Part shown: positions 1 through 64,000 of the stretch, one piece after another
How the letters are laid out: each line of letters starts with the position of its first letter
How positions within the stretch are numbered: position 1 is the first letter of the stretch
Source of the DNA: Candidatus Zhuqueibacterota bacterium
Lineage (GTDB): Bacteria > Zhuqueibacterota > Zhuqueibacteria > Oceanimicrobiales > Oceanimicrobiaceae
Reading direction: 5' to 3'
DNA: 64,000 nt
NCBI GenBank assembly: GCA_029262005.1
Contig: JAJDAG010000008.1
Location: forward strand, 1-64,000
The notes under the pieces: generated by a model
The model's input: only the letters and a program-made list of their open reading frames with translations
Databases searched by the model: none
Told to the model about the DNA's origin: nothing
Made by a program: the position numbers and the translations under genes

Positions 1-2
1 TT

Positions 3-908
3 CGCGGTGCCGGCGATGCAGCCATTTCAATGCGTGTTCTCTGGTTAGCAAACGGAATCAACATTGTGTTAGATCCTTGCCTTATTTTTGGCTTGGGGCC
101 ATTTCCTGAACTTGGTGTGCAAGGGGCTGCCATTGCCACAACCATCGGCCGCGGCATTGGCGTTCTCTACCAATTCATTAACCTTGGTAAAAAAGACAAG
201 CGCGTCAGCCTGGCCGGCAATAACGTGAAAATTGATTTTATTGTAATGAAGCGACTGTTGCAGCTTTCACTTGGCGGAATTGGCCAATTCGTTATCGCAA
301 CCTCAAGCTGGATCGGTTTAATGCGGATCATGGCAACTTTCGGCAGTGAAACGCTAGCCGGCTACACAATCGCCATCCGCGTATTAATATTTTCGATTTT
401 GCCTTCATGGGGCATGAGCAATGCTGCGGCCACGCTTGTCGGCCAAAATCTGGGCGCCGGACAGCCTGACCGCGCAGCAAAATCGGTATGGATTACCAGT
501 TGGGTCAACGCAGCGTTTCTATGCTGCATCGGTATTTTATTTCATACTTTTGATGAATTCCTTATTCGACTTTTCACCCAGGAACCCAGAGTCGTAGAAA
601 TTGGCGCTCAATGTCTGCGATATGTCAGCCTAGGTTACCCATGTTATGCTTTTGGCATGATAATGACCCAGGCTTTCAACGGCGCCGGTGACACAAAAAC
701 GCCGACAAAAATGAACTTATTTTGTTTTTGGCTATGTGAAATTCCTCTGGCTTATTTTCTGGCAACCAACCACAAGCTCTGGATAGCTCAAGGTCTGGGC
801 CTGAGAGAGTCCGGTGTGTTTATCGCCATCGTTCTAGCTGAATCTTTACTGGGAATTTTAGGAATGGTTTTATTTAAACGCGGTAAGTGGAAAAGTCAAA
901 AAGTATAA
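3..908 (+). CDS. MATE family efflux transporter, C-terminal part (cut by window start)
   Basis: This is the C-terminal part of a multidrug and toxic compound extrusion (MATE) antiporter, an inner-membrane protein that exports drugs or cations in exchange for Na+ or H+. The reading frame is open from base 3 and runs into a protein-like RGAGDA stretch before the first ATG at base 30, so the gene starts outside the window. Several hydrophobic segments and the MATE-like pattern [10 protein letters not shown] near the C-terminus are visible. A second MATE gene lies 480 bases downstream, with an ArsC-family gene between them. Family assignment is firm; the substrate cannot be told. Confidence 0.88.
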
Positions 909-935
909 CCACCGAATCTAATGGAGGACATCAAA

Positions 936-1289
936 GTGGGAAAAGTACAAATCTGGCATAATCCCAGTTGCTCAAAAAGCCGACAGGGGATGGCTTATCT
1001 TAACGAAAAACAGTGTGACATCGAAGTCTTTGAGTATAAGAAGACAACCTTTGCTCCCAAAACACTGGAAGCGTTAATTAAGTCCAGTGACCAGCCGTTG
1101 TCGGATTTTGTTCGAACAAACGAGCCTGAATTCAAATCTCTGGGGCTGGATCTTAACACCCTGACACCGGAGACTTTTGCAGAAATTGCGGCCGAGTATC
1201 CTAAGCTGCTACAGCGGCCAATTATCATCAAAGATGGTAAAGCAGTCATTGCCAGGCCCATCAGCAAAATAGATGAACTGCTCGGGTAA
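936..1289 (+). CDS. ArsC/Spx-family reductase (arsenate reductase-like)
   Basis: A small thioredoxin-fold protein of the glutaredoxin-dependent arsenate reductase family, 117 residues, the usual family length. The N-terminal HNPSCSKSR motif holds the nucleophilic cysteine. Three arginines that bind oxyanion in the E. coli ArsC family have visible counterparts: FVRTN, LQRPI and IARPIS. The start chosen is GTG at 936 because GGAGG at 923-927 lies 8 bases before it; the ATG at 921 overlaps that ribosome binding site and is less likely. No ars operon genes are near, so it may be a YffB-type housekeeping reductase rather than an arsenic resistance enzyme. Confidence 0.85.
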   Translation: MGKVQIWHNPSCSKSRQGMAYLNEKQCDIEVFEYKKTTFAPKTLEALIKSSDQPLSDFVRTNEPEFKSLGLDLNTLTPETFAEIAAEYPKLLQRPIIIKDGKAVIARPISKIDELLG

Positions 1290-1385
1290 ATAATAACACA
1301 GTATGAGCCCCTTACGATTTACGCAGAACGATGTTTTTAAATTCAATTCTACCTTGAACCTTGCCAACCGGGTTGGCTAGAAAGA

Positions 1386-2738
1386 ATGCATGCAAACGCT
1401 TCAACCAAAATGCAAATGATTCTGCAAGAAATAAAATCAACCGTGAGAGTAGGCACCCCAATCGTTACGGCGCAACTCGTGCAAATGTCCATGGGCTTCA
1501 CCGACACGATCATGGCCGGACGGCTGAGTGCGAAAGATCTTGCAGCCGTGGCTGTAGGCGGCAGCCTGTTCATTACCATATTGTTGTTTTCTATGGGTGT
1601 CATGATGGCCGTGAGCCCGGTTGTGGCACATCTGTTCGGCGCCAACCGCAAGCAGGAAATTGGCCGAAATCTTTGGTCTGCCCTATGGTTGAGTCAATTT
1701 ATGGCGTTGCCGGCCATTTTGATGCTGCGCAACATGACACATCTTATGCATTTCTTCAACATCAAAGAAACGCTCATCCCGATCACACAAGGTTATCTCG
1801 ACGCATTTGCATGGGGCTTTCCAGCCATGTTTGCCTATTTCGGTCTGCGGTTTTTTTTCGAAGGTCTGGCGATCACCAAACCGGCGATGTATTTTGCGGT
1901 GATTGGTTCGCTGGTAAACATAGCAGGCAATTGGGTGTTCATGTACGGCCACTTTGGTTTTCCGGCTATGGGCGCAGTTGGCACCGGCTGGGCCACCGCA
2001 CTTGTGCAATGGATCATGCTGACGTGTATGGTCACTTTTACCTTTCGCCATAAAATCGACCGGGAATTTAATATCTTTGGCAGCTTTCATTTTCCACAAT
2101 TGAAATACCAAAAAGAGCTGCTTGGCATCGGTCTGCCGAACGGCGCCAGCATCTCCATTGAGGTAACCCTGTTTGCGATAGTAGCACTTATTATGGGTTC
2201 ACTCGGGGTGAAAACCGTTGCTGCACACCAGGTTACCATAAACTTTGCAGCATTCACATTCATGGTGCCATTGGGGATTTCTTTCGCAAGCACAGCGCGT
2301 GTGGGTTTTGCGGCGGGCCAGGGTGATCTGGCCAAGGCCAGGCTGCTTGGTTTCATCGGAATCGGCCTGTCTACATTGATTATGACCACCGCCGCAATTC
2401 TAATGATAACAGCCCCCGGGCTGATTGTCGCCATTTACACCACCGACTTAGAGGTAAAACAATTGGCCGTAAAGTTACTGGTGCTGGCCGGTTTTTTCCA
2501 AATATCAGACGGCTTGCAGGTGGCCGCATTTGGCGCCCTGCGTGGTTTGAAAGACACACGAATTCCGCTCCTGTTTAATATTGTCGCTTACTGGCTTGTT
2601 GGCCTGCCCGTCGGCTATTGGCTCGGTGTAAAACTAAACTACGGTGCACCCGGCCTTTGGATTGGCTTGATTGCGGGTTTAACCGTAGCCGCAATCTTAC
2701 ACAACTGGCGTTTCTATCTGTTGACACAACGGAAATGA
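1386..2738 (+). CDS. MATE family efflux transporter (NorM-like)
   Basis: A full-length MATE antiporter of 450 residues with about twelve predicted hydrophobic segments. It is an inner-membrane exporter driven by Na+ or H+. The first half shows the VQMSMGFTDTIMAGRLS pattern typical of NorM-type members and the second half shows LPNGASISIEVTLFA and GALRGLKDTRIP, both family signatures. It is probably cotranscribed with nothing downstream, since the next 550 bases are non-coding. It may have its own promoter in the 96 bases after the ArsC-family gene. Start at ATG 1386 has only a weak AAAG upstream. Confidence 0.92.
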   Translation: MHANASTKMQMILQEIKSTVRVGTPIVTAQLVQMSMGFTDTIMAGRLSAKDLAAVAVGGSLFITILLFSMGVMMAVSPVVAHLFGANRKQEIGRNLWSALWLSQFMALPAILMLRNMTHLMHFFNIKETLIPITQGYLDAFAWGFPAMFAYFGLRFFFEGLAITKPAMYFAVIGSLVNIAGNWVFMYGHFGFPAMGAVGTGWATALVQWIMLTCMVTFTFRHKIDREFNIFGSFHFPQLKYQKELLGIGLPNGASISIEVTLFAIVALIMGSLGVKTVAAHQVTINFAAFTFMVPLGISFASTARVGFAAGQGDLAKARLLGFIGIGLSTLIMTTAAILMITAPGLIVAIYTTDLEVKQLAVKLLVLAGFFQISDGLQVAAFGALRGLKDTRIPLLFNIVAYWLVGLPVGYWLGVKLNYGAPGLWIGLIAGLTVAAILHNWRFYLLTQRK

Positions 2739-2837
2739 AGAACTGCCAGTTTCCCGCCCAACGTAACACGCCTCATAAATCATCGAATGGTGATGATTTG
2801 AAAACAAGGTGTATCAATTTAAACTGCCAATAATACT

Positions 2838-2990
2838 CGGGAAGGGTCAATGTCCCCCGGGGAGGGTAAAGCCCGCCCGGGAAGGGGTAAAAGTCCCCCG
2901 CGGAGGGTAAAACCCGCCCGGGAAAGGGTAAACTGCCCCCGGGGAGGATCGAAGTTCCCCCCGGAGGGCTCAAAGTCTTCCGGGAAGGAC
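2838..2990. repeat. GC-rich tandem array, about eight units of 20-21 bases
   Basis: About eight degenerate units, each with a core like CCCGGGGAGGGTAAA or CCCGGGAAGGGTAAA, follow one another without spacers. Core starts fall near 2838, 2858, 2878, 2899, 2919, 2940, 2961 and 2981, giving a period of 20-21. Two unit types alternate, one with TCCCCCGGGG and one with CCGCCCGGGAA. Most units carry a CCGG or CCCGGG palindrome, so the array could fold into serial hairpins in RNA or cruciform DNA. There are no spacers, so it is not a CRISPR. Read on the minus strand it would encode a Pro/Gly-rich seven-residue repeat, probably by chance. Confidence 0.85.
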
Positions 2991-3016
2991 AATAAAAGAA
3001 CCCCGCATTTTTTCGT

Positions 3017-3045
3017 TTGACATTATTAACTTGCGGTTCTATATT
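3017..3045 (+). promoter_or_regulatory. Predicted sigma70-type promoter for the restriction-modification operon
   Basis: TTGACA at 3017-3022 and TATATT at 3040-3045 are separated by exactly 17 bases, close to the sigma70 consensus. Transcription would start near 3052 and give a leader of about 240 bases before the methyltransferase ATG at 3296, with the hairpin at 3138-3170 inside it. Confidence 0.6.
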
Positions 3046-3137
3046 AACCCCACATACTTGACTCCAAGTATTCGCGATGCTACCAAAATCGTGGGAAAAA
3101 CAAATTGTCGATGAAGGGAATTATAATTAACTTTAAT

Positions 3138-3170
3138 CAAGCGGGCTTCCAAAAAGCGGAGACCCGCTTG
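3138..3170 (+). other. Hairpin in the leader of the methyltransferase gene
   Basis: CAAGCGGG at 3138-3145 pairs with CCCGCTTG at 3163-3170, and after one mismatch four inner pairs close a seven-base loop. No T-run follows, so it is not a typical intrinsic terminator. It may be a leader structure that tunes restriction-modification expression or the end of a small transcript. Confidence 0.45.
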
Positions 3171-3295
3171 TAGACGCCAATTAGCTCAAGTCATTAAAGG
3201 TCTTGTTCCACATAGTCCAACTAACTTGATTTTAGAGCCTATTTTCTTTTTTTTCATAAAGCGAAATAAATATTTAATTTAATTTTTGGGGAATT

Positions 3296-4156
3296 ATGGA
3301 AATATCAAACAATCTAATTTTAGGCGATTGTAGCGAAAAGCTCAAAAACATTGTTGACAACTCAATAGATTTGATTTTTACGTCTCCACCCTATGCTGAT
3401 GCTCGAAAAAAAACTTATGGTGGGATACATCCTGATAAATATGTCGAATGGTTTTTGCCCATATCTGAGGAATTACTACGAGTTCTAAAACCAACTGGAA
3501 CTTTTGTTCTAAATATCAAAGAGCGTGTCCTTAATGGTGAAAGACACACTTATGTCTTAGAATTAATCATGAAGATGCGTGAGCAAGGATGGCTGTGGAC
3601 GGAAGAATTTATGTGGCATAAAAAAAATTCCTATCCTGGTAAGTGGCCAAATCGTTTTAGAGATTCTTGGGAAAGATTGTTACAATTTAATAAACATAAA
3701 AAGTTTCATATGTACCAGGAAGAAGTAATGGTGCCAATGGGGGATTGGGCAAAGAACAGACTTCGCAATTTAAGCGCAACTGATAAAACCAGAGACGAAT
3801 CAAATGTGCAAAGCGGGTTTGGTAAAAATATCTCAAATTGGTTAGACCGTGAGATGGCGTATCCTACAAATGTTATTCATACGGCCACTGAATGTGGAAA
3901 TAGAAATCATAGCGCTGTCTTTCCAGAATCATTACCAGAATGGTTTATTAAATTATTTACAAAAGAAGAAGATTGTGTACTAGATCCGTTTATGGGTTCA
4001 GGAACTACCCTCAAAGTTGCGCAAAGGCTTCGTCGAAATTCAATCGGAATTGAAATTGATGAATCGTATTTTGACATGGTATATAAACAGGTAAATTCTA
4101 CAGAGCTCTTCTTGTTCGATAAAAGGAAACAATATGCCCCCACTCAATCTAGTTGA
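3296..4156 (+). CDS. Type II DNA methyltransferase, beta class
   Basis: A site-specific DNA methyltransferase that protects host DNA from the restriction enzyme encoded next to it. The catalytic motif TSPPY (about residues 29-33) precedes the S-adenosylmethionine-binding motif DPFMGSGTT (about residue 223), the order that defines the beta class. SPPY is most common in N4-cytosine enzymes, though N6-adenine is possible. Its 286 residues are normal for the class. The last 23 bases overlap the restriction gene, indicating translational coupling. The gene is clearly more AT-rich than its neighbours, consistent with horizontal transfer. The recognition sequence cannot be read from the protein. Confidence 0.92.
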   Translation: MEISNNLILGDCSEKLKNIVDNSIDLIFTSPPYADARKKTYGGIHPDKYVEWFLPISEELLRVLKPTGTFVLNIKERVLNGERHTYVLELIMKMREQGWLWTEEFMWHKKNSYPGKWPNRFRDSWERLLQFNKHKKFHMYQEEVMVPMGDWAKNRLRNLSATDKTRDESNVQSGFGKNISNWLDREMAYPTNVIHTATECGNRNHSAVFPESLPEWFIKLFTKEEDCVLDPFMGSGTTLKVAQRLRRNSIGIEIDESYFDMVYKQVNSTELFLFDKRKQYAPTQSS

Positions 4157-4874
4157 TGTTAAGGATTATGTCGAAAAAAATATTGGAACATTCCACTCCA
4201 AAAGACTGCAAAGCATTGAACAATTAAAGTTATCAAAAATTTTAAAAAGAAAAAATCCATATCTATTTAAAGCAAAAAACATCCTCACAGCACAAGACCT
4301 AATTCAATCTTTAATTGATGCACACTTATCCTCTCAAGAAGAAACAATCTTTGGTGATTTTCTTGAGAGCTTGGCTATTTTTATAAATAATCAAGTTTAT
4401 GGCGGCTCTAAATCTTCTACTGAAGGAATAGATTTAGAATTTGATGTCAATGGAATTAGATACATTGTTTCAATAAAATCTGGTCCTAATTGGGGGAATA
4501 GCAGTCAAATTAGCAGAATGAAAGGTAACTTCATTCGAGCAATTCGTGTCTTGCGTACTGGGAATTCACAACTTCATATTATTCCTGTGAATGGTTGTTG
4601 CTATGGCCGTGACAATAGACCTGATAAAGGGGATTATTTCAAATATTGTGGACAAAAGTTTTGGGAATTTATTTCTGGAAACTCTGAATTATATATCGAG
4701 ATAATCAAACCTCTTGGTCATAAAACAAAAGAAAAGAATGAAGAATTTTTAGAAACTTATTCCAAAATTATTAACAAGTTCACTCTTGAATTTAATTTAG
4801 ATTTCTGTGATGACGGAATCATAAACTGGCAAAAATTATTAAAATTTAATTCTTCTGACTTAAGTAAAGGTTAA
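4134..4874 (+). CDS. PmeII-like type II restriction endonuclease
   Basis: The likely partner endonuclease, 246 residues. The protein resembles the PmeII family as I recall it, with a conserved N-terminal block (NPYLFKAKNILTAQDL), a mid block SSQEETIFGDFLE, and the probable catalytic region EGIDLEFD followed by YIVSIKSGPNWG, where Asp and Lys could form a PD-(D/E)xK-type site. NGCCYGRDN follows and may be structural. The start ATG at 4134 lies within the methyltransferase gene in another frame. AT content is high, like its partner. Function as an endonuclease rests on the family resemblance and the gene pair; cleavage site is unknown. Confidence 0.82.
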   Translation: MPPLNLVDVKDYVEKNIGTFHSKRLQSIEQLKLSKILKRKNPYLFKAKNILTAQDLIQSLIDAHLSSQEETIFGDFLESLAIFINNQVYGGSKSSTEGIDLEFDVNGIRYIVSIKSGPNWGNSSQISRMKGNFIRAIRVLRTGNSQLHIIPVNGCCYGRDNRPDKGDYFKYCGQKFWEFISGNSELYIEIIKPLGHKTKEKNEEFLETYSKIINKFTLEFNLDFCDDGIINWQKLLKFNSSDLSKG

Positions 4875-4924
4875 TTCCAGATTCTATATAGCGTAAATGT
4901 TCTGACGACCCCTAATCATGTAAT

Positions 4925-4959
4925 GGCGGGTTTCTCTCCCGCCCCTGACTTGTTCAGGG
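4925..4959. terminator. Two adjacent hairpins between convergent genes
   Basis: GGCGGG (4925-4930) pairs with CCCGCC (4938-4943), and CCCTGA (4943-4948) pairs with TCAGGG (4954-4959). They lie between the plus-strand restriction gene and the minus-strand CsgG-like gene and may stop transcription from either side, though no strong T-run follows. The rest of 4875-5096 shows nothing recognisable. Confidence 0.4.
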
Positions 4960-5096
4960 ATTCGGCCATTTACCACAAAATGAATGTCAGACTTAATAAA
5001 AAAATATCGCACCTGGTCTTACCAGCGCCAGCGCCTGGGAAAACAGGACGCCCAAGGGAGACAATCCGAAGTCCCACTTTCCGCTCACCGGTCACA

Positions 5097-6029
5097 CTAC
5101 TTCAGCCGGACAAAATCTCCTCTCTGAAAACCCGAACCATCTACAATTTTACATTGTGATGCTTTTCCTTCGCCAACATTAGGATTCATAACTTCGATGA
5201 CGCCGATTTTGGTATCTATGCTGCCCAACGAAATTCCAGTATCCGGATCGATGAGCTCCTCACCCTTATGATAAATAACAAACCGATCTCCGGTTTTTAA
5301 GCCGCTTGTTGCACCGGCATTGACAAAAACCAATCCATTCTTTTCCGTGACTACTTTTGCCTGCCACGGTATTTGGGGAGCGCTTTTGTTAATCATTTTC
5401 ACAACGCCCTGAACAGCATCGCGGGCAGCCTTGCCCACAAGCGACTCATCAAAAGATTTGCGATTTTTGAAATGAATTTTTCGTGTGTCAACGCGAATCC
5501 CTTTGGATGATTTTTCTTTGCGTATGTTTTCGGCGCTGACAATTTCACCCGTTGTCGTATTTACCATGCGGCAATCGATTGCGACTGTGGCTGACTGACT
5601 CTGCAGGCCGAGTCCAAACCCTTTTACCCGACCACCGGTATCACTTTTTTTATAGCCGAATTCACTCACAGAACCCATAACCGCCAATTCCACACCCAGA
5701 ACCTTGCCTACCTTGGCCGCGCTTTCTTCGGTGACAATGCCACCTGCACCCAAACCCTGCTCTACTAAAATCTGATTCAGCTCCTGCCGTTCGATAACGC
5801 GGTAGCTTCCGGTCTTTACCAACGCTGTCGTCACCATATCGCTCACACCTTCACCCACTCCTTTGCTACTCCACCAGCCGAATTTTCCATCGGTTTTGTC
5901 ATTGAAAACAAAAACCGCCACACGTTTTTTAATCCGTGCTTTCTGGTCGCCTTTACCGATGGCCGGGATAACAGAAAATTGCATTGCCATCAAAAGACCC
6001 AAGCAAAGACTCAGAAATATTCTTTTCAT
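5097..6029 (-). CDS. CsgG/HfaB-family periplasmic protein with FlgT-like C-terminal domain
   Basis: An exported 310-residue protein. A signal peptide covers about residues 1-25 and has no lipobox cysteine, unlike true CsgG. Residues of about 35-200 look like the CsgG domain (RVAVFVFNDKT, YRVIERQELNQIL, VMGSVSEFG), used in curli secretion pores and in several envelope proteins. The C-terminal 90 residues (VNAGATSGLKTGDRF, GVIEVMNPNVGEGKA) resemble the FlgT C-terminal domain. No curli subunit or flagellar gene is near, so a role in curli or flagella is not supported; an envelope assembly function is a fair guess. GGAGG lies just before the ATG. Confidence 0.82.
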   Translation of the reverse strand: MKRIFLSLCLGLLMAMQFSVIPAIGKGDQKARIKKRVAVFVFNDKTDGKFGWWSSKGVGEGVSDMVTTALVKTGSYRVIERQELNQILVEQGLGAGGIVTEESAAKVGKVLGVELAVMGSVSEFGYKKSDTGGRVKGFGLGLQSQSATVAIDCRMVNTTTGEIVSAENIRKEKSSKGIRVDTRKIHFKNRKSFDESLVGKAARDAVQGVVKMINKSAPQIPWQAKVVTEKNGLVFVNAGATSGLKTGDRFVIYHKGEELIDPDTGISLGSIDTKIGVIEVMNPNVGEGKASQCKIVDGSGFQRGDFVRLK

Positions 6030-6089
6030 CTCATGTCCTCCGGGATATTGTTGTTCAAAATGAGTGTCGTCTTACAAAAATAATAAGTC

Positions 6090-6118
6090 AATATAGCGTT
6101 CTGCTATGAAGAAATCAA
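6090..6118 (-). promoter_or_regulatory. Predicted promoter for the CsgG-like gene
   Basis: On the minus strand TTGATT (6118-6113) and TATATT (6095-6090) are separated by 17 bases. A start near 6083 would give a leader of roughly 55 bases before the ATG at 6029. Confidence 0.45.
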
Positions 6119-6156
6119 CTGGTAACGATTGTGCTCAATACAGAAGGATGCTCTTG

Positions 6157-6630
6157 CTAGACAACGGAACTCACGCACCCTGTTCTAACTCCCAAGTCAC
6201 GCCAGGAAGTCAAATCAAGAGTCAAACAGATAACACCGCTAGTTGGCATCCAATCAATATGTGTTTCTGCCAAAGCGTTGGCAAGTTCAGAAATGCCCGG
6301 ATTGTGACCAACAAGGATAACGGAGCCAAGGTCATCACTCAGACTCTGAAGCACATGTAACAAGTGCGCCGCTTCTGCCAGGTAGAGCTCCTGTTCCTCG
6401 ACGACCTGTCTCATGGGGAACCCAATTGTCTCAGCAATAATCAGAGCCGTGTGAGCCGCGCGTTTAGCAGCGCTTGTAAGAATTAAATCCAGCTTAACTC
6501 CGGACTCAGCAAATCGCTTTCCGGCAGTTTGAGCATCCAGAACACCCTGTTTATCGAGGCAACGCAGAAAATCCTTCCCCTTTCTACCGTTTTCTGCATT
6601 AGCATGTCGAATCAAAAAGAGATACTTCAT
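6157..6630 (-). CDS. sixA: SixA-type phosphohistidine phosphatase
   Basis: A 157-residue histidine phosphatase of the SixA type, which removes phosphate from phosphohistidine in signalling phosphotransfer domains or acts on small phosphate esters. The catalytic RHA motif is at residues 8-10 (LIRHANAENG), and the second conserved histidine is in VGHNPG. The length is that of the small single-domain family. Its ATG abuts the stop codon of the upstream lipoprotein gene with no gap, so the two are probably cotranscribed. The physiological partner is unknown. Confidence 0.87.
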   Translation of the reverse strand: MKYLFLIRHANAENGRKGKDFLRCLDKQGVLDAQTAGKRFAESGVKLDLILTSAAKRAAHTALIIAETIGFPMRQVVEEQELYLAEAAHLLHVLQSLSDDLGSVILVGHNPGISELANALAETHIDWMPTSGVICLTLDLTSWRDLGVRTGCVSSVV

Positions 6631-7551
6631 TTAATGTAACCTAAAGTCATATTGAATAAAAACATCAGGCGCAGAAAATTGTTCCTCCTTACCAGTGAAA
6701 ACCGTTATTCGCGCTCCCAGTAAAATTCGCCCCATGCTTGAAACATTCATATAAATTCCACCTGCAGCGGTATTGAATGTCGGTGAATTCCGAAAACTAT
6801 CGCGGCTTGAAATACGGACCTCTGGAAAATCTTCGTCAAAGTCATACAACCGTTGCGAGCCAATGGCGTAATTGAAAAAATAATTGAACGGCCAATCTTT
6901 GCGGTGGCTATTGGCAGTAAACATCAGGGCAATGTTGTAGTGCTGTTGCCGTTTGCTGACATTGAACAAGTATACATCACGCAATCCATCACCACCAAAT
7001 GAGCCTTCTCTTTTTACGATTAAGGCGTTGTAGCGGGTGCGGTGCAACCCAAAGTTCACATCAAACCTCCAGGCCCACCTTTCGGCTTGCCGGAAAAAAC
7101 CGAACCCAAAATTTTGGTCCCAGAATTCATGGTCTGCTTTGCCGACATAACTCATTCCACCTGTTAAAGCGAATCCATCGGAGAGCGGGAAATCAATCTC
7201 AACGCCTCCTTGCCACTCCGGAGCACGCCAAACAAAATTTGTTCCCTCAAAAGAATGAGTGTTCGTACCTTCCCATTCTTGATACCGGCTTCCAGACACC
7301 GGTTCAATCTGAAAAATGCCATCGCCATTTACCATGGTGTGCTCCGGAACCTGGGCGCTAAGTTGGTCTTTCATATTCTTTGCAGCATAAGCGTGCAGCT
7401 CAAAGTCACCGGCAGCTCTATTTTTTTCAGTAATGCGGATACCACGCTTAACGGGAGCACCCTCCATGTCAATTCTTTGTAAACTGGCAATGGTGCAACC
7501 CGTTGTAATTGTAAACAAAGCCACGATAATGAGTGCAATCTCCTTTCTCAT
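6631..7551 (-). CDS. Putative outer-membrane lipoprotein, function unknown
   Basis: A 306-residue protein with a signal peptide ending in a lipobox (ITTGC, Cys19). The rest is rich in aromatic residues and alternating short strands, ending in VFIQYDFRLH, a terminal pattern like that of outer-membrane beta barrels. I do not recognise a named family. It lies 24 bases after the AMP nucleosidase gene and abuts sixA, so it probably belongs to the same long transcript that starts with the 3-methyladenine glycosylase and efflux genes. A role as an envelope protein is inferred only from these features. Confidence 0.7.
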   Translation of the reverse strand: MRKEIALIIVALFTITTGCTIASLQRIDMEGAPVKRGIRITEKNRAAGDFELHAYAAKNMKDQLSAQVPEHTMVNGDGIFQIEPVSGSRYQEWEGTNTHSFEGTNFVWRAPEWQGGVEIDFPLSDGFALTGGMSYVGKADHEFWDQNFGFGFFRQAERWAWRFDVNFGLHRTRYNALIVKREGSFGGDGLRDVYLFNVSKRQQHYNIALMFTANSHRKDWPFNYFFNYAIGSQRLYDFDEDFPEVRISSRDSFRNSPTFNTAAGGIYMNVSSMGRILLGARITVFTGKEEQFSAPDVFIQYDFRLH

Positions 7552-7575
7552 TACGATCTCCTTGTTAATACAAAA

Positions 7576-8349
7576 CTAATAGCGAAAATGCTTAATCTGT
7601 TCACCCTTCTCGCCAAGCTCAGTCATGGCATCAATTCCGATTTGTAAGTGGGCTACTGCCCAGTTGGCTGTTACTTTTTCATCCGACTCCTCCGTCTTGA
7701 CACCTTCCGGGGTAACCGGCACATCAGAAACCAGCAACAGCGCACCGTGGGCGATTTCATTATAATGTCCCACGATAAAAAAAGTGGCCGTTTCCATATC
7801 AATGGCAATACAGGTGTTGCGCCTTAAATGCTCCCTGAAAATATCATCATGCTCCCACAAACGGCGATTCGTTGTGTAGACAACGCCAGTACGGTATTCA
7901 TGTCCCTTTTCAACAATTTTGTCTGAAACAAATTTATGCAATTTAAATGAGGGCAGTGCCGGTACTTCAGGTGGAAAATAATCGTTGCTCGTACCCTCTC
8001 CACGAATGGCCGCAATAGGAAGAATAAAATGGCCAATCTCCGTGGCCTTTTTAAGTCCGCCGCATTTACCGAGAAAGAGCACTCCTTTGGGCCGGATCGC
8101 AGTCAATAAATCCATGATCGTTGCTGCATTGGGTGAGCCAATTCCGAAGTTTATAAAGGTGAGGCCGCTGCTGTTTGTCGTTGCCTGCATCGGCTTTCCA
8201 TCGCCAAACACATCACAGTTAAACTGGTCAGCAAATCGTCCTACATAATCCCGAAAATTTGTCAGCAGTATGTACTCTCCGAAATTGCCAAGCGGCATCC
8301 CGGTGTAACGTGGTAACCAGTTTTTTGCAAGCTCAAGCCTTTCGATCAT
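7576..8349 (-). CDS. amn: AMP nucleosidase, short form
   Basis: Hydrolyses AMP to adenine and ribose 5-phosphate in the cytoplasm, part of purine salvage. The 257-residue protein corresponds to the phosphorylase-like catalytic domain found as a stand-alone enzyme in Bacteroidetes and relatives, shorter than the E. coli enzyme of about 480 residues. Diagnostic stretches are NFGIGSPNAATIMDLL, FLGKCGGLKK, RGEGTSNDYFPPEVPA and AIDMETATFF. The start chosen is ATG 8349, with AAAAAGG upstream and alignment with the usual NWLPRYTG N-terminus. It overlaps the end of the RND transporter gene by 17 bases, indicating coupling. Confidence 0.92.
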   Translation of the reverse strand: MIERLELAKNWLPRYTGMPLGNFGEYILLTNFRDYVGRFADQFNCDVFGDGKPMQATTNSSGLTFINFGIGSPNAATIMDLLTAIRPKGVLFLGKCGGLKKATEIGHFILPIAAIRGEGTSNDYFPPEVPALPSFKLHKFVSDKIVEKGHEYRTGVVYTTNRRLWEHDDIFREHLRRNTCIAIDMETATFFIVGHYNEIAHGALLLVSDVPVTPEGVKTEESDEKVTANWAVAHLQIGIDAMTELGEKGEQIKHFRY

Positions 8350-11300
8350 GATATTTACCTTTTTGGGGTTCATGACTATCTTTGACAAAGGGGATGCTAT
8401 TTCTCCCATTTACTCCCGGTAGACGTTCCACGGCTCGCCGCACTCTGGATACGATGTGGCCGCTATCGTCAATAAAGCGACGACCCATGGTCAAACGCTT
8501 GACATCACCGAGAATGGCATAAACCGCCGGCACCACAAAAAGCGTCAGCAGCGTGCCGATGGTGAGCCCCCAAACCATAACATTTGCCAATGGACTCCAA
8601 ATATCTGATTTGCCGCCAATGCCAATGGCCATTGGCATGAGGCCAAAAACCGTTGTAATGGTCGTAAGTAAAATCGGGCGTAACCTAAGCTTTCCGGCAA
8701 GCAGAATTGAACGCCACCGTCGAACCCCCTTCTCACGCGCCTCGTTGACAAAACTGATCAACACAAGCGAGTCATTCACGGCCACACCCGCAAGTGCCAC
8801 CAAACCGTACATATTGTTGATATTAAACGGACTGCCAATAACGAGCAGGCCCAAGATGGCACCGATAAAACAAAAAATGATCGCCAGAAAAATGATAATC
8901 GGTTGAAAAAACGACTTGAACTGGCCCGCAAGAATGATATACATTACCATCAAACCAATAACGAAGAGTTGGCCGAGCTGACTGAAGGCATCACTGAATT
9001 CCTCAAACTGTCCACGGAAAACCATGTCGTACCCCGGGTACCGTCGCGCGATTACGCTAAACCGTCTGGCCAGCTCTTCATTTACCTTCAAAGCATTATT
9101 CTTGCGCGCATCCACATCCGCCTTAATTGTGATGGCTCGCTTTAAATCATCATGCTTAATTTTTGCATAACCTTGCTTCAATTCAAGATTTGCAACATCT
9201 TTTAGTGTAACAAGCTTGCCAACCGGCGTGGAAATCTTCATATCAGCCAGATCTGAAATATTCTTGCGGCTGCCTTTTTGATATTTGACCACCACATCTA
9301 TTTCCTCATCGCCCTCCCGAATTTCCGTGGCAACCCCCCCTTCGAAAGCATAGTGAATGGTCGAGGCTATTTGCGCAACACTGAGCCCGACAAGCGCAGC
9401 CTTTTCTTCGACAACATGTATTTGCAACTCGCGCTTGCCCACTACAAAATCGTCACGCACATCTGAAACACCTTCGATTGTTTCAAGCTCACTTTTAACC
9501 AGCTTCACTACATTCTGCAATTCATCCAGATATGGCCCCCTTACCCTGACTTCCACAGCAGCACCGGTCGGTGGGCCATTTTGAAAAACTTTAAACTCAA
9601 GGGAACTGATGCCGGGGATTTGGTTCATTTTTTCACGCAGTTCGTCAATAATTTCATCCGTTGATCGTTCCCGATCTTTCCGGTTGGTTAGCTCCACGAT
9701 AAGCTGACCGATGGAGGTTTTGAAGTGCCACTCTTCATCGCGTTGCTGCAAGCCTGTGTTTGCGACAACATTGATAACCTCGGTTTCAGGCAGGCCAAAC
9801 ACAACGCCCTCGACCTGACTCACAACCTCATCCGTAACCGTCAAGCCGCTACCCTCCGGCAGATCGACAAAGACAAATAGCCGTGGGATCTCTTCAGTTG
9901 CATACATGTCAATACCAACGACAAAAATGAGGGGTATGCTGGAAAAAATCAACAGTGTACAGGCCAGAAGCACCCACCATCGTCTGCGCAAAGAAATTGC
10001 AAGCAGGCGAACATAAATACGCCGAATTTTCCGGAATCGGATAAAACCCTCATGCGAACGAACCACGCCGCGACTCCAGTCAGCAATATGAGACGGCAAA
10101 ATAAAAAAGGCTTCAACCAGAGATGCGACAAGGGCCAGAGTAACCACCAGGGGTACAATTTTCAAAAATTCTCCCATCACGCCCCCCATCAGCATCAATG
10201 GCATAAATGCCGCAACGGTAGTTGCCGAGGAGGCAAGGACCGGCATGGCCACCTGCTTCGTTCCCTGAATCACAGCATCTCTGGGGCTCAGGCCTTCCTG
10301 CATAAAACGATAGCAGTTTTCGATAATGACGATGGCGTCATCCACAACCATACCGAGCACGAGCACCAGTCCAAATAGGGAACTGCCGCTTAAACTGGCG
10401 CCGATATGTTTCATAAAAATAAAGGTAAACATAAATGTCACCGGGATGCCGATGGCAGCAAAAACAGCGTTCCGCGGTCCGACAAAAACATACAACGAAA
10501 CAATGACGAGAATCAGTCCTATAATCGCGTTGTTTTGCAGAATACCAAGAAATTCGTGAATTTGAATAGAGCTGTCATTGATGATGGTCAACCGGGCATA
10601 TTCGGGCAGTCGCTCTTCCCTGTAATTTGCGACTAACTCCTTTATTTGCTCGATTATGAGCAACGAGTTACCTTGCTTTTTTTTGGAAACGGCCAGTGTT
10701 ATCGAGTTCTCGGAATTGAAACGAGAGATCACGTGCCGATCAGCAAAAGTGTCGTGAACCATGGCCACGTCTTCAATCCGGACGTGGTGCCCCAACGGAT
10801 TTGCCTTAATAATAATCCGTTTAAGTTCATCGATCTTTTCAATTTCACCAACCGTGCGGATCATAACGTCCCACCGTCCAATGTTAATATCGCCGGCAGG
10901 CACGTCCAGATTTCTGGCTCTGATGGCTTGCATAACATGCGGCAAGGTCAGATCGTAACTCTGAAGTTTAACCGGGTCTACAGCCACCCAAACTTCACGG
11001 TCGCGGACACCGGCAATCTGGCATTTGGCAACGTGCTGGACATCGAGAATGTCATCACGCAAATCTTCGGCAATGTGCTTCATCTCCAGCTCAGGTGCCT
11101 CCCCACTCAGAACAATATTGATCATTGGCACATGATCCTGAATGGAGAAATCCATAATCTGGGGAGCCTTTGCACTTTCCGGCAAATCGACCTTGTCAAC
11201 CTCGGTACGCACATCCTGCAGACGTTTATCGAATTCATTTTCCGACATAGTCTCAAATTTCAGCCAGAGCATTGAGGCATTTTCGCGAGAAAAAGAAGTG

Positions 11301-11539
11301 ATATTCTCGATACCGTCGATATCATTTACTTCTTTTTCAATCTCGTTGGTAATAAGCTTTTCAGAGTCCTCGGGCGAAAGTCCAGGCGCTTCAGTGAACA
11401 CGAAGACCCAGGGAAACGAGACATCCGGCATTATTTCACGCGGCAGGCTAATAAGCGAGAAAGTGCCGTAAACGATCACGGCAATCATAACGACATTGAC
11501 CAGAACGGGATTTTTTATGGAGAATTTTGCAATGGACAT
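8333..11539 (-). CDS. RND efflux pump, inner-membrane permease (AcrB/MdtB-like)
   Basis: The proton-driven inner-membrane component of a tripartite efflux pump, 1068 residues, the normal length. The N-terminus (SIKNPVLVNVVMIAVI) is the first membrane helix, followed by a large periplasmic porter loop, a block of helices containing LVLGMVVDDAIVIIENC with the acidic residues of the proton relay, and a duplicated second half with GLVALAGVAVNDSLVLI. It follows the adaptor and TolC genes on the same strand, which supports a complete pump. Substrate class cannot be set from sequence; hydrophobic compounds are usual for this subfamily. Confidence 0.95.
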   Translation of the reverse strand: MSIAKFSIKNPVLVNVVMIAVIVYGTFSLISLPREIMPDVSFPWVFVFTEAPGLSPEDSEKLITNEIEKEVNDIDGIENITSFSRENASMLWLKFETMSENEFDKRLQDVRTEVDKVDLPESAKAPQIMDFSIQDHVPMINIVLSGEAPELEMKHIAEDLRDDILDVQHVAKCQIAGVRDREVWVAVDPVKLQSYDLTLPHVMQAIRARNLDVPAGDINIGRWDVMIRTVGEIEKIDELKRIIIKANPLGHHVRIEDVAMVHDTFADRHVISRFNSENSITLAVSKKKQGNSLLIIEQIKELVANYREERLPEYARLTIINDSSIQIHEFLGILQNNAIIGLILVIVSLYVFVGPRNAVFAAIGIPVTFMFTFIFMKHIGASLSGSSLFGLVLVLGMVVDDAIVIIENCYRFMQEGLSPRDAVIQGTKQVAMPVLASSATTVAAFMPLMLMGGVMGEFLKIVPLVVTLALVASLVEAFFILPSHIADWSRGVVRSHEGFIRFRKIRRIYVRLLAISLRRRWWVLLACTLLIFSSIPLIFVVGIDMYATEEIPRLFVFVDLPEGSGLTVTDEVVSQVEGVVFGLPETEVINVVANTGLQQRDEEWHFKTSIGQLIVELTNRKDRERSTDEIIDELREKMNQIPGISSLEFKVFQNGPPTGAAVEVRVRGPYLDELQNVVKLVKSELETIEGVSDVRDDFVVGKRELQIHVVEEKAALVGLSVAQIASTIHYAFEGGVATEIREGDEEIDVVVKYQKGSRKNISDLADMKISTPVGKLVTLKDVANLELKQGYAKIKHDDLKRAITIKADVDARKNNALKVNEELARRFSVIARRYPGYDMVFRGQFEEFSDAFSQLGQLFVIGLMVMYIILAGQFKSFFQPIIIFLAIIFCFIGAILGLLVIGSPFNINNMYGLVALAGVAVNDSLVLISFVNEAREKGVRRWRSILLAGKLRLRPILLTTITTVFGLMPMAIGIGGKSDIWSPLANVMVWGLTIGTLLTLFVVPAVYAILGDVKRLTMGRRFIDDSGHIVSRVRRAVERLPGVNGRNSIPFVKDSHEPQKGKYHDRKA

Positions 11540-11663
11540 TTTTTTGTCTATTGGTGGTTAATTAAATAGTCCGGACTTGAACCAGAGTAGAGCAATTGGT
11601 TTTCGACCCAACACCAACCCGTAAGGACAAATACCGGCTCACCCACGAATTTAGAATCCTATT

Positions 11664-12776
11664 TCAACGGTGAACGACGATGGTACTACCTTCCGTCAAA
11701 TTCTCCTGCCCCATCACAACGACAAATTCTCCGGAAGAGCCACCAGCCCGTAATGTAATCGAATCACCCTGTTCCAGCCCCAATTCAGCAGTGCGTTTTT
11801 CGGCCTTACCATTCAAGGCCACAAAAAAAATATTTTGTCCGGAACGCACTAGCAAGGCTTTTTTCGGTAAGAGAGGTACACCCTTCAAGGTTCGGGTTGC
11901 AATAGACACCTTGGCAATCATGCCCGCCTTGACCTGGCCACTCGCGTTCTCAAGCAAAACTTCTACTGGAAAGGAGCGAGTCGCTAAATCCGCTTGTGGT
12001 CCCACTGCACTCACAAGTCCATGAAAATTTTCTGACGGAAAGGCGGGAAAAGCAACCTCAACCACCTGACCAGCTTCTATTTTAGCGATGTCTTTTTCAG
12101 ATACGCCGAATTTCACTTTTATCTTGCTTATATCCACAACCTTTGCCACAGGGAGACCGGGCGCCACGGTAGCGCCTAATTCAACCAGGCGCGCTGCCAG
12201 GTAGCCGCTGACCGGACTCTTGATACCGGCATCACTGAGTTGCCGTTTGGCCATTTTGTAATTCGCTTGCGCCGTAAGGTAGGCTGCCTTTGCTGAATCC
12301 TTTTGTAAGCGCGCACTTTCAAAAACATACTCAGAAATATCTTTGCCGGCAAACAACTCTTTATTTCGTTCAAAATCTTTGGTCATTTTATCCAGTGCGG
12401 CCTTTGCCTGCAACAAAGCGGCTTGAGCCTGATCCACGGCTAGTTGCTTCAATTCTGGGTCGATTTGTAACAAGAGTTCGCCCTTCCCAACATGGTCACC
12501 CACTTCAAATCTGACCTCGGTTATCTTGCCCGCAGACTCCGAGGAAATAAGTACATCATGTAGTGGAAAGGCCGTGCCGGTTGCTGCAACCACATCAACA
12601 ACATCACCGCTGCGAATGAGCTCCACTTCTACAGGCGTTTTAGTAATGGTCACTTTTTCCTTCTTATCACTCGCCTTTTCCTCCGAATCGTCGCTGGAGC
12701 TGCACGCATTGAAACTGCTTGCAAGCAAACATAGCACGCAGAGACCCTGCAATAAATATCTATTCCTGTTTAGCAC
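11664..12776 (-). CDS. RND efflux periplasmic adaptor (membrane fusion protein), lipoprotein
   Basis: The periplasmic adaptor that joins the RND permease to the TolC-like channel. The start chosen is GTG at 12776, with AAGGTG just upstream; this gives a signal peptide ending in a lipobox (SFNAC), so the protein is a lipoprotein of 370 residues. An upstream in-frame extension to 12917 overlaps the TolC gene and encodes nothing like a leader. Domains in order are a lipoyl half (VLISSESAGKITEVRF), an alpha-helical hairpin (about residues 110-175), the second lipoyl half (GIKSPVSGYLAARLV), a beta barrel and a membrane-proximal domain. Confidence 0.92.
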   Translation of the reverse strand: MLNRNRYLLQGLCVLCLLASSFNACSSSDDSEEKASDKKEKVTITKTPVEVELIRSGDVVDVVAATGTAFPLHDVLISSESAGKITEVRFEVGDHVGKGELLLQIDPELKQLAVDQAQAALLQAKAALDKMTKDFERNKELFAGKDISEYVFESARLQKDSAKAAYLTAQANYKMAKRQLSDAGIKSPVSGYLAARLVELGATVAPGLPVAKVVDISKIKVKFGVSEKDIAKIEAGQVVEVAFPAFPSENFHGLVSAVGPQADLATRSFPVEVLLENASGQVKAGMIAKVSIATRTLKGVPLLPKKALLVRSGQNIFFVALNGKAEKRTAELGLEQGDSITLRAGGSSGEFVVVMGQENLTEGSTIVVHR

Positions 12777-12865
12777 ATTACACCTTAACTGGTTGAAAAA
12801 TTGAAATCTTAAATTATTGTTTTCGCTAAACTCTCGTTGGCAGGCTGAGCGTCGAGCCCATTTCA

Positions 12866-14251
12866 CTAATCCCGCAAAGTCCCCATTGCCTTTCCCAGTT
12901 CTGCCATGGCTATCCAATAATCATAGCGCACACGAATAAGTTGAGCCTCCGATTCGGTGAGCACCTCCTGACCATCCAACACATCGATATTGGCTGCAAG
13001 CCCAACTTCAAAAGTCTTATCCAGCACACGCAAATTCTCAGTTGCCAGTTCAACGGCTTTTTGAGCAATGTAGTATTTTTTTATGGCTGTTTCCACCTGC
13101 AAACGAGCACGAATCAGATCTAACGTTAGCAATTGCTCACTTTCACCGGCAGTTTCCTGCAAGCGCCGTAATTCTGCCTTACTCTCTTGTAACCGGGAAA
13201 CATTACTGAAGCTGTGAAATATTGGCATTTGCAGCGAAACACCAGCATTCCAAAAAGAGAAACTATCCAATGCAAGCGTACTATTTTTTTCCCAGCCCAA
13301 CTGGTAGACAAAATTAAGCTTAGGTTGAAAGGCTGCCCAGGCCAGCCGAACGCCGGATCGTCCGGCAGCAACAGACGCAGATGCAGCCTTCACCTGCGGG
13401 TGAAGACTCTTACTCCTGTCAATTTGCTCCTCCAGAGTTGCTTGCAGCGGCTGTGGTTCACCGAGGACAGGACTCAGAGCAAGTGCTTCATCAAAAGAAA
13501 TGCCAACAACTTGTTTAAGTGACGCCAACGCCAATTTTAAATTATTCTCGGCTTCCGCCACTTTCCCCTCGCTGTTTGCCGTTTGCACTTCCCAACGTAG
13601 CACGTCCGTACGGTTACGCATGCCTACTTCAAGCATATTGCGGGAACTGCCAAGGTGCGCCCGGGAAGTCTCAAGGCTCTTGCGGGAAAGTGCTACAAGC
13701 TCTTGAGCTTGTAAAGCTAATAGATAACGTCGCTTGACATTTAGAACAACGTCCTGTCGTGTGTTGTCAAGAAAGTGTCCGGTAATGTCCTTTTCAGCCC
13801 TGGCCAAACTGATTGCCGCCCAACTGGCGCCACCATTATAAATTGGCTGCACCACCTGCAACGCTGTCGAAAAATTATTTTCGTACGCATTAGGCCGAAT
13901 ATCATCTGGATCACCAGCGTTGAAATTTTCTACAAGCGTGCGGCCAACATCAACAAAAATATTTCCGCGCCGCACCGTACCTGCATCAAGACGAACGTAA
14001 TTGAACAGCAAGTCAGCTTTGGGTAACAGATCCAAACCGGCGTTTCGCACTCTGTAACCAGATGCCGCATGGACTGCCTGCGCAGCGAGCAGAGAGGAAT
14101 TTTGCTGTAAAGCAGTCTCAACAGCCTCATCCAGAGTCAGCAGGTGTCCGCGCTCCTGAGTAAGGACGGCAGACGCCGCTAACAAAAAACAAGCAACACT
14201 CAGCACAGCCCAAATCAGGAAACTCTTTTTCATGCTCATTGAATTGTTCAT
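12866..14251 (-). CDS. TolC-family outer-membrane efflux channel
   Basis: The outer-membrane channel of the tripartite pump, 461 residues. A signal peptide is followed by two repeated outer-membrane efflux protein domains rich in helix, with the usual LTLDEAVETALQQNSSL start and a repeat-type asparagine-rich turn. It lies four bases after the 3-methyladenine glycosylase gene and 89 bases before the adaptor gene, all on one strand, so channel, adaptor and permease form one operon. The first ATG at 14251 has AGG nearby; two further in-frame ATGs within six codons are also possible starts. Confidence 0.92.
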   Translation of the reverse strand: MNNSMSMKKSFLIWAVLSVACFLLAASAVLTQERGHLLTLDEAVETALQQNSSLLAAQAVHAASGYRVRNAGLDLLPKADLLFNYVRLDAGTVRRGNIFVDVGRTLVENFNAGDPDDIRPNAYENNFSTALQVVQPIYNGGASWAAISLARAEKDITGHFLDNTRQDVVLNVKRRYLLALQAQELVALSRKSLETSRAHLGSSRNMLEVGMRNRTDVLRWEVQTANSEGKVAEAENNLKLALASLKQVVGISFDEALALSPVLGEPQPLQATLEEQIDRSKSLHPQVKAASASVAAGRSGVRLAWAAFQPKLNFVYQLGWEKNSTLALDSFSFWNAGVSLQMPIFHSFSNVSRLQESKAELRRLQETAGESEQLLTLDLIRARLQVETAIKKYYIAQKAVELATENLRVLDKTFEVGLAANIDVLDGQEVLTESEAQLIRVRYDYWIAMAELGKAMGTLRD

Positions 14252-14255
14252 TCTG

Positions 14256-14828
14256 CTACCTGCTTAGAAACTCATTGCCTTTAATACAAAAACGCCACTG
14301 CAGCTCCGTGGCCCTGGAAATGCCGATTCTTGGACCTGTCACTATTTCAAATTCAGTCTGGCGGTTATTTTCTAAACAAATCGAATCACCTACATTTTCT
14401 CCATGATGGTCCGGTTTGATACCAAAGGCATTAAACAACTTGGCAGGCCCGTTTGTGAGATTTTTCAGTGTCGCGTTTCCACGCCGTTTATGCATGGCTT
14501 CAATTCCTGAGCGTGGCTCAACGGCTCTTATAAGAACCGCGCCGACACCCTCTTTTTCTGTTGTGACGTTCAAACAATAATGCATTCCATAAATAAGATA
14601 GATGTAAATCCGGCCATAAGTCTCCCTCAGCATAACGCCTTTATTGGGCCGGGTTACTGCATGCGAGGCTTCGTCTTCTTTATAGGCCTCAGTCTCGACA
14701 ATCACGCCAGTACAATCACCATAAGTAAGCGAGGCTCCCAACAAAGCTCTGGCTACTTCCAGTGTATCAGAAGCAAAAAAATCTTTATCCAAAGGTTGAC
14801 CCATATACTCAAAAGCAAATAATTTCAC
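14256..14828 (-). CDS. 3-methyladenine DNA glycosylase (AAG/Mpg family)
   Basis: Removes alkylated purines such as 3-methyladenine from DNA, starting base excision repair. The 190-residue protein matches the AAG/MPG fold: LARALLGASL near the N-terminus, the catalytic VETEAYKEDEASHA block, YIYLIYGMHYCLNV and LTNGPAKL. It is the first gene of the apparent operon that continues with the efflux pump and AMP nucleosidase. A predicted promoter lies just upstream at 14841-14869. The grouping of a DNA repair enzyme with an efflux pump may reflect a shared response to toxic compounds, but could be incidental. Confidence 0.93.
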   Translation of the reverse strand: MKLFAFEYMGQPLDKDFFASDTLEVARALLGASLTYGDCTGVIVETEAYKEDEASHAVTRPNKGVMLRETYGRIYIYLIYGMHYCLNVTTEKEGVGAVLIRAVEPRSGIEAMHKRRGNATLKNLTNGPAKLFNAFGIKPDHHGENVGDSICLENNRQTEFEIVTGPRIGISRATELQWRFCIKGNEFLSR

Positions 14829-14840
14829 TTTTGTCGAAGA

Positions 14841-14869
14841 AATATAATGACTGGCGTGAGTAATAGCAA
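14841..14869 (-). promoter_or_regulatory. Predicted promoter for the glycosylase-efflux operon
   Basis: On the minus strand TTGCTA (14869-14864) and TATATT (14846-14841) are 17 bases apart. Transcription would start near 14834, only a few bases before the ATG at 14828, so either the leader is extremely short or the true start codon or promoter differs slightly. Confidence 0.35.
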
Positions 14870-14909
14870 GTGTAGTGAACCTGAAAAACTACTTTTTTAC
14901 CGGAAATAG

Positions 14910-14938
14910 TTGACCGAAGATTGTTTTTTTGATACATT
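14910..14938 (+). promoter_or_regulatory. Possible promoter for the lipoprotein-sugar dehydrogenase pair
   Basis: TTGACC at 14910-14915 and TACATT at 14933-14938 are 17 bases apart in the 282-base gap between divergent genes. It would serve the gene starting at 15111 with a leader of about 165 bases. Nothing else in this gap is recognisable. Confidence 0.35.
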
Positions 14939-15110
14939 GAACAAAGTGCAGTCATGACGCCGGTTACCTATCGATAATCCGGCTCTCGTCTGACTCGAAA
15001 TTCACAACCCATGTAAGGTCGCTGAATGACACAGTAGGGCAAGCAAACTGCGCGCAACCAATGGTACCACAATATCCAAATCATAAACATTCATTTTTAG
15101 AGGTACAAAA

Positions 15111-15944
15111 TTGAAAAACAAAACGTCACTGCTAAAAGCCTGTTCAAAGCTCATGCTGATTTTGCTTTTTGCATTTCTCGTTGGCTGCGAAGATTTCAAG
15201 GGTTGCCCGCCGATGAAAAAAACGACGTACATGACGAAAATTCACAGCTCCAAATTTATTGGTCAATGGATAAATACAAGCTACCTTGAAGTACTGCAAG
15301 CGAGGCGCTCAACCTACCGGGCACAACTTGCAACTCATGGGATAAGTACTATTAACATTGAACCACAATATCTCGAAACAAGTGAACTCACGCTTGTCAA
15401 CAATATGCACGATGGTACGCAAGCCAAAGTGCAATTTATAAAGAAAAACAGCAAGTTGCTTACTTTTAGAAACACCGCAACAAAGCATGATGCGGTATTA
15501 TCTCTGGTTGTGGTCGAAAAAGACACTGTTCTTTTAGTAAGTGACATCGAAAGCAAGCAAGAAATCAAGTTCAAAAAAATGCCACTCTATTTTGAGGGCC
15601 TAAGCGAATTCCTTAATCGTAGATTGTTTACCGGCAATTACCTCGTTGTCAAGGACGCTGAAAAAAACGCTCTCGAAAAGAACATAACCTTTCTTTCCAA
15701 CGGCGATATAATCGGTCACAAATATTTTACCAAATATGAAATATGGTATGACTTCTACGATGATGTTCCGCAAATGGATACCGTGGTCTTTCGGGACAGG
15801 CGCGGCAAACAATACTGGTTTGGCTGGACCAGAAACCACACATCACTTATGCTCTACAACCTGGATGGAGAGGATGAAAACACAGCCAATGCAGAAGCAA
15901 AACTCTCTGAGCTTTACATGTTTTTGAAGCCTATTGACAATTAA
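15111..15944 (+). CDS. Hypothetical lipoprotein
   Basis: A 277-residue protein I do not recognise. It starts with TTG at 15111, with AGAGGT about six bases upstream. The signal peptide ends in a lipobox (FLVGC, Cys22). The rest is a soluble alpha/beta-looking domain with repeated short strand patterns (GQWINTSYLEVL, FEGLSEFLNRRLFTGNYLVV). The pattern of a tryptophan-containing start followed by strands resembles small lipocalin-like lipoproteins, but this is weak. Nine bases separate it from the sugar dehydrogenase gene, which suggests cotranscription. Confidence 0.75.
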   Translation: MKNKTSLLKACSKLMLILLFAFLVGCEDFKGCPPMKKTTYMTKIHSSKFIGQWINTSYLEVLQARRSTYRAQLATHGISTINIEPQYLETSELTLVNNMHDGTQAKVQFIKKNSKLLTFRNTATKHDAVLSLVVVEKDTVLLVSDIESKQEIKFKKMPLYFEGLSEFLNRRLFTGNYLVVKDAEKNALEKNITFLSNGDIIGHKYFTKYEIWYDFYDDVPQMDTVVFRDRRGKQYWFGWTRNHTSLMLYNLDGEDENTANAEAKLSELYMFLKPIDN

Positions 15945-15953
15945 GGAAATGTT

Positions 15954-17129
15954 ATGAAATTATGCCGATTGCTTGCGTGTGCAAGTTTGTTGTTTTCTGC
16001 CTGTAACGCCAGAATGCCCGAAAAACCACCCCAGTTTGCCCAGCCACTGGCAATTATAAACGCTTTCCCAAAGCTCCTTTTTTCAGCGCCTGTGTTTTTA
16101 ACTTCTAGCCGAGATGGAACAAACCGCATCTTTGTGGTTGAACGATCAGGAATTATTCACGCTTTTGCTAACGACTCAGCCGTAACCAGCACAGACACAT
16201 TTCTCGACATTCGAGACAGAGTAACAGCCGGAGGTGAAATGGGGCTGCTCGGATTGGCATTTCATCAGGATTTTGAAAACAACGGCCTTTTCTATGTCGA
16301 TTACACAACGGAGAAAAATGGGCCGAGGCGGACTGTAATCTCAGAATTTTCTGCTTTTGGCAATCAGGCGAATGTCAGCTCAGAGCGAACCCTGCTTGAA
16401 ATTGAACAGTTTGCCGGCAATCATAACGGCGGCATGATTGAATTCGGGCCGGACGGCTTTCTTTATATTGGCCTTGGAGATGGTGGCGGCGCCAACGATA
16501 TGGGCAACAACGGCCAAGACAAAACATCCTTATTAGGGGCCATCCTCAGAATCGACATTAACAACAAAGATGAAAACCTGGAGTATGCAATTCCGCCGGA
16601 CAACCCGTTTGTCGGCCAGGGCGGAGGCGTACGTGCAGAAATTTATGCTTACGGTCTTAGAAATCCATGGCGTTTTAGCATCGACTCTGAAACCAATAAA
16701 CTCTGGGTTGGCGATGTCGGCCAAAATCGAAAAGAAGAAATCAATATTGTTAATAAAGGCGGAAACTACGGTTGGCCACGCATGGAAGGTTTTGATTGTT
16801 TTTCCCAAAACAGTCCGACAAATCCACCAACAAATTGCGACCAAACCGGCCTGGAATTGCCGGTTAAGGATTACGGGCATAATCTGGGATGCTCTGTCAC
16901 CGGTGGCTACGTTTATCATGGAGCAGGTCACCCGGAGTTAGATGGCGCCTATGTTTACGGCGACTTCTGTACCGGGTTGATCTGGCTGCTCAGACATGAA
17001 AATGGCCGAGTTACCGCAGACTCACTACTGCTGGAAACCAATCTATCCATATCATCCTTTGGCATGGATGAACAGCGCGAACTTTACATAATCAACCTTG
17101 GTGGACAAATCTACAAATTTGACAAGTAA
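15954..17129 (+). CDS. PQQ-dependent sugar dehydrogenase-like lipoprotein (glucose/sorbosone dehydrogenase family)
   Basis: A 391-residue protein of the soluble aldose sugar dehydrogenase family (six-bladed beta propeller), which oxidises sugars with pyrroloquinoline quinone in the periplasm. The leader ends in a lipobox (LFSAC). Family motifs are GLLGLAFHQDF, NHNGGMIEFGPDG containing the active-site histidine, GDGG and YGLRNPWRFSID, then GGNYGWPRMEG. The length fits the family. PQQ biosynthesis genes are not in this window, so activity as a holoenzyme depends on the rest of the genome. Related propellers without PQQ exist, so the sugar oxidation role is inferred from the family. Confidence 0.88.
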   Translation: MKLCRLLACASLLFSACNARMPEKPPQFAQPLAIINAFPKLLFSAPVFLTSSRDGTNRIFVVERSGIIHAFANDSAVTSTDTFLDIRDRVTAGGEMGLLGLAFHQDFENNGLFYVDYTTEKNGPRRTVISEFSAFGNQANVSSERTLLEIEQFAGNHNGGMIEFGPDGFLYIGLGDGGGANDMGNNGQDKTSLLGAILRIDINNKDENLEYAIPPDNPFVGQGGGVRAEIYAYGLRNPWRFSIDSETNKLWVGDVGQNRKEEINIVNKGGNYGWPRMEGFDCFSQNSPTNPPTNCDQTGLELPVKDYGHNLGCSVTGGYVYHGAGHPELDGAYVYGDFCTGLIWLLRHENGRVTADSLLLETNLSISSFGMDEQRELYIINLGGQIYKFDK

Positions 17130-17339
17130 ATTTTACGTTGACACGCTCTCTGTTTTTCGTCGCCGCAAACATTCTACCAGGCAGGCCCCGAAACGATTCG
17201 GTCAGGTATGAAAATCGGGCCATATTACGCTGCTATCTCTAATTAATTTTAGGTAATTAAGATAAAAACATATAGTATTTCTTGTATCAATATCGTATAT
17301 TCGAAAAGCCTTTATCAGTAATTGAAAGAATATCATTCC

Positions 17340-17654
17340 ATGTCAGACACTGAACTCAAGAAAGAAGCGGAAGCAACTCAGGAGCCGTCCGCAAAAAAGC
17401 GAGGCCGCCCGAAAAAAGCCAAAGACGAAAAAACGCCGGTCAAGCGCAGACGCAAAAAAGACTGGGTTTCACTGATAGAGCTTATTGATAAAGAAGCAAT
17501 CGTTGATTACGACATGACGAGCGACCTTAGTGAAACAGAAGCTATCCAGCATAAAAAATTTGGTATTGGCATCATCATAAAAGTTCTCGATGAAACCAAA
17601 ATTGAGGTTGTTTTTGAAAGTAATAATAAGGTTCTCGTGCAAAACTGGAACTAA
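17340..17654 (+). CDS. AT-hook-like small protein with FGxG tudor-like C-terminal domain
   Basis: A 104-residue basic protein. The N-terminal third carries an AT-hook-like core (KKRGRPKK) and KRRRKK, suggesting DNA binding. The C-terminal 60 residues (HKKFGIGIIIKVLD, KIEVVFESNNKVLVQNW) resemble the small tudor-like domain at the end of UvrD/PcrA helicases. The same C-terminal domain recurs in the next gene at 17859, so the two are paralogs with different N-termini. ATG 17340 is preferred to TTG 17322 by codon type, though its ribosome binding site is weak. The 17130-17321 gap before it holds no clear element. Function unknown. Confidence 0.7.
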   Translation: MSDTELKKEAEATQEPSAKKRGRPKKAKDEKTPVKRRRKKDWVSLIELIDKEAIVDYDMTSDLSETEAIQHKKFGIGIIIKVLDETKIEVVFESNNKVLVQNWN

Positions 17655-17768
17655 GAAACACAGACTATAGCAGCTCAAAGCGGAAGTCGGCACCGCGAAA
17701 AACTCGCTTATTAGGATTCAAACGCGCAAAATAGCAATAAAAAAATTAGTATCTTCATTTTCAAGGCC

Positions 17769-17802
17769 ACCCCTTTTCATTAAGACAAAAAGGGGTTTTT
17801 TT
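17769..17802 (+). terminator. Rho-independent terminator
   Basis: ACCCCTTTT (17769-17777) pairs with AAAAGGGGT (17788-17796) around a ten-base loop and is followed directly by a T-run to 17802. It ends the transcript of the AT-hook-like gene and separates it from its paralog. Confidence 0.85.
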
Positions 17803-17858
17803 ACGAAATTATTAACAGAAAAAGACATCGTTTAAAGTAAGCAGGAGGGAAAAACATA

Positions 17859-18296
17859 ATGACAACAGCACCACCTAAGATTGATATTGGCCAAGACGTC
17901 AGAGCGCTTTGTACTAAATGCAAAAGTGAAACCATACATGTGATTACAAAAATAGACGGAGATGTTATCAAAAAGGTCTATTGTAAGGCCTGCAACTCCA
18001 CCCACGTTTATAAAACCCTGAAAACGGAAGCGGCTCGTGCAGCGAAGAAAACCGGAGCAACCTCAGCCACAGCCAGAAAGGGTCGCAGGAGTACCAAATG
18101 GACAACCCTCGTGGCCGACATTGAAGAAGATAATATTGTAGATTACGAAATCAGTAAAGACTTTAGCTCAATTGAAGTGATTCGCCACAAGAATTTTGGT
18201 GTTGGTGTCATTACCAAAGTGCTCGACACAAATAAAATCGAAGTTGTCTTTGAGGAAAACAAGAAGGTTCTTGCCCAAAATTGGCAAGCAGAGTAA
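17859..18296 (+). CDS. Zinc-ribbon small protein with FGxG tudor-like C-terminal domain
   Basis: A 145-residue paralog of the preceding gene. The N-terminus holds two CxxC pairs (CTKC and CKAC about 20 residues apart), a likely zinc ribbon. A basic Ala/Lys-rich linker with ARKGRRS follows, then the shared C-terminal domain (HKNFGVGVITKVLD, KIEVVFEENKKVLAQNW). More than half of the residues in the last 60 are identical to the neighbour. A good AGGAGG lies ten bases before ATG 17859, and an intrinsic terminator separates the two genes, so each has its own transcript. Binding to DNA or RNA is inferred from the modules. Confidence 0.75.
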   Translation: MTTAPPKIDIGQDVRALCTKCKSETIHVITKIDGDVIKKVYCKACNSTHVYKTLKTEAARAAKKTGATSATARKGRRSTKWTTLVADIEEDNIVDYEISKDFSSIEVIRHKNFGVGVITKVLDTNKIEVVFEENKKVLAQNWQAE

Positions 18297-18359
18297 CAAA
18301 TTTGAGTTTCGCAAAGGCAAACGAATGACATGAACCCGGCTCTTCTTAAACAAAACCCA

Positions 18360-19559
18360 CTAACGCCGCCGATTGCCAACTACAAATAAACACACCTGAG
18401 CCGGTGCACGAAATCTGAAGGGCATCAGCGCAAAACCCAGTCCGTTGTTGATATTCGTGAACATATTTTGCACCAAGCGCCCCCTGTTATAATAGGGGGT
18501 TTCCACTTTAGCAAGCGTCACAGCTTTGCCAAACAGCTTAAGTACAATCTGCCCCCCATGCGTGTGACCAGCAAAAAAAAAGTGGTAACCACGCTCGGCA
18601 ACCAATTCGATCATGGACTCAGATGGCTGATGCGTTATTGCAATATCGAGGACACCGCGCGGTTGTTGCCCCATCAAATAGTTCAAAGTATCCAGGTTTG
18701 TTTTTTCCCGATAATGGTTGGTGATAAATGTGAGCAACAGCCTATCATTCCCCAATTTTACAAATTGATTTGCGTCTTGCCATACAGCGATATTATGCGT
18801 AAGGAGAATATTCATCACTTTTTCTGAACCAATAAGCGCATCATGATCACCAAGACAGGCCACCACACCGCAACCGGATTTTACTTTTCCAAGCAACAAT
18901 GCGGCCTCCTGGAGCAAATCCTCATTTGAGGCGGCTAAATCACCTGTGAAAATGACCAGGTCAGGAGCCAATTTGCTGACTTTCTTAAGATAGCGCTTGA
19001 GTCGGCGCACCCTGGTACGCTTGTCGAGCAAAAAATCACTAATGTGGACGATTCTGAGTCCATCGATCTTTCCACGTAGATTGTCGAATTTCACAGTAGT
19101 TTTCGAAACGCGGATCAAGAATGTATCCAACAGAATTCTAAAAATCACATAAACCGAATATGCTGCCAAAAATCCAAAAACGACATAATATTCATAATGA
19201 ATCCAGGACTCCTTGAGCGGCTTATACAGAGGGTGAAAAGGCAACTTCAAAAAATCGATTAAAAGCAACCAGGGCGAAACCTCGGCTGCGAGAATTGCTC
19301 CAAAACCAAACGGCCATGCGAGCATATCAATTATTTTCGAGCGCCCGGCAAGAACAAGCTCCACTTTTTCAGGGGCAATCGTTTTAAGAACTATTAGCAG
19401 CAAAGGATAAAGAGAGCAAATTATAAGAACCCCGCCTAAATAAGGAAAAAGCGTGGCGCGGGAAAGACCTAAAACCACAGCGGTGGAGACGTAGATTTTG
19501 CTTCCCACATATAGGTAGGCAACGATAAGCAGAGGAAAAAGTGAAAGCAGTAGTCGCAA
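18360..19559 (-). CDS. Membrane-anchored metallophosphoesterase with altered metal-binding motif
   Basis: A 399-residue calcineurin-like phosphoesterase. Four N-terminal hydrophobic segments (about residues 1-165) anchor it in the membrane, as in YkuE/YaeI-type proteins of lipid or envelope metabolism. The catalytic domain shows VIFTGDLA, AITHQP and FAGHTHGGQI. The first motif, normally DLH, is DFL (HISDFLLDK), so a metal-binding histidine is lost, and the GNHD motif reads GDHD. Catalysis may be reduced or altered. It starts 12 bases after the stop of the AhpD-like selenoprotein candidate and is probably cotranscribed with it. Confidence 0.82.
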   Translation of the reverse strand: MRLLLSLFPLLIVAYLYVGSKIYVSTAVVLGLSRATLFPYLGGVLIICSLYPLLLIVLKTIAPEKVELVLAGRSKIIDMLAWPFGFGAILAAEVSPWLLLIDFLKLPFHPLYKPLKESWIHYEYYVVFGFLAAYSVYVIFRILLDTFLIRVSKTTVKFDNLRGKIDGLRIVHISDFLLDKRTRVRRLKRYLKKVSKLAPDLVIFTGDLAASNEDLLQEAALLLGKVKSGCGVVACLGDHDALIGSEKVMNILLTHNIAVWQDANQFVKLGNDRLLLTFITNHYREKTNLDTLNYLMGQQPRGVLDIAITHQPSESMIELVAERGYHFFFAGHTHGGQIVLKLFGKAVTLAKVETPYYNRGRLVQNMFTNINNGLGFALMPFRFRAPAQVCLFVVGNRRR

Positions 19560-19571
19560 ATTGATCGCTGA

Positions 19572-20120
19572 TTATTGGTTAGTCCAGTAAGGCTCGAGTT
19601 CGACACCCGTCCCATCGGCAAGCCGATTCACGAAATTGAAATACCCCGTAATCTGACAGATATCCAGAATAGCGCTATCGCTAAATCCAGCCTCCCGCAA
19701 CAACTCCACATCTGTCGATTCCATTTTCGCCGGCGTTACCGTCAGCTTGTAAGCATAACTTAGCATGGCCATGTCCGCAGAAGAAATCTCGGCCTGGCGA
19801 AAGTCCTCGGCGATTCGCGCAACCAAATCGTCATCTTTAATTAACCGACGGAGTCCCGCTCCGTGATGCGTTATTCAGTAGTGGCAGTTGTTTGCTGCCG
19901 AAACCACAACAGCAATCATTTCCCTCTGAGCCCGCTTTAGCTCGGAGCGGCCGAACATAAGCATCCTATAGAACTCGAAATGCCCTTTCAAAGAAGCTGG
20001 GTTCAAACTGTGGATCTTTAAAATATTGTCAACAGCACCATCCTTCGTCATACACCTATCGAACATTTCCTTGAGATCGCCTTGAGCATCACGCTCCGCA
20101 ATCATCTTTATCCAAGCCAT
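19572..20120 (-). CDS. AhpD-like peroxidase-related protein, probable selenoprotein (CxxU, in-frame TGA at codon 82)
   Basis: Two short reading frames in the same phase, separated by one TGA (19877-19875), together encode 182 residues of the carboxymuconolactone decarboxylase/AhpD family ('peroxidase-related enzyme' group, normally 180-190 residues). Before the TGA the protein reads VSAANNCHY and after it ITHHGAGLRR. The family redox motif is CxxCxxxH, and the TGA stands exactly at the second cysteine, giving CHYUITH. Downstream conservation continues (AMLSYAYKL, FNFVNRLADGTGVELEPYW). A SECIS-like hairpin starts ten bases after the TGA. Selenocysteine is therefore the best reading; a Cys-to-stop mutation or sequencing error is the alternative. 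It would reduce peroxides. Sec machinery genes are outside the window. Confidence 0.8.
19842..19877 (-). promoter_or_regulatory. Bacterial SECIS-like element after the in-frame TGA
   Basis: On the minus strand, ACGGAG (19864-19859) and CTCCGT (19853-19848) form a perfect six-pair stem with the five-base loop CGGGA. The loop starts 16 bases after the TGA and has G at its second position, both within the accepted rules for bacterial SECIS elements. A lower stem TAAC (19873-19870) with GTTA (19845-19842) extends it across an internal loop, placing the TGA at the base. This structure would be bound by SelB. Confidence 0.72.
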
Positions 20121-20172
20121 ATTAGCATCCCCAACTTAAAAAATGTACTTGATTTTTGGGTGAATTTTGTTA

Positions 20173-20242
20173 GTTTTCCCGATGCATCAAACTGATGCAC
20201 ACCTCGCGTAAGAAAACCGCCATGTAAGAAGTTAGCAACTTC
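20173..20242. promoter_or_regulatory. Inverted repeats in the divergent gap before tex
   Basis: TGCATCA (20183-20189) and TGATGCA (20193-20199) form a perfect seven-base inverted repeat, flanked by a wider pair GTTTTC (20173-20178) and GAAAAC (20212-20217). A second perfect repeat, GAAGTT/AACTTC, lies at 20228-20242. They sit between the selenoprotein candidate and tex, so they may be operator sites or RNA hairpins controlling either gene. Confidence 0.4.
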
Positions 20243-20276
20243 ACTGAAAAAATCAATTTATTTCAGGAGACCCGAA

Positions 20277-22442
20277 TTGCAGTCACAAGATTTTTACGCA
20301 CTCATTGCCGATGAGTTAAAAGTTAATGCGCGGCAAGTGCAAAGTACCGTTGAACTACTAGACGAAGGAAATACACTTCCGTTTATCGCGCGTTACCGCA
20401 AGGAAGTAACAGGCGGCCTTGATGAAGAACAAATTCGACATATCGAAGATCGCATTCGCTATGTGCGCAATTTGGAAGAAAGAAAACAAACCATACTGGA
20501 GTCCATTGAGAAACAAGGAAAATTAACTCCTGAACTACAAGCTAAAATAACAAGAGCGACCATGCTGCAGGAGCTGGAAGATCTCTATTTGCCGTATCGG
20601 CCCAAGAAACGCACACGCGCAACCATTGCCCGTGAAAAGGGGCTGGAGCCTCTGGCTGAAATGCTGCTGGCACAGGAACTCGAAAGTGGCGAACTCGATG
20701 AAATCGCGCAACAATTTATTGATCCTGAAAAAGAGGTCAATAACACCGAGGAGGCCTTTTCCGGTGCCAGAGATATCGTGGCCGAAACCATTGCATGCGA
20801 TGCAGATGTAAGAAAAGATATTCGTAAATTTACTTTCAGGACAGGGCTTATGACTTCAAAAGTCCGTGACGGCAAAGAACTGTCTGTCTATGAAATGTAT
20901 GCAGACTACTCTGAGCTGGCCAAAGCGATTCGGCCGCATAGAGTGCTTGCGATGAATCGAGGAGAACGTGAAGGCGTCTTGCGAGTAAGCCTTGAGGTTG
21001 AAGAAGAGCCTGCGTTGAACCTAATACATAAACGATATTTAAAAAATAAAAAATCCGTTTTTGTCGAGCAGGCAACCCTGGCAATGGCTGATTCCTATCA
21101 CAGGTTGGTTGCCCCGGCAATTCAGCGCGACATCCGCAATCACATGACAGAGCAGGCAGACGAACATGCCATTGCCGTTTTTGCTGAAAATGTGAGAAAC
21201 CTCTTTCTGGCGCCCCCTGTCCGGGAAAAGATTATCATGGGAATCGACCCGGGATACCGCACAGGTTGTAAAGTGGCGGTTATTGACGAAACAGGAAAAT
21301 ATATCGAAGGCATTACAATTTACCCGCATCCACCCCAGAAGCGCTGGGATTTCTCCAAGCAACAACTTCTGCAGCTCATAGAAAAACACAATGTCGGAAT
21401 TGTCGCCATTGGCAATGGTACCGCAAGCAGGGAAACCGAACAACTCGCGGCTGAGCTGATTGCAGAACTAAAGGCAGATTTATTCTATGTTATTGTCAGC
21501 GAAGCCGGCGCATCCGTCTATTCTGCTTCGCCGGTTGCTAAAGAAGAATTTCCGGACTTACCGGTGGAAATGCGTGGTAATATATCTATTGCCAGGCGGC
21601 TCATGGATCCGCTATCGGAGTTGGTAAAAATCGATCCAAAATCCATAGGTGTCGGGCTCTACCAGCACGATGTCAACCAAACACGTCTGGCAGACTCGCT
21701 TGATCGCGTTGTCGAGTCGGCCGTGAACTATGTGGGTGTCGATCTCAATACCGCTTCAAAATTATTACTGAAATGTGTGGCCGGCATCAATAGCCGGACA
21801 GCCCAAAATATAGTAGAATACAGAGAGCAGAATGGTCGATTTACTTCTCGCAGTGAATTGACCAAGGTCAAAGGACTTGGCGACAAGGCATTTATGCAAT
21901 CTGCCGGCTTTCTCCGTATTCCGGACGGCGATATTTTTTTGGATGCTACCGCAGTTCACCCGGAGTCATATTCAGCAACAGAAGCGCTTCTGAATATTCT
22001 GGACTTAGAAGAATCCGATGTCAAAACGGACGGCTTAACTTTGAGGCTGAAAGTTCAGCAAAGCAATAAGAGAATGACTGAGATTGCCTCTGAGTGCAGA
22101 GTAGGTGTGCCAACGCTCGAAGATATTATCGAAAGTCTGGAAAAACCAAATCGCGATCCGCGTGATGAAATGCCCAAACCCATTTTGCGCAGTGATGTGC
22201 TCAAGCTGGAAGACCTGAGCGTCGGCATGGTCCTAAAGGGCACAGTCAGAAATGTTGTAGACTTTGGCGCGTTTGTGGATATTGGACTCAAAACAGATGG
22301 GCTGGTGCACAAGAGCATGATGGCAAAGAAGTATGTGAAAAACCCAATGGATTTTACCTCAGTCGGAGATGTCGTCGATGTGAAAGTTCTGAAGATCGAT
22401 GCGGAAAAAGGCAGGATTAGCCTGAGTATGGTTCTCGATTGA
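20277..22442 (+). CDS. tex: Tex-family RNA-binding transcription accessory protein
   Basis: A 721-residue cytoplasmic protein of the Tex/Spt6-like family, which binds nucleic acid and affects transcription. Domains in order are a helical N-terminal region (ELLDEGNTLPFIARYRKE), a YqgF/RNase H-like domain (MGIDPGYRTGCKVAVID), helix-hairpin-helix motifs (SRTAQNIVEYREQNGRF) and a C-terminal S1 domain (VGMVLKGTVRNVVDFGAFVDIG). The start is TTG at 20277, with AGGAGA seven bases upstream and the normal family N-terminus. A hairpin at 22450-22485 follows the stop codon. Confidence 0.95.
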   Translation: MQSQDFYALIADELKVNARQVQSTVELLDEGNTLPFIARYRKEVTGGLDEEQIRHIEDRIRYVRNLEERKQTILESIEKQGKLTPELQAKITRATMLQELEDLYLPYRPKKRTRATIAREKGLEPLAEMLLAQELESGELDEIAQQFIDPEKEVNNTEEAFSGARDIVAETIACDADVRKDIRKFTFRTGLMTSKVRDGKELSVYEMYADYSELAKAIRPHRVLAMNRGEREGVLRVSLEVEEEPALNLIHKRYLKNKKSVFVEQATLAMADSYHRLVAPAIQRDIRNHMTEQADEHAIAVFAENVRNLFLAPPVREKIIMGIDPGYRTGCKVAVIDETGKYIEGITIYPHPPQKRWDFSKQQLLQLIEKHNVGIVAIGNGTASRETEQLAAELIAELKADLFYVIVSEAGASVYSASPVAKEEFPDLPVEMRGNISIARRLMDPLSELVKIDPKSIGVGLYQHDVNQTRLADSLDRVVESAVNYVGVDLNTASKLLLKCVAGINSRTAQNIVEYREQNGRFTSRSELTKVKGLGDKAFMQSAGFLRIPDGDIFLDATAVHPESYSATEALLNILDLEESDVKTDGLTLRLKVQQSNKRMTEIASECRVGVPTLEDIIESLEKPNRDPRDEMPKPILRSDVLKLEDLSVGMVLKGTVRNVVDFGAFVDIGLKTDGLVHKSMMAKKYVKNPMDFTSVGDVVDVKVLKIDAEKGRISLSMVLD

Positions 22443-22449
22443 AAACGCG

Positions 22450-22485
22450 GACTGGGGCGCAACAGCAAAGCATTGCTCCCCAGTC
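22450..22485. terminator. Hairpin between convergent tex and pspA
   Basis: GACTGGGG (22450-22457) pairs with CCCCAGTC (22478-22485), and AGCA with TGCT extend it inside. A T-rich but interrupted tail follows on the plus strand. It lies in the gap where the plus-strand tex and minus-strand PspA transcripts meet and probably terminates tex. Confidence 0.6.
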
Positions 22486-22577
22486 TCTTATTCGTTCCAC
22501 ATGTTTTACTGCTTCGCTATATCTTTTTTTCGGAACAGTTACTTGAAAACAAACGTTTTGGGCCCAGTCGCCTGCCG

Positions 22578-23291
22578 CTAACCCTCAATCCCCATCTTTT
22601 GTTTTAACGCTGCAAGTGAATCTGAAGCTTTTGCGGCAGAAGGAGATTCGAGAGCCTTGTCGATTTCATCGTCAATCCCCAGATTCATGCTGGCGGAAAT
22701 ATCGCCATAGGCATCTGCCAGGGCCTCTTCTTCCTCCACCTTGTTTTTCATCTTCTCCAGCATGGCGATGGTGCTGGAAGAATCAACACTGGACAGTTGC
22801 TGATTTATTTTACGCATTGAAGATGCGGTCCGGGCACGGGCCTTAAGAGTCACCAACTCGGTTTCGTAGCGAGAGATGGTTTGCTTTAGCGTTTGTACTT
22901 TTGCTTGCAGTTGGTCGGCCATTTGTTGTTGTGACTTGTAATTGGCCTGAAAACCCGAAGCCTCGGTGATGGCGTCTTCTTTTCTTGTCAGGGCCTGGCT
23001 CGCCAGGCTTTCAGCTTCAGCCTTGTCGATACCGCCGCCTTCCATTTTCTGCAATAAAAGCATGGCTTTACGCTCATAGTCACCAGCGAGTTTTTTCTTG
23101 TCGTCTGCATCTTTTTTCAGCCGAATCGCGGTGGCCTTCACCTGCGCGAGCGCAGTCATGGCACCCTGTAAATCTTTCTTGAGATCACGAATCCCCTGCT
23201 CTGTCATTTTGATTGGATCTTCGAGTTTGTCAACAATTGAGTGGGCCTCGGATTCTCCCACCTTAAAAATTCTCTGAAAAATGCCTGCCAT
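22578..23291 (-). CDS. pspA: PspA/IM30-family phage shock protein
   Basis: A 237-residue coiled-coil protein of the PspA/IM30 (ESCRT-III-like) family that assembles on the cytoplasmic face of the inner membrane and preserves it under stress. The whole protein is helical with heptad patterns, and starts with GIFQRIFKVGESEAHSIVDKLEDP, typical of the membrane-binding first helix and hairpin; only that opening is conserved strongly. It is the last gene of an eight-gene minus-strand cluster whose other members are the known genomic partners of PspA outside Proteobacteria. No PspF or PspBC is present, so regulation differs from that of E. coli. Confidence 0.93.
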   Translation of the reverse strand: MAGIFQRIFKVGESEAHSIVDKLEDPIKMTEQGIRDLKKDLQGAMTALAQVKATAIRLKKDADDKKKLAGDYERKAMLLLQKMEGGGIDKAEAESLASQALTRKEDAITEASGFQANYKSQQQMADQLQAKVQTLKQTISRYETELVTLKARARTASSMRKINQQLSSVDSSSTIAMLEKMKNKVEEEEALADAYGDISASMNLGIDDEIDKALESPSAAKASDSLAALKQKMGIEG

Positions 23292-23406
23292 TATTCTATC
23301 TCCTTTTTGAGGATTCCGTCACCCATTTTGCAGAACGCTTTAATCGTTCCAGGATGACTTTCCTTTTTATTATTTACAAGAATATAAATCACAACCGTTG
23401 AACTGA

Positions 23407-23802
23407 CTATTTTTTCGAAAATGCAAGAAGCTCGGTGCCATACTCGGCCATTGCCAGAGATAGCGACCGTATAGAACCTTCAATTTCATTTAAATCAAGA
23501 TTTTCAAGTTGCAGTGTATCGCGAAAAAAGACGAATTTACTGTCTTCGTCGAGCACGAACGCCCCGTGCACCAGGGCGCGATTCATCTGCAAAAGACGTT
23601 CAAAAAAGTCGTCAGACGTCTTAGGTGTTTCCATAATAAGCTGCTCCAACACAACAATCGGCGGCTCACAATCCACGATAAGGTTGCTGATACCATTTTC
23701 TTCGTCGTTCACCACTACCAATTCTTCAGCCTCATTTTCATCAACAATTTTCAGATCAAGATCAAGCAAAAAGCTCTTGACTTTATCGAGGTTCTCTGAC
23801 AT
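23407..23802 (-). CDS. YbjN/Tir-chaperone-like protein, PspA partner
   Basis: A 131-residue protein of the YbjN or CesT-like fold family, often named 'molecular chaperone Tir' in Bacteroidetes annotations. Visible blocks are LIVDCEPPIVVLEQLIME, LLQMNRALVHGAFVLDE and FRDTLQLENLDLNEIE, the last being characteristic. The start chosen is ATG 23802, with AGGA upstream; an extension to 23835 overlaps nothing useful and adds a basic stretch unlike the family. It sits between pspA and the J-domain gene. It may act as an adaptor or chaperone for PspA-associated proteins, but this is inferred from its neighbourhood. Confidence 0.72.
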   Translation of the reverse strand: MSENLDKVKSFLLDLDLKIVDENEAEELVVVNDEENGISNLIVDCEPPIVVLEQLIMETPKTSDDFFERLLQMNRALVHGAFVLDEDSKFVFFRDTLQLENLDLNEIEGSIRSLSLAMAEYGTELLAFSKK

Positions 23803-23834
23803 TTTTTTTCTCCTGTGGTTTCTATTTTTTGACA

Positions 23835-24197
23835 TTAATTATTAGACAGTTCTTTACGAAGTTCTTCATAAGCACGATTCAATCCCTGGGTCAACTCATG
23901 CGCTATTTTACGTTTTTCCGGATCACTCGCGTGTAAGTCCGGATGGTATTTTTGCATTTGTTTTTTCCAGGCGCTTTTTACCGTTTTCAGATCTGAGCCG
24001 TATGGCAACTCCAAATTAGCATAGTAAGCAGCAAGCACAGGATCGGTGTTCACTTTCTGTTGTCCTGGCCCATTTTCGGCATTGGCCGCCTCGTTCTTCG
24101 GCATAAACCCGAGTAGATCTTCAATTCCGTCAACTTCAGCATCACTTGAATTTATTCTTGAACGAGCAATTTTGTAGAGGCGATTAATGAGACGCAT
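23835..24197 (-). CDS. J-domain protein
   Basis: A 120-residue protein with a C-terminal J domain, the part of DnaJ-type cochaperones that stimulates the ATPase of DnaK. The HPD tripeptide is present in the YHPDLHASDPEKR stretch, preceded by a helix rich in Lys (KSAWKKQMQ). The first 55 residues are low in similarity and may give specificity to a client, perhaps PspA or its partners. One base separates its ATG from the stop codon of the potassium channel gene, so the genes are cotranscribed and coupled. Confidence 0.88.
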   Translation of the reverse strand: MRLINRLYKIARSRINSSDAEVDGIEDLLGFMPKNEAANAENGPGQQKVNTDPVLAAYYANLELPYGSDLKTVKSAWKKQMQKYHPDLHASDPEKRKIAHELTQGLNRAYEELRKELSNN

Positions 24198-24198
24198 G

Positions 24199-25236
24199 TC
24201 AAATCACGGTCCTGCTTTTTTGACCACCAGCTGTAATTACAATCAGATGATCCCCCTGGCCAACCACAATATTTTCATCCGGATTGGACACAACCTCCCC
24301 CTTGTCACCACGCTGAACTGCGAGAATTGTGTAGTTATATTTTTTTTTGATTTCGGTAAAAATATCAATAAATGACTTATCAATCATCTCTTCAGGCACC
24401 GGAATCTTCGACAGGTCATTTCCATAGCGCAGGCTTAGTAATTCTGAAACTACTTTGCTGATTCCGTGATCCACTGTTGCCCGGGAAACCAGTCGGCTAC
24501 TGAATTGACTGCCGACAATAATTTCATTTGCATTGGCACGTTCGCAATGCTGTACATTTGCTTCACTCTCAAGCTCAACGATAGTGTAAACACCGGGATA
24601 CAGACTTTCAACCGTCAGCGTTGTTAAAACCACCTTGGCATCGCGGGCATTTGCATCGAGCCGGTCATCACCAATGATCACAGCCGTTTTGGCTTGAGCC
24701 AGATTAGCGCGCCTGAGTGTTTCTTCATTTACGCTGCCATTAATAAAGTAAAGTTCATCATCATCAATGGGTTTGGTCTCCAGTTCCGCTATCAATACCA
24801 ACGGCGCGGACTTCGTGCGCGGATCCATACGCAACTCATGAATAATATCTTTGGCCCGATAGTTCCACTCGCACAAAATGATATGATCTTCAAATTCGAA
24901 CGAACGCATACCTCGATCTTCTTTCATTTTTCTCTCAACAAATATACTCGCAATAGTCGCGGTAAACAAGCCTAAAATGCCAATTCCAAAAATCATCACA
25001 ACAACGCTGACGACCCGGCCGCCGAGTGTTTGTGCGGAAACATCGCCGTAACCCACAGTCGTGACTGTGGCGAAAATCAACCAGAGTGCCGAGTAGAACG
25101 ACAGCTCAGGCTCAAACAGCATTAAACCACCAGCCCCAACCAAGATTAAAATTGCTACAATCAGCAGGATGCGGTCGATATTTTCGCGCTGTAGAGCTTT
25201 TCGCAGAAAATTAAGTTGTGAAAAAAATTGCTTCAT
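24199..25236 (-). CDS. Potassium channel with RCK (TrkA) domains
   Basis: A 345-residue ion channel subunit. Two membrane helices (about residues 20-40 and 75-98) flank a pore loop with the potassium selectivity filter TTVGYGD. A TrkA-N (RCK-N) domain (DHIILCEWNYRAKDII) and a TrkA-C domain (IVVGQGDHLIVITAGG) follow. This is the MthK/GsuK-like layout, gated by ions or nucleotides. The N-domain glycine motif is CEWNYRA rather than the canonical GxGxxG, so nucleotide binding may be lost. It belongs to the PspA cluster, where it may respond to changed membrane potential. Confidence 0.92.
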   Translation of the reverse strand: MKQFFSQLNFLRKALQRENIDRILLIVAILILVGAGGLMLFEPELSFYSALWLIFATVTTVGYGDVSAQTLGGRVVSVVVMIFGIGILGLFTATIASIFVERKMKEDRGMRSFEFEDHIILCEWNYRAKDIIHELRMDPRTKSAPLVLIAELETKPIDDDELYFINGSVNEETLRRANLAQAKTAVIIGDDRLDANARDAKVVLTTLTVESLYPGVYTIVELESEANVQHCERANANEIIVGSQFSSRLVSRATVDHGISKVVSELLSLRYGNDLSKIPVPEEMIDKSFIDIFTEIKKKYNYTILAVQRGDKGEVVSNPDENIVVGQGDHLIVITAGGQKSRTVI

Positions 25237-25327
25237 GCTACAGCGTTTTTAGTATTAACCTGCCAATTTGCGTATGAAAACATTGCCACCTCAGATGCTA
25301 ATAAACAAATGAGACGTAAACTTAACC

Positions 25328-26938
25328 TTAGTAAATATCCCATTCGCCGTTCAGATAATAATGATGAACCGCCAAATCTATTTCATCGTTAACTTTTATA
25401 TCGTCAAGCTGTTCAAAGTAGCCTTTGCCAAAATGCAGCATACTCACCATGGCATCTTTGTTGATAAACCGTGTCTCCACATTGGAAAAAGTGAGTTTTA
25501 TCGCTTGCTCCCTTAATTTATTGGAAGAAATCTCTTTTGCTTTCATTCCCAGAACCCAGCCCCACTCACCCATGGTTGGAACGTGATTGTGGTATGCAAT
25601 TGCCGGTATACCGGCAGCGCGCATGGATTTCAGGATAGACAAAAATGCATCCCGGCTGAAGAACGGGCTGGTTGCCTGCGTAACAACAACACCTCCATTA
25701 CCCAGGTGACGGCAAATGAGCGCATAAAACTGACGTGTGTAAAGACGCGCAAGACCCACGGTTTTGGGATCAGGCAAATCGATAAGAATAACATCGTAAA
25801 GTCGCGTATCTTTTTTCAAATAAATGTAAGCATCTAAATTGACGACTTCCACACGTGAATCGTTCAAAGCACCTTTGTTCAACTCAAGAAAAACAGCGTG
25901 GCTCGTCCCAAGATGGGTCATGGCGGGATCGAGGTCAACAACTGTTACCTGTTCAATATCCGGATATTTCAACAGTTCGCGCACGGCCAAACCATCCCCA
26001 CCACCAAGAACCAGAATATTGCGATGCGACGCACTTAAGCCAATAGCCGGATGCACCAACGGCTCGTGGTAACGCTCTTCATCGTAACTACTAAATTGTT
26101 CATTGCCGTTGAGATAAAGCCAATAATTGTCCTTCCATTGCGTCATCACGATACGCTGATAGGGTGTTTGCTCTGTGTAGATAATCTGGTCACGATATTT
26201 TTGCTGCTCACCGTACAAAATAATCGGCTTTGCCGCTACAGCAAGTATGCCAATCAAAACCGGAACCAGAATAAAACCAACCGTGAGAGAAAATTTATTT
26301 TTGAGGAGTGAATGGTATTTCAGGAACAACGCAGATGCTACCAGGAAATTGATACTGCCAAGGACAATGGGCGTGTAAGTGAGCCCAAGCCGCGGCAGTG
26401 CAAAAAAGGCAAAGAACAATCCGCCAACGAGCGCGCCATAATAATCGTGCTCCATCACAGAACTGATATTGACCCGCAATTCTTCAAATGTGTTGTTCAG
26501 CCGGGTGGCAAGTGGAATTTCAATGCCAATCAAAATGCCTATTGCTATTGAAAGCCCATAGATGATCGGCGCGATATTGAGAATGTAAGCGCTGAGAAAA
26601 TAGGCCAAAGCAGCGCTCAAAGCACACAAAAGCGAAAGTGTAAATTCAACCAGAACAAAAACATCGAGCACCGGTCCGCGCACAGACTTACTGATGCGGC
26701 TACCAATCCCCATAGCGAACAACATAAATGTGAGCGTCAACGTCCACTGTAATACAGCATTGCCAAGCAAATAGCTGGCTAAGGTTGACAGCACATATTC
26801 AGCCACAATGCCGGCCAGGCCGGTGGCAAAAATACAAGCTTTGAGGACGAAACTCTGGCTCAGTTGTTTCGGGCCTGATTTGCTTAAAGTCGCACCGGGT
26901 TCAGAGGAAATATTTGTTTGCGTATTTGCTTCAGGCAT
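25328..26938 (-). CDS. Membrane-bound spermidine synthase-like protein
   Basis: A 536-residue protein with about seven N-terminal membrane helices (to about residue 230) and a C-terminal aminopropyltransferase/methyltransferase-fold domain. The latter shows LVLGGGDGLAVRELL, VVDLDPAMTHL and DLPDPKTVGLARLYT, the patterns of polyamine synthases. It would transfer aminopropyl groups at the membrane, or act on another substrate. The start chosen is ATG 26938; the upstream in-frame extension to 27058 is low-complexity and unlike the family. This long, membrane-fused form is a regular member of PspA clusters in many bacteria. Confidence 0.85.
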   Translation of the reverse strand: MPEANTQTNISSEPGATLSKSGPKQLSQSFVLKACIFATGLAGIVAEYVLSTLASYLLGNAVLQWTLTLTFMLFAMGIGSRISKSVRGPVLDVFVLVEFTLSLLCALSAALAYFLSAYILNIAPIIYGLSIAIGILIGIEIPLATRLNNTFEELRVNISSVMEHDYYGALVGGLFFAFFALPRLGLTYTPIVLGSINFLVASALFLKYHSLLKNKFSLTVGFILVPVLIGILAVAAKPIILYGEQQKYRDQIIYTEQTPYQRIVMTQWKDNYWLYLNGNEQFSSYDEERYHEPLVHPAIGLSASHRNILVLGGGDGLAVRELLKYPDIEQVTVVDLDPAMTHLGTSHAVFLELNKGALNDSRVEVVNLDAYIYLKKDTRLYDVILIDLPDPKTVGLARLYTRQFYALICRHLGNGGVVVTQATSPFFSRDAFLSILKSMRAAGIPAIAYHNHVPTMGEWGWVLGMKAKEISSNKLREQAIKLTFSNVETRFINKDAMVSMLHFGKGYFEQLDDIKVNDEIDLAVHHYYLNGEWDIY

Positions 26939-27180
26939 GAAAAAAATTATGAAATTAAATTGGCCCGTCTTTATCGCCTCGTCTAACGAGGACGGGCTAA
27001 AACTGAAACAGGATGTGGTCAAAAGAGAAGGTGCATTCAATAAATAGTCGCTGAGCACCTAAAGAGCCACTCGCAATTGCTTATATCTCGCAGGGAACTC
27101 ATTTTACTTTTTCGCTGTCCTGTCCGGCAAACGGCAGTGCTCCAGTCAATCAAAAAAAGCGATTTAATCTGTACGAGTTC

Positions 27181-28026
27181 TTACACTACCCAGCCAAGCA
27201 GCATCGACGCGGCAATATAGGCAAATGCTTCAATGGCGCCGGCACCAATATTCGGTGTATCCTGCTGTACCAACTCTTTGGTAAGGCTTTCCCCGGGAAG
27301 CAAAAGCATATCTGCCAAAAGTCGCAACACGGGCATTAAGATCAAACCAAATAACACAAACCCGCCAAACTGGACGAGGTTAACTTGCCAGGAAATAAAA
27401 TCACCAGCCATGCCAATGCGGATGACATTGCCAATCGCTATCAACATGCCGGCAAACGCAACTCCCACGGCGACATTGTCTTTTTCAATTTCATCGTGAA
27501 CATCGAACGGCGTAATGGCATTGTAAACGAAACTTGCGACCACAAGCACCGCCTGCCCAATAATCCAGAAAGCGGCTGCGGTCATAAGATCGCCACCCTC
27601 TCCGGAAACAGCGCCATAAATAATCAAGCCAACTGCGATGTGGTTGGCTGCCTCAACAACACCGGTGCCGGCATTGCGATCATCAATAATTTCTTTGACG
27701 TTATCGAACTTATAGAGGATGATTTTGTCGTTGACAAAGGAGGAAAAATTCAACAAAAAGATCGCCGCAAGGCCGTAAAACAGAATATCAAAAACGTCGT
27801 CAACCCAGTAGGTCGAAGGTCCTTCCAGCACACCGCCGAGAGCAAAGACAAGCCCTAAATAATAACCAACCACTGCAATTGCAACTGCAAAATTATCCCT
27901 TTTTACTAATTGTTCTTTCAGGTCAAACCGCTTGTTCACACGGTCATAAACAACCTTGCCGATTAAGAACATGACAAAAACAGAAACCAAATAAATTAAT
28001 GACGTCACCACCTGGTCGAGCGTCAT
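27181..28026 (-). CDS. DUF350-repeat membrane protein
   Basis: A 281-residue inner-membrane protein with two DUF350 units, each about 130 residues with four hydrophobic helices (LIYLVSVFVMFLIGKVVYD, then VEAANHIAVGLIIYG). Acidic and asparagine residues between helices are repeated in both halves (KRDNFAVAIAV, EKDNVAVGVAF). ATG 28026 is chosen because GGAGGG lies four bases before it, in an upstream in-frame codon stretch. DUF350 genes occur beside PspA, DUF4178 and spermidine synthase-like genes, as here. A transport or membrane-stabilising role is only a guess from the context. Confidence 0.85.
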   Translation of the reverse strand: MTLDQVVTSLIYLVSVFVMFLIGKVVYDRVNKRFDLKEQLVKRDNFAVAIAVVGYYLGLVFALGGVLEGPSTYWVDDVFDILFYGLAAIFLLNFSSFVNDKIILYKFDNVKEIIDDRNAGTGVVEAANHIAVGLIIYGAVSGEGGDLMTAAAFWIIGQAVLVVASFVYNAITPFDVHDEIEKDNVAVGVAFAGMLIAIGNVIRIGMAGDFISWQVNLVQFGGFVLFGLILMPVLRLLADMLLLPGESLTKELVQQDTPNIGAGAIEAFAYIAASMLLGWVV

Positions 28027-28169
28027 GGCACCCTCCATATTTATTCTGATTAGATCCTGGCGCGGCATACCCCGCATAATGCGTGGAAATTAAAACCGCG
28101 AAGTAAAATGCTCAACTCATAGCACCCTAAATGTAATGCAGAAACGCCTGTTCAAAAAACAGTCAGTCC

Positions 28170-28886
28170 CTATTTTCCAAATCCGCCACTGCGTCGACTC
28201 CTGAAACCGCTCATGCGGCTTCGTCGAGTCCGGTTCTTCACTCTTTGACTAAAACGCGACTTGCGAGCAGCATCTCTCTGTGTTTTTCTTTGATAAAAGT
28301 TTGGGTTGCTGCGTTTGGTGTAGCTACCACTGGTGCCATACTGACGATTGTTCCCATAATAGGGGCGCCCACTATGGCGAGAATCTCGATAGGTGTTCCA
28401 ATGCGAAGAATAAATCGGACCACGCATCATACCAAACATGCTGCTGAAAAACGCATACTTACCATAAAATGACCAAAAAGAATTTCCAGACGAATCTTGC
28501 CGCCATTGACCGTAACGCGAATCCCCGACATATTGGTAGCCCGGTGGGTAACGATCCTCTGAAATCTCATTGTCTTTAGATTTTGACACCAGCACCATAC
28601 CAAGATAGTCTTGATGTTTTTCGAAATCATCGCGTTCGACCCGGTACCAATCTGTAATGGCACTCTGGTAAGTCAGTGAATCGCCCGCACTCTGCTTTTC
28701 GCCATAAACCACTTTGTAGCGATGATAAAAATCCTTGAAAAAATTTCCATCCTCTTTCATGTCAGCGAGCACAATGGAAAATTCCGGATATTTGTTCAGG
28801 TCTTTTTGCAGACGATTCAACGGTGTGTTTGCCCCGCAGGATAGCAGAAACAAAGCCGCAATTGTCAAACTACATTTTTTGAGCAT
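28170..28886 (-). CDS. Lipoprotein with Arg/Ser/Gly-rich C-terminus, PspA cluster
   Basis: A 238-residue protein with a lipobox (FLLSCG, Cys17). Residues of about 25-110 form a moderately hydrophilic domain; after it come a short aromatic stretch (FWSFYGKYAFFSSMF) and a 90-residue tail rich in Arg, Ser, Gly, Tyr and Asn that ends in RSRRSGGFGK. I do not recognise the family. Its position and layout recall the lipoproteins (such as DUF4247) that go with DUF4178 and spermidine synthase genes in other PspA clusters, but this is a comparison of form, not of sequence. The tail is very basic and could bind anionic lipid or polymer. Confidence 0.65.
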   Translation of the reverse strand: MLKKCSLTIAALFLLSCGANTPLNRLQKDLNKYPEFSIVLADMKEDGNFFKDFYHRYKVVYGEKQSAGDSLTYQSAITDWYRVERDDFEKHQDYLGMVLVSKSKDNEISEDRYPPGYQYVGDSRYGQWRQDSSGNSFWSFYGKYAFFSSMFGMMRGPIYSSHWNTYRDSRHSGRPYYGNNRQYGTSGSYTKRSNPNFYQRKTQRDAARKSRFSQRVKNRTRRSRMSGFRSRRSGGFGK

Positions 28887-28943
28887 AGTACCTTTTTCTC
28901 CAAATTAGTGGCAAAAGTAACCTGTTCCTTGCACTTCTTTCTT

Positions 28944-29486
28944 CTAGACACTGCCCGGTAAGATATTCGTGAATTCATATTCTTCTACGTAAATTCCTGA
29001 AGAAGATTCAAATTCTGTTTCGCCCCACTGCTCAATGGTCACAAAACTCTCGTCCTCTTCATCAATGAAATCCCAGTAAACAAACTCGGTCGGCTTCTGG
29101 CCCTCTTTGTGCATCCGCCCTGAACCAGATTCATCAAGATAGTAGGTCTTATCCTTGCAGACGATCTGATTTGGCGGATCATCATTTTCAATTATATGTT
29201 TGCGAACATCACCATCGATCGCACCAATGGGCAGTTTCTTGTAACTTTTCCAGGTAACTTCATCATCTTCAGATCGGCCAAGGTATAGAATTTCCCGGCC
29301 ACTGCTGAGCTCCCATTCCTGAGTGATACAGCCCTCACCATAATCATAATGGTAGGCATCGGTAACCTCCCAGGTTTTGAGATCATAGTCCAGCATATAA
29401 CCGATTTTCAATTTTGACAGCACGAGATCCGCAATCGGATCAAACTCGTCGTCATCTTTTTTTCGAAAAAGGTCTTTGAGGCTCAT
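28944..29486 (-). CDS. DUF4178-domain protein
   Basis: A 180-residue cytoplasmic protein with the DUF4178 pattern YDLKTWEVTDAYHYDYGEG, EWELSSGREILYLG and DDEVTWK. The function of this domain is unknown; it occurs with PspA, DUF350 and polyamine synthase-like genes, as it does here. ATG 29486 is chosen for the AAGGAA seven bases upstream; the 27 residues before it in the same frame look like a random hydrophobic stretch. It is the first gene of the eight-gene cluster on the minus strand and is separated by 107 bases from the upstream permease gene, where a promoter could lie. Confidence 0.85.
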   Translation of the reverse strand: MSLKDLFRKKDDDEFDPIADLVLSKLKIGYMLDYDLKTWEVTDAYHYDYGEGCITQEWELSSGREILYLGRSEDDEVTWKSYKKLPIGAIDGDVRKHIIENDDPPNQIVCKDKTYYLDESGSGRMHKEGQKPTEFVYWDFIDEEDESFVTIEQWGETEFESSSGIYVEEYEFTNILPGSV

Positions 29487-29593
29487 AATTCCTTCCCTCT
29501 TTCCCACCGCGTAGATATCATTTGCAAATCCGTAAATTAACGCAAACCAACAGCAGCCAAATAACAAAATTCAATCCGGTACTCTGATGACCG

Positions 29594-30721
29594 TCAGTCA
29601 AAAATGCGATAGCTCTTCAACCCCCAGCTCAATTCCTGTGTTGTTACTTTTACAATGCTGGCCGTTGGCACAGCCAGCAGCATTCCAAAAATGCCAAGAA
29701 GGTGCCCGCCAATCAGAATAACAACAATGATGGTCAAAGGGTGTAGTTCAACGCTTTTTGAAACGATAAATGGCGACACAAAAACATTTTCAAAAAGCTG
29801 AATACTGGCAAAAGCAACGATGACAGCTACGATGGCGCCGAACTCTCCTGTATCCAAAAATGCAAGCACAATGGCCGGCAATGCGCCAACAAGGGGGCCG
29901 AAGTATGGAATCATGTTGGCCAGTCCGGCAAGAGTGCCGATGAAAAAGTAGTAACGAATTTCCAGAAGGTAAAGGGCAAAAATACTGAGAGAGCCAACAA
30001 TCAAGGCCACCAGGAGTTGACCGCGAATATAACGGCCGAGCTGCGCATTTATTTTATGTACGATTATCAAGGCCATTTCAAAATAACGATTGGGAACCCA
30101 ACTGATGAGTGTCTTTTTAATGCGCCGACCGTCTTTGAGAAAAAAGAAAGTGATAAAGGCCAACATGATCATCGAAACCACAGCCGACAAAACATCAACA
30201 ACAACTGTAAAGCTCTGCTTCAAAACGTCATTGACTTTTTTTGTAATTTCTGCTTGAACCGTCGGGCTGGACAGAAAAGGAATGCTATCACCGATTTTTT
30301 CCCGCACTTTCTGCATCACATCGACCGGAGACTGCTCATCAATACCGGCACTGATTTCATGTAACTCATGCGAAATAATGGGTGCGAGAAATTTAAAGCC
30401 CGCAATCGCTAAAAACACAATTACAGCAAAAACCAATATCGATGCGAGCCCCCGGTTGATCCCCCGATTTTCACAAAAATCGACAACCGGCGATAAGATT
30501 AATGACAAAAATATGGCCGTAACCAAAATTGACAGGACTGAATGCAAAGCAGGAAGAAGTGTAAGCACCCAGAAAAAGACCATGGCCATCAAGGCCCAGA
30601 GCGCTATTTTCCTAACAGCATACGCCGGCAATTTCAAAGTCAGGGTTTGGTGTGAATTATTCAAGGAATCAGGTCCATTTTCCTTAATGGGGTTCGCACA
30701 CAAGGCGCTGTTTTTTGTCAA
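29594..30721 (-). CDS. AI-2E/PerM-family permease
   Basis: A 375-residue inner-membrane protein of the AI-2 exporter/PerM family, with about eight hydrophobic segments and the family motif NMIPYFGPLVGALPAIVL in the second half. Members export autoinducer-2 or act as Na+/H+ antiporters; the substrate is unknown here. The likely start is TTG at 30721, overlapping the stop of the cyclic-nucleotide-binding gene by four bases, though no clear ribosome binding site is visible, so a later start within the first 20 codons is possible. Confidence 0.88.
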   Translation of the reverse strand: MTKNSALCANPIKENGPDSLNNSHQTLTLKLPAYAVRKIALWALMAMVFFWVLTLLPALHSVLSILVTAIFLSLILSPVVDFCENRGINRGLASILVFAVIVFLAIAGFKFLAPIISHELHEISAGIDEQSPVDVMQKVREKIGDSIPFLSSPTVQAEITKKVNDVLKQSFTVVVDVLSAVVSMIMLAFITFFFLKDGRRIKKTLISWVPNRYFEMALIIVHKINAQLGRYIRGQLLVALIVGSLSIFALYLLEIRYYFFIGTLAGLANMIPYFGPLVGALPAIVLAFLDTGEFGAIVAVIVAFASIQLFENVFVSPFIVSKSVELHPLTIIVVILIGGHLLGIFGMLLAVPTASIVKVTTQELSWGLKSYRIFD

Positions 30722-31293
30722 GTAATTACTTTGGAATCATCAAGTCGTGCCCAAACGGACTGCAATTCTTCGTTGGTGTGTTTCAGACGTTCACCGATCA
30801 GTTGCGCAAGTTTGAACAACAATTTATTGCCAAGCCTGGGCCGGCGTTCAATCAACTCAAGTAGATCCGGCCGGAAAAGCCCAAGGATATCTGACTCCTG
30901 TTTTGCAACAGCAGAAGCAGACCGGGGTGACTCATCAAGCAATGCAAGCTCGCCAAAAAACTCGCCACGCCTTAACTCAGCCAACTGCTCTCTCAGGGTT
31001 TCGGTCTTGTTTTTGAAGATAGAGATTTCCCCCTGCTGCACGATGTACATGCCTACACCGGGTTCGCCTTCATGAAACACAATCTCCGCTTCCCGGTAAC
31101 GACGCCGATGTATGATCCTGACAAATTCTTTTAATTCTGACTTGCTCATTTCAGTGAACAATGGAACTTTCCGCAAAGTCGCCAGCATCGTCTGTTCCTG
31201 ACCGTTTTCTTTCCTGAATACGTTGCCCCAAAGCGCATCGCCCACTTTGAAATTGAATGTTGAGTTGTTTTGCTTACTTTTTTTGCCTGGCAT
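30718..31293 (-). CDS. Cyclic nucleotide-binding domain protein
   Basis: A 191-residue protein with a CRP-type cyclic nucleotide-binding domain (about residues 40-155). The phosphate-binding cassette RRGEFFGELALLDESPRSASAVA carries the Gly-Glu and Arg residues that hold cAMP or cGMP in the family. No DNA-binding helix-turn-helix follows, so it is a stand-alone sensor domain that may act on a partner, perhaps the PerM-family protein whose gene overlaps it. ATG 31293 is preferred over a non-ATG codon four residues upstream. Confidence 0.82.
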   Translation of the reverse strand: MPGKKSKQNNSTFNFKVGDALWGNVFRKENGQEQTMLATLRKVPLFTEMSKSELKEFVRIIHRRRYREAEIVFHEGEPGVGMYIVQQGEISIFKNKTETLREQLAELRRGEFFGELALLDESPRSASAVAKQESDILGLFRPDLLELIERRPRLGNKLLFKLAQLIGERLKHTNEELQSVWARLDDSKVIT

Positions 31294-31370
31294 CAAAACA
31301 CACAATTGATTTTTATTCTGAGAAGCGCAATATAGCTATCCACAAATCATTAATCAAGGTCAATTTCCGG

Positions 31371-32642
31371 CTAAAAAGCCAACCTTTCATGCTGGGTCAA
31401 TTCATACACTTTGCGCAGGACGGCTTCATCACCCGCAGACATTTCGACATTTCGCCTTGCCATCACCCTTTTGGCAGTGCCCAGCGCCCTGTCAAAGTCA
31501 TGCACCTTCAAGCTCTCGCTGCCACCCCACGAAAAAGAGGATAAAAACAAGGGCGGAAAGAAAGGGCCGAACACATTGGACATCACCCCAACAACCGAGC
31601 CGGTGTTAAATGATGTGTGAATGGCCGTTTTCGAGTGATCTCCCATAAACAACCCCACAAACATACTGCCGCTATCCACTTTTTCACCATTAATAGCGAC
31701 TTGTACCGAAGCATAATTATTTTTTAAATCGCTATTATTTGTTGCTGCGCCAAGATTAACCCATTGGCCAAGATAGGCATGGCCCAAAAATCCATCATGC
31801 TGCTTGTTGCTGAAAGAATGAATGATGGATTCGGCCACTTCTCCTCCTACTTTGCACATTTCGCCAATGGAGGTGCCTTTATAAATCTTAGAGCCGATTT
31901 TGACAACAGAATTATCTCCAACATAAACCGGTCCCGCGATAACCGAATTGGACATAACCGTTACATTGCGACCAATGTAAATCGGACCGAACTCCGCATC
32001 TAAAACGACCCCAGGGTGTATTTTTGAGTTTGTGTCAATATAAATTTTTTGTCTGTTTAACAAAGTCACTGACGCGTGGATTTGTCCGTGTATTTCCCCT
32101 CCCTTAGCCAGAAAGGAAAAATCGCTGACAATTTCTGCAGAATTCTGATTGACCAAATCCCACGGGTACGATATGAAACCGGCATCAACTTCAATACGCT
32201 CTACTTCAGAGAACGTCGGAGAATTAAAGTCAAGCAAACGCCCAAGTTCTACTTTGCGGCTTTTTTCCTTTTTAAGAAAAGCGGCAACAATTTCATCGCC
32301 ACAAAAATAAATGCACTCACTATCGGTGCCAATAATTTTATTGCGCAGGGCTGAGTTAATCAGAACGCGTCCATTGAAAAACAGACATGCGTCACTATTA
32401 ATTTTGTTCACAAGCACGCCAGGGTTTTGCTCCGAAATTGTTGCAGCAAGATAGTCGCGACAGTGCAGACTGACTGACGCAGTGGGGAAATTTTTCAGCA
32501 GTTTTTCTTTCAGGGAAGAGAGCCCGCAGCGCAACTCATAAACTGGCCGGGTTAACGCCAAAGGGTTAAGCTGAGAGGCTTTCGTGTCTTCAAAAATACA
32601 AATGGTATCAAAGCGGCATGGATTTGCGGTTGTTGCATTCAT
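31371..32642 (-). CDS. GlmU-like sugar nucleotidyltransferase/acetyltransferase (alternative bacterial GlmU)
   Basis: A 423-residue protein of the Bacteroidetes-type alternative GlmU family. The N-terminal half (about 1-190) begins with ICIFEDTKASQLNPLALTRPVY, typical of these divergent nucleotidyltransferases, and the C-terminal half is a left-handed beta helix with hexapeptide repeats (GPIYIGRNVTVMSNSVIAGP). It probably makes UDP-N-acetylglucosamine from glucosamine 1-phosphate for the cell wall and lipopolysaccharide. It lies near the AnmK gene of cell-wall recycling on the same strand. Confidence 0.85.
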   Translation of the reverse strand: MNATTANPCRFDTICIFEDTKASQLNPLALTRPVYELRCGLSSLKEKLLKNFPTASVSLHCRDYLAATISEQNPGVLVNKINSDACLFFNGRVLINSALRNKIIGTDSECIYFCGDEIVAAFLKKEKSRKVELGRLLDFNSPTFSEVERIEVDAGFISYPWDLVNQNSAEIVSDFSFLAKGGEIHGQIHASVTLLNRQKIYIDTNSKIHPGVVLDAEFGPIYIGRNVTVMSNSVIAGPVYVGDNSVVKIGSKIYKGTSIGEMCKVGGEVAESIIHSFSNKQHDGFLGHAYLGQWVNLGAATNNSDLKNNYASVQVAINGEKVDSGSMFVGLFMGDHSKTAIHTSFNTGSVVGVMSNVFGPFFPPLFLSSFSWGGSESLKVHDFDRALGTAKRVMARRNVEMSAGDEAVLRKVYELTQHERLAF

Positions 32643-32732
32643 AGAATAAACTTCCGGTCTACACTATTTTTGTGTTAAAAGTAAACTCAGCTTCCTCGGT
32701 AAACCCTGTGTCTTTTTTATGCAGCACTCAGG

Positions 32733-33917
32733 CTAAAAACAGAGCTTTCCCAAAATCGTTGCACCGCTAGCCCCGGTTGCCGAGGGCACATTTCCGGAAT
32801 TTCCAGAAAGCGTTTCATTGGCCAAAACAGCAAAACAAATGGCTTCCTTGGCGTCGGATGACAAACCAAAAACATCGGTTGTTTTTGTAACTGCAGGTGC
32901 CAGTTCGGCCTCAAACCGGTTCATCAAATAGCGGTTGTGCGTGCCGCCGCCACTGATAATGAATTCATCAACAAGCAGGTCCGGCGCAACATCTCGTCGA
33001 TAAGCTTCGGCCAGACTGCGCACTGTGAACTCCGAGGCGGATGCAATAATATCATTTTTCTGCATATTTAGTCGTTTTGCTTCCTGTAAAAACGATTGCG
33101 CAAACTCAGAACCAAACGCCTCCCTGCCGGTAGATTTAGGCGGCAGGATCTCAAGATAAGGGTGCTTCATCGCAAAGTCAAGCAACTCAGGGGAGACATT
33201 GCCCTGCAAAGCTATTTCGCCACCGAAATCATAAGGAATGGCGAATAGCATCTGCATTAGCCAATCAATAAGCATGTTTCCCGGCCCGGTGTCGTAAGCA
33301 TGCACATCGTCAATGCTGCCTGCCGCTTTAAGCAAAGTAAAATTGCTAATGCCGCCAACGTTAACCAGTGCCCGATTTTTTTCTTCTGAGCGAAAAATGA
33401 GAAAATCAAAATACGGCACCAACGGTGCACCCTGTCCCTGCAAAGCCAGATCTGCGGGGCGGAAATCCGCCACAGTCAAAATTCCGGTTCGCTTGCAAAT
33501 AACGGACGCTTCTCCAATTTGCAAAGTCGCACGAATATCGATGCCAAACATTTTCTCACTCTCTGGCAAGTGATGAATCGTCTGCCCGTGCGACCCAATA
33601 AAATCAACTTTCTCAGGATCTACTTCAGCGGCCTCAAGCAAAGCAAGCGAGGCTTGTGCGAATAATTCGCCAACAAGCACATTCATTCGACAAATTGTTT
33701 CAACGTTGCCACCGCCCGGTTTTGATATTTCCAAAAGCTGCTCGCGCAGGCCGGCCGGGTAGGCATGGTTGATGAAATGTAGCAGCTCGACTTGCGTTTG
33801 CAGACCGCAGCCCTGAATCTTAACCAATGCCGCATCAATGCCATCTACTGAAGTTCCGGACATCAGGCCAATGCCCAGCCTTGTCGATTTAGATTGGAGG
33901 TTTAGCAATCTGTGCAT
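32733..33917 (-). CDS. anmK: Anhydro-N-acetylmuramic acid kinase
   Basis: Converts anhydro-N-acetylmuramic acid from recycled peptidoglycan to N-acetylmuramic acid 6-phosphate in the cytoplasm. The 394-residue length fits the family. Diagnostic motifs are GLMSGTSVDGIDAALVKI at the N-terminus, GSHGQTIHH, NVGGISNFTLL, AYDTGPGNMLIDWLM and SGGGTHNRYLM. It is followed upstream in the transcript by the TIM-barrel-like gene at 33974 with a 56-base gap. The other recycling genes (murQ, ampG) are not in this window. Confidence 0.95.
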   Translation of the reverse strand: MHRLLNLQSKSTRLGIGLMSGTSVDGIDAALVKIQGCGLQTQVELLHFINHAYPAGLREQLLEISKPGGGNVETICRMNVLVGELFAQASLALLEAAEVDPEKVDFIGSHGQTIHHLPESEKMFGIDIRATLQIGEASVICKRTGILTVADFRPADLALQGQGAPLVPYFDFLIFRSEEKNRALVNVGGISNFTLLKAAGSIDDVHAYDTGPGNMLIDWLMQMLFAIPYDFGGEIALQGNVSPELLDFAMKHPYLEILPPKSTGREAFGSEFAQSFLQEAKRLNMQKNDIIASASEFTVRSLAEAYRRDVAPDLLVDEFIISGGGTHNRYLMNRFEAELAPAVTKTTDVFGLSSDAKEAICFAVLANETLSGNSGNVPSATGASGATILGKLCF

Positions 33918-33973
33918 ATCAGTTTGCGGCTTCTTCTTTAAAAAACTGTAAAGTTACCCCGGATGCTCGTGCC

Positions 33974-34999
33974 TCAGAATGGCGAAGGTGTTTCTCCTCG
34001 CAGGATTTGTCCGTAAATCTCACCGAGCACATCCCACACCTTTTGTGGGTTATCGCTGCGATTGTAAGACATAAAAGCATTGCCATAATAACTCCATGCA
34101 GCGAGATTGCGCACGCCTGCTTCATAGGCAACAGCAGCAGCCTGACGCAATTCATCCTCACGGCCGGCTGTTATTTTGTAAGCTTGAATCCACATTTGTG
34201 GCTCCTTGCCGAATTGGTTGCACAGCTCAATCACATCACGTGAAAAGGCACCCACAAATGTTTCGACATCTTTATTAAAAAACATCCAGTACGGATCAGT
34301 CCCAAAAATATCAAGCGTCGGAATGGCAACAACACGCGACCAATCTGACATGCCTATGGTTGTATCCCTGAAAGGTAACATGCAAACGGCATTTTTCATA
34401 CCCGCGGCCTGTGACGATTCACACAGTTCGTTAAGGAACTCAATAACGCTATCTTCTCTGAAAGCAATAATTGTTTTTTTGTCAGCTTCAAAAATGTGCC
34501 CATCATGTGACTTCTGGAATTTTTGATCGCATGCCGGGCAGCGACAGTACCAAACATCATATCTGTGTTTTTCTTTTATATCGATAAAAAAATGCGGCTC
34601 ATCCCAAAACAGAACATCCGCACCCATTTCAGCCGCATCCTCGATCCAGGTTTGCATGAAGGCGCGAAAATCAGGGTGGTTAAAACAGACCGCCGGCGCA
34701 ACCTCACCATCAGGAAGTATCTGGCAGGTCCTTAGATTTTTCAAAGCAAAACTGCTATAGGTCTCACCACCAAAAACGCGCCCAACACCCCAGGGGTCCA
34801 GATAAACCTCCAGGCCGGCATCCTTTGTAATTGCCACCATCTCAGCAATTGTGTCTTTGTAGAATTGTTGATCATTTTCAGAATATGTGTGAACCACAAA
34901 AGTGCAATTGTGCGACTTAACTTCATCCAGATCCGTAACAAAGTGCCGTGGAATACGGTTACCAAAATAACTAATACCGGTTTTGGTGGAAGTCCTCAT
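33974..34999 (-). CDS. Putative TIM-barrel glycoside hydrolase-like protein, function unknown
   Basis: A 341-residue protein without a signal peptide. The pattern of strands ending in acidic residues (VYLDPWGVGRVFGGE, ADVLFWDEPHFF, DIFGTDPYWMFF) suggests a TIM barrel like those of glycoside hydrolases, with Asp and Glu at strand ends. A CRCPAC motif near residue 180 could bind a metal or be structural. I cannot name a family. Its ATG abuts the stop of the gene at 35000 with no gap, and anmK follows 56 bases later, so a role in sugar or cell-wall metabolism is plausible. Confidence 0.6.
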   Translation of the reverse strand: MRTSTKTGISYFGNRIPRHFVTDLDEVKSHNCTFVVHTYSENDQQFYKDTIAEMVAITKDAGLEVYLDPWGVGRVFGGETYSSFALKNLRTCQILPDGEVAPAVCFNHPDFRAFMQTWIEDAAEMGADVLFWDEPHFFIDIKEKHRYDVWYCRCPACDQKFQKSHDGHIFEADKKTIIAFREDSVIEFLNELCESSQAAGMKNAVCMLPFRDTTIGMSDWSRVVAIPTLDIFGTDPYWMFFNKDVETFVGAFSRDVIELCNQFGKEPQMWIQAYKITAGREDELRQAAAVAYEAGVRNLAAWSYYGNAFMSYNRSDNPQKVWDVLGEIYGQILRGETPSPF

Positions 35000-36277
35000 C
35001 TAGGTTTTTCGCTTCTTCTTCTTCGCGGCAGGAAATAGAATATTGTTAAGAATCAAGCGATAGCCCGGGGAGTTTTTATGAAGGGATAATTGCGTCGGTG
35101 GATCATAGACAAAATGCTGATAATCTTCCGGGTCGTGGCCTCCGTAAAACGAAAAAGTGCCTCGTCCATAATTCCCGTGTATGTACTTAACTTCCTCTGT
35201 GCCTTCGACCTCGCCAAGAATCGTCACGGCCTTTTTGATCAAACTGCGCTTGAAGCCTGTGAGCTGGCCCATAAAACCGCGCACAACTGAAACATGATTT
35301 TGTGTCAACATTGTGGGCACGGGATCGTATTTGGCAGAAAACTCAAACAGTGTAAAATAATCGGCCTGGGCATTGCGTACACGTGGCATGTTACTGGGGG
35401 GATAATCAATATCTGAATGCTCATAAACCATGGGATTCGATTCTGGCCTGAAGTTTTCAAAGGCAAAGCTCTGAGAATAATCCAATTTCGACTGGGCATC
35501 CGGCTCGATTGGATCACCATCAAAAACCTCGGCAACAATGTCTGTGTGCATTGCAGCCAGCGCAAGATCGAAGGTATCGGTGGCTGAACACATTGCAAAC
35601 ACAAACCCACCCTTGGCTACGTACTCGCGAATAGCCAGAGCAACAGCTTTTTTTTCCTCTGACACTTTGGTAAAACCAGCCTTTTTCGCCATGTTTTCAT
35701 TTTTAATCACTTCCTCAATATACCAGGGCGCGTTACGAAAATTGGCATAAAATTTACCAAACTGCCCGGTGAAATCTTCATGGTGCAAATGCAGCCAATC
35801 ATACTTCTTCAAATCACCGCGAAGTACCTCCTCATCCCAGAGTGTTTCGTAGGGTATTTCCGCATAGGTCAAAGCCAATGTCACGGCGTCGTCCCATACC
35901 TGCTTGTTCGGTGGAGTGTAAATTGCGACCTTTGGCGCTTTCTCCAGCAGGATAACATCCATATTCCCGTTTTCCATCTCAGCATAAACCTGAGCAGCAT
36001 CACCGGCAGAAATACTCTCAAACGAAACCCCTCTTAACCTGAGCTCAGTTTCCACTGCTGTGTAGTAATCAACCAGGAAAGCGCCGCCGCGGTAATTCAG
36101 CAGCCACTCAACATTAATTGTTCGTTCCAAGGCCCAGAATGCTACGCCATAGGCCTTAAGGTGATCTGCCTGCTTCAGGTCCATGGGTATCAATATTTTT
36201 TGGGCATTTGCCGGTGTGAAAATACTCAGCACCAAAGTGAAAGAAAAAGCAAAACTAAGTATCTTTTTTAATATCAT
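35000..36277 (-). CDS. FCB-type exported protein ('asparagine synthetase B' family), function unknown
   Basis: A 425-residue protein with a signal peptide (cleavage near residue 25). It belongs to a family well conserved in Bacteroidetes and relatives that databases often call 'asparagine synthetase B', although the usual AsnB glutaminase and synthetase domains are absent. Characteristic stretches are KILIPMDLKQADHLKAYG, DWLHLHHEDFTGQFGKFY, AMCSATDTFDLALA and FYGGHDPEDYQHFVYDPP. Rich in His, Asp and Gly patterns, it may be a hydrolase or ligand binder of the periplasm, and ends with a basic KKKKRK tail. Function unknown. Confidence 0.78.
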   Translation of the reverse strand: MILKKILSFAFSFTLVLSIFTPANAQKILIPMDLKQADHLKAYGVAFWALERTINVEWLLNYRGGAFLVDYYTAVETELRLRGVSFESISAGDAAQVYAEMENGNMDVILLEKAPKVAIYTPPNKQVWDDAVTLALTYAEIPYETLWDEEVLRGDLKKYDWLHLHHEDFTGQFGKFYANFRNAPWYIEEVIKNENMAKKAGFTKVSEEKKAVALAIREYVAKGGFVFAMCSATDTFDLALAAMHTDIVAEVFDGDPIEPDAQSKLDYSQSFAFENFRPESNPMVYEHSDIDYPPSNMPRVRNAQADYFTLFEFSAKYDPVPTMLTQNHVSVVRGFMGQLTGFKRSLIKKAVTILGEVEGTEEVKYIHGNYGRGTFSFYGGHDPEDYQHFVYDPPTQLSLHKNSPGYRLILNNILFPAAKKKKRKT

Positions 36278-36358
36278 TATATGGTTTGTTTATTGCAGAA
36301 AAATGACTATAGCAGCTAACTGTAGCGCAAAAAGATCCGACGCTTGCTTAAATCAGCT

Positions 36359-38221
36359 TTAATTGGTTTTCATTATTGAACGCAAATTGCGCAGCCTGGC
36401 TCGAACATCTTCAACATAAATACTCTCCGGGTAAGCAACAAGCACTTTTTCATAAGCAGTGTAGGCCTTTTGCAAATCACCAAGGCCAGACTCATAAATC
36501 TCTGCAATCCTCTTCTGGGCAAATGAAGTGTAAGGGCTTTCCGAATTTTCACGAATCAACGCTTCGAAATGGGCAATGGCATCGGCACAATTGCCACGGG
36601 CATTTTCTATTTCGCCAAGACTCTGACGCGTTTCATCAATGACGTTGGATTTAGCATGCTCGGCGACAATCTTGTTTAAAGACCGAACAGCATCTGTAAG
36701 GTTATGCGCGAGTTTTTGTTTTTCGGCTTGACAGTAAAGCCGCAATGCTTCCTCAGATGTAGTCTGATTTTCTGCGATCAGAAAACTTAATTCGAGAGCA
36801 TCGTTCACATAGTCCTGGTTTACATTGTTGCGACCGAGTTTCTCAATAACTTTATCAAGATTTTCATTAGCAGCGGCATAGTTGCCCTCAAGAAATTGCA
36901 GATAGGCCATTTTGTAGTTTCCTTCATCACGTTGCTGCGAGCCAGGAGGCATCAAATTAAGAGAACGATCATACCAGATTATTGCCTTTTCAAGTTCCCC
37001 CTTTGCTGCCATGCAATCCCCGATTCTAAAATAGGCTCGGTGTGAATTTTTGCTTCGAGGGTACTTTTTGATCAACGCCTGATATGCGCTTTCCGCTTTG
37101 TCGAGTTCAAACAAATTAAGGAAGTAAAGCTCACCAATTTGAAATTGGGCCACCTGTGCCCACTGTGAATTCGGCTGACCTTCAACAAGTGTTTCAAACT
37201 GCAGAAGCGCTTCATTAATCATGCCTTGCTGCTGCAGTGAGGTCGCCAGACCAAACAGGGCTCTATAATAATTTGTTGATTTTGGATACTTCTTCATAAT
37301 CAAGTTAAACGCTTCTCCGGCAAACATATGTTTGCCTGCGTTGAGGGCCTGGTTTGCAAAGAAAAGAAGCTCTTTGCCTTCGGCCTGTTTTTGCCTTCGT
37401 TGCGGCGCCTCCATACCCTCAAGCTGACGAAACTGTTCAAACGCCAGGGCGAATTCCTCTAAGCGCAAATAAAGATTGGCGAGTAATTTTCGAACAAGAA
37501 ATTGTTGGCCGTATCCGGGAACACTCTCCCTCAGAATCACCACCACCTTTCTTGCTTGCTCCGGTTCCTTGGTATAGTTGACAATCCGGCTTTCAATGTA
37601 ATTAAACTGATTTGGGTGACGTTCGAGATGTGTTAAATACTCCCGGGTCGCTTCGCTGTATTTTAAGCGAAGAACATAAATATTGGCCAATTCGAAAACA
37701 AAAAGATTCTCCTGCCCGAAAGACCGGCGTCCTTTCAGATACATTTTTGCCGCATCGTCATACAGGCGGTTCGCAATCATCGCATTTGCAATATACGTGT
37801 AAGCTGTTTTTTGTTTTTCAAATTGAACAAGCGCATTTTCCCACGTTTGAAATGCTTCAGGCTGGGCACCCTTTTTGTAGTAAGCATCGCCGAGATCGGC
37901 ATAAAGGCGCACATTGTTGACTTTTTGAATCTGCGCTTTTATGATAAACACAAGCTCATCAAACTGTTTGAGGCGAATCATATTGCGCTTTACACCTTCG
38001 AAGTAGAGCTGGTTGGTGGGAACACTGTCAAAAAGCGCACGGTAGATTTTCAGGGCATTCACGTAACTGCCGCGTCTTTCATAATCCTGTGCTATGCGGA
38101 TTCGGTTTTGAGATTGATTTTGTAAACGGCTTGCAGAAGCCTGTGGCCTGGCTGGTGCACAAAGCAAAAGGACCAATGCCGCACAAGCAACACCCACTTT
38201 TATTACGAATCTTGTTGCCAT
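36359..38221 (-). CDS. Exported tetratricopeptide repeat protein
   Basis: A 620-residue protein with a signal peptide (ATRFVIKVGVACAALVLLL) followed by about fifteen tetratricopeptide-like repeats, such as ADLGDAYYKKGAQPEAFQTW and RIGDCMAAKGELEKAIIWYD. It is probably a periplasmic scaffold. Start ATG 38221 lies four bases after the stop of the DUF4175 gene, with GGAG about 15 bases upstream. With DUF4175 and DUF4159 it forms an envelope-linked gene set seen in Bacteroidetes-like genomes; its partners are not known. Confidence 0.85.
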   Translation of the reverse strand: MATRFVIKVGVACAALVLLLCAPARPQASASRLQNQSQNRIRIAQDYERRGSYVNALKIYRALFDSVPTNQLYFEGVKRNMIRLKQFDELVFIIKAQIQKVNNVRLYADLGDAYYKKGAQPEAFQTWENALVQFEKQKTAYTYIANAMIANRLYDDAAKMYLKGRRSFGQENLFVFELANIYVLRLKYSEATREYLTHLERHPNQFNYIESRIVNYTKEPEQARKVVVILRESVPGYGQQFLVRKLLANLYLRLEEFALAFEQFRQLEGMEAPQRRQKQAEGKELLFFANQALNAGKHMFAGEAFNLIMKKYPKSTNYYRALFGLATSLQQQGMINEALLQFETLVEGQPNSQWAQVAQFQIGELYFLNLFELDKAESAYQALIKKYPRSKNSHRAYFRIGDCMAAKGELEKAIIWYDRSLNLMPPGSQQRDEGNYKMAYLQFLEGNYAAANENLDKVIEKLGRNNVNQDYVNDALELSFLIAENQTTSEEALRLYCQAEKQKLAHNLTDAVRSLNKIVAEHAKSNVIDETRQSLGEIENARGNCADAIAHFEALIRENSESPYTSFAQKRIAEIYESGLGDLQKAYTAYEKVLVAYPESIYVEDVRARLRNLRSIMKTN

Positions 38222-38225
38222 GAAA

Positions 38226-41200
38226 TTAATTGGTTTCTCCAACCTCTTCTGCGCTAAGCGCTTCGAAGTATTTCTGAATCAACTCTTTATACTCCTTGGA
38301 ATAGCCTTCCTTAATCGCCTTCAGAAGTTCATTCTTCAAAAGTTCCTTTTTCTGTCCGGGCCGGTTTGCCAAAGCCGATGGGCTCCTGGTCGTATAACTT
38401 TTCCCGGTTTCCGCTTTTCGCTTCCGGCTAAAATCACGCTCCTGCATCGACTTCTGTGCGTCCAGAAGACGAGAAAGTATTTTTTTCTGGCGATCAATGG
38501 TTCGTTTTGCAACCTGATTTCGCTGTAGTTCCGTAACGACGTCCTGCATATCTTGACTAACTTTGCCAAGATCTCCAAGCATATTAGAGCCTCTGCCAGC
38601 TTCCTTCATAAGTTGGCTCAGAGATTTTCTGACACCCTCTTGTTGAGCCGCCAGGCGCTGCATGGCCGCTTGTTGTTGCAGGTTCATGCCACCGCTTTTT
38701 TGTCCCATCCCTTGCGTTTGTTGATTTATTCCCTGTTGCTGCTGCGAAAGCCCCATCATCCTCTGCATCATCTCCTGAAAACCTATCCCGGAAGAGGCGC
38801 CGCTCAAACCTTGCATAGATTGCATTATTTGTGAAGCCGCTTCATTCAGGCCAGCCATTGCTTGTCCCTGATTTCCGGCGGACTTTCCAGGGTTTCTGGA
38901 TTCCAGGCTCTGCAATGCTTCCTTCATTTCGTTCAACGCTTTGCCCATTGCCTGACCGATTTCCGGGGTGACAAAAAACGTACTCTGTGACAAATCGTAA
39001 AGTTGTTCTGCGACACGCCCAAGGCTGGACATGGTATTTTGTTGGGATTCAGCCATTTGGCGAAGTCCTGGTGTGTTGCGATCTGCGCCGGCAGTCTCTT
39101 TCATGAGTTTTTCTTGCTGCATCGATAATTTCAGCAAATCATGTGACGACCGTTTGAGCGCTTGCATTATTTTTTGTTTTTGTTTCTGGCTAAGTTCGTC
39201 TTTGGCAGATTGCAGAGATTGAGCCAGTTGCTGCAGCCCTTTAGACGCTTGCCGGCCACTTTTTTGTGCCCCTTGCATTTGCCCGGATTGAAACTGCTGC
39301 GAAGCCTGCTGCATATTCTCAGTCACACCGGACTGCTCCATTTCATTTTGTGCTTCCTGAACACGCTCCTGCGGCATATCAGGAAAACCGCTCATCTTTT
39401 TTGCCAGATCGTCCAGTGCCTTTTTTAAACCTTCAGTATTTTTCTGTATTCGGTTCTGTTCCTGCGCGTACTTTTGCCGCTCCTGCTGGCCAGTCTTTTC
39501 AGAGGCACTCTGGTTTAATTCTTCCTGGCGCCTGAGAAGATCCTGGGCCTTGCGCAGTGCCTCGTCAAGCTTCTGTTCAGCCTGCATTTTCTTGAGCAAA
39601 TTCAGAGTCCGTTCCATGCTTTTGAGCATATCTTCCTGATTCGCCTGAAGATTTTCCATCGCCTCCTGCAGTTCCTTTGGATCGAGATCTTCCATGGAGC
39701 TTTGCAATTCTTCTATTTTTTCCCGCAACTCTTCTGTGAGCAAATCTTCAATCAGTGACTGTAGTTCGCGATACTTCTCAATGGTCTCCTGTGAAACCAG
39801 TTCGTTGTGATCCATGCGCTCGATCATGTTATCTACATTGTCCCGGAGCTCCTCCAATTGCTGTCGGACCGCCTCTTGTGCCCTCGCTGTTTCAGTAACA
39901 TTTTGTTTCTCCTCCCAGTTCAACTCCGGATCCCGCACCATCTTTTGCAAAACTTCATCGAGTGTTTCTTTTAAATCTTGCGTTTCTTCAAACATTTTTT
40001 CAAGGCTTTCATAGGTCTCTTCATGTGTTTCTGAGACCTCTTCATAAAGCTCATAAATAGAAGGAAAGCGAACCCGGTAGCTGGCGCTTCGTGCCTGTTT
40101 AGCACCAGACACAAAATCATTGTCATACACTTCAGCAAAGTAAACGACGACATCCTCAGGCTGCAAACCAAGCTCGGATAATGCCCAGGTGAAATTGAGC
40201 AACAACTTGTCTACTGTCCCATTTTTCATCGGCAGTTCAACGAAAGATAAATCGGTTTCCTCGTATCCTTGTTCAAGAATGGTATAACCCAGTCGCGCCT
40301 TCGCAATGCCGAAATCGTCCTCAGCCTCAATGCTAAGCGGCAGCAGCATCTCTTTATCCAGATCCACATCCTGGCCGGGAAAAGTGATTCGAACAGCAGG
40401 TTGCTGATCTTCAATAACAGAAAGTCGGTACTCGATGGGATCTGAGTTCTCCAAACCCCGATGATCGACCAACTCAATATGGTAGCTTCCTGAACGCCGC
40501 AGGGTGAACTCACCGGACGCCTCCAGGCCGACAGCATTTAAATTTTGAATCCGACCATTGTCAAACACAAGTCTCGCAGTATCAATGCGTGTGTTTGTCT
40601 GTAACTTGAGCCTGGCGTGAGTGCCTTTAAGTGCGGAAATATCACCAACGTTTTCATCAAGAAGCTGACTGCCCAGTTTGGAATATGTCGGGTAGACTAA
40701 TTTCGTTTGCAAATGCCGAACGAGTGGTCTCTCGAGAACTGCAATGGCAAATTCATCACTTTCTTGACGTTCCGCTTTTATATAGTAAAACTTGCCTTGT
40801 CGAATATTTTCAATAGTTCGCTTGTACACATTATCGCGGATGCGAATCAGCTTCAACTCATCAAATTCGTCGGACTCGTCGTTCCGGATAAACAGCGAAG
40901 GCCTGGGCTGTGCCTGGCCAAGTATATTCACAGTAATCTCAATCTCATCCCCCTTAACAACCCGGGCATTACCCGGAGTAATTTCCATTCTAAAATTAGC
41001 CTGGGTTGCAAACTCGGTTTGTGGATTTAACAACCGAACAGCCGCGTTGGAAAAGTCATTGGTAAACGCAACAAATAAAATCGCGACGACAACAAAAGCC
41101 ACTGCCAGGAAACGGCCGGCCTTTTTTAAGCTGCGGCTATCAACAACGGCAAGAAAGTCCAGATCTCGGGTTTGCTCAAAAATAACACAAAGAGAAGCAT

Positions 41201-41603
41201 CCGCCAAATCCAGAGAGTAGCCTTCAGTGTTTTTTTTATGTTTAGCAAAAACTTGCAGGGCATCGGCGAGTTTATCACGCACAACTGAGAAATGACGACC
41301 CACGCGTAATGCCAAATTGATATTGTCAGGGAAGGAGGGACAAAAAAGTCTTCTGTACAACGGGCGGCCAATAAACCAGAGCACGGCGCCAGACAAAAAA
41401 AGGAAGATCAGAATTGCAATGGTTAAACGAATGGTAGATGAAAAAGCCATGATCGCTTCCGTAATCACGGCCACGGCCAGAAACACGATGGCAATGCCGA
41501 AAAACCAAACAACTCCAGAGGAAAAATCCAGGTTCTTCTGGCCGTTTCGCAGGGCGCCAAGCCGCTTAACCAACTGTTGATAATAACTGTCTGCCGACTG
41601 CAT
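38226..41603 (-). CDS. DUF4175-family membrane protein with long coiled coil
   Basis: A 1125-residue protein. Residues of about 28-75 hold two membrane helices and about 165-185 a third; a beta-rich region follows to about residue 500, with segments such as VRITFPGQDVDLDKEMLLPL; then a very long helical coiled coil rich in Gln, Glu, Lys and Met (about 520-1060). The C-terminal tail has GQKKELLKNELLKAIKEGY. The family is DUF4175, of unknown function, found in FCB bacteria near DUF4159 and MoxR-type genes. It lies six bases after the DUF4159 gene and is followed by the TPR gene. Confidence 0.85.
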   Translation of the reverse strand: MQSADSYYQQLVKRLGALRNGQKNLDFSSGVVWFFGIAIVFLAVAVITEAIMAFSSTIRLTIAILIFLFLSGAVLWFIGRPLYRRLFCPSFPDNINLALRVGRHFSVVRDKLADALQVFAKHKKNTEGYSLDLADASLCVIFEQTRDLDFLAVVDSRSLKKAGRFLAVAFVVVAILFVAFTNDFSNAAVRLLNPQTEFATQANFRMEITPGNARVVKGDEIEITVNILGQAQPRPSLFIRNDESDEFDELKLIRIRDNVYKRTIENIRQGKFYYIKAERQESDEFAIAVLERPLVRHLQTKLVYPTYSKLGSQLLDENVGDISALKGTHARLKLQTNTRIDTARLVFDNGRIQNLNAVGLEASGEFTLRRSGSYHIELVDHRGLENSDPIEYRLSVIEDQQPAVRITFPGQDVDLDKEMLLPLSIEAEDDFGIAKARLGYTILEQGYEETDLSFVELPMKNGTVDKLLLNFTWALSELGLQPEDVVVYFAEVYDNDFVSGAKQARSASYRVRFPSIYELYEEVSETHEETYESLEKMFEETQDLKETLDEVLQKMVRDPELNWEEKQNVTETARAQEAVRQQLEELRDNVDNMIERMDHNELVSQETIEKYRELQSLIEDLLTEELREKIEELQSSMEDLDPKELQEAMENLQANQEDMLKSMERTLNLLKKMQAEQKLDEALRKAQDLLRRQEELNQSASEKTGQQERQKYAQEQNRIQKNTEGLKKALDDLAKKMSGFPDMPQERVQEAQNEMEQSGVTENMQQASQQFQSGQMQGAQKSGRQASKGLQQLAQSLQSAKDELSQKQKQKIMQALKRSSHDLLKLSMQQEKLMKETAGADRNTPGLRQMAESQQNTMSSLGRVAEQLYDLSQSTFFVTPEIGQAMGKALNEMKEALQSLESRNPGKSAGNQGQAMAGLNEAASQIMQSMQGLSGASSGIGFQEMMQRMMGLSQQQQGINQQTQGMGQKSGGMNLQQQAAMQRLAAQQEGVRKSLSQLMKEAGRGSNMLGDLGKVSQDMQDVVTELQRNQVAKRTIDRQKKILSRLLDAQKSMQERDFSRKRKAETGKSYTTRSPSALANRPGQKKELLKNELLKAIKEGYSKEYKELIQKYFEALSAEEVGETN

Positions 41604-41609
41604 GTTGCC

Positions 41610-42278
41610 TCAATTGGTCAAAGCGTAAACCATAATGTTGGTTCCCATTTCCATGGCCTTCTGCCGAACCTCCGGGGGATCGCTGTGCACATTCGGATCC
41701 GCCCAACCATCAGAAATGTTTGTATTTATTGTATAAAAAACAACCATTCTGTTTTCATGGAAAAGGCCAAAACTTTTAGGCGGGCCACCATCGTGCTCGT
41801 GAATTTTGGGCGCACCCTTGTCGAAAGTAAAGTGACTATGAAATATTTCATGAGAAAAAGGGACCTCTACAAGTTCCTTGCCCGGGAACACTTTTTTCAT
41901 TTCATGGCGAAAGGATCTATCCATCCCATAATCATCATCCGCATATAAGAAACCACCGGAGGTCAAATAAGTCCGTAATCTGTCAGCGTCTTCTCTTGTA
42001 AAGGAGATCTGCCCGTGGCCTGTCATGAAAATCACCGGATATGAGAATAAGTCTTGATCCGAAATCTCAACGATTTCCTCTAATTTGGCAACAGAGATAT
42101 TCGTGTGGGAGGATAGGAACTTCATAAGATTGGGGATAATCGAGGGATCATTATACCAATCGCCGCCACCGGCGTACTTCAGTCTGGCAGGAACAAAATC
42201 GCTACTGAGAGATTTTGTTTGCGCATTCAAACTGAAACAAATGCTCAACAAAATTATAATAGAGAGTCTAGGCACCAT
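41610..42278 (-). CDS. DUF4159-domain exported protein
   Basis: A 222-residue protein with a signal peptide (about residues 1-20) and a DUF4159 domain, whose fold resembles class I glutamine amidotransferases or flavodoxins. Motifs include LKYAGGGDWYNDPS, VIFMTGHGQISFT, LTSGGFLYADDDYGMDRSF and a His-rich HSHFTFDKGAP. It is probably periplasmic. In other FCB genomes it accompanies DUF4175 and BatA-like genes, as it does here with DUF4175 six bases downstream. Catalytic activity has not been shown for the family. Confidence 0.85.
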   Translation of the reverse strand: MVPRLSIIILLSICFSLNAQTKSLSSDFVPARLKYAGGGDWYNDPSIIPNLMKFLSSHTNISVAKLEEIVEISDQDLFSYPVIFMTGHGQISFTREDADRLRTYLTSGGFLYADDDYGMDRSFRHEMKKVFPGKELVEVPFSHEIFHSHFTFDKGAPKIHEHDGGPPKSFGLFHENRMVVFYTINTNISDGWADPNVHSDPPEVRQKAMEMGTNIMVYALTN

Positions 42279-42289
42279 CTTTAATTTTT

Positions 42290-42799
42290 CTAGTATATTC
42301 GAATGCCAACAATGACAGCCATTGCAGTTGCAGCCGCAATCTTTGTGAGTTTACCACCAAGCGTACCAAGGAAAGCGCCAAACCCAACCCGAAGCGCTTT
42401 TTCCTTATCTCGCGTCTGCGCATATTCCAGTAAAGTGGCCCCGGCAAATGCACCGGCAAATGCACCGATAATTGTACCAACGATGGGCATAATGGGGGTC
42501 ATCCAGATGGCCCCGACAAAGCCACCGATAATAGCGCCAAACATACCCTGCCTGGAAGCGCCATACTTTCCTGCCGTTGCTGCACCAATAAAAAACTCAA
42601 TGGCCTCGGTCATAACCGCTATGACAAACAACACCGCTAACAAGCCGGCAGTCATTTCGCTAAAGCTGGTTAACCAACCATAAATCAAACAATCCACCAC
42701 CATAATAAACGTGCCCGGTATACCAATTGGGATTACCAAAATGCCCAACAGCATGACCAGCCAAAAGGTGATCTGGCCCAAAATTTCAAAAAAGATCAT
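42290..42799 (-). CDS. DUF456-family membrane protein
   Basis: A 169-residue inner-membrane protein of the DUF456 family, rich in Gly and Ala, with about five hydrophobic segments, including GILVIPIGIPGTFIMVVDC and the Gly-rich GAFAGAFAGATLLEYAQ. Function is unknown. Its first codons overlap the end of the parvulin gene by four bases (ATGA type), and it is followed 11 bases later by the DUF4159 gene, so all belong to one compact transcript. Confidence 0.87.
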   Translation of the reverse strand: MIFFEILGQITFWLVMLLGILVIPIGIPGTFIMVVDCLIYGWLTSFSEMTAGLLAVLFVIAVMTEAIEFFIGAATAGKYGASRQGMFGAIIGGFVGAIWMTPIMPIVGTIIGAFAGAFAGATLLEYAQTRDKEKALRVGFGAFLGTLGGKLTKIAAATAMAVIVGIRIY

Positions 42800-44082
42800 A
42801 AGCCTTTCAATTCAATATAAACGCCCTTTTTTATATCCTCAACGTACTTCTCAAACTCATTTGTGCGTTTCAAGTCAAGCGCCCATTTTTCAATCTGTTC
42901 CCAGTCCTTCGAAATTTCTAGCTTGCGCTCCGCACGCCTTTCCTCTACCTTGATAAGATGCAGGCCAAAACGGGTTTTTACCGGTTCTGAAATATCCCCC
43001 TCCTGCAGATTTGCGACTGCTTCCTTGAAAGCTTCAATTTGAAACTCCGCCGTATCAAACCAGCTCAGGTCGCCGCCTGAGAGGGCTGTTTGCTCATCTT
43101 TGGAATTCTGCTTAGCCGCTTCAGAAAAGGTCAATTCACCGGCCTGGATGCGCTCATTAAGTTTTTCAAGTCTCTTCCGGGTGTTCTCCTCATCATCTGG
43201 GGAGCTATCAACGCGAAACAAAATATGGCGGGTGTTTATCTTCACGCCTATCTTCTGAATTAGTTGAATTATGTGTAAACCAAACTTACTCTGCACAATG
43301 CCTGAAAGCTGTCCTGGCTCCAAAGCGAGTGCCGCCTCTTCATATTCCCGAACCAAATCACCACGTTGCATAACACCTAAATTTCCGCCACGAGCAGCAG
43401 TACCCGGATCATCGGAAAACTCTTTGGCGAGCGTTTCAAAATCTTCACCCTTGCGCAAACGCGCCAGCACTTCCTCGGCCTTCTGTTTTGCGGCCGCGAC
43501 CGCTGCACTACTTGGTTCAACGTTGACTAGAATGTGGCGAAGTTTCACCCCCTCTTTAATGACCGGCAGACTGTCGCGATAGGCCTTGTAGAAACGTTCA
43601 ACTTCCCGACGGGAAATTTGCGTTTCCGCATTCTTAGTCTCACGCAACCTTTGAACAAGCAGTCGCTCCTCAACCTCCTTGCGAAACTCACGGCGGATCT
43701 GCCGTAGAGGAGAGCCAAAATATTCCTCTACTCGTTTCTCAGAGCCAAGTTGGCGCACAATATTCTGAATCTGATCATTGAGGACATCATCCACCTGACG
43801 CTCGGCTACTATTACGCTATCTTCCTTTGCCTTAACCAGCAAAACCTTTTGTGTAATCAAGTCACCTAAAGTCCGTTGCAAGATAGCATTGAATTTATCA
43901 ACATCTTTTGTGGGATCGAGACCCGATTGAATCGCGAGGTTGTATGAAAATTGTTGTAACTCGGAGCGCAAAATAATATTGTCATCAACGACAGCCACAA
44001 TCTTATCCAGAACCTCTTGTGCGGTCAGACTGGCGTTCAATGCAACGATGGTCAGAATAACAACGGCGGCTTTCTTAATCAT
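42796..44082 (-). CDS. SurA-like periplasmic peptidyl-prolyl isomerase, two parvulin domains
   Basis: A 428-residue periplasmic chaperone and isomerase that helps outer-membrane proteins to fold. After a signal peptide (IKKAAVVILTIVALNASLTAQ) comes a SurA N-terminal domain (DKIVAVVDDNIILRSELQQF) and two parvulin domains: KLRHILVNVEPSSAAVAAA with FGLHIIQL, and NTRHILFRVDSSPDDEEN with FGLHLIKVEER. The first-chosen start is ATG 44082; an upstream in-frame start at 44118 would overlap the preceding gene. It follows the lipoprotein parvulin gene by seven bases. Confidence 0.9.
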   Translation of the reverse strand: MIKKAAVVILTIVALNASLTAQEVLDKIVAVVDDNIILRSELQQFSYNLAIQSGLDPTKDVDKFNAILQRTLGDLITQKVLLVKAKEDSVIVAERQVDDVLNDQIQNIVRQLGSEKRVEEYFGSPLRQIRREFRKEVEERLLVQRLRETKNAETQISRREVERFYKAYRDSLPVIKEGVKLRHILVNVEPSSAAVAAAKQKAEEVLARLRKGEDFETLAKEFSDDPGTAARGGNLGVMQRGDLVREYEEAALALEPGQLSGIVQSKFGLHIIQLIQKIGVKINTRHILFRVDSSPDDEENTRKRLEKLNERIQAGELTFSEAAKQNSKDEQTALSGGDLSWFDTAEFQIEAFKEAVANLQEGDISEPVKTRFGLHLIKVEERRAERKLEISKDWEQIEKWALDLKRTNEFEKYVEDIKKGVYIELKGL

Positions 44083-44089
44083 AAACAAA

Positions 44090-44956
44090 TTAATCTCCAC
44101 TATATAATAAGGAATCAATTACCGAAGAATCTAACAATTGAAAATTGGTTTGAATTTTAAATTTACTTTTCATTTGCAAAAGAAATCTCTGAAATTTGTC
44201 CTGCCGTTTCTTGGTTATCAGTTTATGCTTGATTTCTTCATTGACCGTTTCGAGTCGTTTGACATCACCTTTTTTCTGTATATCCACAAGTTCAAGAACG
44301 TGATAACCGAATTGGGACTTAATCGATTTAGATATGGCTTTTATCTTCATTTTGAAAACGACCTTTGATATTTCAGGAATCACGTCGTTTTTTGTGAAAT
44401 AGCCCAGATCCCAATCCGGTAAAGCCATGGTGTCCACCTGAACCGAACGAGCGACTTGCTCAAAACTCTCTCTTGCCCTTAACCGCGCTCTTACTTCATT
44501 GGCCTCTTTATTTGTTTTTACTAAAATGTGGTTGGCGCGGACAGCGTCCTGCGAGAGAATGAAGGCCTCTTTGTTGCCCTCATAGTGCGCAGCAATCTCC
44601 TCTGGTGAAACAACGATGTCGCTTTCTAAAATAGTCTCCAGCAATTTATTGATGACCACTTCGCGCTTCAGCCGCTCCAACTCTTTACCCATTTCAGCAT
44701 TGTCCTGAACACCCCGAGCCACAGCCTCCTGGTAGAGTACCTGATCATCAATCCATCGCAAAACGAACTCTCGAAGCTCGACAGAAGACAGGTCCTTCTT
44801 GATATGCTCTGGAAACGCCTGCATCAACGCGGTCATTGTCAAAACCTCATCACCAACCTCGGCTACAATCTCTCCCTGGTCAGGTTTAACTTTGCAAGAA
44901 AAAAAAAGAGTGGCTAAGAAACAAATATAGAGCGTTGTTTGGACGAACATTTTCAA
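44090..44956 (-). CDS. Parvulin-type peptidyl-prolyl isomerase lipoprotein
   Basis: A 288-residue protein with a lipobox (FFSCK, Cys21), so attached to a membrane in the periplasm. A SurA-like N-terminal domain (VAEVGDEVLTMTALMQAF) precedes one parvulin domain (VRANHILVKTNKEANE to SQFGYHVLELVDI). Together with the next gene it gives a pair of periplasmic folding factors. It overlaps the end of mfd by four bases (ATGA), so it is translated from the same long transcript as the origin-arm genes. Confidence 0.88.
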   Translation of the reverse strand: MKMFVQTTLYICFLATLFFSCKVKPDQGEIVAEVGDEVLTMTALMQAFPEHIKKDLSSVELREFVLRWIDDQVLYQEAVARGVQDNAEMGKELERLKREVVINKLLETILESDIVVSPEEIAAHYEGNKEAFILSQDAVRANHILVKTNKEANEVRARLRARESFEQVARSVQVDTMALPDWDLGYFTKNDVIPEISKVVFKMKIKAISKSIKSQFGYHVLELVDIQKKGDVKRLETVNEEIKHKLITKKRQDKFQRFLLQMKSKFKIQTNFQLLDSSVIDSLLYSGD

Positions 44957-47900
44957 AATACTTCTCCTTTTATCTTCTCTCTCTTTGCAGAACCTTCCGG
45001 AATCAAACTTGTCAAGAAATCGCTGACAAATTTGACCTTTCCAGTTTCATCAGATGGTATAGGTAAACGCAGGCCCAGTTGTTTGTCTTGAAAAAATTCG
45101 AATGTGTGCGCCGCATTAGCCACCATTGAACCCAGCCATTCCTTAAAATGTTCCGCCTGAGCGTCTAAAACCTCCTGTGCAAACAGAGCCACCATTTCAT
45201 CATGATCTATGCTAATCTGAGCAAGGCCAATCTGCACGCCTTGCAGGCGAACTTTTACAAAATAAAGTAAATTTTCCGTCGCTTGGGGCACTCTGCCAAA
45301 TCGATCGCGCAGCTCCGCCTCAATCTCATCCACATCAAAAAACTGATGTGTGTCCGTCAACCTGCGATAAATGTCAACACGATCCGGGCCTGAACTTAAG
45401 TATGATTCAGGAAGAAAAGCATCGAAATCCATTTCCACTTGAGTTTCGATCATCACTTTCTGTTCTTTTTCAGGTAGCTGCTCCTCCTTCAATTCGAGAA
45501 CAGCTTCTTCCAATATCTTATTATACAGATCAAACCCAAGCGTATCAATAAAGCCGGTTTGCTCAGCCCCCAACAAATTACCGGCGCCGCGAATCTCAAG
45601 GTCACGCATGGCGAGCTGACTTCCAGAGCCAATTTCTGAAAACTCCTCAATTGCCCTAAGTCTTTTCAGTGAATCCTCGGTCAACCTTTCAATCGGTGGT
45701 ATAATAAAATATGCATACGCCCGCCGGTGTGAACGACCAACGCGGCCACGCAATTGATATAGCTGAGCCAAACCTAGTTTATCGGCACGATTCATAATAA
45801 TTGTGTTCACATTCGGCATATCTAATCCAGATTCAATGATCAGGGTTGATATCAAAATTTGGTATTGCTTGTTGACAAACTCAACCATGACCGTCTCTAG
45901 TTCTTTTTCGCTTAACTGCCCATGTGCTACTGCAATGTCTGCCTCAGGAACAAGCTCGCTGACCATTTTGGCCACACGGTTAATTGAGCGTACTCTGTTA
46001 TGAACGAAAAAAGTCTGACCACCCCGATCCAATTCCCGCATAATAACTTCCCGAATATACTGTGAATTAAACGGCAATATTTCGGTTATGATTGGCAAAC
46101 GATTACGCGGTGGCGTCGTAATATGAGTCATGTCACGAGCACCGAGCAAAGAAAACTGCAGCGTTCTTGGTATTGGGGTCGCTGTTAAAGTTAACACATC
46201 AACGGTCACGCGAAAACGCTTAAGCTTTTCCTTGTGAGTGACACCAAAACGGTGCTCCTCATCCACTATCAGCAGACCAAGGTCCTTAAACTCGATATCC
46301 TTTGACAGTAAACGGTGCGTTCCAATAACGATATCAACTTCTCCTGTTTTCAGCTTTCCGACTATTTCCCGCTGCTCTGCCTTGGTTCTGAAACGCGACA
46401 ACATTTCCACCTGCACAGGAAAGTTGGCCAAACGCTCGCGGAATGTGTTAAAGTGCTGATAAGCAAGAATGGTTGTGGGCACAAGAACTGCAACTTGCTT
46501 ACCGCTAAGTACGGCTTTGAACGCTGCCCGCACTGCGACTTCAGTTTTACCAAAGCCAACATCACCGCAAATCAGCCGATCCATGGGCTTGGCGTTTTCC
46601 ATGTCCTTTTTAACTTCAACCGTGGCAGTCATCTGATCCGGCGTGTCCTCAAACGGAAATGACACCTCCAATTCTCTTTGCCAAAGTGTATCCTCAGAAA
46701 ACGCAAACCCCGGTTCAGATTTTCGCTTTGCGTATATGCGAATCAAATCTCTGGCAATATCCTTAATCTTCTTTTTAGTCCGGTCCTTTGCCTTGCGCCA
46801 CTCCAGCGAACCCAGTTTACTCAAATTTGGAGAAGCACCGTTTTTAGATGAATATTTATTCACCCTGTCCATACGTTCTATTCGCACATAAACAGTATCG
46901 CGATCGCGATACTCTATTTGCAGGCACTCACGCTCATGACTATGGACAGAAATTTTTTTAAGGCCGCGGAATATGCCAACGCCAAAATCGACATGAACAA
47001 CATAATCTCCAACATTAAGATGCTTCAACTCCCGGGGGGTCAGTCCTTTGAATCGCTTTTGAGGAAGCCGAAGCCGCCTCGCCCTGCCATAGAATTCATG
47101 ATCGGTGTAAACAATTACGTTTCCTGCTGGAAAAACAAAGCCTTTGTGGAAATTGAGCGCTGTGATATTCAGGCAAGGAAAGACTATCTCTTCATCAGAA
47201 AAAATATTCTCGAGGCGTTCAACCTGGCTTTCATTATCACAACTGTAGTAAACGTGCGGAGGCGCCACTTGACCGTTAAGACCGGTAACAGCCAATTTCT
47301 CAAGAGCAAGTCGCAGGTTCTTCAATTTACCGCCAAACGAAACCGGGGCCTTTGCCCCAAAATCAATCGTGCCGGATGCACGACCTCCCAGTGCCACAAA
47401 AATGAGTTGTTGAAAACCCTGCAAAGCCTTCTGAACCACTAAAACGTTGCTCTGCAAATCTTCATTAGCATCTTCGTTTCCATCACTTTCCCCCAGCCTT
47501 TCCCGAAGAGACTTAAATATGAGGTCCGGTTCATCCAAAACAAGCAACGCATTGTCCGGCAAATATTTTAATAGGCTCGCCCCGGCAGCGCTTGAAGAAC
47601 TTCCATCCACGTTACTTGACAGGTCTTCCTCTTGAGGAAAAATTGCAATGGACTCCACTTGCTCTAACGAGCGCTGACTATCCGGTTCGAACAATCGTAT
47701 TGACTCAACTTCGTCATCCCAAAATTCAATTCGATATGGATATTCAGATGAATATGGAAAAATATCGATTAGACCGCCGCGGACACACATTTCTCCATGA
47801 TGTTCAACTCGCTGCTCTCTTACAAAACCCAATTCAACTAAATCGACGACCAGGCTTTCAAAGTCAAGAGACTCACCAACAGTCACCACTATTTTCTTTA

Positions 47901-48315
47901 CAGAGTAGTAGCCGGGATCCGGCAAATCCGCCAGCAGCGCAGAAGCATCCGAGACAACAATGCTGCGCTTACCGACACTTAAAGATTCCAATGTTGACAA
48001 ACGCTCTTTAAGCACATTATGATTAACATGGCCAAACCCCTGATCGCTGAACAAGCTTTCGGGGAAATAGGTAACCTTGTCGGACCCAAGGAGTTGCTCT
48101 AGATCCTCCTTCACCTCTTCGGCTTCTTCTTTCTTGAGACAAAAGTAGGTGACTTGTTGGCTCTGGCTCTCGAAAAGACAGGCCAAAAGAACCGAGCGTA
48201 AAGTTCCAAAAGTGCCTTTGACAGAGACCACTCTTTCTTCATGGATCTTGCTTAACAGCTCCCGCGTTTGAGCGGCTGTAGAAAAATGCTGTAATATTCT
48301 TTCAACAGGCTTCAT
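44953..48315 (-). CDS. mfd: Transcription-repair coupling factor Mfd
   Basis: A 1120-residue ATPase that removes RNA polymerase stalled at DNA lesions and recruits UvrA. In order: UvrB-homology region (about 1-330), RNA polymerase-interaction domain with [20 protein letters not shown], helicase domains with Walker [16 protein letters not shown] and Walker B VDEEHRFG, the translocation motif [16 protein letters not shown], and a C-terminal regulatory domain. The gene overlaps rsmG and the parvulin gene by four bases each. Confidence 0.97.
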
Positions 48316-48983
48316 GACCCTGCCCGCACCAAAACTATTTTCAGCTTATCAGACACCATTGAGCCGGTTTCCTGCAATTCGGTCACCTCCACAGACAAGC
48401 CCGGCGCCTCCTTCTTCAACTCTATAATCTCCCTTGAAAGCGTAGAGCCTTTTAAGCTAAGCAACACCCCTGTGGGAGCAAGAAATTCTTTAACAAGCGG
48501 ATAAAGGGCATTCAACTGCATAACGGCCCGACAGACAACAACATCATAACAGGCGATGTGTTCACTCTGTTTCTTGAGAACCTCAGCCCTCTCATTCTCT
48601 ACTCTCAGATCAGACAATTTAAGCTGAGAAATTAAGTCTCGCAAAAAAAGTGTCTTCCATCTTTTTGAATCAAGCAGGGTCATCCGCAGATCTGGCCGCA
48701 CAATTTTGAGTGGTAAGCCCGGAAACCCACCACCCGTTCCCACATCTATCACATTTGCATGCGGGTGAAAAACCTCATTTTTCGACAAAATTGCTGATTC
48801 TATAAAATGCCTTTCAAGCAGGCGATTCTCATCGCTCTTGGAAACGAGTTTTGCCTTCGAATTCCAAGCCAGCACGGCCTGCCAATACAATGCGAATTGA
48901 AGTGCCTGATTCTCCGAAAGAACCATCCTGGCACTAGTAAAGGCCGTACGAAGTTGATCTATTTTCTTTTGTTCAGCAATCAT
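48312..48983 (-). CDS. rsmG: 16S rRNA (guanine(527)-N7)-methyltransferase RsmG
   Basis: A 223-residue methyltransferase (GidB) that modifies G527 of 16S rRNA with S-adenosylmethionine. The SAM-binding motif is VIDVGTGGGFPGLPLKIV, and LVSKSDENRLLERHFIES is the family N-terminal pattern. It overlaps the start of mfd by four bases. A parS site lies immediately upstream, between it and mnmG. In many genomes the parAB genes follow rsmG; here mfd does. Confidence 0.95.
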   Translation of the reverse strand: MIAEQKKIDQLRTAFTSARMVLSENQALQFALYWQAVLAWNSKAKLVSKSDENRLLERHFIESAILSKNEVFHPHANVIDVGTGGGFPGLPLKIVRPDLRMTLLDSKRWKTLFLRDLISQLKLSDLRVENERAEVLKKQSEHIACYDVVVCRAVMQLNALYPLVKEFLAPTGVLLSLKGSTLSREIIELKKEAPGLSVEVTELQETGSMVSDKLKIVLVRAGS

Positions 48984-48990
48984 ACAAAAA

Positions 48991-49008
48991 ATGTTTCACG
49001 TGAAACAT
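48991..49008. promoter_or_regulatory. parS centromere site 1
   Basis: A perfect 18-base palindrome, ATGTTTCACGTGAAACAT, whose inner 16 bases equal the parS consensus bound by ParB. It lies in the 55-base gap between mnmG and rsmG, about 6.5 kb from dnaA, where chromosomal parS sites are expected. Confidence 0.92.
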
Positions 49009-49038
49009 CAATAAAATTATTATAGCTACTTTAAAGAA

Positions 49039-50910
49039 TTAACGCGCAAGATAAACCAGCAAGACAGACACATCAGCCGGAGACACCCCGGAAATACGAG
49101 ACGCTTGACCAATGGTGCTTGGTTGAATTTGTCCCAGCTTTTCCTTGGCTTCGGATGACAAGGCTTTAATTTTGCCAAAGTCAAACCCGCGCGGTATTTG
49201 CTTTGAACCAAATCTCTGAACCCGTTCGATTTGCTCCATTTGCCTTTTAATAAAACCTTCGTACTTAATTTCAATATCAACCTGCTCCCGCACCTGCTGC
49301 CAAAACGGATCATCGCCATTGTTTAGGATATCCAAATCCGCCAGTTTGGCCAAATGAACAAGCTTGACCTCAGGGCGTTTTAGAAGGGTGTAAAGAGCCT
49401 CCTTTTCCTTAATAGGCGATGACTCAACCTGCTGAAGCACAGGGTTAATCTTTTCCGGTCCAAACTTCAATCCCTGCAAAGCCAGGATCGATGCTTCTAT
49501 ATGATGACGTTTTTCCAACATCCTCTTATAATCAACCTCAGAAACAACACCATACTTATGACCATAGTCCATTAGACGCAAATCAGCATTGTCCTGCCTT
49601 AGAACAAGCCTGTGTTCCGCTCTGGAAGTAAACATTCGATAAGGCTCAATGGTGCCCTTTGTTACCAGATCATCTATCAAAACGCCAATATATGCCTCAG
49701 ACCTCCCCAGAACAAACGGCGTCTGTCCACGAATACTCAGGACAGCATTTACTCCAGCCATAAAGCCTTGACTGGCGGCCTCTTCATACCCTGTTGTACC
49801 ATTGATTTGACCGGCAAAAAAAAGATCCCGAATCAGCTTTGTCTCAAGGCTTGCATGCAATTGAGTTGGAAAAAAATAATCGTATTCAACCGCGTAGCCA
49901 AAGCGTGTCACTTTTGCATTCTCAAGCCCTGCGACCGTACGAATTCCTTCGAGCTGTATTTCTTCGGGAAGACTCGTAGAAAATCCGTTAACATAATACT
50001 CCGTCGTGCTTCGACCTTCAGGTTCTAAAAAAACTTGATGGCGCTCACGTTCAGAAAACCGATGAATCTTATCCTCAATAGACGGGCAATAGCGTGGGCC
50101 AATACCCTGAATTCGATCAGCAAACATTGGGGAGCGAGAAAAACCAGCCTCAAGCGTTGCATGTGTTTGCGGATTTGTATAGGTCAAATAACAAGGAAGC
50201 TGTTCAACATCAAGCCTGTTGTGACGAAAAGAAAAAGGAGTTGGAATGTCATCACCGGGCTGAATTTCCATTTTCGAAAAATCTATCGTGGTACCATCCA
50301 CACGTGGCGGAGTGCCGGTTTTTAGCCGACCAAACTCAAAACCCAGCGCAAGCAAACACTCTGTGAGACCCTCAGCAGCAAACTCACCTGCACGGCCGGA
50401 AGCGTATTGAACCTCCCCAACATGAATAATACCGTTTAAAAAAGTACCTGCCGTGAGAACAACGCTTTTAGACTCTATTAGATTGCCTGATTCAGTGCGC
50501 ACGCCGCAGACTTTGCCTGCCTGAGTTTCAATTCTCTTTACTGTCCCTTGCCGAATATCCAGCCTTTCCTGTCTTTCACATGCCTGGCGTGCACACTGTG
50601 TATAGAGAGCTCGATCGCATTGTGCCCGCGGGGACCACACGGCCGGTCCTTTTGAACGATTGAGCATGCGAAATTGAATACCAGCAAGATCCGTCAGCAA
50701 TCCCATTTCCCCGCCCATAACATCAAGCTCCTTCACAAGCTGTCCCTTGGCCAGGCCACCAATGGCGGGATTACAGGACATTTGACCAAGGGTGAAAATA
50801 TTCATGGTCACCAACATTGTTTCTGCGCCCATCCTGGCCGCTACCAATGCTGCCTCTACGCCGGCATGCCCACCACCAACAACAATAACATCATACTTTT
50901 GATCAATCAT
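49039..50910 (-). CDS. mnmG: tRNA uridine-5-carboxymethylaminomethyl modification enzyme MnmG (GidA)
   Basis: A 623-residue FAD protein that, with MnmE, adds the carboxymethylaminomethyl group to U34 of some tRNAs. The FAD-binding motif is VVGGGHAGVEAALVAARMG at the N-terminus; CNPAIGGLAKGQLVKELD and GPRYCPSIEDKI are family signatures, and the C-terminus ends with the helical GidA-associated domain. It lies between two parS sites and is followed by rsmG. Length is normal. Confidence 0.97.
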   Translation of the reverse strand: MIDQKYDVIVVGGGHAGVEAALVAARMGAETMLVTMNIFTLGQMSCNPAIGGLAKGQLVKELDVMGGEMGLLTDLAGIQFRMLNRSKGPAVWSPRAQCDRALYTQCARQACERQERLDIRQGTVKRIETQAGKVCGVRTESGNLIESKSVVLTAGTFLNGIIHVGEVQYASGRAGEFAAEGLTECLLALGFEFGRLKTGTPPRVDGTTIDFSKMEIQPGDDIPTPFSFRHNRLDVEQLPCYLTYTNPQTHATLEAGFSRSPMFADRIQGIGPRYCPSIEDKIHRFSERERHQVFLEPEGRSTTEYYVNGFSTSLPEEIQLEGIRTVAGLENAKVTRFGYAVEYDYFFPTQLHASLETKLIRDLFFAGQINGTTGYEEAASQGFMAGVNAVLSIRGQTPFVLGRSEAYIGVLIDDLVTKGTIEPYRMFTSRAEHRLVLRQDNADLRLMDYGHKYGVVSEVDYKRMLEKRHHIEASILALQGLKFGPEKINPVLQQVESSPIKEKEALYTLLKRPEVKLVHLAKLADLDILNNGDDPFWQQVREQVDIEIKYEGFIKRQMEQIERVQRFGSKQIPRGFDFGKIKALSSEAKEKLGQIQPSTIGQASRISGVSPADVSVLLVYLAR

Positions 50911-50932
50911 TTTACGCCTTGCTAATTCACAA

Positions 50933-50950
50933 ATGTTTCACGTGAAACAT
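50933..50950. promoter_or_regulatory. parS centromere site 2
   Basis: The same 18-base palindrome, ATGTTTCACGTGAAACAT, in the 47-base gap between mnmE and mnmG, 1.94 kb from the first. Two identical sites flanking one gene in this arm indicate a ParABS-dependent origin segregation system, although parA and parB are not in the window. Confidence 0.92.
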
Positions 50951-50957
50951 TCGCACA

Positions 50958-52376
50958 CTACTTGCCAATGCAAAATCTGGAAAAAATGTTTTCAAGAATG
51001 TCTTCGGTTGTTACATCTCCTATTACAGCTCCCAAACAAGCGATCGCTTCGCGCAAATCAAGCGCAATAAACTCACCCGACAATCCGCGATCTAAAGAGT
51101 CCAGAGTCTTCTTTAATGCAACCAATCCCTTGTCAAGTGCATTTTTTTGACGAAGACTTGAAATAACAGGCTCGTCGGTTTCTGACATCAGACCTAATTG
51201 AGCGGCACTAAGCAATGCCTTCTCAAGCATGGGCAGGCCCTCATGCCGTAACGCTGAAATTTCAACAATCACATCCAGGGCGAATGCGGACTTAATTTCT
51301 GAACCCTTTACATTTTGTTTCAAGTCGCACTTATTGATAACAGCAACGCACTTATCCTTCAGCGCTCCACACATCCTGGAAACCTCTGAGACAAGACTTC
51401 TATCTTCCTCCAAAAGCACACGAGAACCGTCAAAAAGAAAAACAATGACGTCTGCTTCTTTGACATGCTTATAGGTTCGTTCAATACCTAACTTTTCAAC
51501 AGCATCTTCTGTTGCCCTGATGCCGGCCGTATCAACAATTCTAAAAAAGTGTCCACGAATATCAAGCTGCTCTTCAAGCGAATCCCGTGTGGTGCCTGCA
51601 ACGTCAGTAACAATCGCGCGCTCTTCCTTCAAAAGCGTATTTAGCAAACTGGACTTACCCACATTCGGAGCTCCGACAATGACAAGCTTCACACCCTCAC
51701 GAAGGATCCTGCCTCGTTGATAAGTTAAAATAAAAGAAGCTATTTCCGAAATAACAGACTTTACCCGTTCAACAATATCCTTTTTGTCCGCGAACTCAAC
51801 ATCCTCTTCCGCGAAATCAAGCTCCAATTCCACCATGGAGCAAATATCAACCAGGTGCCCACGGATGTCTCGAACCCGATCGCCGAGCCCCCCTTGAAAT
51901 TGTGCGATTGCAGCATTTAAACTGGCTGCTGTCTTGGAACCAATTAGATCTGCAACCGCCTCCGCCTGCGATAAATCCAGACGTCCATTCAGAAAAGCTC
52001 TTTGAGTAAATTCGCCGGGGCGAGCCAGCCGGGCACCACGTTCAGTCACGGCCTGCAAGATGCGATTCGCAATATATGCGCCTCCATGACAGCTTATTTC
52101 CAAAACATCTTCTGCTGTATATGAGTTTGGCGCTCTGAATAAAATAACAATAACCTCATCCAATAGCTCCCTTGTTTCATCACGTGAGTCATTGGCTACA
52201 GAAAAAAACTTACCCAAGTATGCCGTGCGGGGAGTTGCCTTATCAAGGGAAGGCCGTCCCTCAAAAAGAGCACAAACAATCTCAACAGCTTTTGAACCAC
52301 TAACACGGATTACGGCTAGACCGCCAGAGCCGGCCGGAGTTGAAATAGCAGCAATGGTGTCAAAATCATCAATCAT
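50958..52376 (-). CDS. mnmE: tRNA modification GTPase MnmE (TrmE)
   Basis: A 472-residue GTPase, partner of MnmG in modifying U34 of tRNAs. Order of domains: folate-binding N-terminal domain (TIAAISTPAGSGGLAVIRVSG), helical domain, G domain (IVGAPNVGKSSLLNTLL, DTAGIR, NKCD) and the C-terminal FCIGK with the conserved cysteine. Its start codon lies ten bases after the T-run of a strong intrinsic terminator, so it either has its own promoter or is reached by read-through. The ribosome binding site is weak. Confidence 0.97.
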   Translation of the reverse strand: MIDDFDTIAAISTPAGSGGLAVIRVSGSKAVEIVCALFEGRPSLDKATPRTAYLGKFFSVANDSRDETRELLDEVIVILFRAPNSYTAEDVLEISCHGGAYIANRILQAVTERGARLARPGEFTQRAFLNGRLDLSQAEAVADLIGSKTAASLNAAIAQFQGGLGDRVRDIRGHLVDICSMVELELDFAEEDVEFADKKDIVERVKSVISEIASFILTYQRGRILREGVKLVIVGAPNVGKSSLLNTLLKEERAIVTDVAGTTRDSLEEQLDIRGHFFRIVDTAGIRATEDAVEKLGIERTYKHVKEADVIVFLFDGSRVLLEEDRSLVSEVSRMCGALKDKCVAVINKCDLKQNVKGSEIKSAFALDVIVEISALRHEGLPMLEKALLSAAQLGLMSETDEPVISSLRQKNALDKGLVALKKTLDSLDRGLSGEFIALDLREAIACLGAVIGDVTTEDILENIFSRFCIGK

Positions 52377-52385
52377 TGACTCTAC

Positions 52386-52419
52386 AAAAAAAAACAGCCC
52401 TGCATTCGTATGCAGGGCT
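52386..52419 (-). terminator. Strong intrinsic terminator between yidC and mnmE
   Basis: On the minus strand AGCCCTGCAT (52419-52410) pairs with ATGCAGGGCT (52405-52396), ten perfect pairs with a four-base loop, followed after one base by nine Ts (52394-52386). It ends transcripts from yidC and lies immediately before mnmE, so it may also act as an attenuator of the downstream genes. Confidence 0.9.
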
Positions 52420-52477
52420 TATGGAAACAAAAAAGTTTACCCGGCGCCTCTTCCTGATCAGCATGAAAGTGCCGGCA

Positions 52478-54265
52478 CTATTTACGCTTTTTGTAATCGT
52501 ATTTCGCTCTTGGTTTCGTCTTTTTCTTCGCCTTTGTTGCACGCATTTCTTCTATGCTGCGAATTTTATAAGGTATGAATTTCTCCTGAATAATGGAAAA
52601 CAGGTTAAACAGCGCATAATATAAATTCAATCCAGCGGGAAAGCTATTAAACAAGAGCGTCAAGAATACCGGCATAAAATAAACCATCGCTTTTTGCTTC
52701 GGATCTTTCATGGTCATTTTTTGCTGAATGAACATTGTAATCCCCATAAACAGTGGAAGAATATTCACCTTGTTCCCGTAAAAAGGTACCGTAAAAGGCA
52801 ACATTGCAACTGTGTCCGGACGGGCTAAATCAGTAATCCACCAGATAAACTCAGCCCCTCTTAACTCAATTGTTGAGTTAAAAATGCTAAACAATGCTAT
52901 CAGTAGCGGCATTTGCAGTACCATCGGAATGCAACCCCCTAGCGGATTGATTCCGTATTCCTTATAGAGCTTCATCACCTCTTGTTGCTTTTTCTGTGCA
53001 TCATCCTTGTACTTTTCATTGAGCCCTTCCATCATGGGCTTTAAAAGCTCCATTTCCTTCATTGACTGATAACTTTTTCGCGTGAGTGGAAAAAGCAAAA
53101 TTTTGACAAGGATAGAAAAGACAATAATAACAAAACCATAATTAGGAATAATCTCATGAAGGAGAGTAAAACTCCACAAGATAAATTTTCCAAAAGGTCG
53201 GAAAATGGCATACCCCAGATCCATCATCTCTTCCAGGCCAACATCAAAGCTCGTTACAATATCATAGTCAAGCGGTCCAAGATAGAGCGTAAACTCATCA
53301 ACACGTTTATCTTTCTGCGTAAAGGGCATTTGCAGATCAAAACTATATTTTTTGAAAGGAACACTCTCTCCAACATCAACGGCTGTTCCCGCAAAAATAG
53401 CACTTTGTCCCTTGTCGCTTCTCGGAATAACAGCTGCAGCGAAATACTTATTGCGAAGGGCGATCCAATCCGTTTGGCCCACAAAAGTTTCGGCATCTGC
53501 TTCATCACTTATACCGAAATCCTCAACATCTCCCTGATAGGTAAAACACTTCGCCATTTCCATATCCAGATTAAAATCGGGCTCAGTTGAAGCCATACCA
53601 CTGCGCCAGGACAAGAAATACGAAAACCCATCTACAACTCTGTTCATATTCAGCAACTCAACACGTAAATCAAAGGCGTACCGATCATTATAAAATGTAA
53701 AAGTCTTTCGAACCTGGCTATTACCATTCAGGTCTAAGGTGAATTCAATCGATGCCTGATTCTTCCCCTCATCAAGAGTAATCGCCCTTTTATCTACATC
53801 AAAAATGAAAAGACCCGTATCGGTGGTATCCCCTTTAGATGGAAAGCGCAGTGACAAATTACCCGGTCCGTCCTGACCAATTATTTCAACAATTTCACCC
53901 TGCGTGCCTTTGTATTCTTTCAGACGAAAAGACCGCAAAGTCGCGCCACCGGTTGAGAAAACAGCTTTATACAGTGCGGTTTCAATCATCACATCTTCAC
54001 CCGCACCTTTTGCTGCGATTACCCCCTCTTTAGAAATAACAGGGGTCTCAAAAACTTCCTTTTTTAGTGTTGGCGCAACCAGCGTCTCTTTTGTTTCGGC
54101 AGGCAGAGGCCTAACAGTCTTTTCTATAGCACCTTGTTCATCGATAACTGTGGTTGCCTCAGGTGGTGCAGGCATAAAGTTCTTTTGATAAAAATCGGTT
54201 TGTACCAAAATTAAAATCAACCCGATAAGCAATACCGCTGATATAGTTTTTTTGTCAAAATCCAT
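52478..54265 (-). CDS. yidC: Membrane protein insertase YidC
   Basis: Inserts and folds inner-membrane proteins, alone or with SecYEG. The 595-residue Gram-negative form has a first membrane helix (TISAVLLIGLILILVQTDF), a large periplasmic beta-sandwich domain (about 80-350) and a C-terminal core of five helices starting near GKFILWSFTLLHEIIPNYGF, with GCIPMVLQMPLLIALFSIF. The C-terminus is basic (KKKTKPRAKYDYKKRK). It follows yidD by 39 bases. Confidence 0.97.
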   Translation of the reverse strand: MDFDKKTISAVLLIGLILILVQTDFYQKNFMPAPPEATTVIDEQGAIEKTVRPLPAETKETLVAPTLKKEVFETPVISKEGVIAAKGAGEDVMIETALYKAVFSTGGATLRSFRLKEYKGTQGEIVEIIGQDGPGNLSLRFPSKGDTTDTGLFIFDVDKRAITLDEGKNQASIEFTLDLNGNSQVRKTFTFYNDRYAFDLRVELLNMNRVVDGFSYFLSWRSGMASTEPDFNLDMEMAKCFTYQGDVEDFGISDEADAETFVGQTDWIALRNKYFAAAVIPRSDKGQSAIFAGTAVDVGESVPFKKYSFDLQMPFTQKDKRVDEFTLYLGPLDYDIVTSFDVGLEEMMDLGYAIFRPFGKFILWSFTLLHEIIPNYGFVIIVFSILVKILLFPLTRKSYQSMKEMELLKPMMEGLNEKYKDDAQKKQQEVMKLYKEYGINPLGGCIPMVLQMPLLIALFSIFNSTIELRGAEFIWWITDLARPDTVAMLPFTVPFYGNKVNILPLFMGITMFIQQKMTMKDPKQKAMVYFMPVFLTLLFNSFPAGLNLYYALFNLFSIIQEKFIPYKIRSIEEMRATKAKKKTKPRAKYDYKKRK

Positions 54266-54304
54266 GTTTTCTCTTTGTAATAAATGAAGTTACTTACTTT
54301 TTTT

Positions 54305-54514
54305 CTAATCTACGGGATCAAGGCCACCTGGATGTAGTGGGTGACACTTGGCAAGTCTGATCATTCCGCGCCACATGCCGGGAAAAAAACCATACTTTTC
54401 TATTGCTTGATGTGCATACCCAGAACAAGTGGGATAAAAACGACAGCTCGATGGGAACAAAGGAGAAATCAAACGCTGATATAGCTCAATAAAAACAAGA
54501 CCTAATTTTTTCAT
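54305..54514 (-). CDS. yidD: Membrane protein insertion efficiency factor YidD
   Basis: A 69-residue membrane-associated protein that assists YidC-dependent insertion. The conserved motif is FPSSCRFYPTCSGYAHQAIE with the cysteine pair, followed by CHPLHPGGLDPV. It lies between rnpA and yidC, the usual gene order, 12 bases after rnpA. Confidence 0.96.
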   Translation of the reverse strand: MKKLGLVFIELYQRLISPLFPSSCRFYPTCSGYAHQAIEKYGFFPGMWRGMIRLAKCHPLHPGGLDPVD

Positions 54515-54526
54515 TACGTTGGTTTC

Positions 54527-54859
54527 TCACTGAAGTCTTCTGAGAAGAAGAAGGAACTCTGACTCGAGGATATAAAAAGGAACTTGGCCAACACTAACCT
54601 TTCCAAGCAAAATCAGACTCTTATTGACTGGTAATTGATTAACGTTTCTCCTGACAAGTTCTCTCATTCTACGCTTGACAAAATTTCTTTTCACCGCGGT
54701 CCGGGCTTTACGCGACACAGCCACTCCATATCTAAATGTATGCGCGTCCAATGAAATAAGTATCAAATTTTCAGAAAAATAACGCTTGCCCTCCTTAAAA
54801 ACCTGATTAAATTCAACAGACACTCTTAGGCGGGCACCCGATAGTTCACGCGTTTTCAC
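54527..54859 (-). CDS. rnpA: Ribonuclease P protein component
   Basis: The 110-residue protein subunit of RNase P, which trims the 5' end of tRNA precursors with the catalytic RNA. The RNA-binding arginine-rich block is VKRNFVKRRMRELVRR, the family signature. The start is GTG at 54859, 18 bases after the stop of rpmH, so it is cotranscribed with it. The RNase P RNA gene is not in this window. Confidence 0.94.
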   Translation of the reverse strand: MKTRELSGARLRVSVEFNQVFKEGKRYFSENLILISLDAHTFRYGVAVSRKARTAVKRNFVKRRMRELVRRNVNQLPVNKSLILLGKVSVGQVPFYILESEFLLLLRRLQ

Positions 54860-54877
54860 ACATCATCGATGTTTTTT

Positions 54878-55021
54878 CTAGTGGTCACTTACGGTCAATT
54901 TTTTTCGGCCCTTTGCTCTTCTTCTTTTTAAAATCAGCCGGCCGGTCTTGCTGCTCATGCGTGCTCGGAACCCGTGTTTGTTCAACTTTTTCCGGTTGCT
55001 TGGTTGAAAGGTTCTTTTCAT
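54878..55021 (-). CDS. rpmH: 50S ribosomal protein L34
   Basis: A 47-residue basic protein of the large ribosomal subunit, too short to be obvious at first sight. It reads [20 protein letters not shown], then [19 protein letters not shown], the L34 sequence, and ends at TAG 54878-54880. GGTGGAG lies just before its ATG. A predicted promoter stands at 55073-55101. It is the first gene of the rpmH-rnpA-yidD-yidC cluster next to dnaA. Confidence 0.97.
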
Positions 55022-55072
55022 GCTAACTCCACCTCAATGTCTGTATACAAGTAATTTTCATAAAAACTTTCC

Positions 55073-55101
55073 AAGATACAAACCGTTGCCACAAAAGTCA
55101 A
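55073..55101 (-). promoter_or_regulatory. Predicted promoter of rpmH-rnpA
   Basis: On the minus strand TTGACT (55101-55096) and TATCTT (55078-55073) are 17 bases apart, giving a start near 55066 and a leader of about 45 bases before the rpmH ATG at 55021. Confidence 0.55.
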
Positions 55102-55213
55102 GCTAGTTTTATCTTCACGGAGTCTTCATAAAAGCCCTTTTCCTTCTTGACTTTCAAGCTCTTTTTCTTAACTTTTGCCAGTCTGAGTACCGCGGTTACC
55201 ACAATTTATAAAT

Positions 55214-55377
55214 TGTGGATAACTAAATATTTTTCACCGTTTATAATGTTCAGACTGCCCCATGGCACGCATATTTACCCGTACATCCCGATTGGGAATA
55301 TTAACCAAACTGAACTTAAATGACTAAATAATAATGATTGCATATTGCAAACCGGTCTGTTGGTAATTTGTGGATAA
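55214..55377. promoter_or_regulatory. Two consensus DnaA boxes upstream of dnaA
   Basis: TGTGGATAA, the reverse complement of the consensus box TTATCCACA, occurs at 55214-55222 and at 55369-55377. They lie in the 417-base gap between divergent rpmH and dnaA, in AT-rich sequence, and probably serve dnaA autoregulation and as part of a split origin. The rest of the gap holds the rpmH promoter and no gene. Confidence 0.75.
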
Positions 55378-55438
55378 CTGTTGTACTTAGTTATTTTATT
55401 GCTTGACGCGAGAACTTCTAATTATAGGGCACAGTAAC

Positions 55439-56791
55439 ATGGCGATCACTTACACAGCAGCGTGGGATCAATGTTTGGATTTAATTCGGGAAAGCATTAA
55501 TCCACAAAGTTTTACTACCTGGTTCAAACCGATCAGCCCATTAAATATTGATAATAGGAATTTGACCGTTCAGGTTCCGAGTCAATTCTTTTATGAATGG
55601 CTGGAAGGGCATTACAGCAATCTAATTAATGACGTTTTACTGCAAGTCCTGGGAGAAAATGCAGAACTCACTTACAATATTACAGCAACTGAAGAAGGAG
55701 CCCGGCTTTCTCATATGCCATCAATGGACCGCAAGGTACCCACCACTAATCACAAAAAAAATAGCAACCTAATTGAACGCTATAACTTTGACACCTTCGT
55801 TGAAGGTGCCAATAATCAATTTGCCAGAGCGGCATCACTGGCCGTGGCAGAGTCTCCGGGAAAAACTACTTTTAATCCATTGGTACTCTATGGCGGTGTC
55901 GGACTTGGCAAAACTCACCTCATTCAGGCTATAGGTAATTTTGCGCTTCAACAAAATAAAATAAAACAAGTATTGTATGTAGACAGTGAAAAGTTCACAA
56001 TTGAATTTATCAATTCTATAAAAAATAATAAGACCACAGAGTTTAGTCGTATTTATAGGAATGTTGATTTGCTTGTAGTGGACGATATCCAGTTTTTCAC
56101 AAACAAAGAGAGAACACAAGAAGAATTCTTCCACACATTTAACGCTCTTTACAATGCCGGAAAACAAATAGTTCTATCATCTGACAGACCTCCAAAGGAA
56201 TTAGTGGGGGTTGAGGAGCGATTGCTTTCGCGCTTTCAATGGGGACTCGTCGCAGATATTCAGCCCCCAGACCTTGAAACCCGGATCGCCATTCTGCAGC
56301 AAAAGGCAGATTACAACAATCTCACCCTCCCGAGCGAGATTATAGAATTCATAGCAACAAACGTCACTTCAAATATTCGAGAATTAGAAGGAGCACTAAT
56401 TCGTCTACTTGCATACTCGTCTTTAAATGGTCAGGACATCTCCCTGGCAATAGCAAAGGACGTTCTCAAAAACTTGAGTCTGCGGAAGAAAAAAAATATA
56501 ATGATTGAAGAAATTCAACGAATAGTAAGTGAGCATTATGACATTGCTGATGATATGCTAAGAGCCAAAACAAGAAAAAAAGAAATCGCACATGTTAGAC
56601 AAATAGCAATGTACCTTTCAAAAGAAATGACTAAAAATTCACTGAAGACAATAGGACTTCACTTCGGTGGACGCGATCATAGTACTGTTATCCATGCTGT
56701 TCAGTGCATTGAAAAAGAAATTAGTAATGATGAAGGCGCAGAAGAGGAAATACGTGACCTTCGCAAAAAAATAGAAATGACCAATGCATAA
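55439..56791 (+). CDS. dnaA: Chromosomal replication initiator DnaA
   Basis: A 450-residue ATPase that binds DnaA boxes and opens the origin. Domain I (about 1-85), a short linker, the AAA+ domain III with Walker A GGVGLGKTHLIQA and Walker B LLVVDDIQFF, and DNA-binding domain IV with GGRDHSTVIHAV. The start chosen is ATG 55439; an upstream in-frame TTG at 55403 adds 12 residues unlike the family. The gene diverges from rpmH and is flanked by DnaA boxes on both sides. Confidence 0.97.
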   Translation: MAITYTAAWDQCLDLIRESINPQSFTTWFKPISPLNIDNRNLTVQVPSQFFYEWLEGHYSNLINDVLLQVLGENAELTYNITATEEGARLSHMPSMDRKVPTTNHKKNSNLIERYNFDTFVEGANNQFARAASLAVAESPGKTTFNPLVLYGGVGLGKTHLIQAIGNFALQQNKIKQVLYVDSEKFTIEFINSIKNNKTTEFSRIYRNVDLLVVDDIQFFTNKERTQEEFFHTFNALYNAGKQIVLSSDRPPKELVGVEERLLSRFQWGLVADIQPPDLETRIAILQQKADYNNLTLPSEIIEFIATNVTSNIRELEGALIRLLAYSSLNGQDISLAIAKDVLKNLSLRKKKNIMIEEIQRIVSEHYDIADDMLRAKTRKKEIAHVRQIAMYLSKEMTKNSLKTIGLHFGGRDHSTVIHAVQCIEKEISNDEGAEEEIRDLRKKIEMTNA

Positions 56792-56792
56792 C

Positions 56793-57023
56793 TTATCCAC
56801 AGCCCATGTTAATAACAGTTCTTTTTCTCTGGATATTCTGTGGATAACCAAGCCCAAAAGAGATATACTCAGCATCCAACTAGATTTTATCAACATCGTT
56901 CGGTACTTATCAACAAGATTACCACGACTAATCAACACTAAAACTTCATTTATCGAATAAGCACATACATTGAATAAACCGGTACTTACGAAATAGAAAA
57001 ATATAGTTTTCAACATATCCACA
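56793..57023. other. Probable oriC: DnaA box cluster between dnaA and dnaN
   Basis: In the 327-base AT-rich gap there are two consensus DnaA boxes (TTATCCACA at 56793-56801, TGTGGATAA at 56839-56847) and three one-mismatch boxes (TTATCAACA at 56887-56895 and 56907-56915, ATATCCACA at 57015-57023). Very AT-rich sequence follows to dnaN and could be the unwinding element. No gene lies here. This is the likely replication origin, together with the boxes upstream of dnaA. Confidence 0.75.
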
Positions 57024-57118
57024 CCCCCTATAACTACTACAAGAGAATTTACTTGTTTTATAAAACACTATTTATTAGATTTTAGTTTGTTTTCAAATCA
57101 AACCTTATTGAGGTTTCT

Positions 57119-58237
57119 ATGAAATTCAGAGTGAACAGAAAAGAGTTTTATCAGGCGATTCAAAATATAATTGGTGTCGTCCCGGTAAAAACAACATTAC
57201 CTGTTCTGGGCAACATTTTATTCGATTTGCAGGAAAGCACCTTAACGATGACTGGAACAGATCTTGAAGTGTCTATTTCCACGAAATTATCAGTTCAGGG
57301 TGAACGTGATGGTACTGTCGCTATTCCCGCAAAAATATTATTTGAAATAGTAAAAGAATTACCTGATATTCCAATGCAGCTTGAGGCAGACGAGGATTTC
57401 AAGGTTGCCTTAACCGCAGATAAAGGTTTTTACAAACTATCGGGGGAGTCAAAGGATGAGTTCCCCCAAATCTCAATTGAAGAAACAGACGCGAATTTCG
57501 AGATGGATGCCCAACGTTTTGACGGCATGATAAGCAAAACTCTTTTTGCTGTCTCAACTGATGAGTTGCGTACCACTTTGATGGGCGTTTACATGAAAGT
57601 CCTTGATGGCGAGCTTAGACTTGTCGCCACAGACGGCCATCGCCTTGTCAAGATCATTGACAGTAAATTCAATTCTTCCGGAGTTCAACAAGAAACGATT
57701 GTTCCCACTAAAGCGTTAAACTTGCTTTCCAAAAATCTGGCAAAGGAAGAAACAATAAAAGTAGGAATAAGTGACGACCATATTGTCTTCCGCCTTTCTG
57801 AGACAACTATTTTCAGCAAGGGTATCGAAGGTCAATTTCCAAATTATGAACGCGTGATTCCAATTGACAACGACAAAAAGGTTATCATAAATCGCGATCT
57901 TTTTAGTTCATCAGTGAAACGTGTTTCTATTTTTTCAAATTCAATTACACATCAAATTCGCCTTTCTTTGTCAAGCGGCTCACTTGATATTCGTTCTGAA
58001 GACATTGAATTTGGCGGTGAGGCTCGAGAAAAAATTGATGCGGATTATTCCGGCGATAATTTAGATGTTGGTTACAACGCGAATTATCTAATAGATATAC
58101 TGCGACACTTGAACTCCGATGAAATAGAGCTTCATTTGAAGGACCCGGTAAGCGCCGGTGTCATTTATCCCACCGGTCAAGAAGAGGGTGAAGATATCTT
58201 GATGTTGTTAATGCCAATCAGACTCAATGATAATTAA
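57119..58237 (+). CDS. dnaN: DNA polymerase III beta subunit (sliding clamp)
   Basis: The ring-shaped processivity clamp, 372 residues in three similar domains. The N-terminus MKFRVNRKEFYQAIQNIIGV and LVATDGHRLVK are typical, and the C-terminus ends with MLLMPIRLN, the family pattern. GAGG lies before the ATG. It is followed 14 bases later by recF. Confidence 0.97.
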   Translation: MKFRVNRKEFYQAIQNIIGVVPVKTTLPVLGNILFDLQESTLTMTGTDLEVSISTKLSVQGERDGTVAIPAKILFEIVKELPDIPMQLEADEDFKVALTADKGFYKLSGESKDEFPQISIEETDANFEMDAQRFDGMISKTLFAVSTDELRTTLMGVYMKVLDGELRLVATDGHRLVKIIDSKFNSSGVQQETIVPTKALNLLSKNLAKEETIKVGISDDHIVFRLSETTIFSKGIEGQFPNYERVIPIDNDKKVIINRDLFSSSVKRVSIFSNSITHQIRLSLSSGSLDIRSEDIEFGGEAREKIDADYSGDNLDVGYNANYLIDILRHLNSDEIELHLKDPVSAGVIYPTGQEEGEDILMLLMPIRLNDN

Positions 58238-58251
58238 TTATTTACCTCCGA

Positions 58252-59362
58252 ATGCAACTTGATACACTGACTTTGAATAATTTTCGGAATTATGAAAAAT
58301 CTCATATTAAATTTTCTGCACAAATCAATTTGATAAAGGGTTTGAATGCACAAGGTAAAACCAATCTTTTAGAAGCTATTTATCTTCTATGTCTGGGAAG
58401 AAGTTTTCGGCTGGCGAAGAATCAGGAACTAATAAAAGAGAAGAAAAATTATTTTAAAATACAGGGTTTGCTACAGCAAGATAACCAAATCCAAAATGAA
58501 GTAATAGTAAATTATGTTAGGGACGGAAGAAAAGAAATACAAGTTGATCGCAAGCGTCTAACAATGCACTCAAGGGTGTTCGGTCAGTTTCCGGTAGTTA
58601 TCATGGCCCCGGACGAGTTTAAGGTTACCGCCGGCAGTCCCACTGACCGTAGAAGATTCCTGGACATTCTACTTTCACAACTTAGTCTGCCCTACCTTTC
58701 AGACCTGCAAGAATATAATCGTGTTTTAAAACAGCGCAACAAAATCTTGCACTCTCTAAGAGAGGGCTACCATGTTTCCGAGGCTGAACTTGCTCCATGG
58801 ACCGAAACACTTGTTACCGTTGGCGCAAGAATTATCAAGGCAAGACAAATTTTTATAAGTGAATTTTCTCAAATAGTGAAACCATTATATCGTGAGGTTA
58901 CCGGCACCAATGATCTTTTCAAAATTTCAATATCTTCAGCAGTGCCATATAATAATGAAGGAAGCGCCACTGCAGCATTCTACGAGGCTATAGAAAAAAC
59001 GAAAAATAAGGAGAGGCGGTTAGGCACCTCTTTGATTGGCCCACACCGCGATGATCTTGTTTTCACGATCAATGATATGGATGTACGCAAGTACGGGTCC
59101 CGCGGCGAGCATAAATCCGTACTTTTTACTTTGAAAAAGGCAGAGTTTAATTTTTTATATAAAAAGAAAGGCGAGCGCCCGCTTTTGTTGCTTGATGATT
59201 GCCTTTCTGAACTCGATCATTCCCGGGAACAGGGTGTCTTTCATTCGATGCACGGCCTCGGACAAATATTTTTGACCAGCCCGAGGCAAGAGCTTCAATC
59301 AAAGACATTTCCTTTTACAGAGTCAGACAAAGTTACGTGTTTTTTGGTTGAGGAAGGTAAAA

Positions 59363-59382
<20 letters not shown>
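58252..59382 (+). CDS. recF: DNA replication and repair protein RecF
   Basis: A 376-residue SMC-like ATPase that loads RecA at gaps with RecO and RecR. It starts LDTLTLNNFRNYEKSHIKF, has Walker A GLNAQGKTNLLEAIY, and carries the C-terminal RPLLLLDDCLSELD Walker B. It is 14 bases after dnaN and overlaps the start of the DciA gene by 20 bases. Confidence 0.96.
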
Positions 59383-61605
<2,223 letters not shown>

Positions 61606-61700
61606 TTAAAGCTATTATTTGTTGAAACGGACATTTTTTATCTAATAATTTCACAAATTTATTTTCACTTGCGGTTCTGCCGCATAAGGGTATAGTCTGA

Positions 61701-64000
61701 ATGGAAAACCAGCGCGATAGAATTATTCCTGTTTTTATTGAACAACAAATGAAAGAATCCTACATCGATTATTCGATGTCGGTTATCGTTGCCCGCGCTC
61801 TGCCGGATGTTCGGGATGGATTAAAACCGGTGCACAGGCGCGTACTTTATGGAATGAGTGAGCTTGGCCTACGGTCGAATTCCACCTATAAAAAAAGCGC
61901 TAGAATTGTGGGTGAAGTGCTCGGAAAGTACCATCCGCACGGCGACACCGCTGTTTATGATTCAATGGTGCGCATGGTTCAGGACTTTTCACTTCGCTAT
62001 CCACTTGTGGACGGTCAGGGAAATTTTGGCTCTGTCGATGGTGACTCACCTGCAGCCATGCGTTATACTGAAGCTCGAATGACCACAATTGCGCAGGAAG
62101 TCCTGCGTGATCTTGAAAAAAACACGGTTGATTTTGCGCCAAACTTTGATGAGTCATTAAAGGAACCTACGGTGATGCCCTCGGTTCTGCCTAATTTACT
62201 GGTTAACGGTTCTTCCGGTATCGCGGTTGGTATGGCAACGAATATTCCGCCGCACAACTTGCGTGAAGTAATAGATGCTCTGGCTGCTTTAATCGACAAC
62301 CCTGAAACGACCATCGACGAACTGATGCTGCATATTCATGGACCAGACTTCCCCACAGCGGGTATTATCTATGGGGATGCCGGTATCGGCGAGGCTTATC
62401 ATACCGGGCGGGGCCGTCTCAAGGTTCGTGCGCGTGCCAACGTGGAAATGCTTAAAAACGGGCGGGAAAGAATTATTGTCAATGAACTTCCATACCAGGT
62501 CAACAAGGCCAACCTGATGGAAAAAATTGCGGACCTGGTGCGGGCCAAAAAAATTGAGGGTATCTCAGATATACGTGATGAGTCGGATCGCGACGGCATG
62601 CGTATGGTAATCGAGTTGAAGAAAGATGAATTTCCAGAGATTATCCTAAATCAACTGTTCAAGCATACGCAGATGCAGAATACCTTTGGCATTAATCTTC
62701 TGGCGTTGGTGAATGGCGCACCAAAGGTATTGAACCTCAAGGAAGCCCTTGTACATTTTATTGAATTCCGCCACGAAGTTGTTGTTCGCAGGACGGAGTT
62801 TGATTTAAATAAGGCCGAGAAGCGGGCGCATATACTTGAAGGCTTAAAAATATGTCTGGACAACATCGATGCAATTGTTGAGTTAATTAAAAAGTCTAAA
62901 AATCCTGAAGAGGCCCGGAATTCATTGATGACACGTTTTAAGCTTTCAGAGATTCAGGCACAAGCAATTCTGGATATGCGCCTCCAGCGTTTGACCGGCC
63001 TTGAGCGAAAAAAAATCGAAGATGAGTACCTTGAGATTATAAAACACATTCAACAATTGCGTTTTATTCTTGAAAACAAAAATGAACGGATGCGAATTAT
63101 AAGGGAAGAACTTCTTGATATCCGTGAAAGGTTTGGTGATGAACGCAGAACAGAGATCATCGCTGAAACAGGCGAGTTTACTGTTGAGGACATGATTGCT
63201 GAAGAAGACATGGTTATCACCATATCTCACACTGGCTTCATAAAACGCATTGCCGCATCAACATATCGTCGACAACTGCGCGGTGGCCGCGGTTTGACCG
63301 GTGCCTCCACGAAAGAAGAGGATTTTATAGTGCACTTATTTGTGGCGTCAACGCATAGCTACATGTTATTTTTTACACACACGGGTAGGTGTTATTGGCT
63401 AAAAGTGCATGAAATTCCTCAAGCCGGTCGGGCAACCAAAGGCCGAGCCATTGTGAATTTGCTACAAATTAACAAAGAAGAACGTATTGCTGCAATTCTG
63501 CCGGTTCGGGATTTCAGTGGTGATTCTTTTATCGTTATGGCAACAAAGCTGGGTATTGTCAAAAAGACGAGCTTGACGGCTTACAGCAATCCGCGCCGCG
63601 GCGGCATTAATGCTATTTCGATTCGTGAAGGAGATGCACTCATCGATGCGCGTATTTCCACTGGTAATCATGATGTTCTTTTGGGAACCAGATATGGATT
63701 ATCTATTCGTTTTCACGAAAATGAGGTTCGCTCAATGGGACGTACGGCATCAGGCGTTAAAGGGATTACACTTCGCAAGGGGGACGCAATTGTCGGAATG
63801 ATCGTAATCAAACGTGAAGGTACCGTGCTGGTCGTAACTGAGCTTGGCCTTGGAAAACGCACTGAACTCAAGGAGTACCGGGTCAGCCATCGCGGCGGAA
63901 AAGGTGTTTATACTTTGAAAGTGACGGAGAAAACCGGTGAACTTGTCTCCTTGATGGAAGTCGTAGATGAAGATGACATTATGATTATCACTAACGGCGG
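61701..64000 (+). CDS. gyrA: DNA gyrase subunit A (cut by window end)
   Basis: The cleavage-religation subunit of gyrase. ATG 61701 has AAGGG about ten bases upstream. About 766 codons are visible with no stop. The breakage domain carries [20 protein letters not shown] and the catalytic tyrosine in AAMRYTEAR at codon 122, matching the E. coli Tyr122 position. The C-terminal beta-pinwheel repeats begin near codon 500, with the GyrA-box-like region at [13 protein letters not shown]. The end lies outside the window. Confidence 0.97.

Follow-up and report, generated by a model that had tools for sequence, protein, structure and literature searches.

An AhpD-like gene with an in-frame TGA, strongly supported as a selenoprotein gene, in a KSB1-type bacterial genome

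AhpD-like selenoproteins with a CxxU motif were predicted in 2005 from the Sargasso Sea, as a set of 27 sequences assigned to COG2128 (PMC1088965), and again in 2008 from the GOS metagenomes (PMC2398784); a 2026 review lists the entry "AhpD-like protein, TIGR01926, CxxU" (PMC13188914). The statement of the sequence-only reading, that such proteins had been predicted before, mainly from marine metagenomes, agrees with these reports. The gene described here resembles the catalogued ones in its TIGR01926 assignment, in the CxxU motif, where Sec takes the place of the second Cys, and in the bSECIS directly downstream; while those were first reported from marine reads, it is found in a genome of KSB1 type which encodes the complete Sec system, and has relatives in many phyla. 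It is almost certainly a real selenoprotein of an already catalogued family, and the family is not new. Three things are added: a well-supported member from a little-studied, uncultured lineage of KSB1 type; the finding that Sec is broadly distributed, and apparently fixed, in its subclade; and, in a lineage reported to lack it, a canonical selC gene.

The features of the locus are listed in Table 1, where positions refer to the window, i.e. the whole stretch of 64,000 nucleotides analyzed. By translation, the frame runs from an ATG (20120..20118) to a TAA (19574..19572) on the minus strand, and its lone interruption is the TGA at 19877..19875, as had been read from the sequence alone. The context of codon 82 is NNCHY-TGA-ITHHGAGL and, with TGA taken as Sec, the protein reads MAWIKMIAERDAQG...SAANNCHYUITHHGAGLRRL.... 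The codon aligns with the second Cys of the CxxC motif in the PDB homologues 3c1l and 2pfx, precisely where the sequence-only reading had placed it, and Cys is also found at this site in L022, L146 and plasmid homologues: AhpD-like selenoproteins of the CxxU type are recognized by a TGA which replaces the second CxxC cysteine and by the existence of homologues with Cys. Among 18 TGA-split frames of the window, selected by a crude length filter, just this one features a CxxU directly at the TGA. Under translation table 11 the frame is reported as two ORFs, of 81 and 84 aa, and the gene is therefore likely to be under-annotated.

Table 1. Features of the AhpD-like locus, with window positions
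Feature	Position	Strand	Basis
AhpD-like selenoprotein gene, 182 aa, TIGR01926 / CMD-AhpD fold	19572..20120	-	translation; NCBIfam 162.4 bits; AF2; PDB fold matches
In-frame TGA (codon 82), predicted to encode the Sec of C79-H-Y-U82	19875..19877	-	TGA in best 80/80 relatives
TGC codon of Cys79, the predicted resolving residue of CxxU	19884..19886	-	invariant, 38-row alignment
His86 codon, proton-relay His (= M. tuberculosis AhpD His137 by spacing)	19863..19865	-	invariant; PMC3141380
Glu67 codon, proton-relay Glu (= Glu118, 12 residues before first Cys)	19920..19922	-	invariant; PMC3141380
bSECIS hairpin with 6-bp stem and 5-nt loop, CGGGA (19858..19854); G of the loop at 19857	19848..19864	-	fold; synonymous-site constraint; shuffles; 77/81
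Membrane metallophosphoesterase ORF (Metallophos), downstream, separate gene	18360..19559	-	scan; syntenic in four near relatives alone
Divergent Tex (RNA-binding transcription accessory) gene, upstream neighbor	20277..22442	+	scan; synteny

The protein belongs to the TIGR01926 peroxidase-related enzymes, with 162.4 bits against a cut-off of 81.8, and scores 41.6 bits with Pfam CMD. It falls outside two related families: NF041238, the alkylhydroperoxidase-related (seleno)protein CFYUT, whose related AhpD domain contains a Sec motif (69.7 vs a cut-off of 175), and the classical AhpD family TIGR00777 (21.2 bits vs 191.95), which includes M. tuberculosis AhpD and has the catalytic core and the proton-relay spacing in common with it. 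The AlphaFold2 model, obtained from 38 sequences (pLDDT 95.6, pTM 0.91), finds as best Foldseek matches 3c1l, 6k40, 2pfx, 2prr and 2oyo, followed by AhpD 6e8l and the debrominase Bmp8, TM ranging from 0.84 to 0.92 for the PDB fold matches. The Mlr4105 peroxidase-related protein (3c1l), 2pfx, 6k40 and 2prr share the fold at TM 0.87-0.92 and about 30-39% identity.

In AhpD the proton relay is formed by Glu118, Cys130, His132, Cys133 and His137, with PA0269 featuring Tyr for His132 (PMC3141380). The pattern Glu-x11-Cys-x-Tyr/His-Cys-x3-His is present in the AhpD-like protein with U at the second Cys; E67, C79, Y81, U82 and H86 are invariant in the 38 sequences, at a spacing which fits the relay.

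The hairpin following the TGA, ACGGAG-CGGGA-CUCCGU, has a predicted energy of -7.3 kcal/mol alone and of -7.6 over the 30 nt from the UGA to the end of the stem. The sequence-only reading had described a six-pair stem with G in the second loop position, both seen in the fold, and had located it 16 bases downstream; the hairpin is real, while its stem begins 10 nt after the TGA, and the distance of 16 nt fits the start of the apical loop. Bacterial SECIS rules call for an apical loop of 3-9 nt, an upper stem of 4-16 bp, a G at loop position 1 or 2, a UGA-to-loop distance of 16-37 nt and a MFE <= -7.5 (PMC13188914). With its loop of 5 nt, stem of 6 bp, G as the second loop base, distance of 16 nt and energy of -7.6, the hairpin lies within all of these, spacing and energy standing at the limit of the allowed ranges. 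Taken as a single sequence, it is unremarkable: the shuffle z is between -1.7 and -2.2, and the energy is borderline with respect to the rule. No bSECIS match was found over the hairpin in Rfam, whose sole match, Poribacteria-1 (E 2.2), is due to chance.

The case for the hairpin comes from its relatives. A bSECIS-like hairpin at the TGA is present in 77 of 81 sequences, against 4-33% at eight control offsets; it is retained by nearly all relatives which keep the TGA. Eight Cys homologues were used as a control, and none of them has a hairpin that qualifies at the spacing of the Sec genes (16-18 nt); some hairpin is found in three, at 13, 15 and 27 nt, one being a strong GC-rich stem. In Leu-Leu variants (e.g. 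L068), read by eye, the stem forms in a shifted register, ACGGAGC-CGGGCU-GCUCCGU, with a loop still starting by CGGG.

Selection at the RNA level was evaluated on 73 non-redundant sequences, the window gene and 72 relatives, by comparing third-position entropy with that of within-gene synonymous shuffles. Codons 87, 88, 90, 91, 86 and 85, all within the hairpin or adjoining it, score z values of -21.0, -20.1, -10.1, -10.1, -9.4 and -6.7, and are six of the seven lowest among 182 codons; these values are descriptive, since the codon-shuffle null models ignore phylogeny. The hairpin is the most strongly constrained synonymous stretch of the gene, the His37 codon excepted. At the latter, away from the hairpin, CAC is favored over CAT (61 of 73 sequences, z -11.8). 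When 24-nt windows are considered, only the hairpin folds beyond synonymous draws (mean z -1.46), mean z for the nine others lying between -0.18 and +0.26. In the main register, 89.6% of the stem cells are paired, a figure which falls to 27-51% on sliding the register, and none of 500 shuffles reaches as high. Five sequences contain C-G to U-A double changes in the stem. Pair covariation, considered as proof of a SECIS, is weak by itself, as most of the stem is fixed by coding constraints: the covariation score is equalled by 96 of 500 shuffles and the number of double-change pairs by 390 of 500, and the synonymous-site tests were used instead. Across the 73 sequences, the hairpin is far beyond chance.

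The host genome (5.77 Mb, 205 contigs, 98.7% complete) contains all four genes which define a Sec-decoding organism. A tRNA-Sec (selC) is found at C33:1971-2064 (L001 1499-1594) with 70 bits and is called tRNA-SeC, anticodon TCA, by ARAGORN; selB (C33:35163-37049, 367 bits), selA (C113, 569 bits) and selD (C193, 411 bits) all score over their curated cut-offs. The selD frame, of 749 aa, has the size of a fusion, and Ndh-SelD fusions have been described by the GOS authors (PMC2398784). A radical SAM protein, below all NCBIfam cut-offs shown, lies near selC (L001 1898-2908).

These genes bear on the possibility that TGA is read as an amino acid other than Sec, by code reassignment or natural suppression, with which a frame left open under a changed code would be compatible. 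The neighboring genes of the window are intact under table 11 and another of its ORFs terminates in TGA; furthermore, the in-frame TGA takes the place of the redox Cys, with a SECIS after it, and the genome encodes a dedicated tRNA-Sec in addition to selA, selB and selD. Such a reading is very improbable. Selenocysteine incorporation at codon 82, as originally proposed, is instead strongly supported by the sel genes, by the TGA in all of the best 80 relatives and by the hairpin in 77 of 81 sequences.

In a previous study of KSB1, selA, selB and selD were reported and selC was not, selenoproteins being suggested as still possible (PMC9012183). A tRNA-Sec match of at least 62 bits is present in 41 of the 61 genomes of the KSB1-type class, host included, and a canonical selC, clear in the host, is present in most of these genomes, contrary to the reported absence. 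In one genome (G006, contig C50; L127 456-496) only the first 41 nt of tRNA-Sec are matched, to just after the anticodon loop; beyond this lies other sequence, which towards its far end consists of a repeat occurring in multiple copies in the host's family, and no group I or II intron is found by Rfam in the region. An insertion, an intron or a chimeric contig may account for it. In G003 and G007, which contain selA, selB, selD and TGA genes, no tRNA-Sec was found either by covariance model or by BLAST; in G007 the contig ends soon after selB.

The genomes closest to the host belong to candidate division KSB1, apart from one which carries the label Caldithrix. The class relatives L010-L019, 56-66% identical, each contain one TGA at the codon-82 site. 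A scan of 84,980 species genomes, ranked by similarity to the Sec-group alignment, provided the best 80 relatives (54-66% identity): TGA is found at codon 82 in all 80 (78 by regular expression, L091 and L101 by eye) and Cys in none, in a selection which, because of this ranking, does not represent more distant Cys forms. They span about eight phyla, namely KSB1, Calditrichota, Acidobacteriota, Chloroflexota, Gemmatimonadota, Planctomycetota, Marinimicrobia (Fidelibacterota) and Zixibacteria; among others, Chloroflexota, Acidobacteriota, Planctomycetota, Gemmatimonadota and Marinimicrobia show the Sec family to be both widespread and stable. No relative was found in phage records.

The two ORFs obtained under table 11 could also be taken as an 81-aa truncated protein, or a pseudogene, followed by a relic, the TGA being an ordinary stop or a disabling mutation. 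Conservation argues decisively against this, as both the TGA and the protein on its two sides are maintained in the best 80 relatives, over about eight phyla; the catalytic His and the C-terminal helices come after the TGA, and the RNA-level constraint lies directly 3' of it, so that this explanation retains scarcely any probability. That TGC or TGT was turned into TGA by an assembly or sequencing error, conceivable for a genome in 205 contigs, is untenable and of negligible probability, as the identical TGA recurs in dozens of independent assemblies, including the class relatives. What looks like a gene interrupted by a stop is, almost certainly, a single intact gene whose TGA inserts Sec.

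A genome of the host's family (G005) contains no selA, selB or selD over cut-off, and its best tRNA-Sec match is a tRNA-Leu according to ARAGORN; its homologue, 40% identical, has TGT at the Sec site. It was considered as a converted orthologue, and rejected as such: it groups with Cys proteins from Aureibacter, Aminobacter and Deinococcus, on a branch of 1.86 changes per site. Such a long branch, shared with Cys proteins of other phyla, indicates a separate Cys subfamily rather than a recent conversion; the coincidence of Cys with the absence of sel genes holds, and is a weaker control. Overall, the Sec/Cys label requires three changes on the tree. It is conceivable, if rather unlikely, that the subclade (54-66% identical, about eight phyla) is a Sec-obligate enzyme, without any replacement of Sec by Cys, and that Cys forms stay on long separate branches. 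If so, this would suggest a selenium-requiring reaction, possibly not plain peroxide reduction, since the same fold includes the debrominase Bmp8.

The AhpD fold and the five conserved relay positions point to a Sec-dependent peroxidase or a peroxiredoxin-reducing adaptor as the likely role; as TIGR01926 has no settled biochemical function, peroxidase chemistry is given here as a prediction. In AhpD, the nucleophile is the residue nearer the relay His. For Sec incorporation, for the peroxidase or adaptor activity and for the physiological reductant, we infer the following scheme. Sec-tRNA-Sec, from selC, would be made by SelA with selenophosphate provided by SelD; SelB, carrying it, would bind the bSECIS hairpin 10 nt downstream, letting the ribosome read UGA-82 as selenocysteine. 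The product would adopt the all-helical AhpD-family fold, with Glu67, Cys79, Tyr81, Sec82 and His86 at the relay positions. Most likely, the Sec selenolate would attack a peroxide, or the oxidized disulfide of a peroxiredoxin, and Cys79 would resolve Sec via a selenenylsulfide, to be reduced by cellular thiols or thioredoxin. What the computations show is the conservation of the TGA, the constraint on the RNA, the machinery, the fold and the motif. That this is a true selenoprotein, with UGA-82 decoded via SelB and the bSECIS, and an AhpD-fold product predicted to use Sec82/Cys79 chemistry, is very highly probable.

The gene had also been described as joined to a membrane phosphoesterase. The latter is a separate downstream ORF, not a fusion, possibly co-transcribed with the AhpD-like gene; the arrangement, with Tex upstream and the metallophosphoesterase downstream, is kept in four near relatives only (L037, L038, L039, L041). 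A general functional link to the phosphoesterase was discarded, adjacency being detected in these four loci alone, and synteny of the Tex/phosphoesterase context indicates no general operon link. No AhpC was found among the neighboring genes scanned.

Other TGA-containing genes were observed among the relatives. Two genomes, G003 and G001, contain a second, divergent TIGR01926 paralogue, also with TGA (L027, CHYUMQAHAEDLR; L028, CRYUIEAHAEDLR), which has its own hairpin, ACGCAGAGGAUCUGCGU. L025 and L026, from G037 and G057, are AhpD-like proteins with a TGA and without the resolving Cys, their motif being GGAP-U-LGxH. In the Gemmatimonadales homologue L112 a second in-frame TGA, at codon 22, may represent either an error or an extra Sec.
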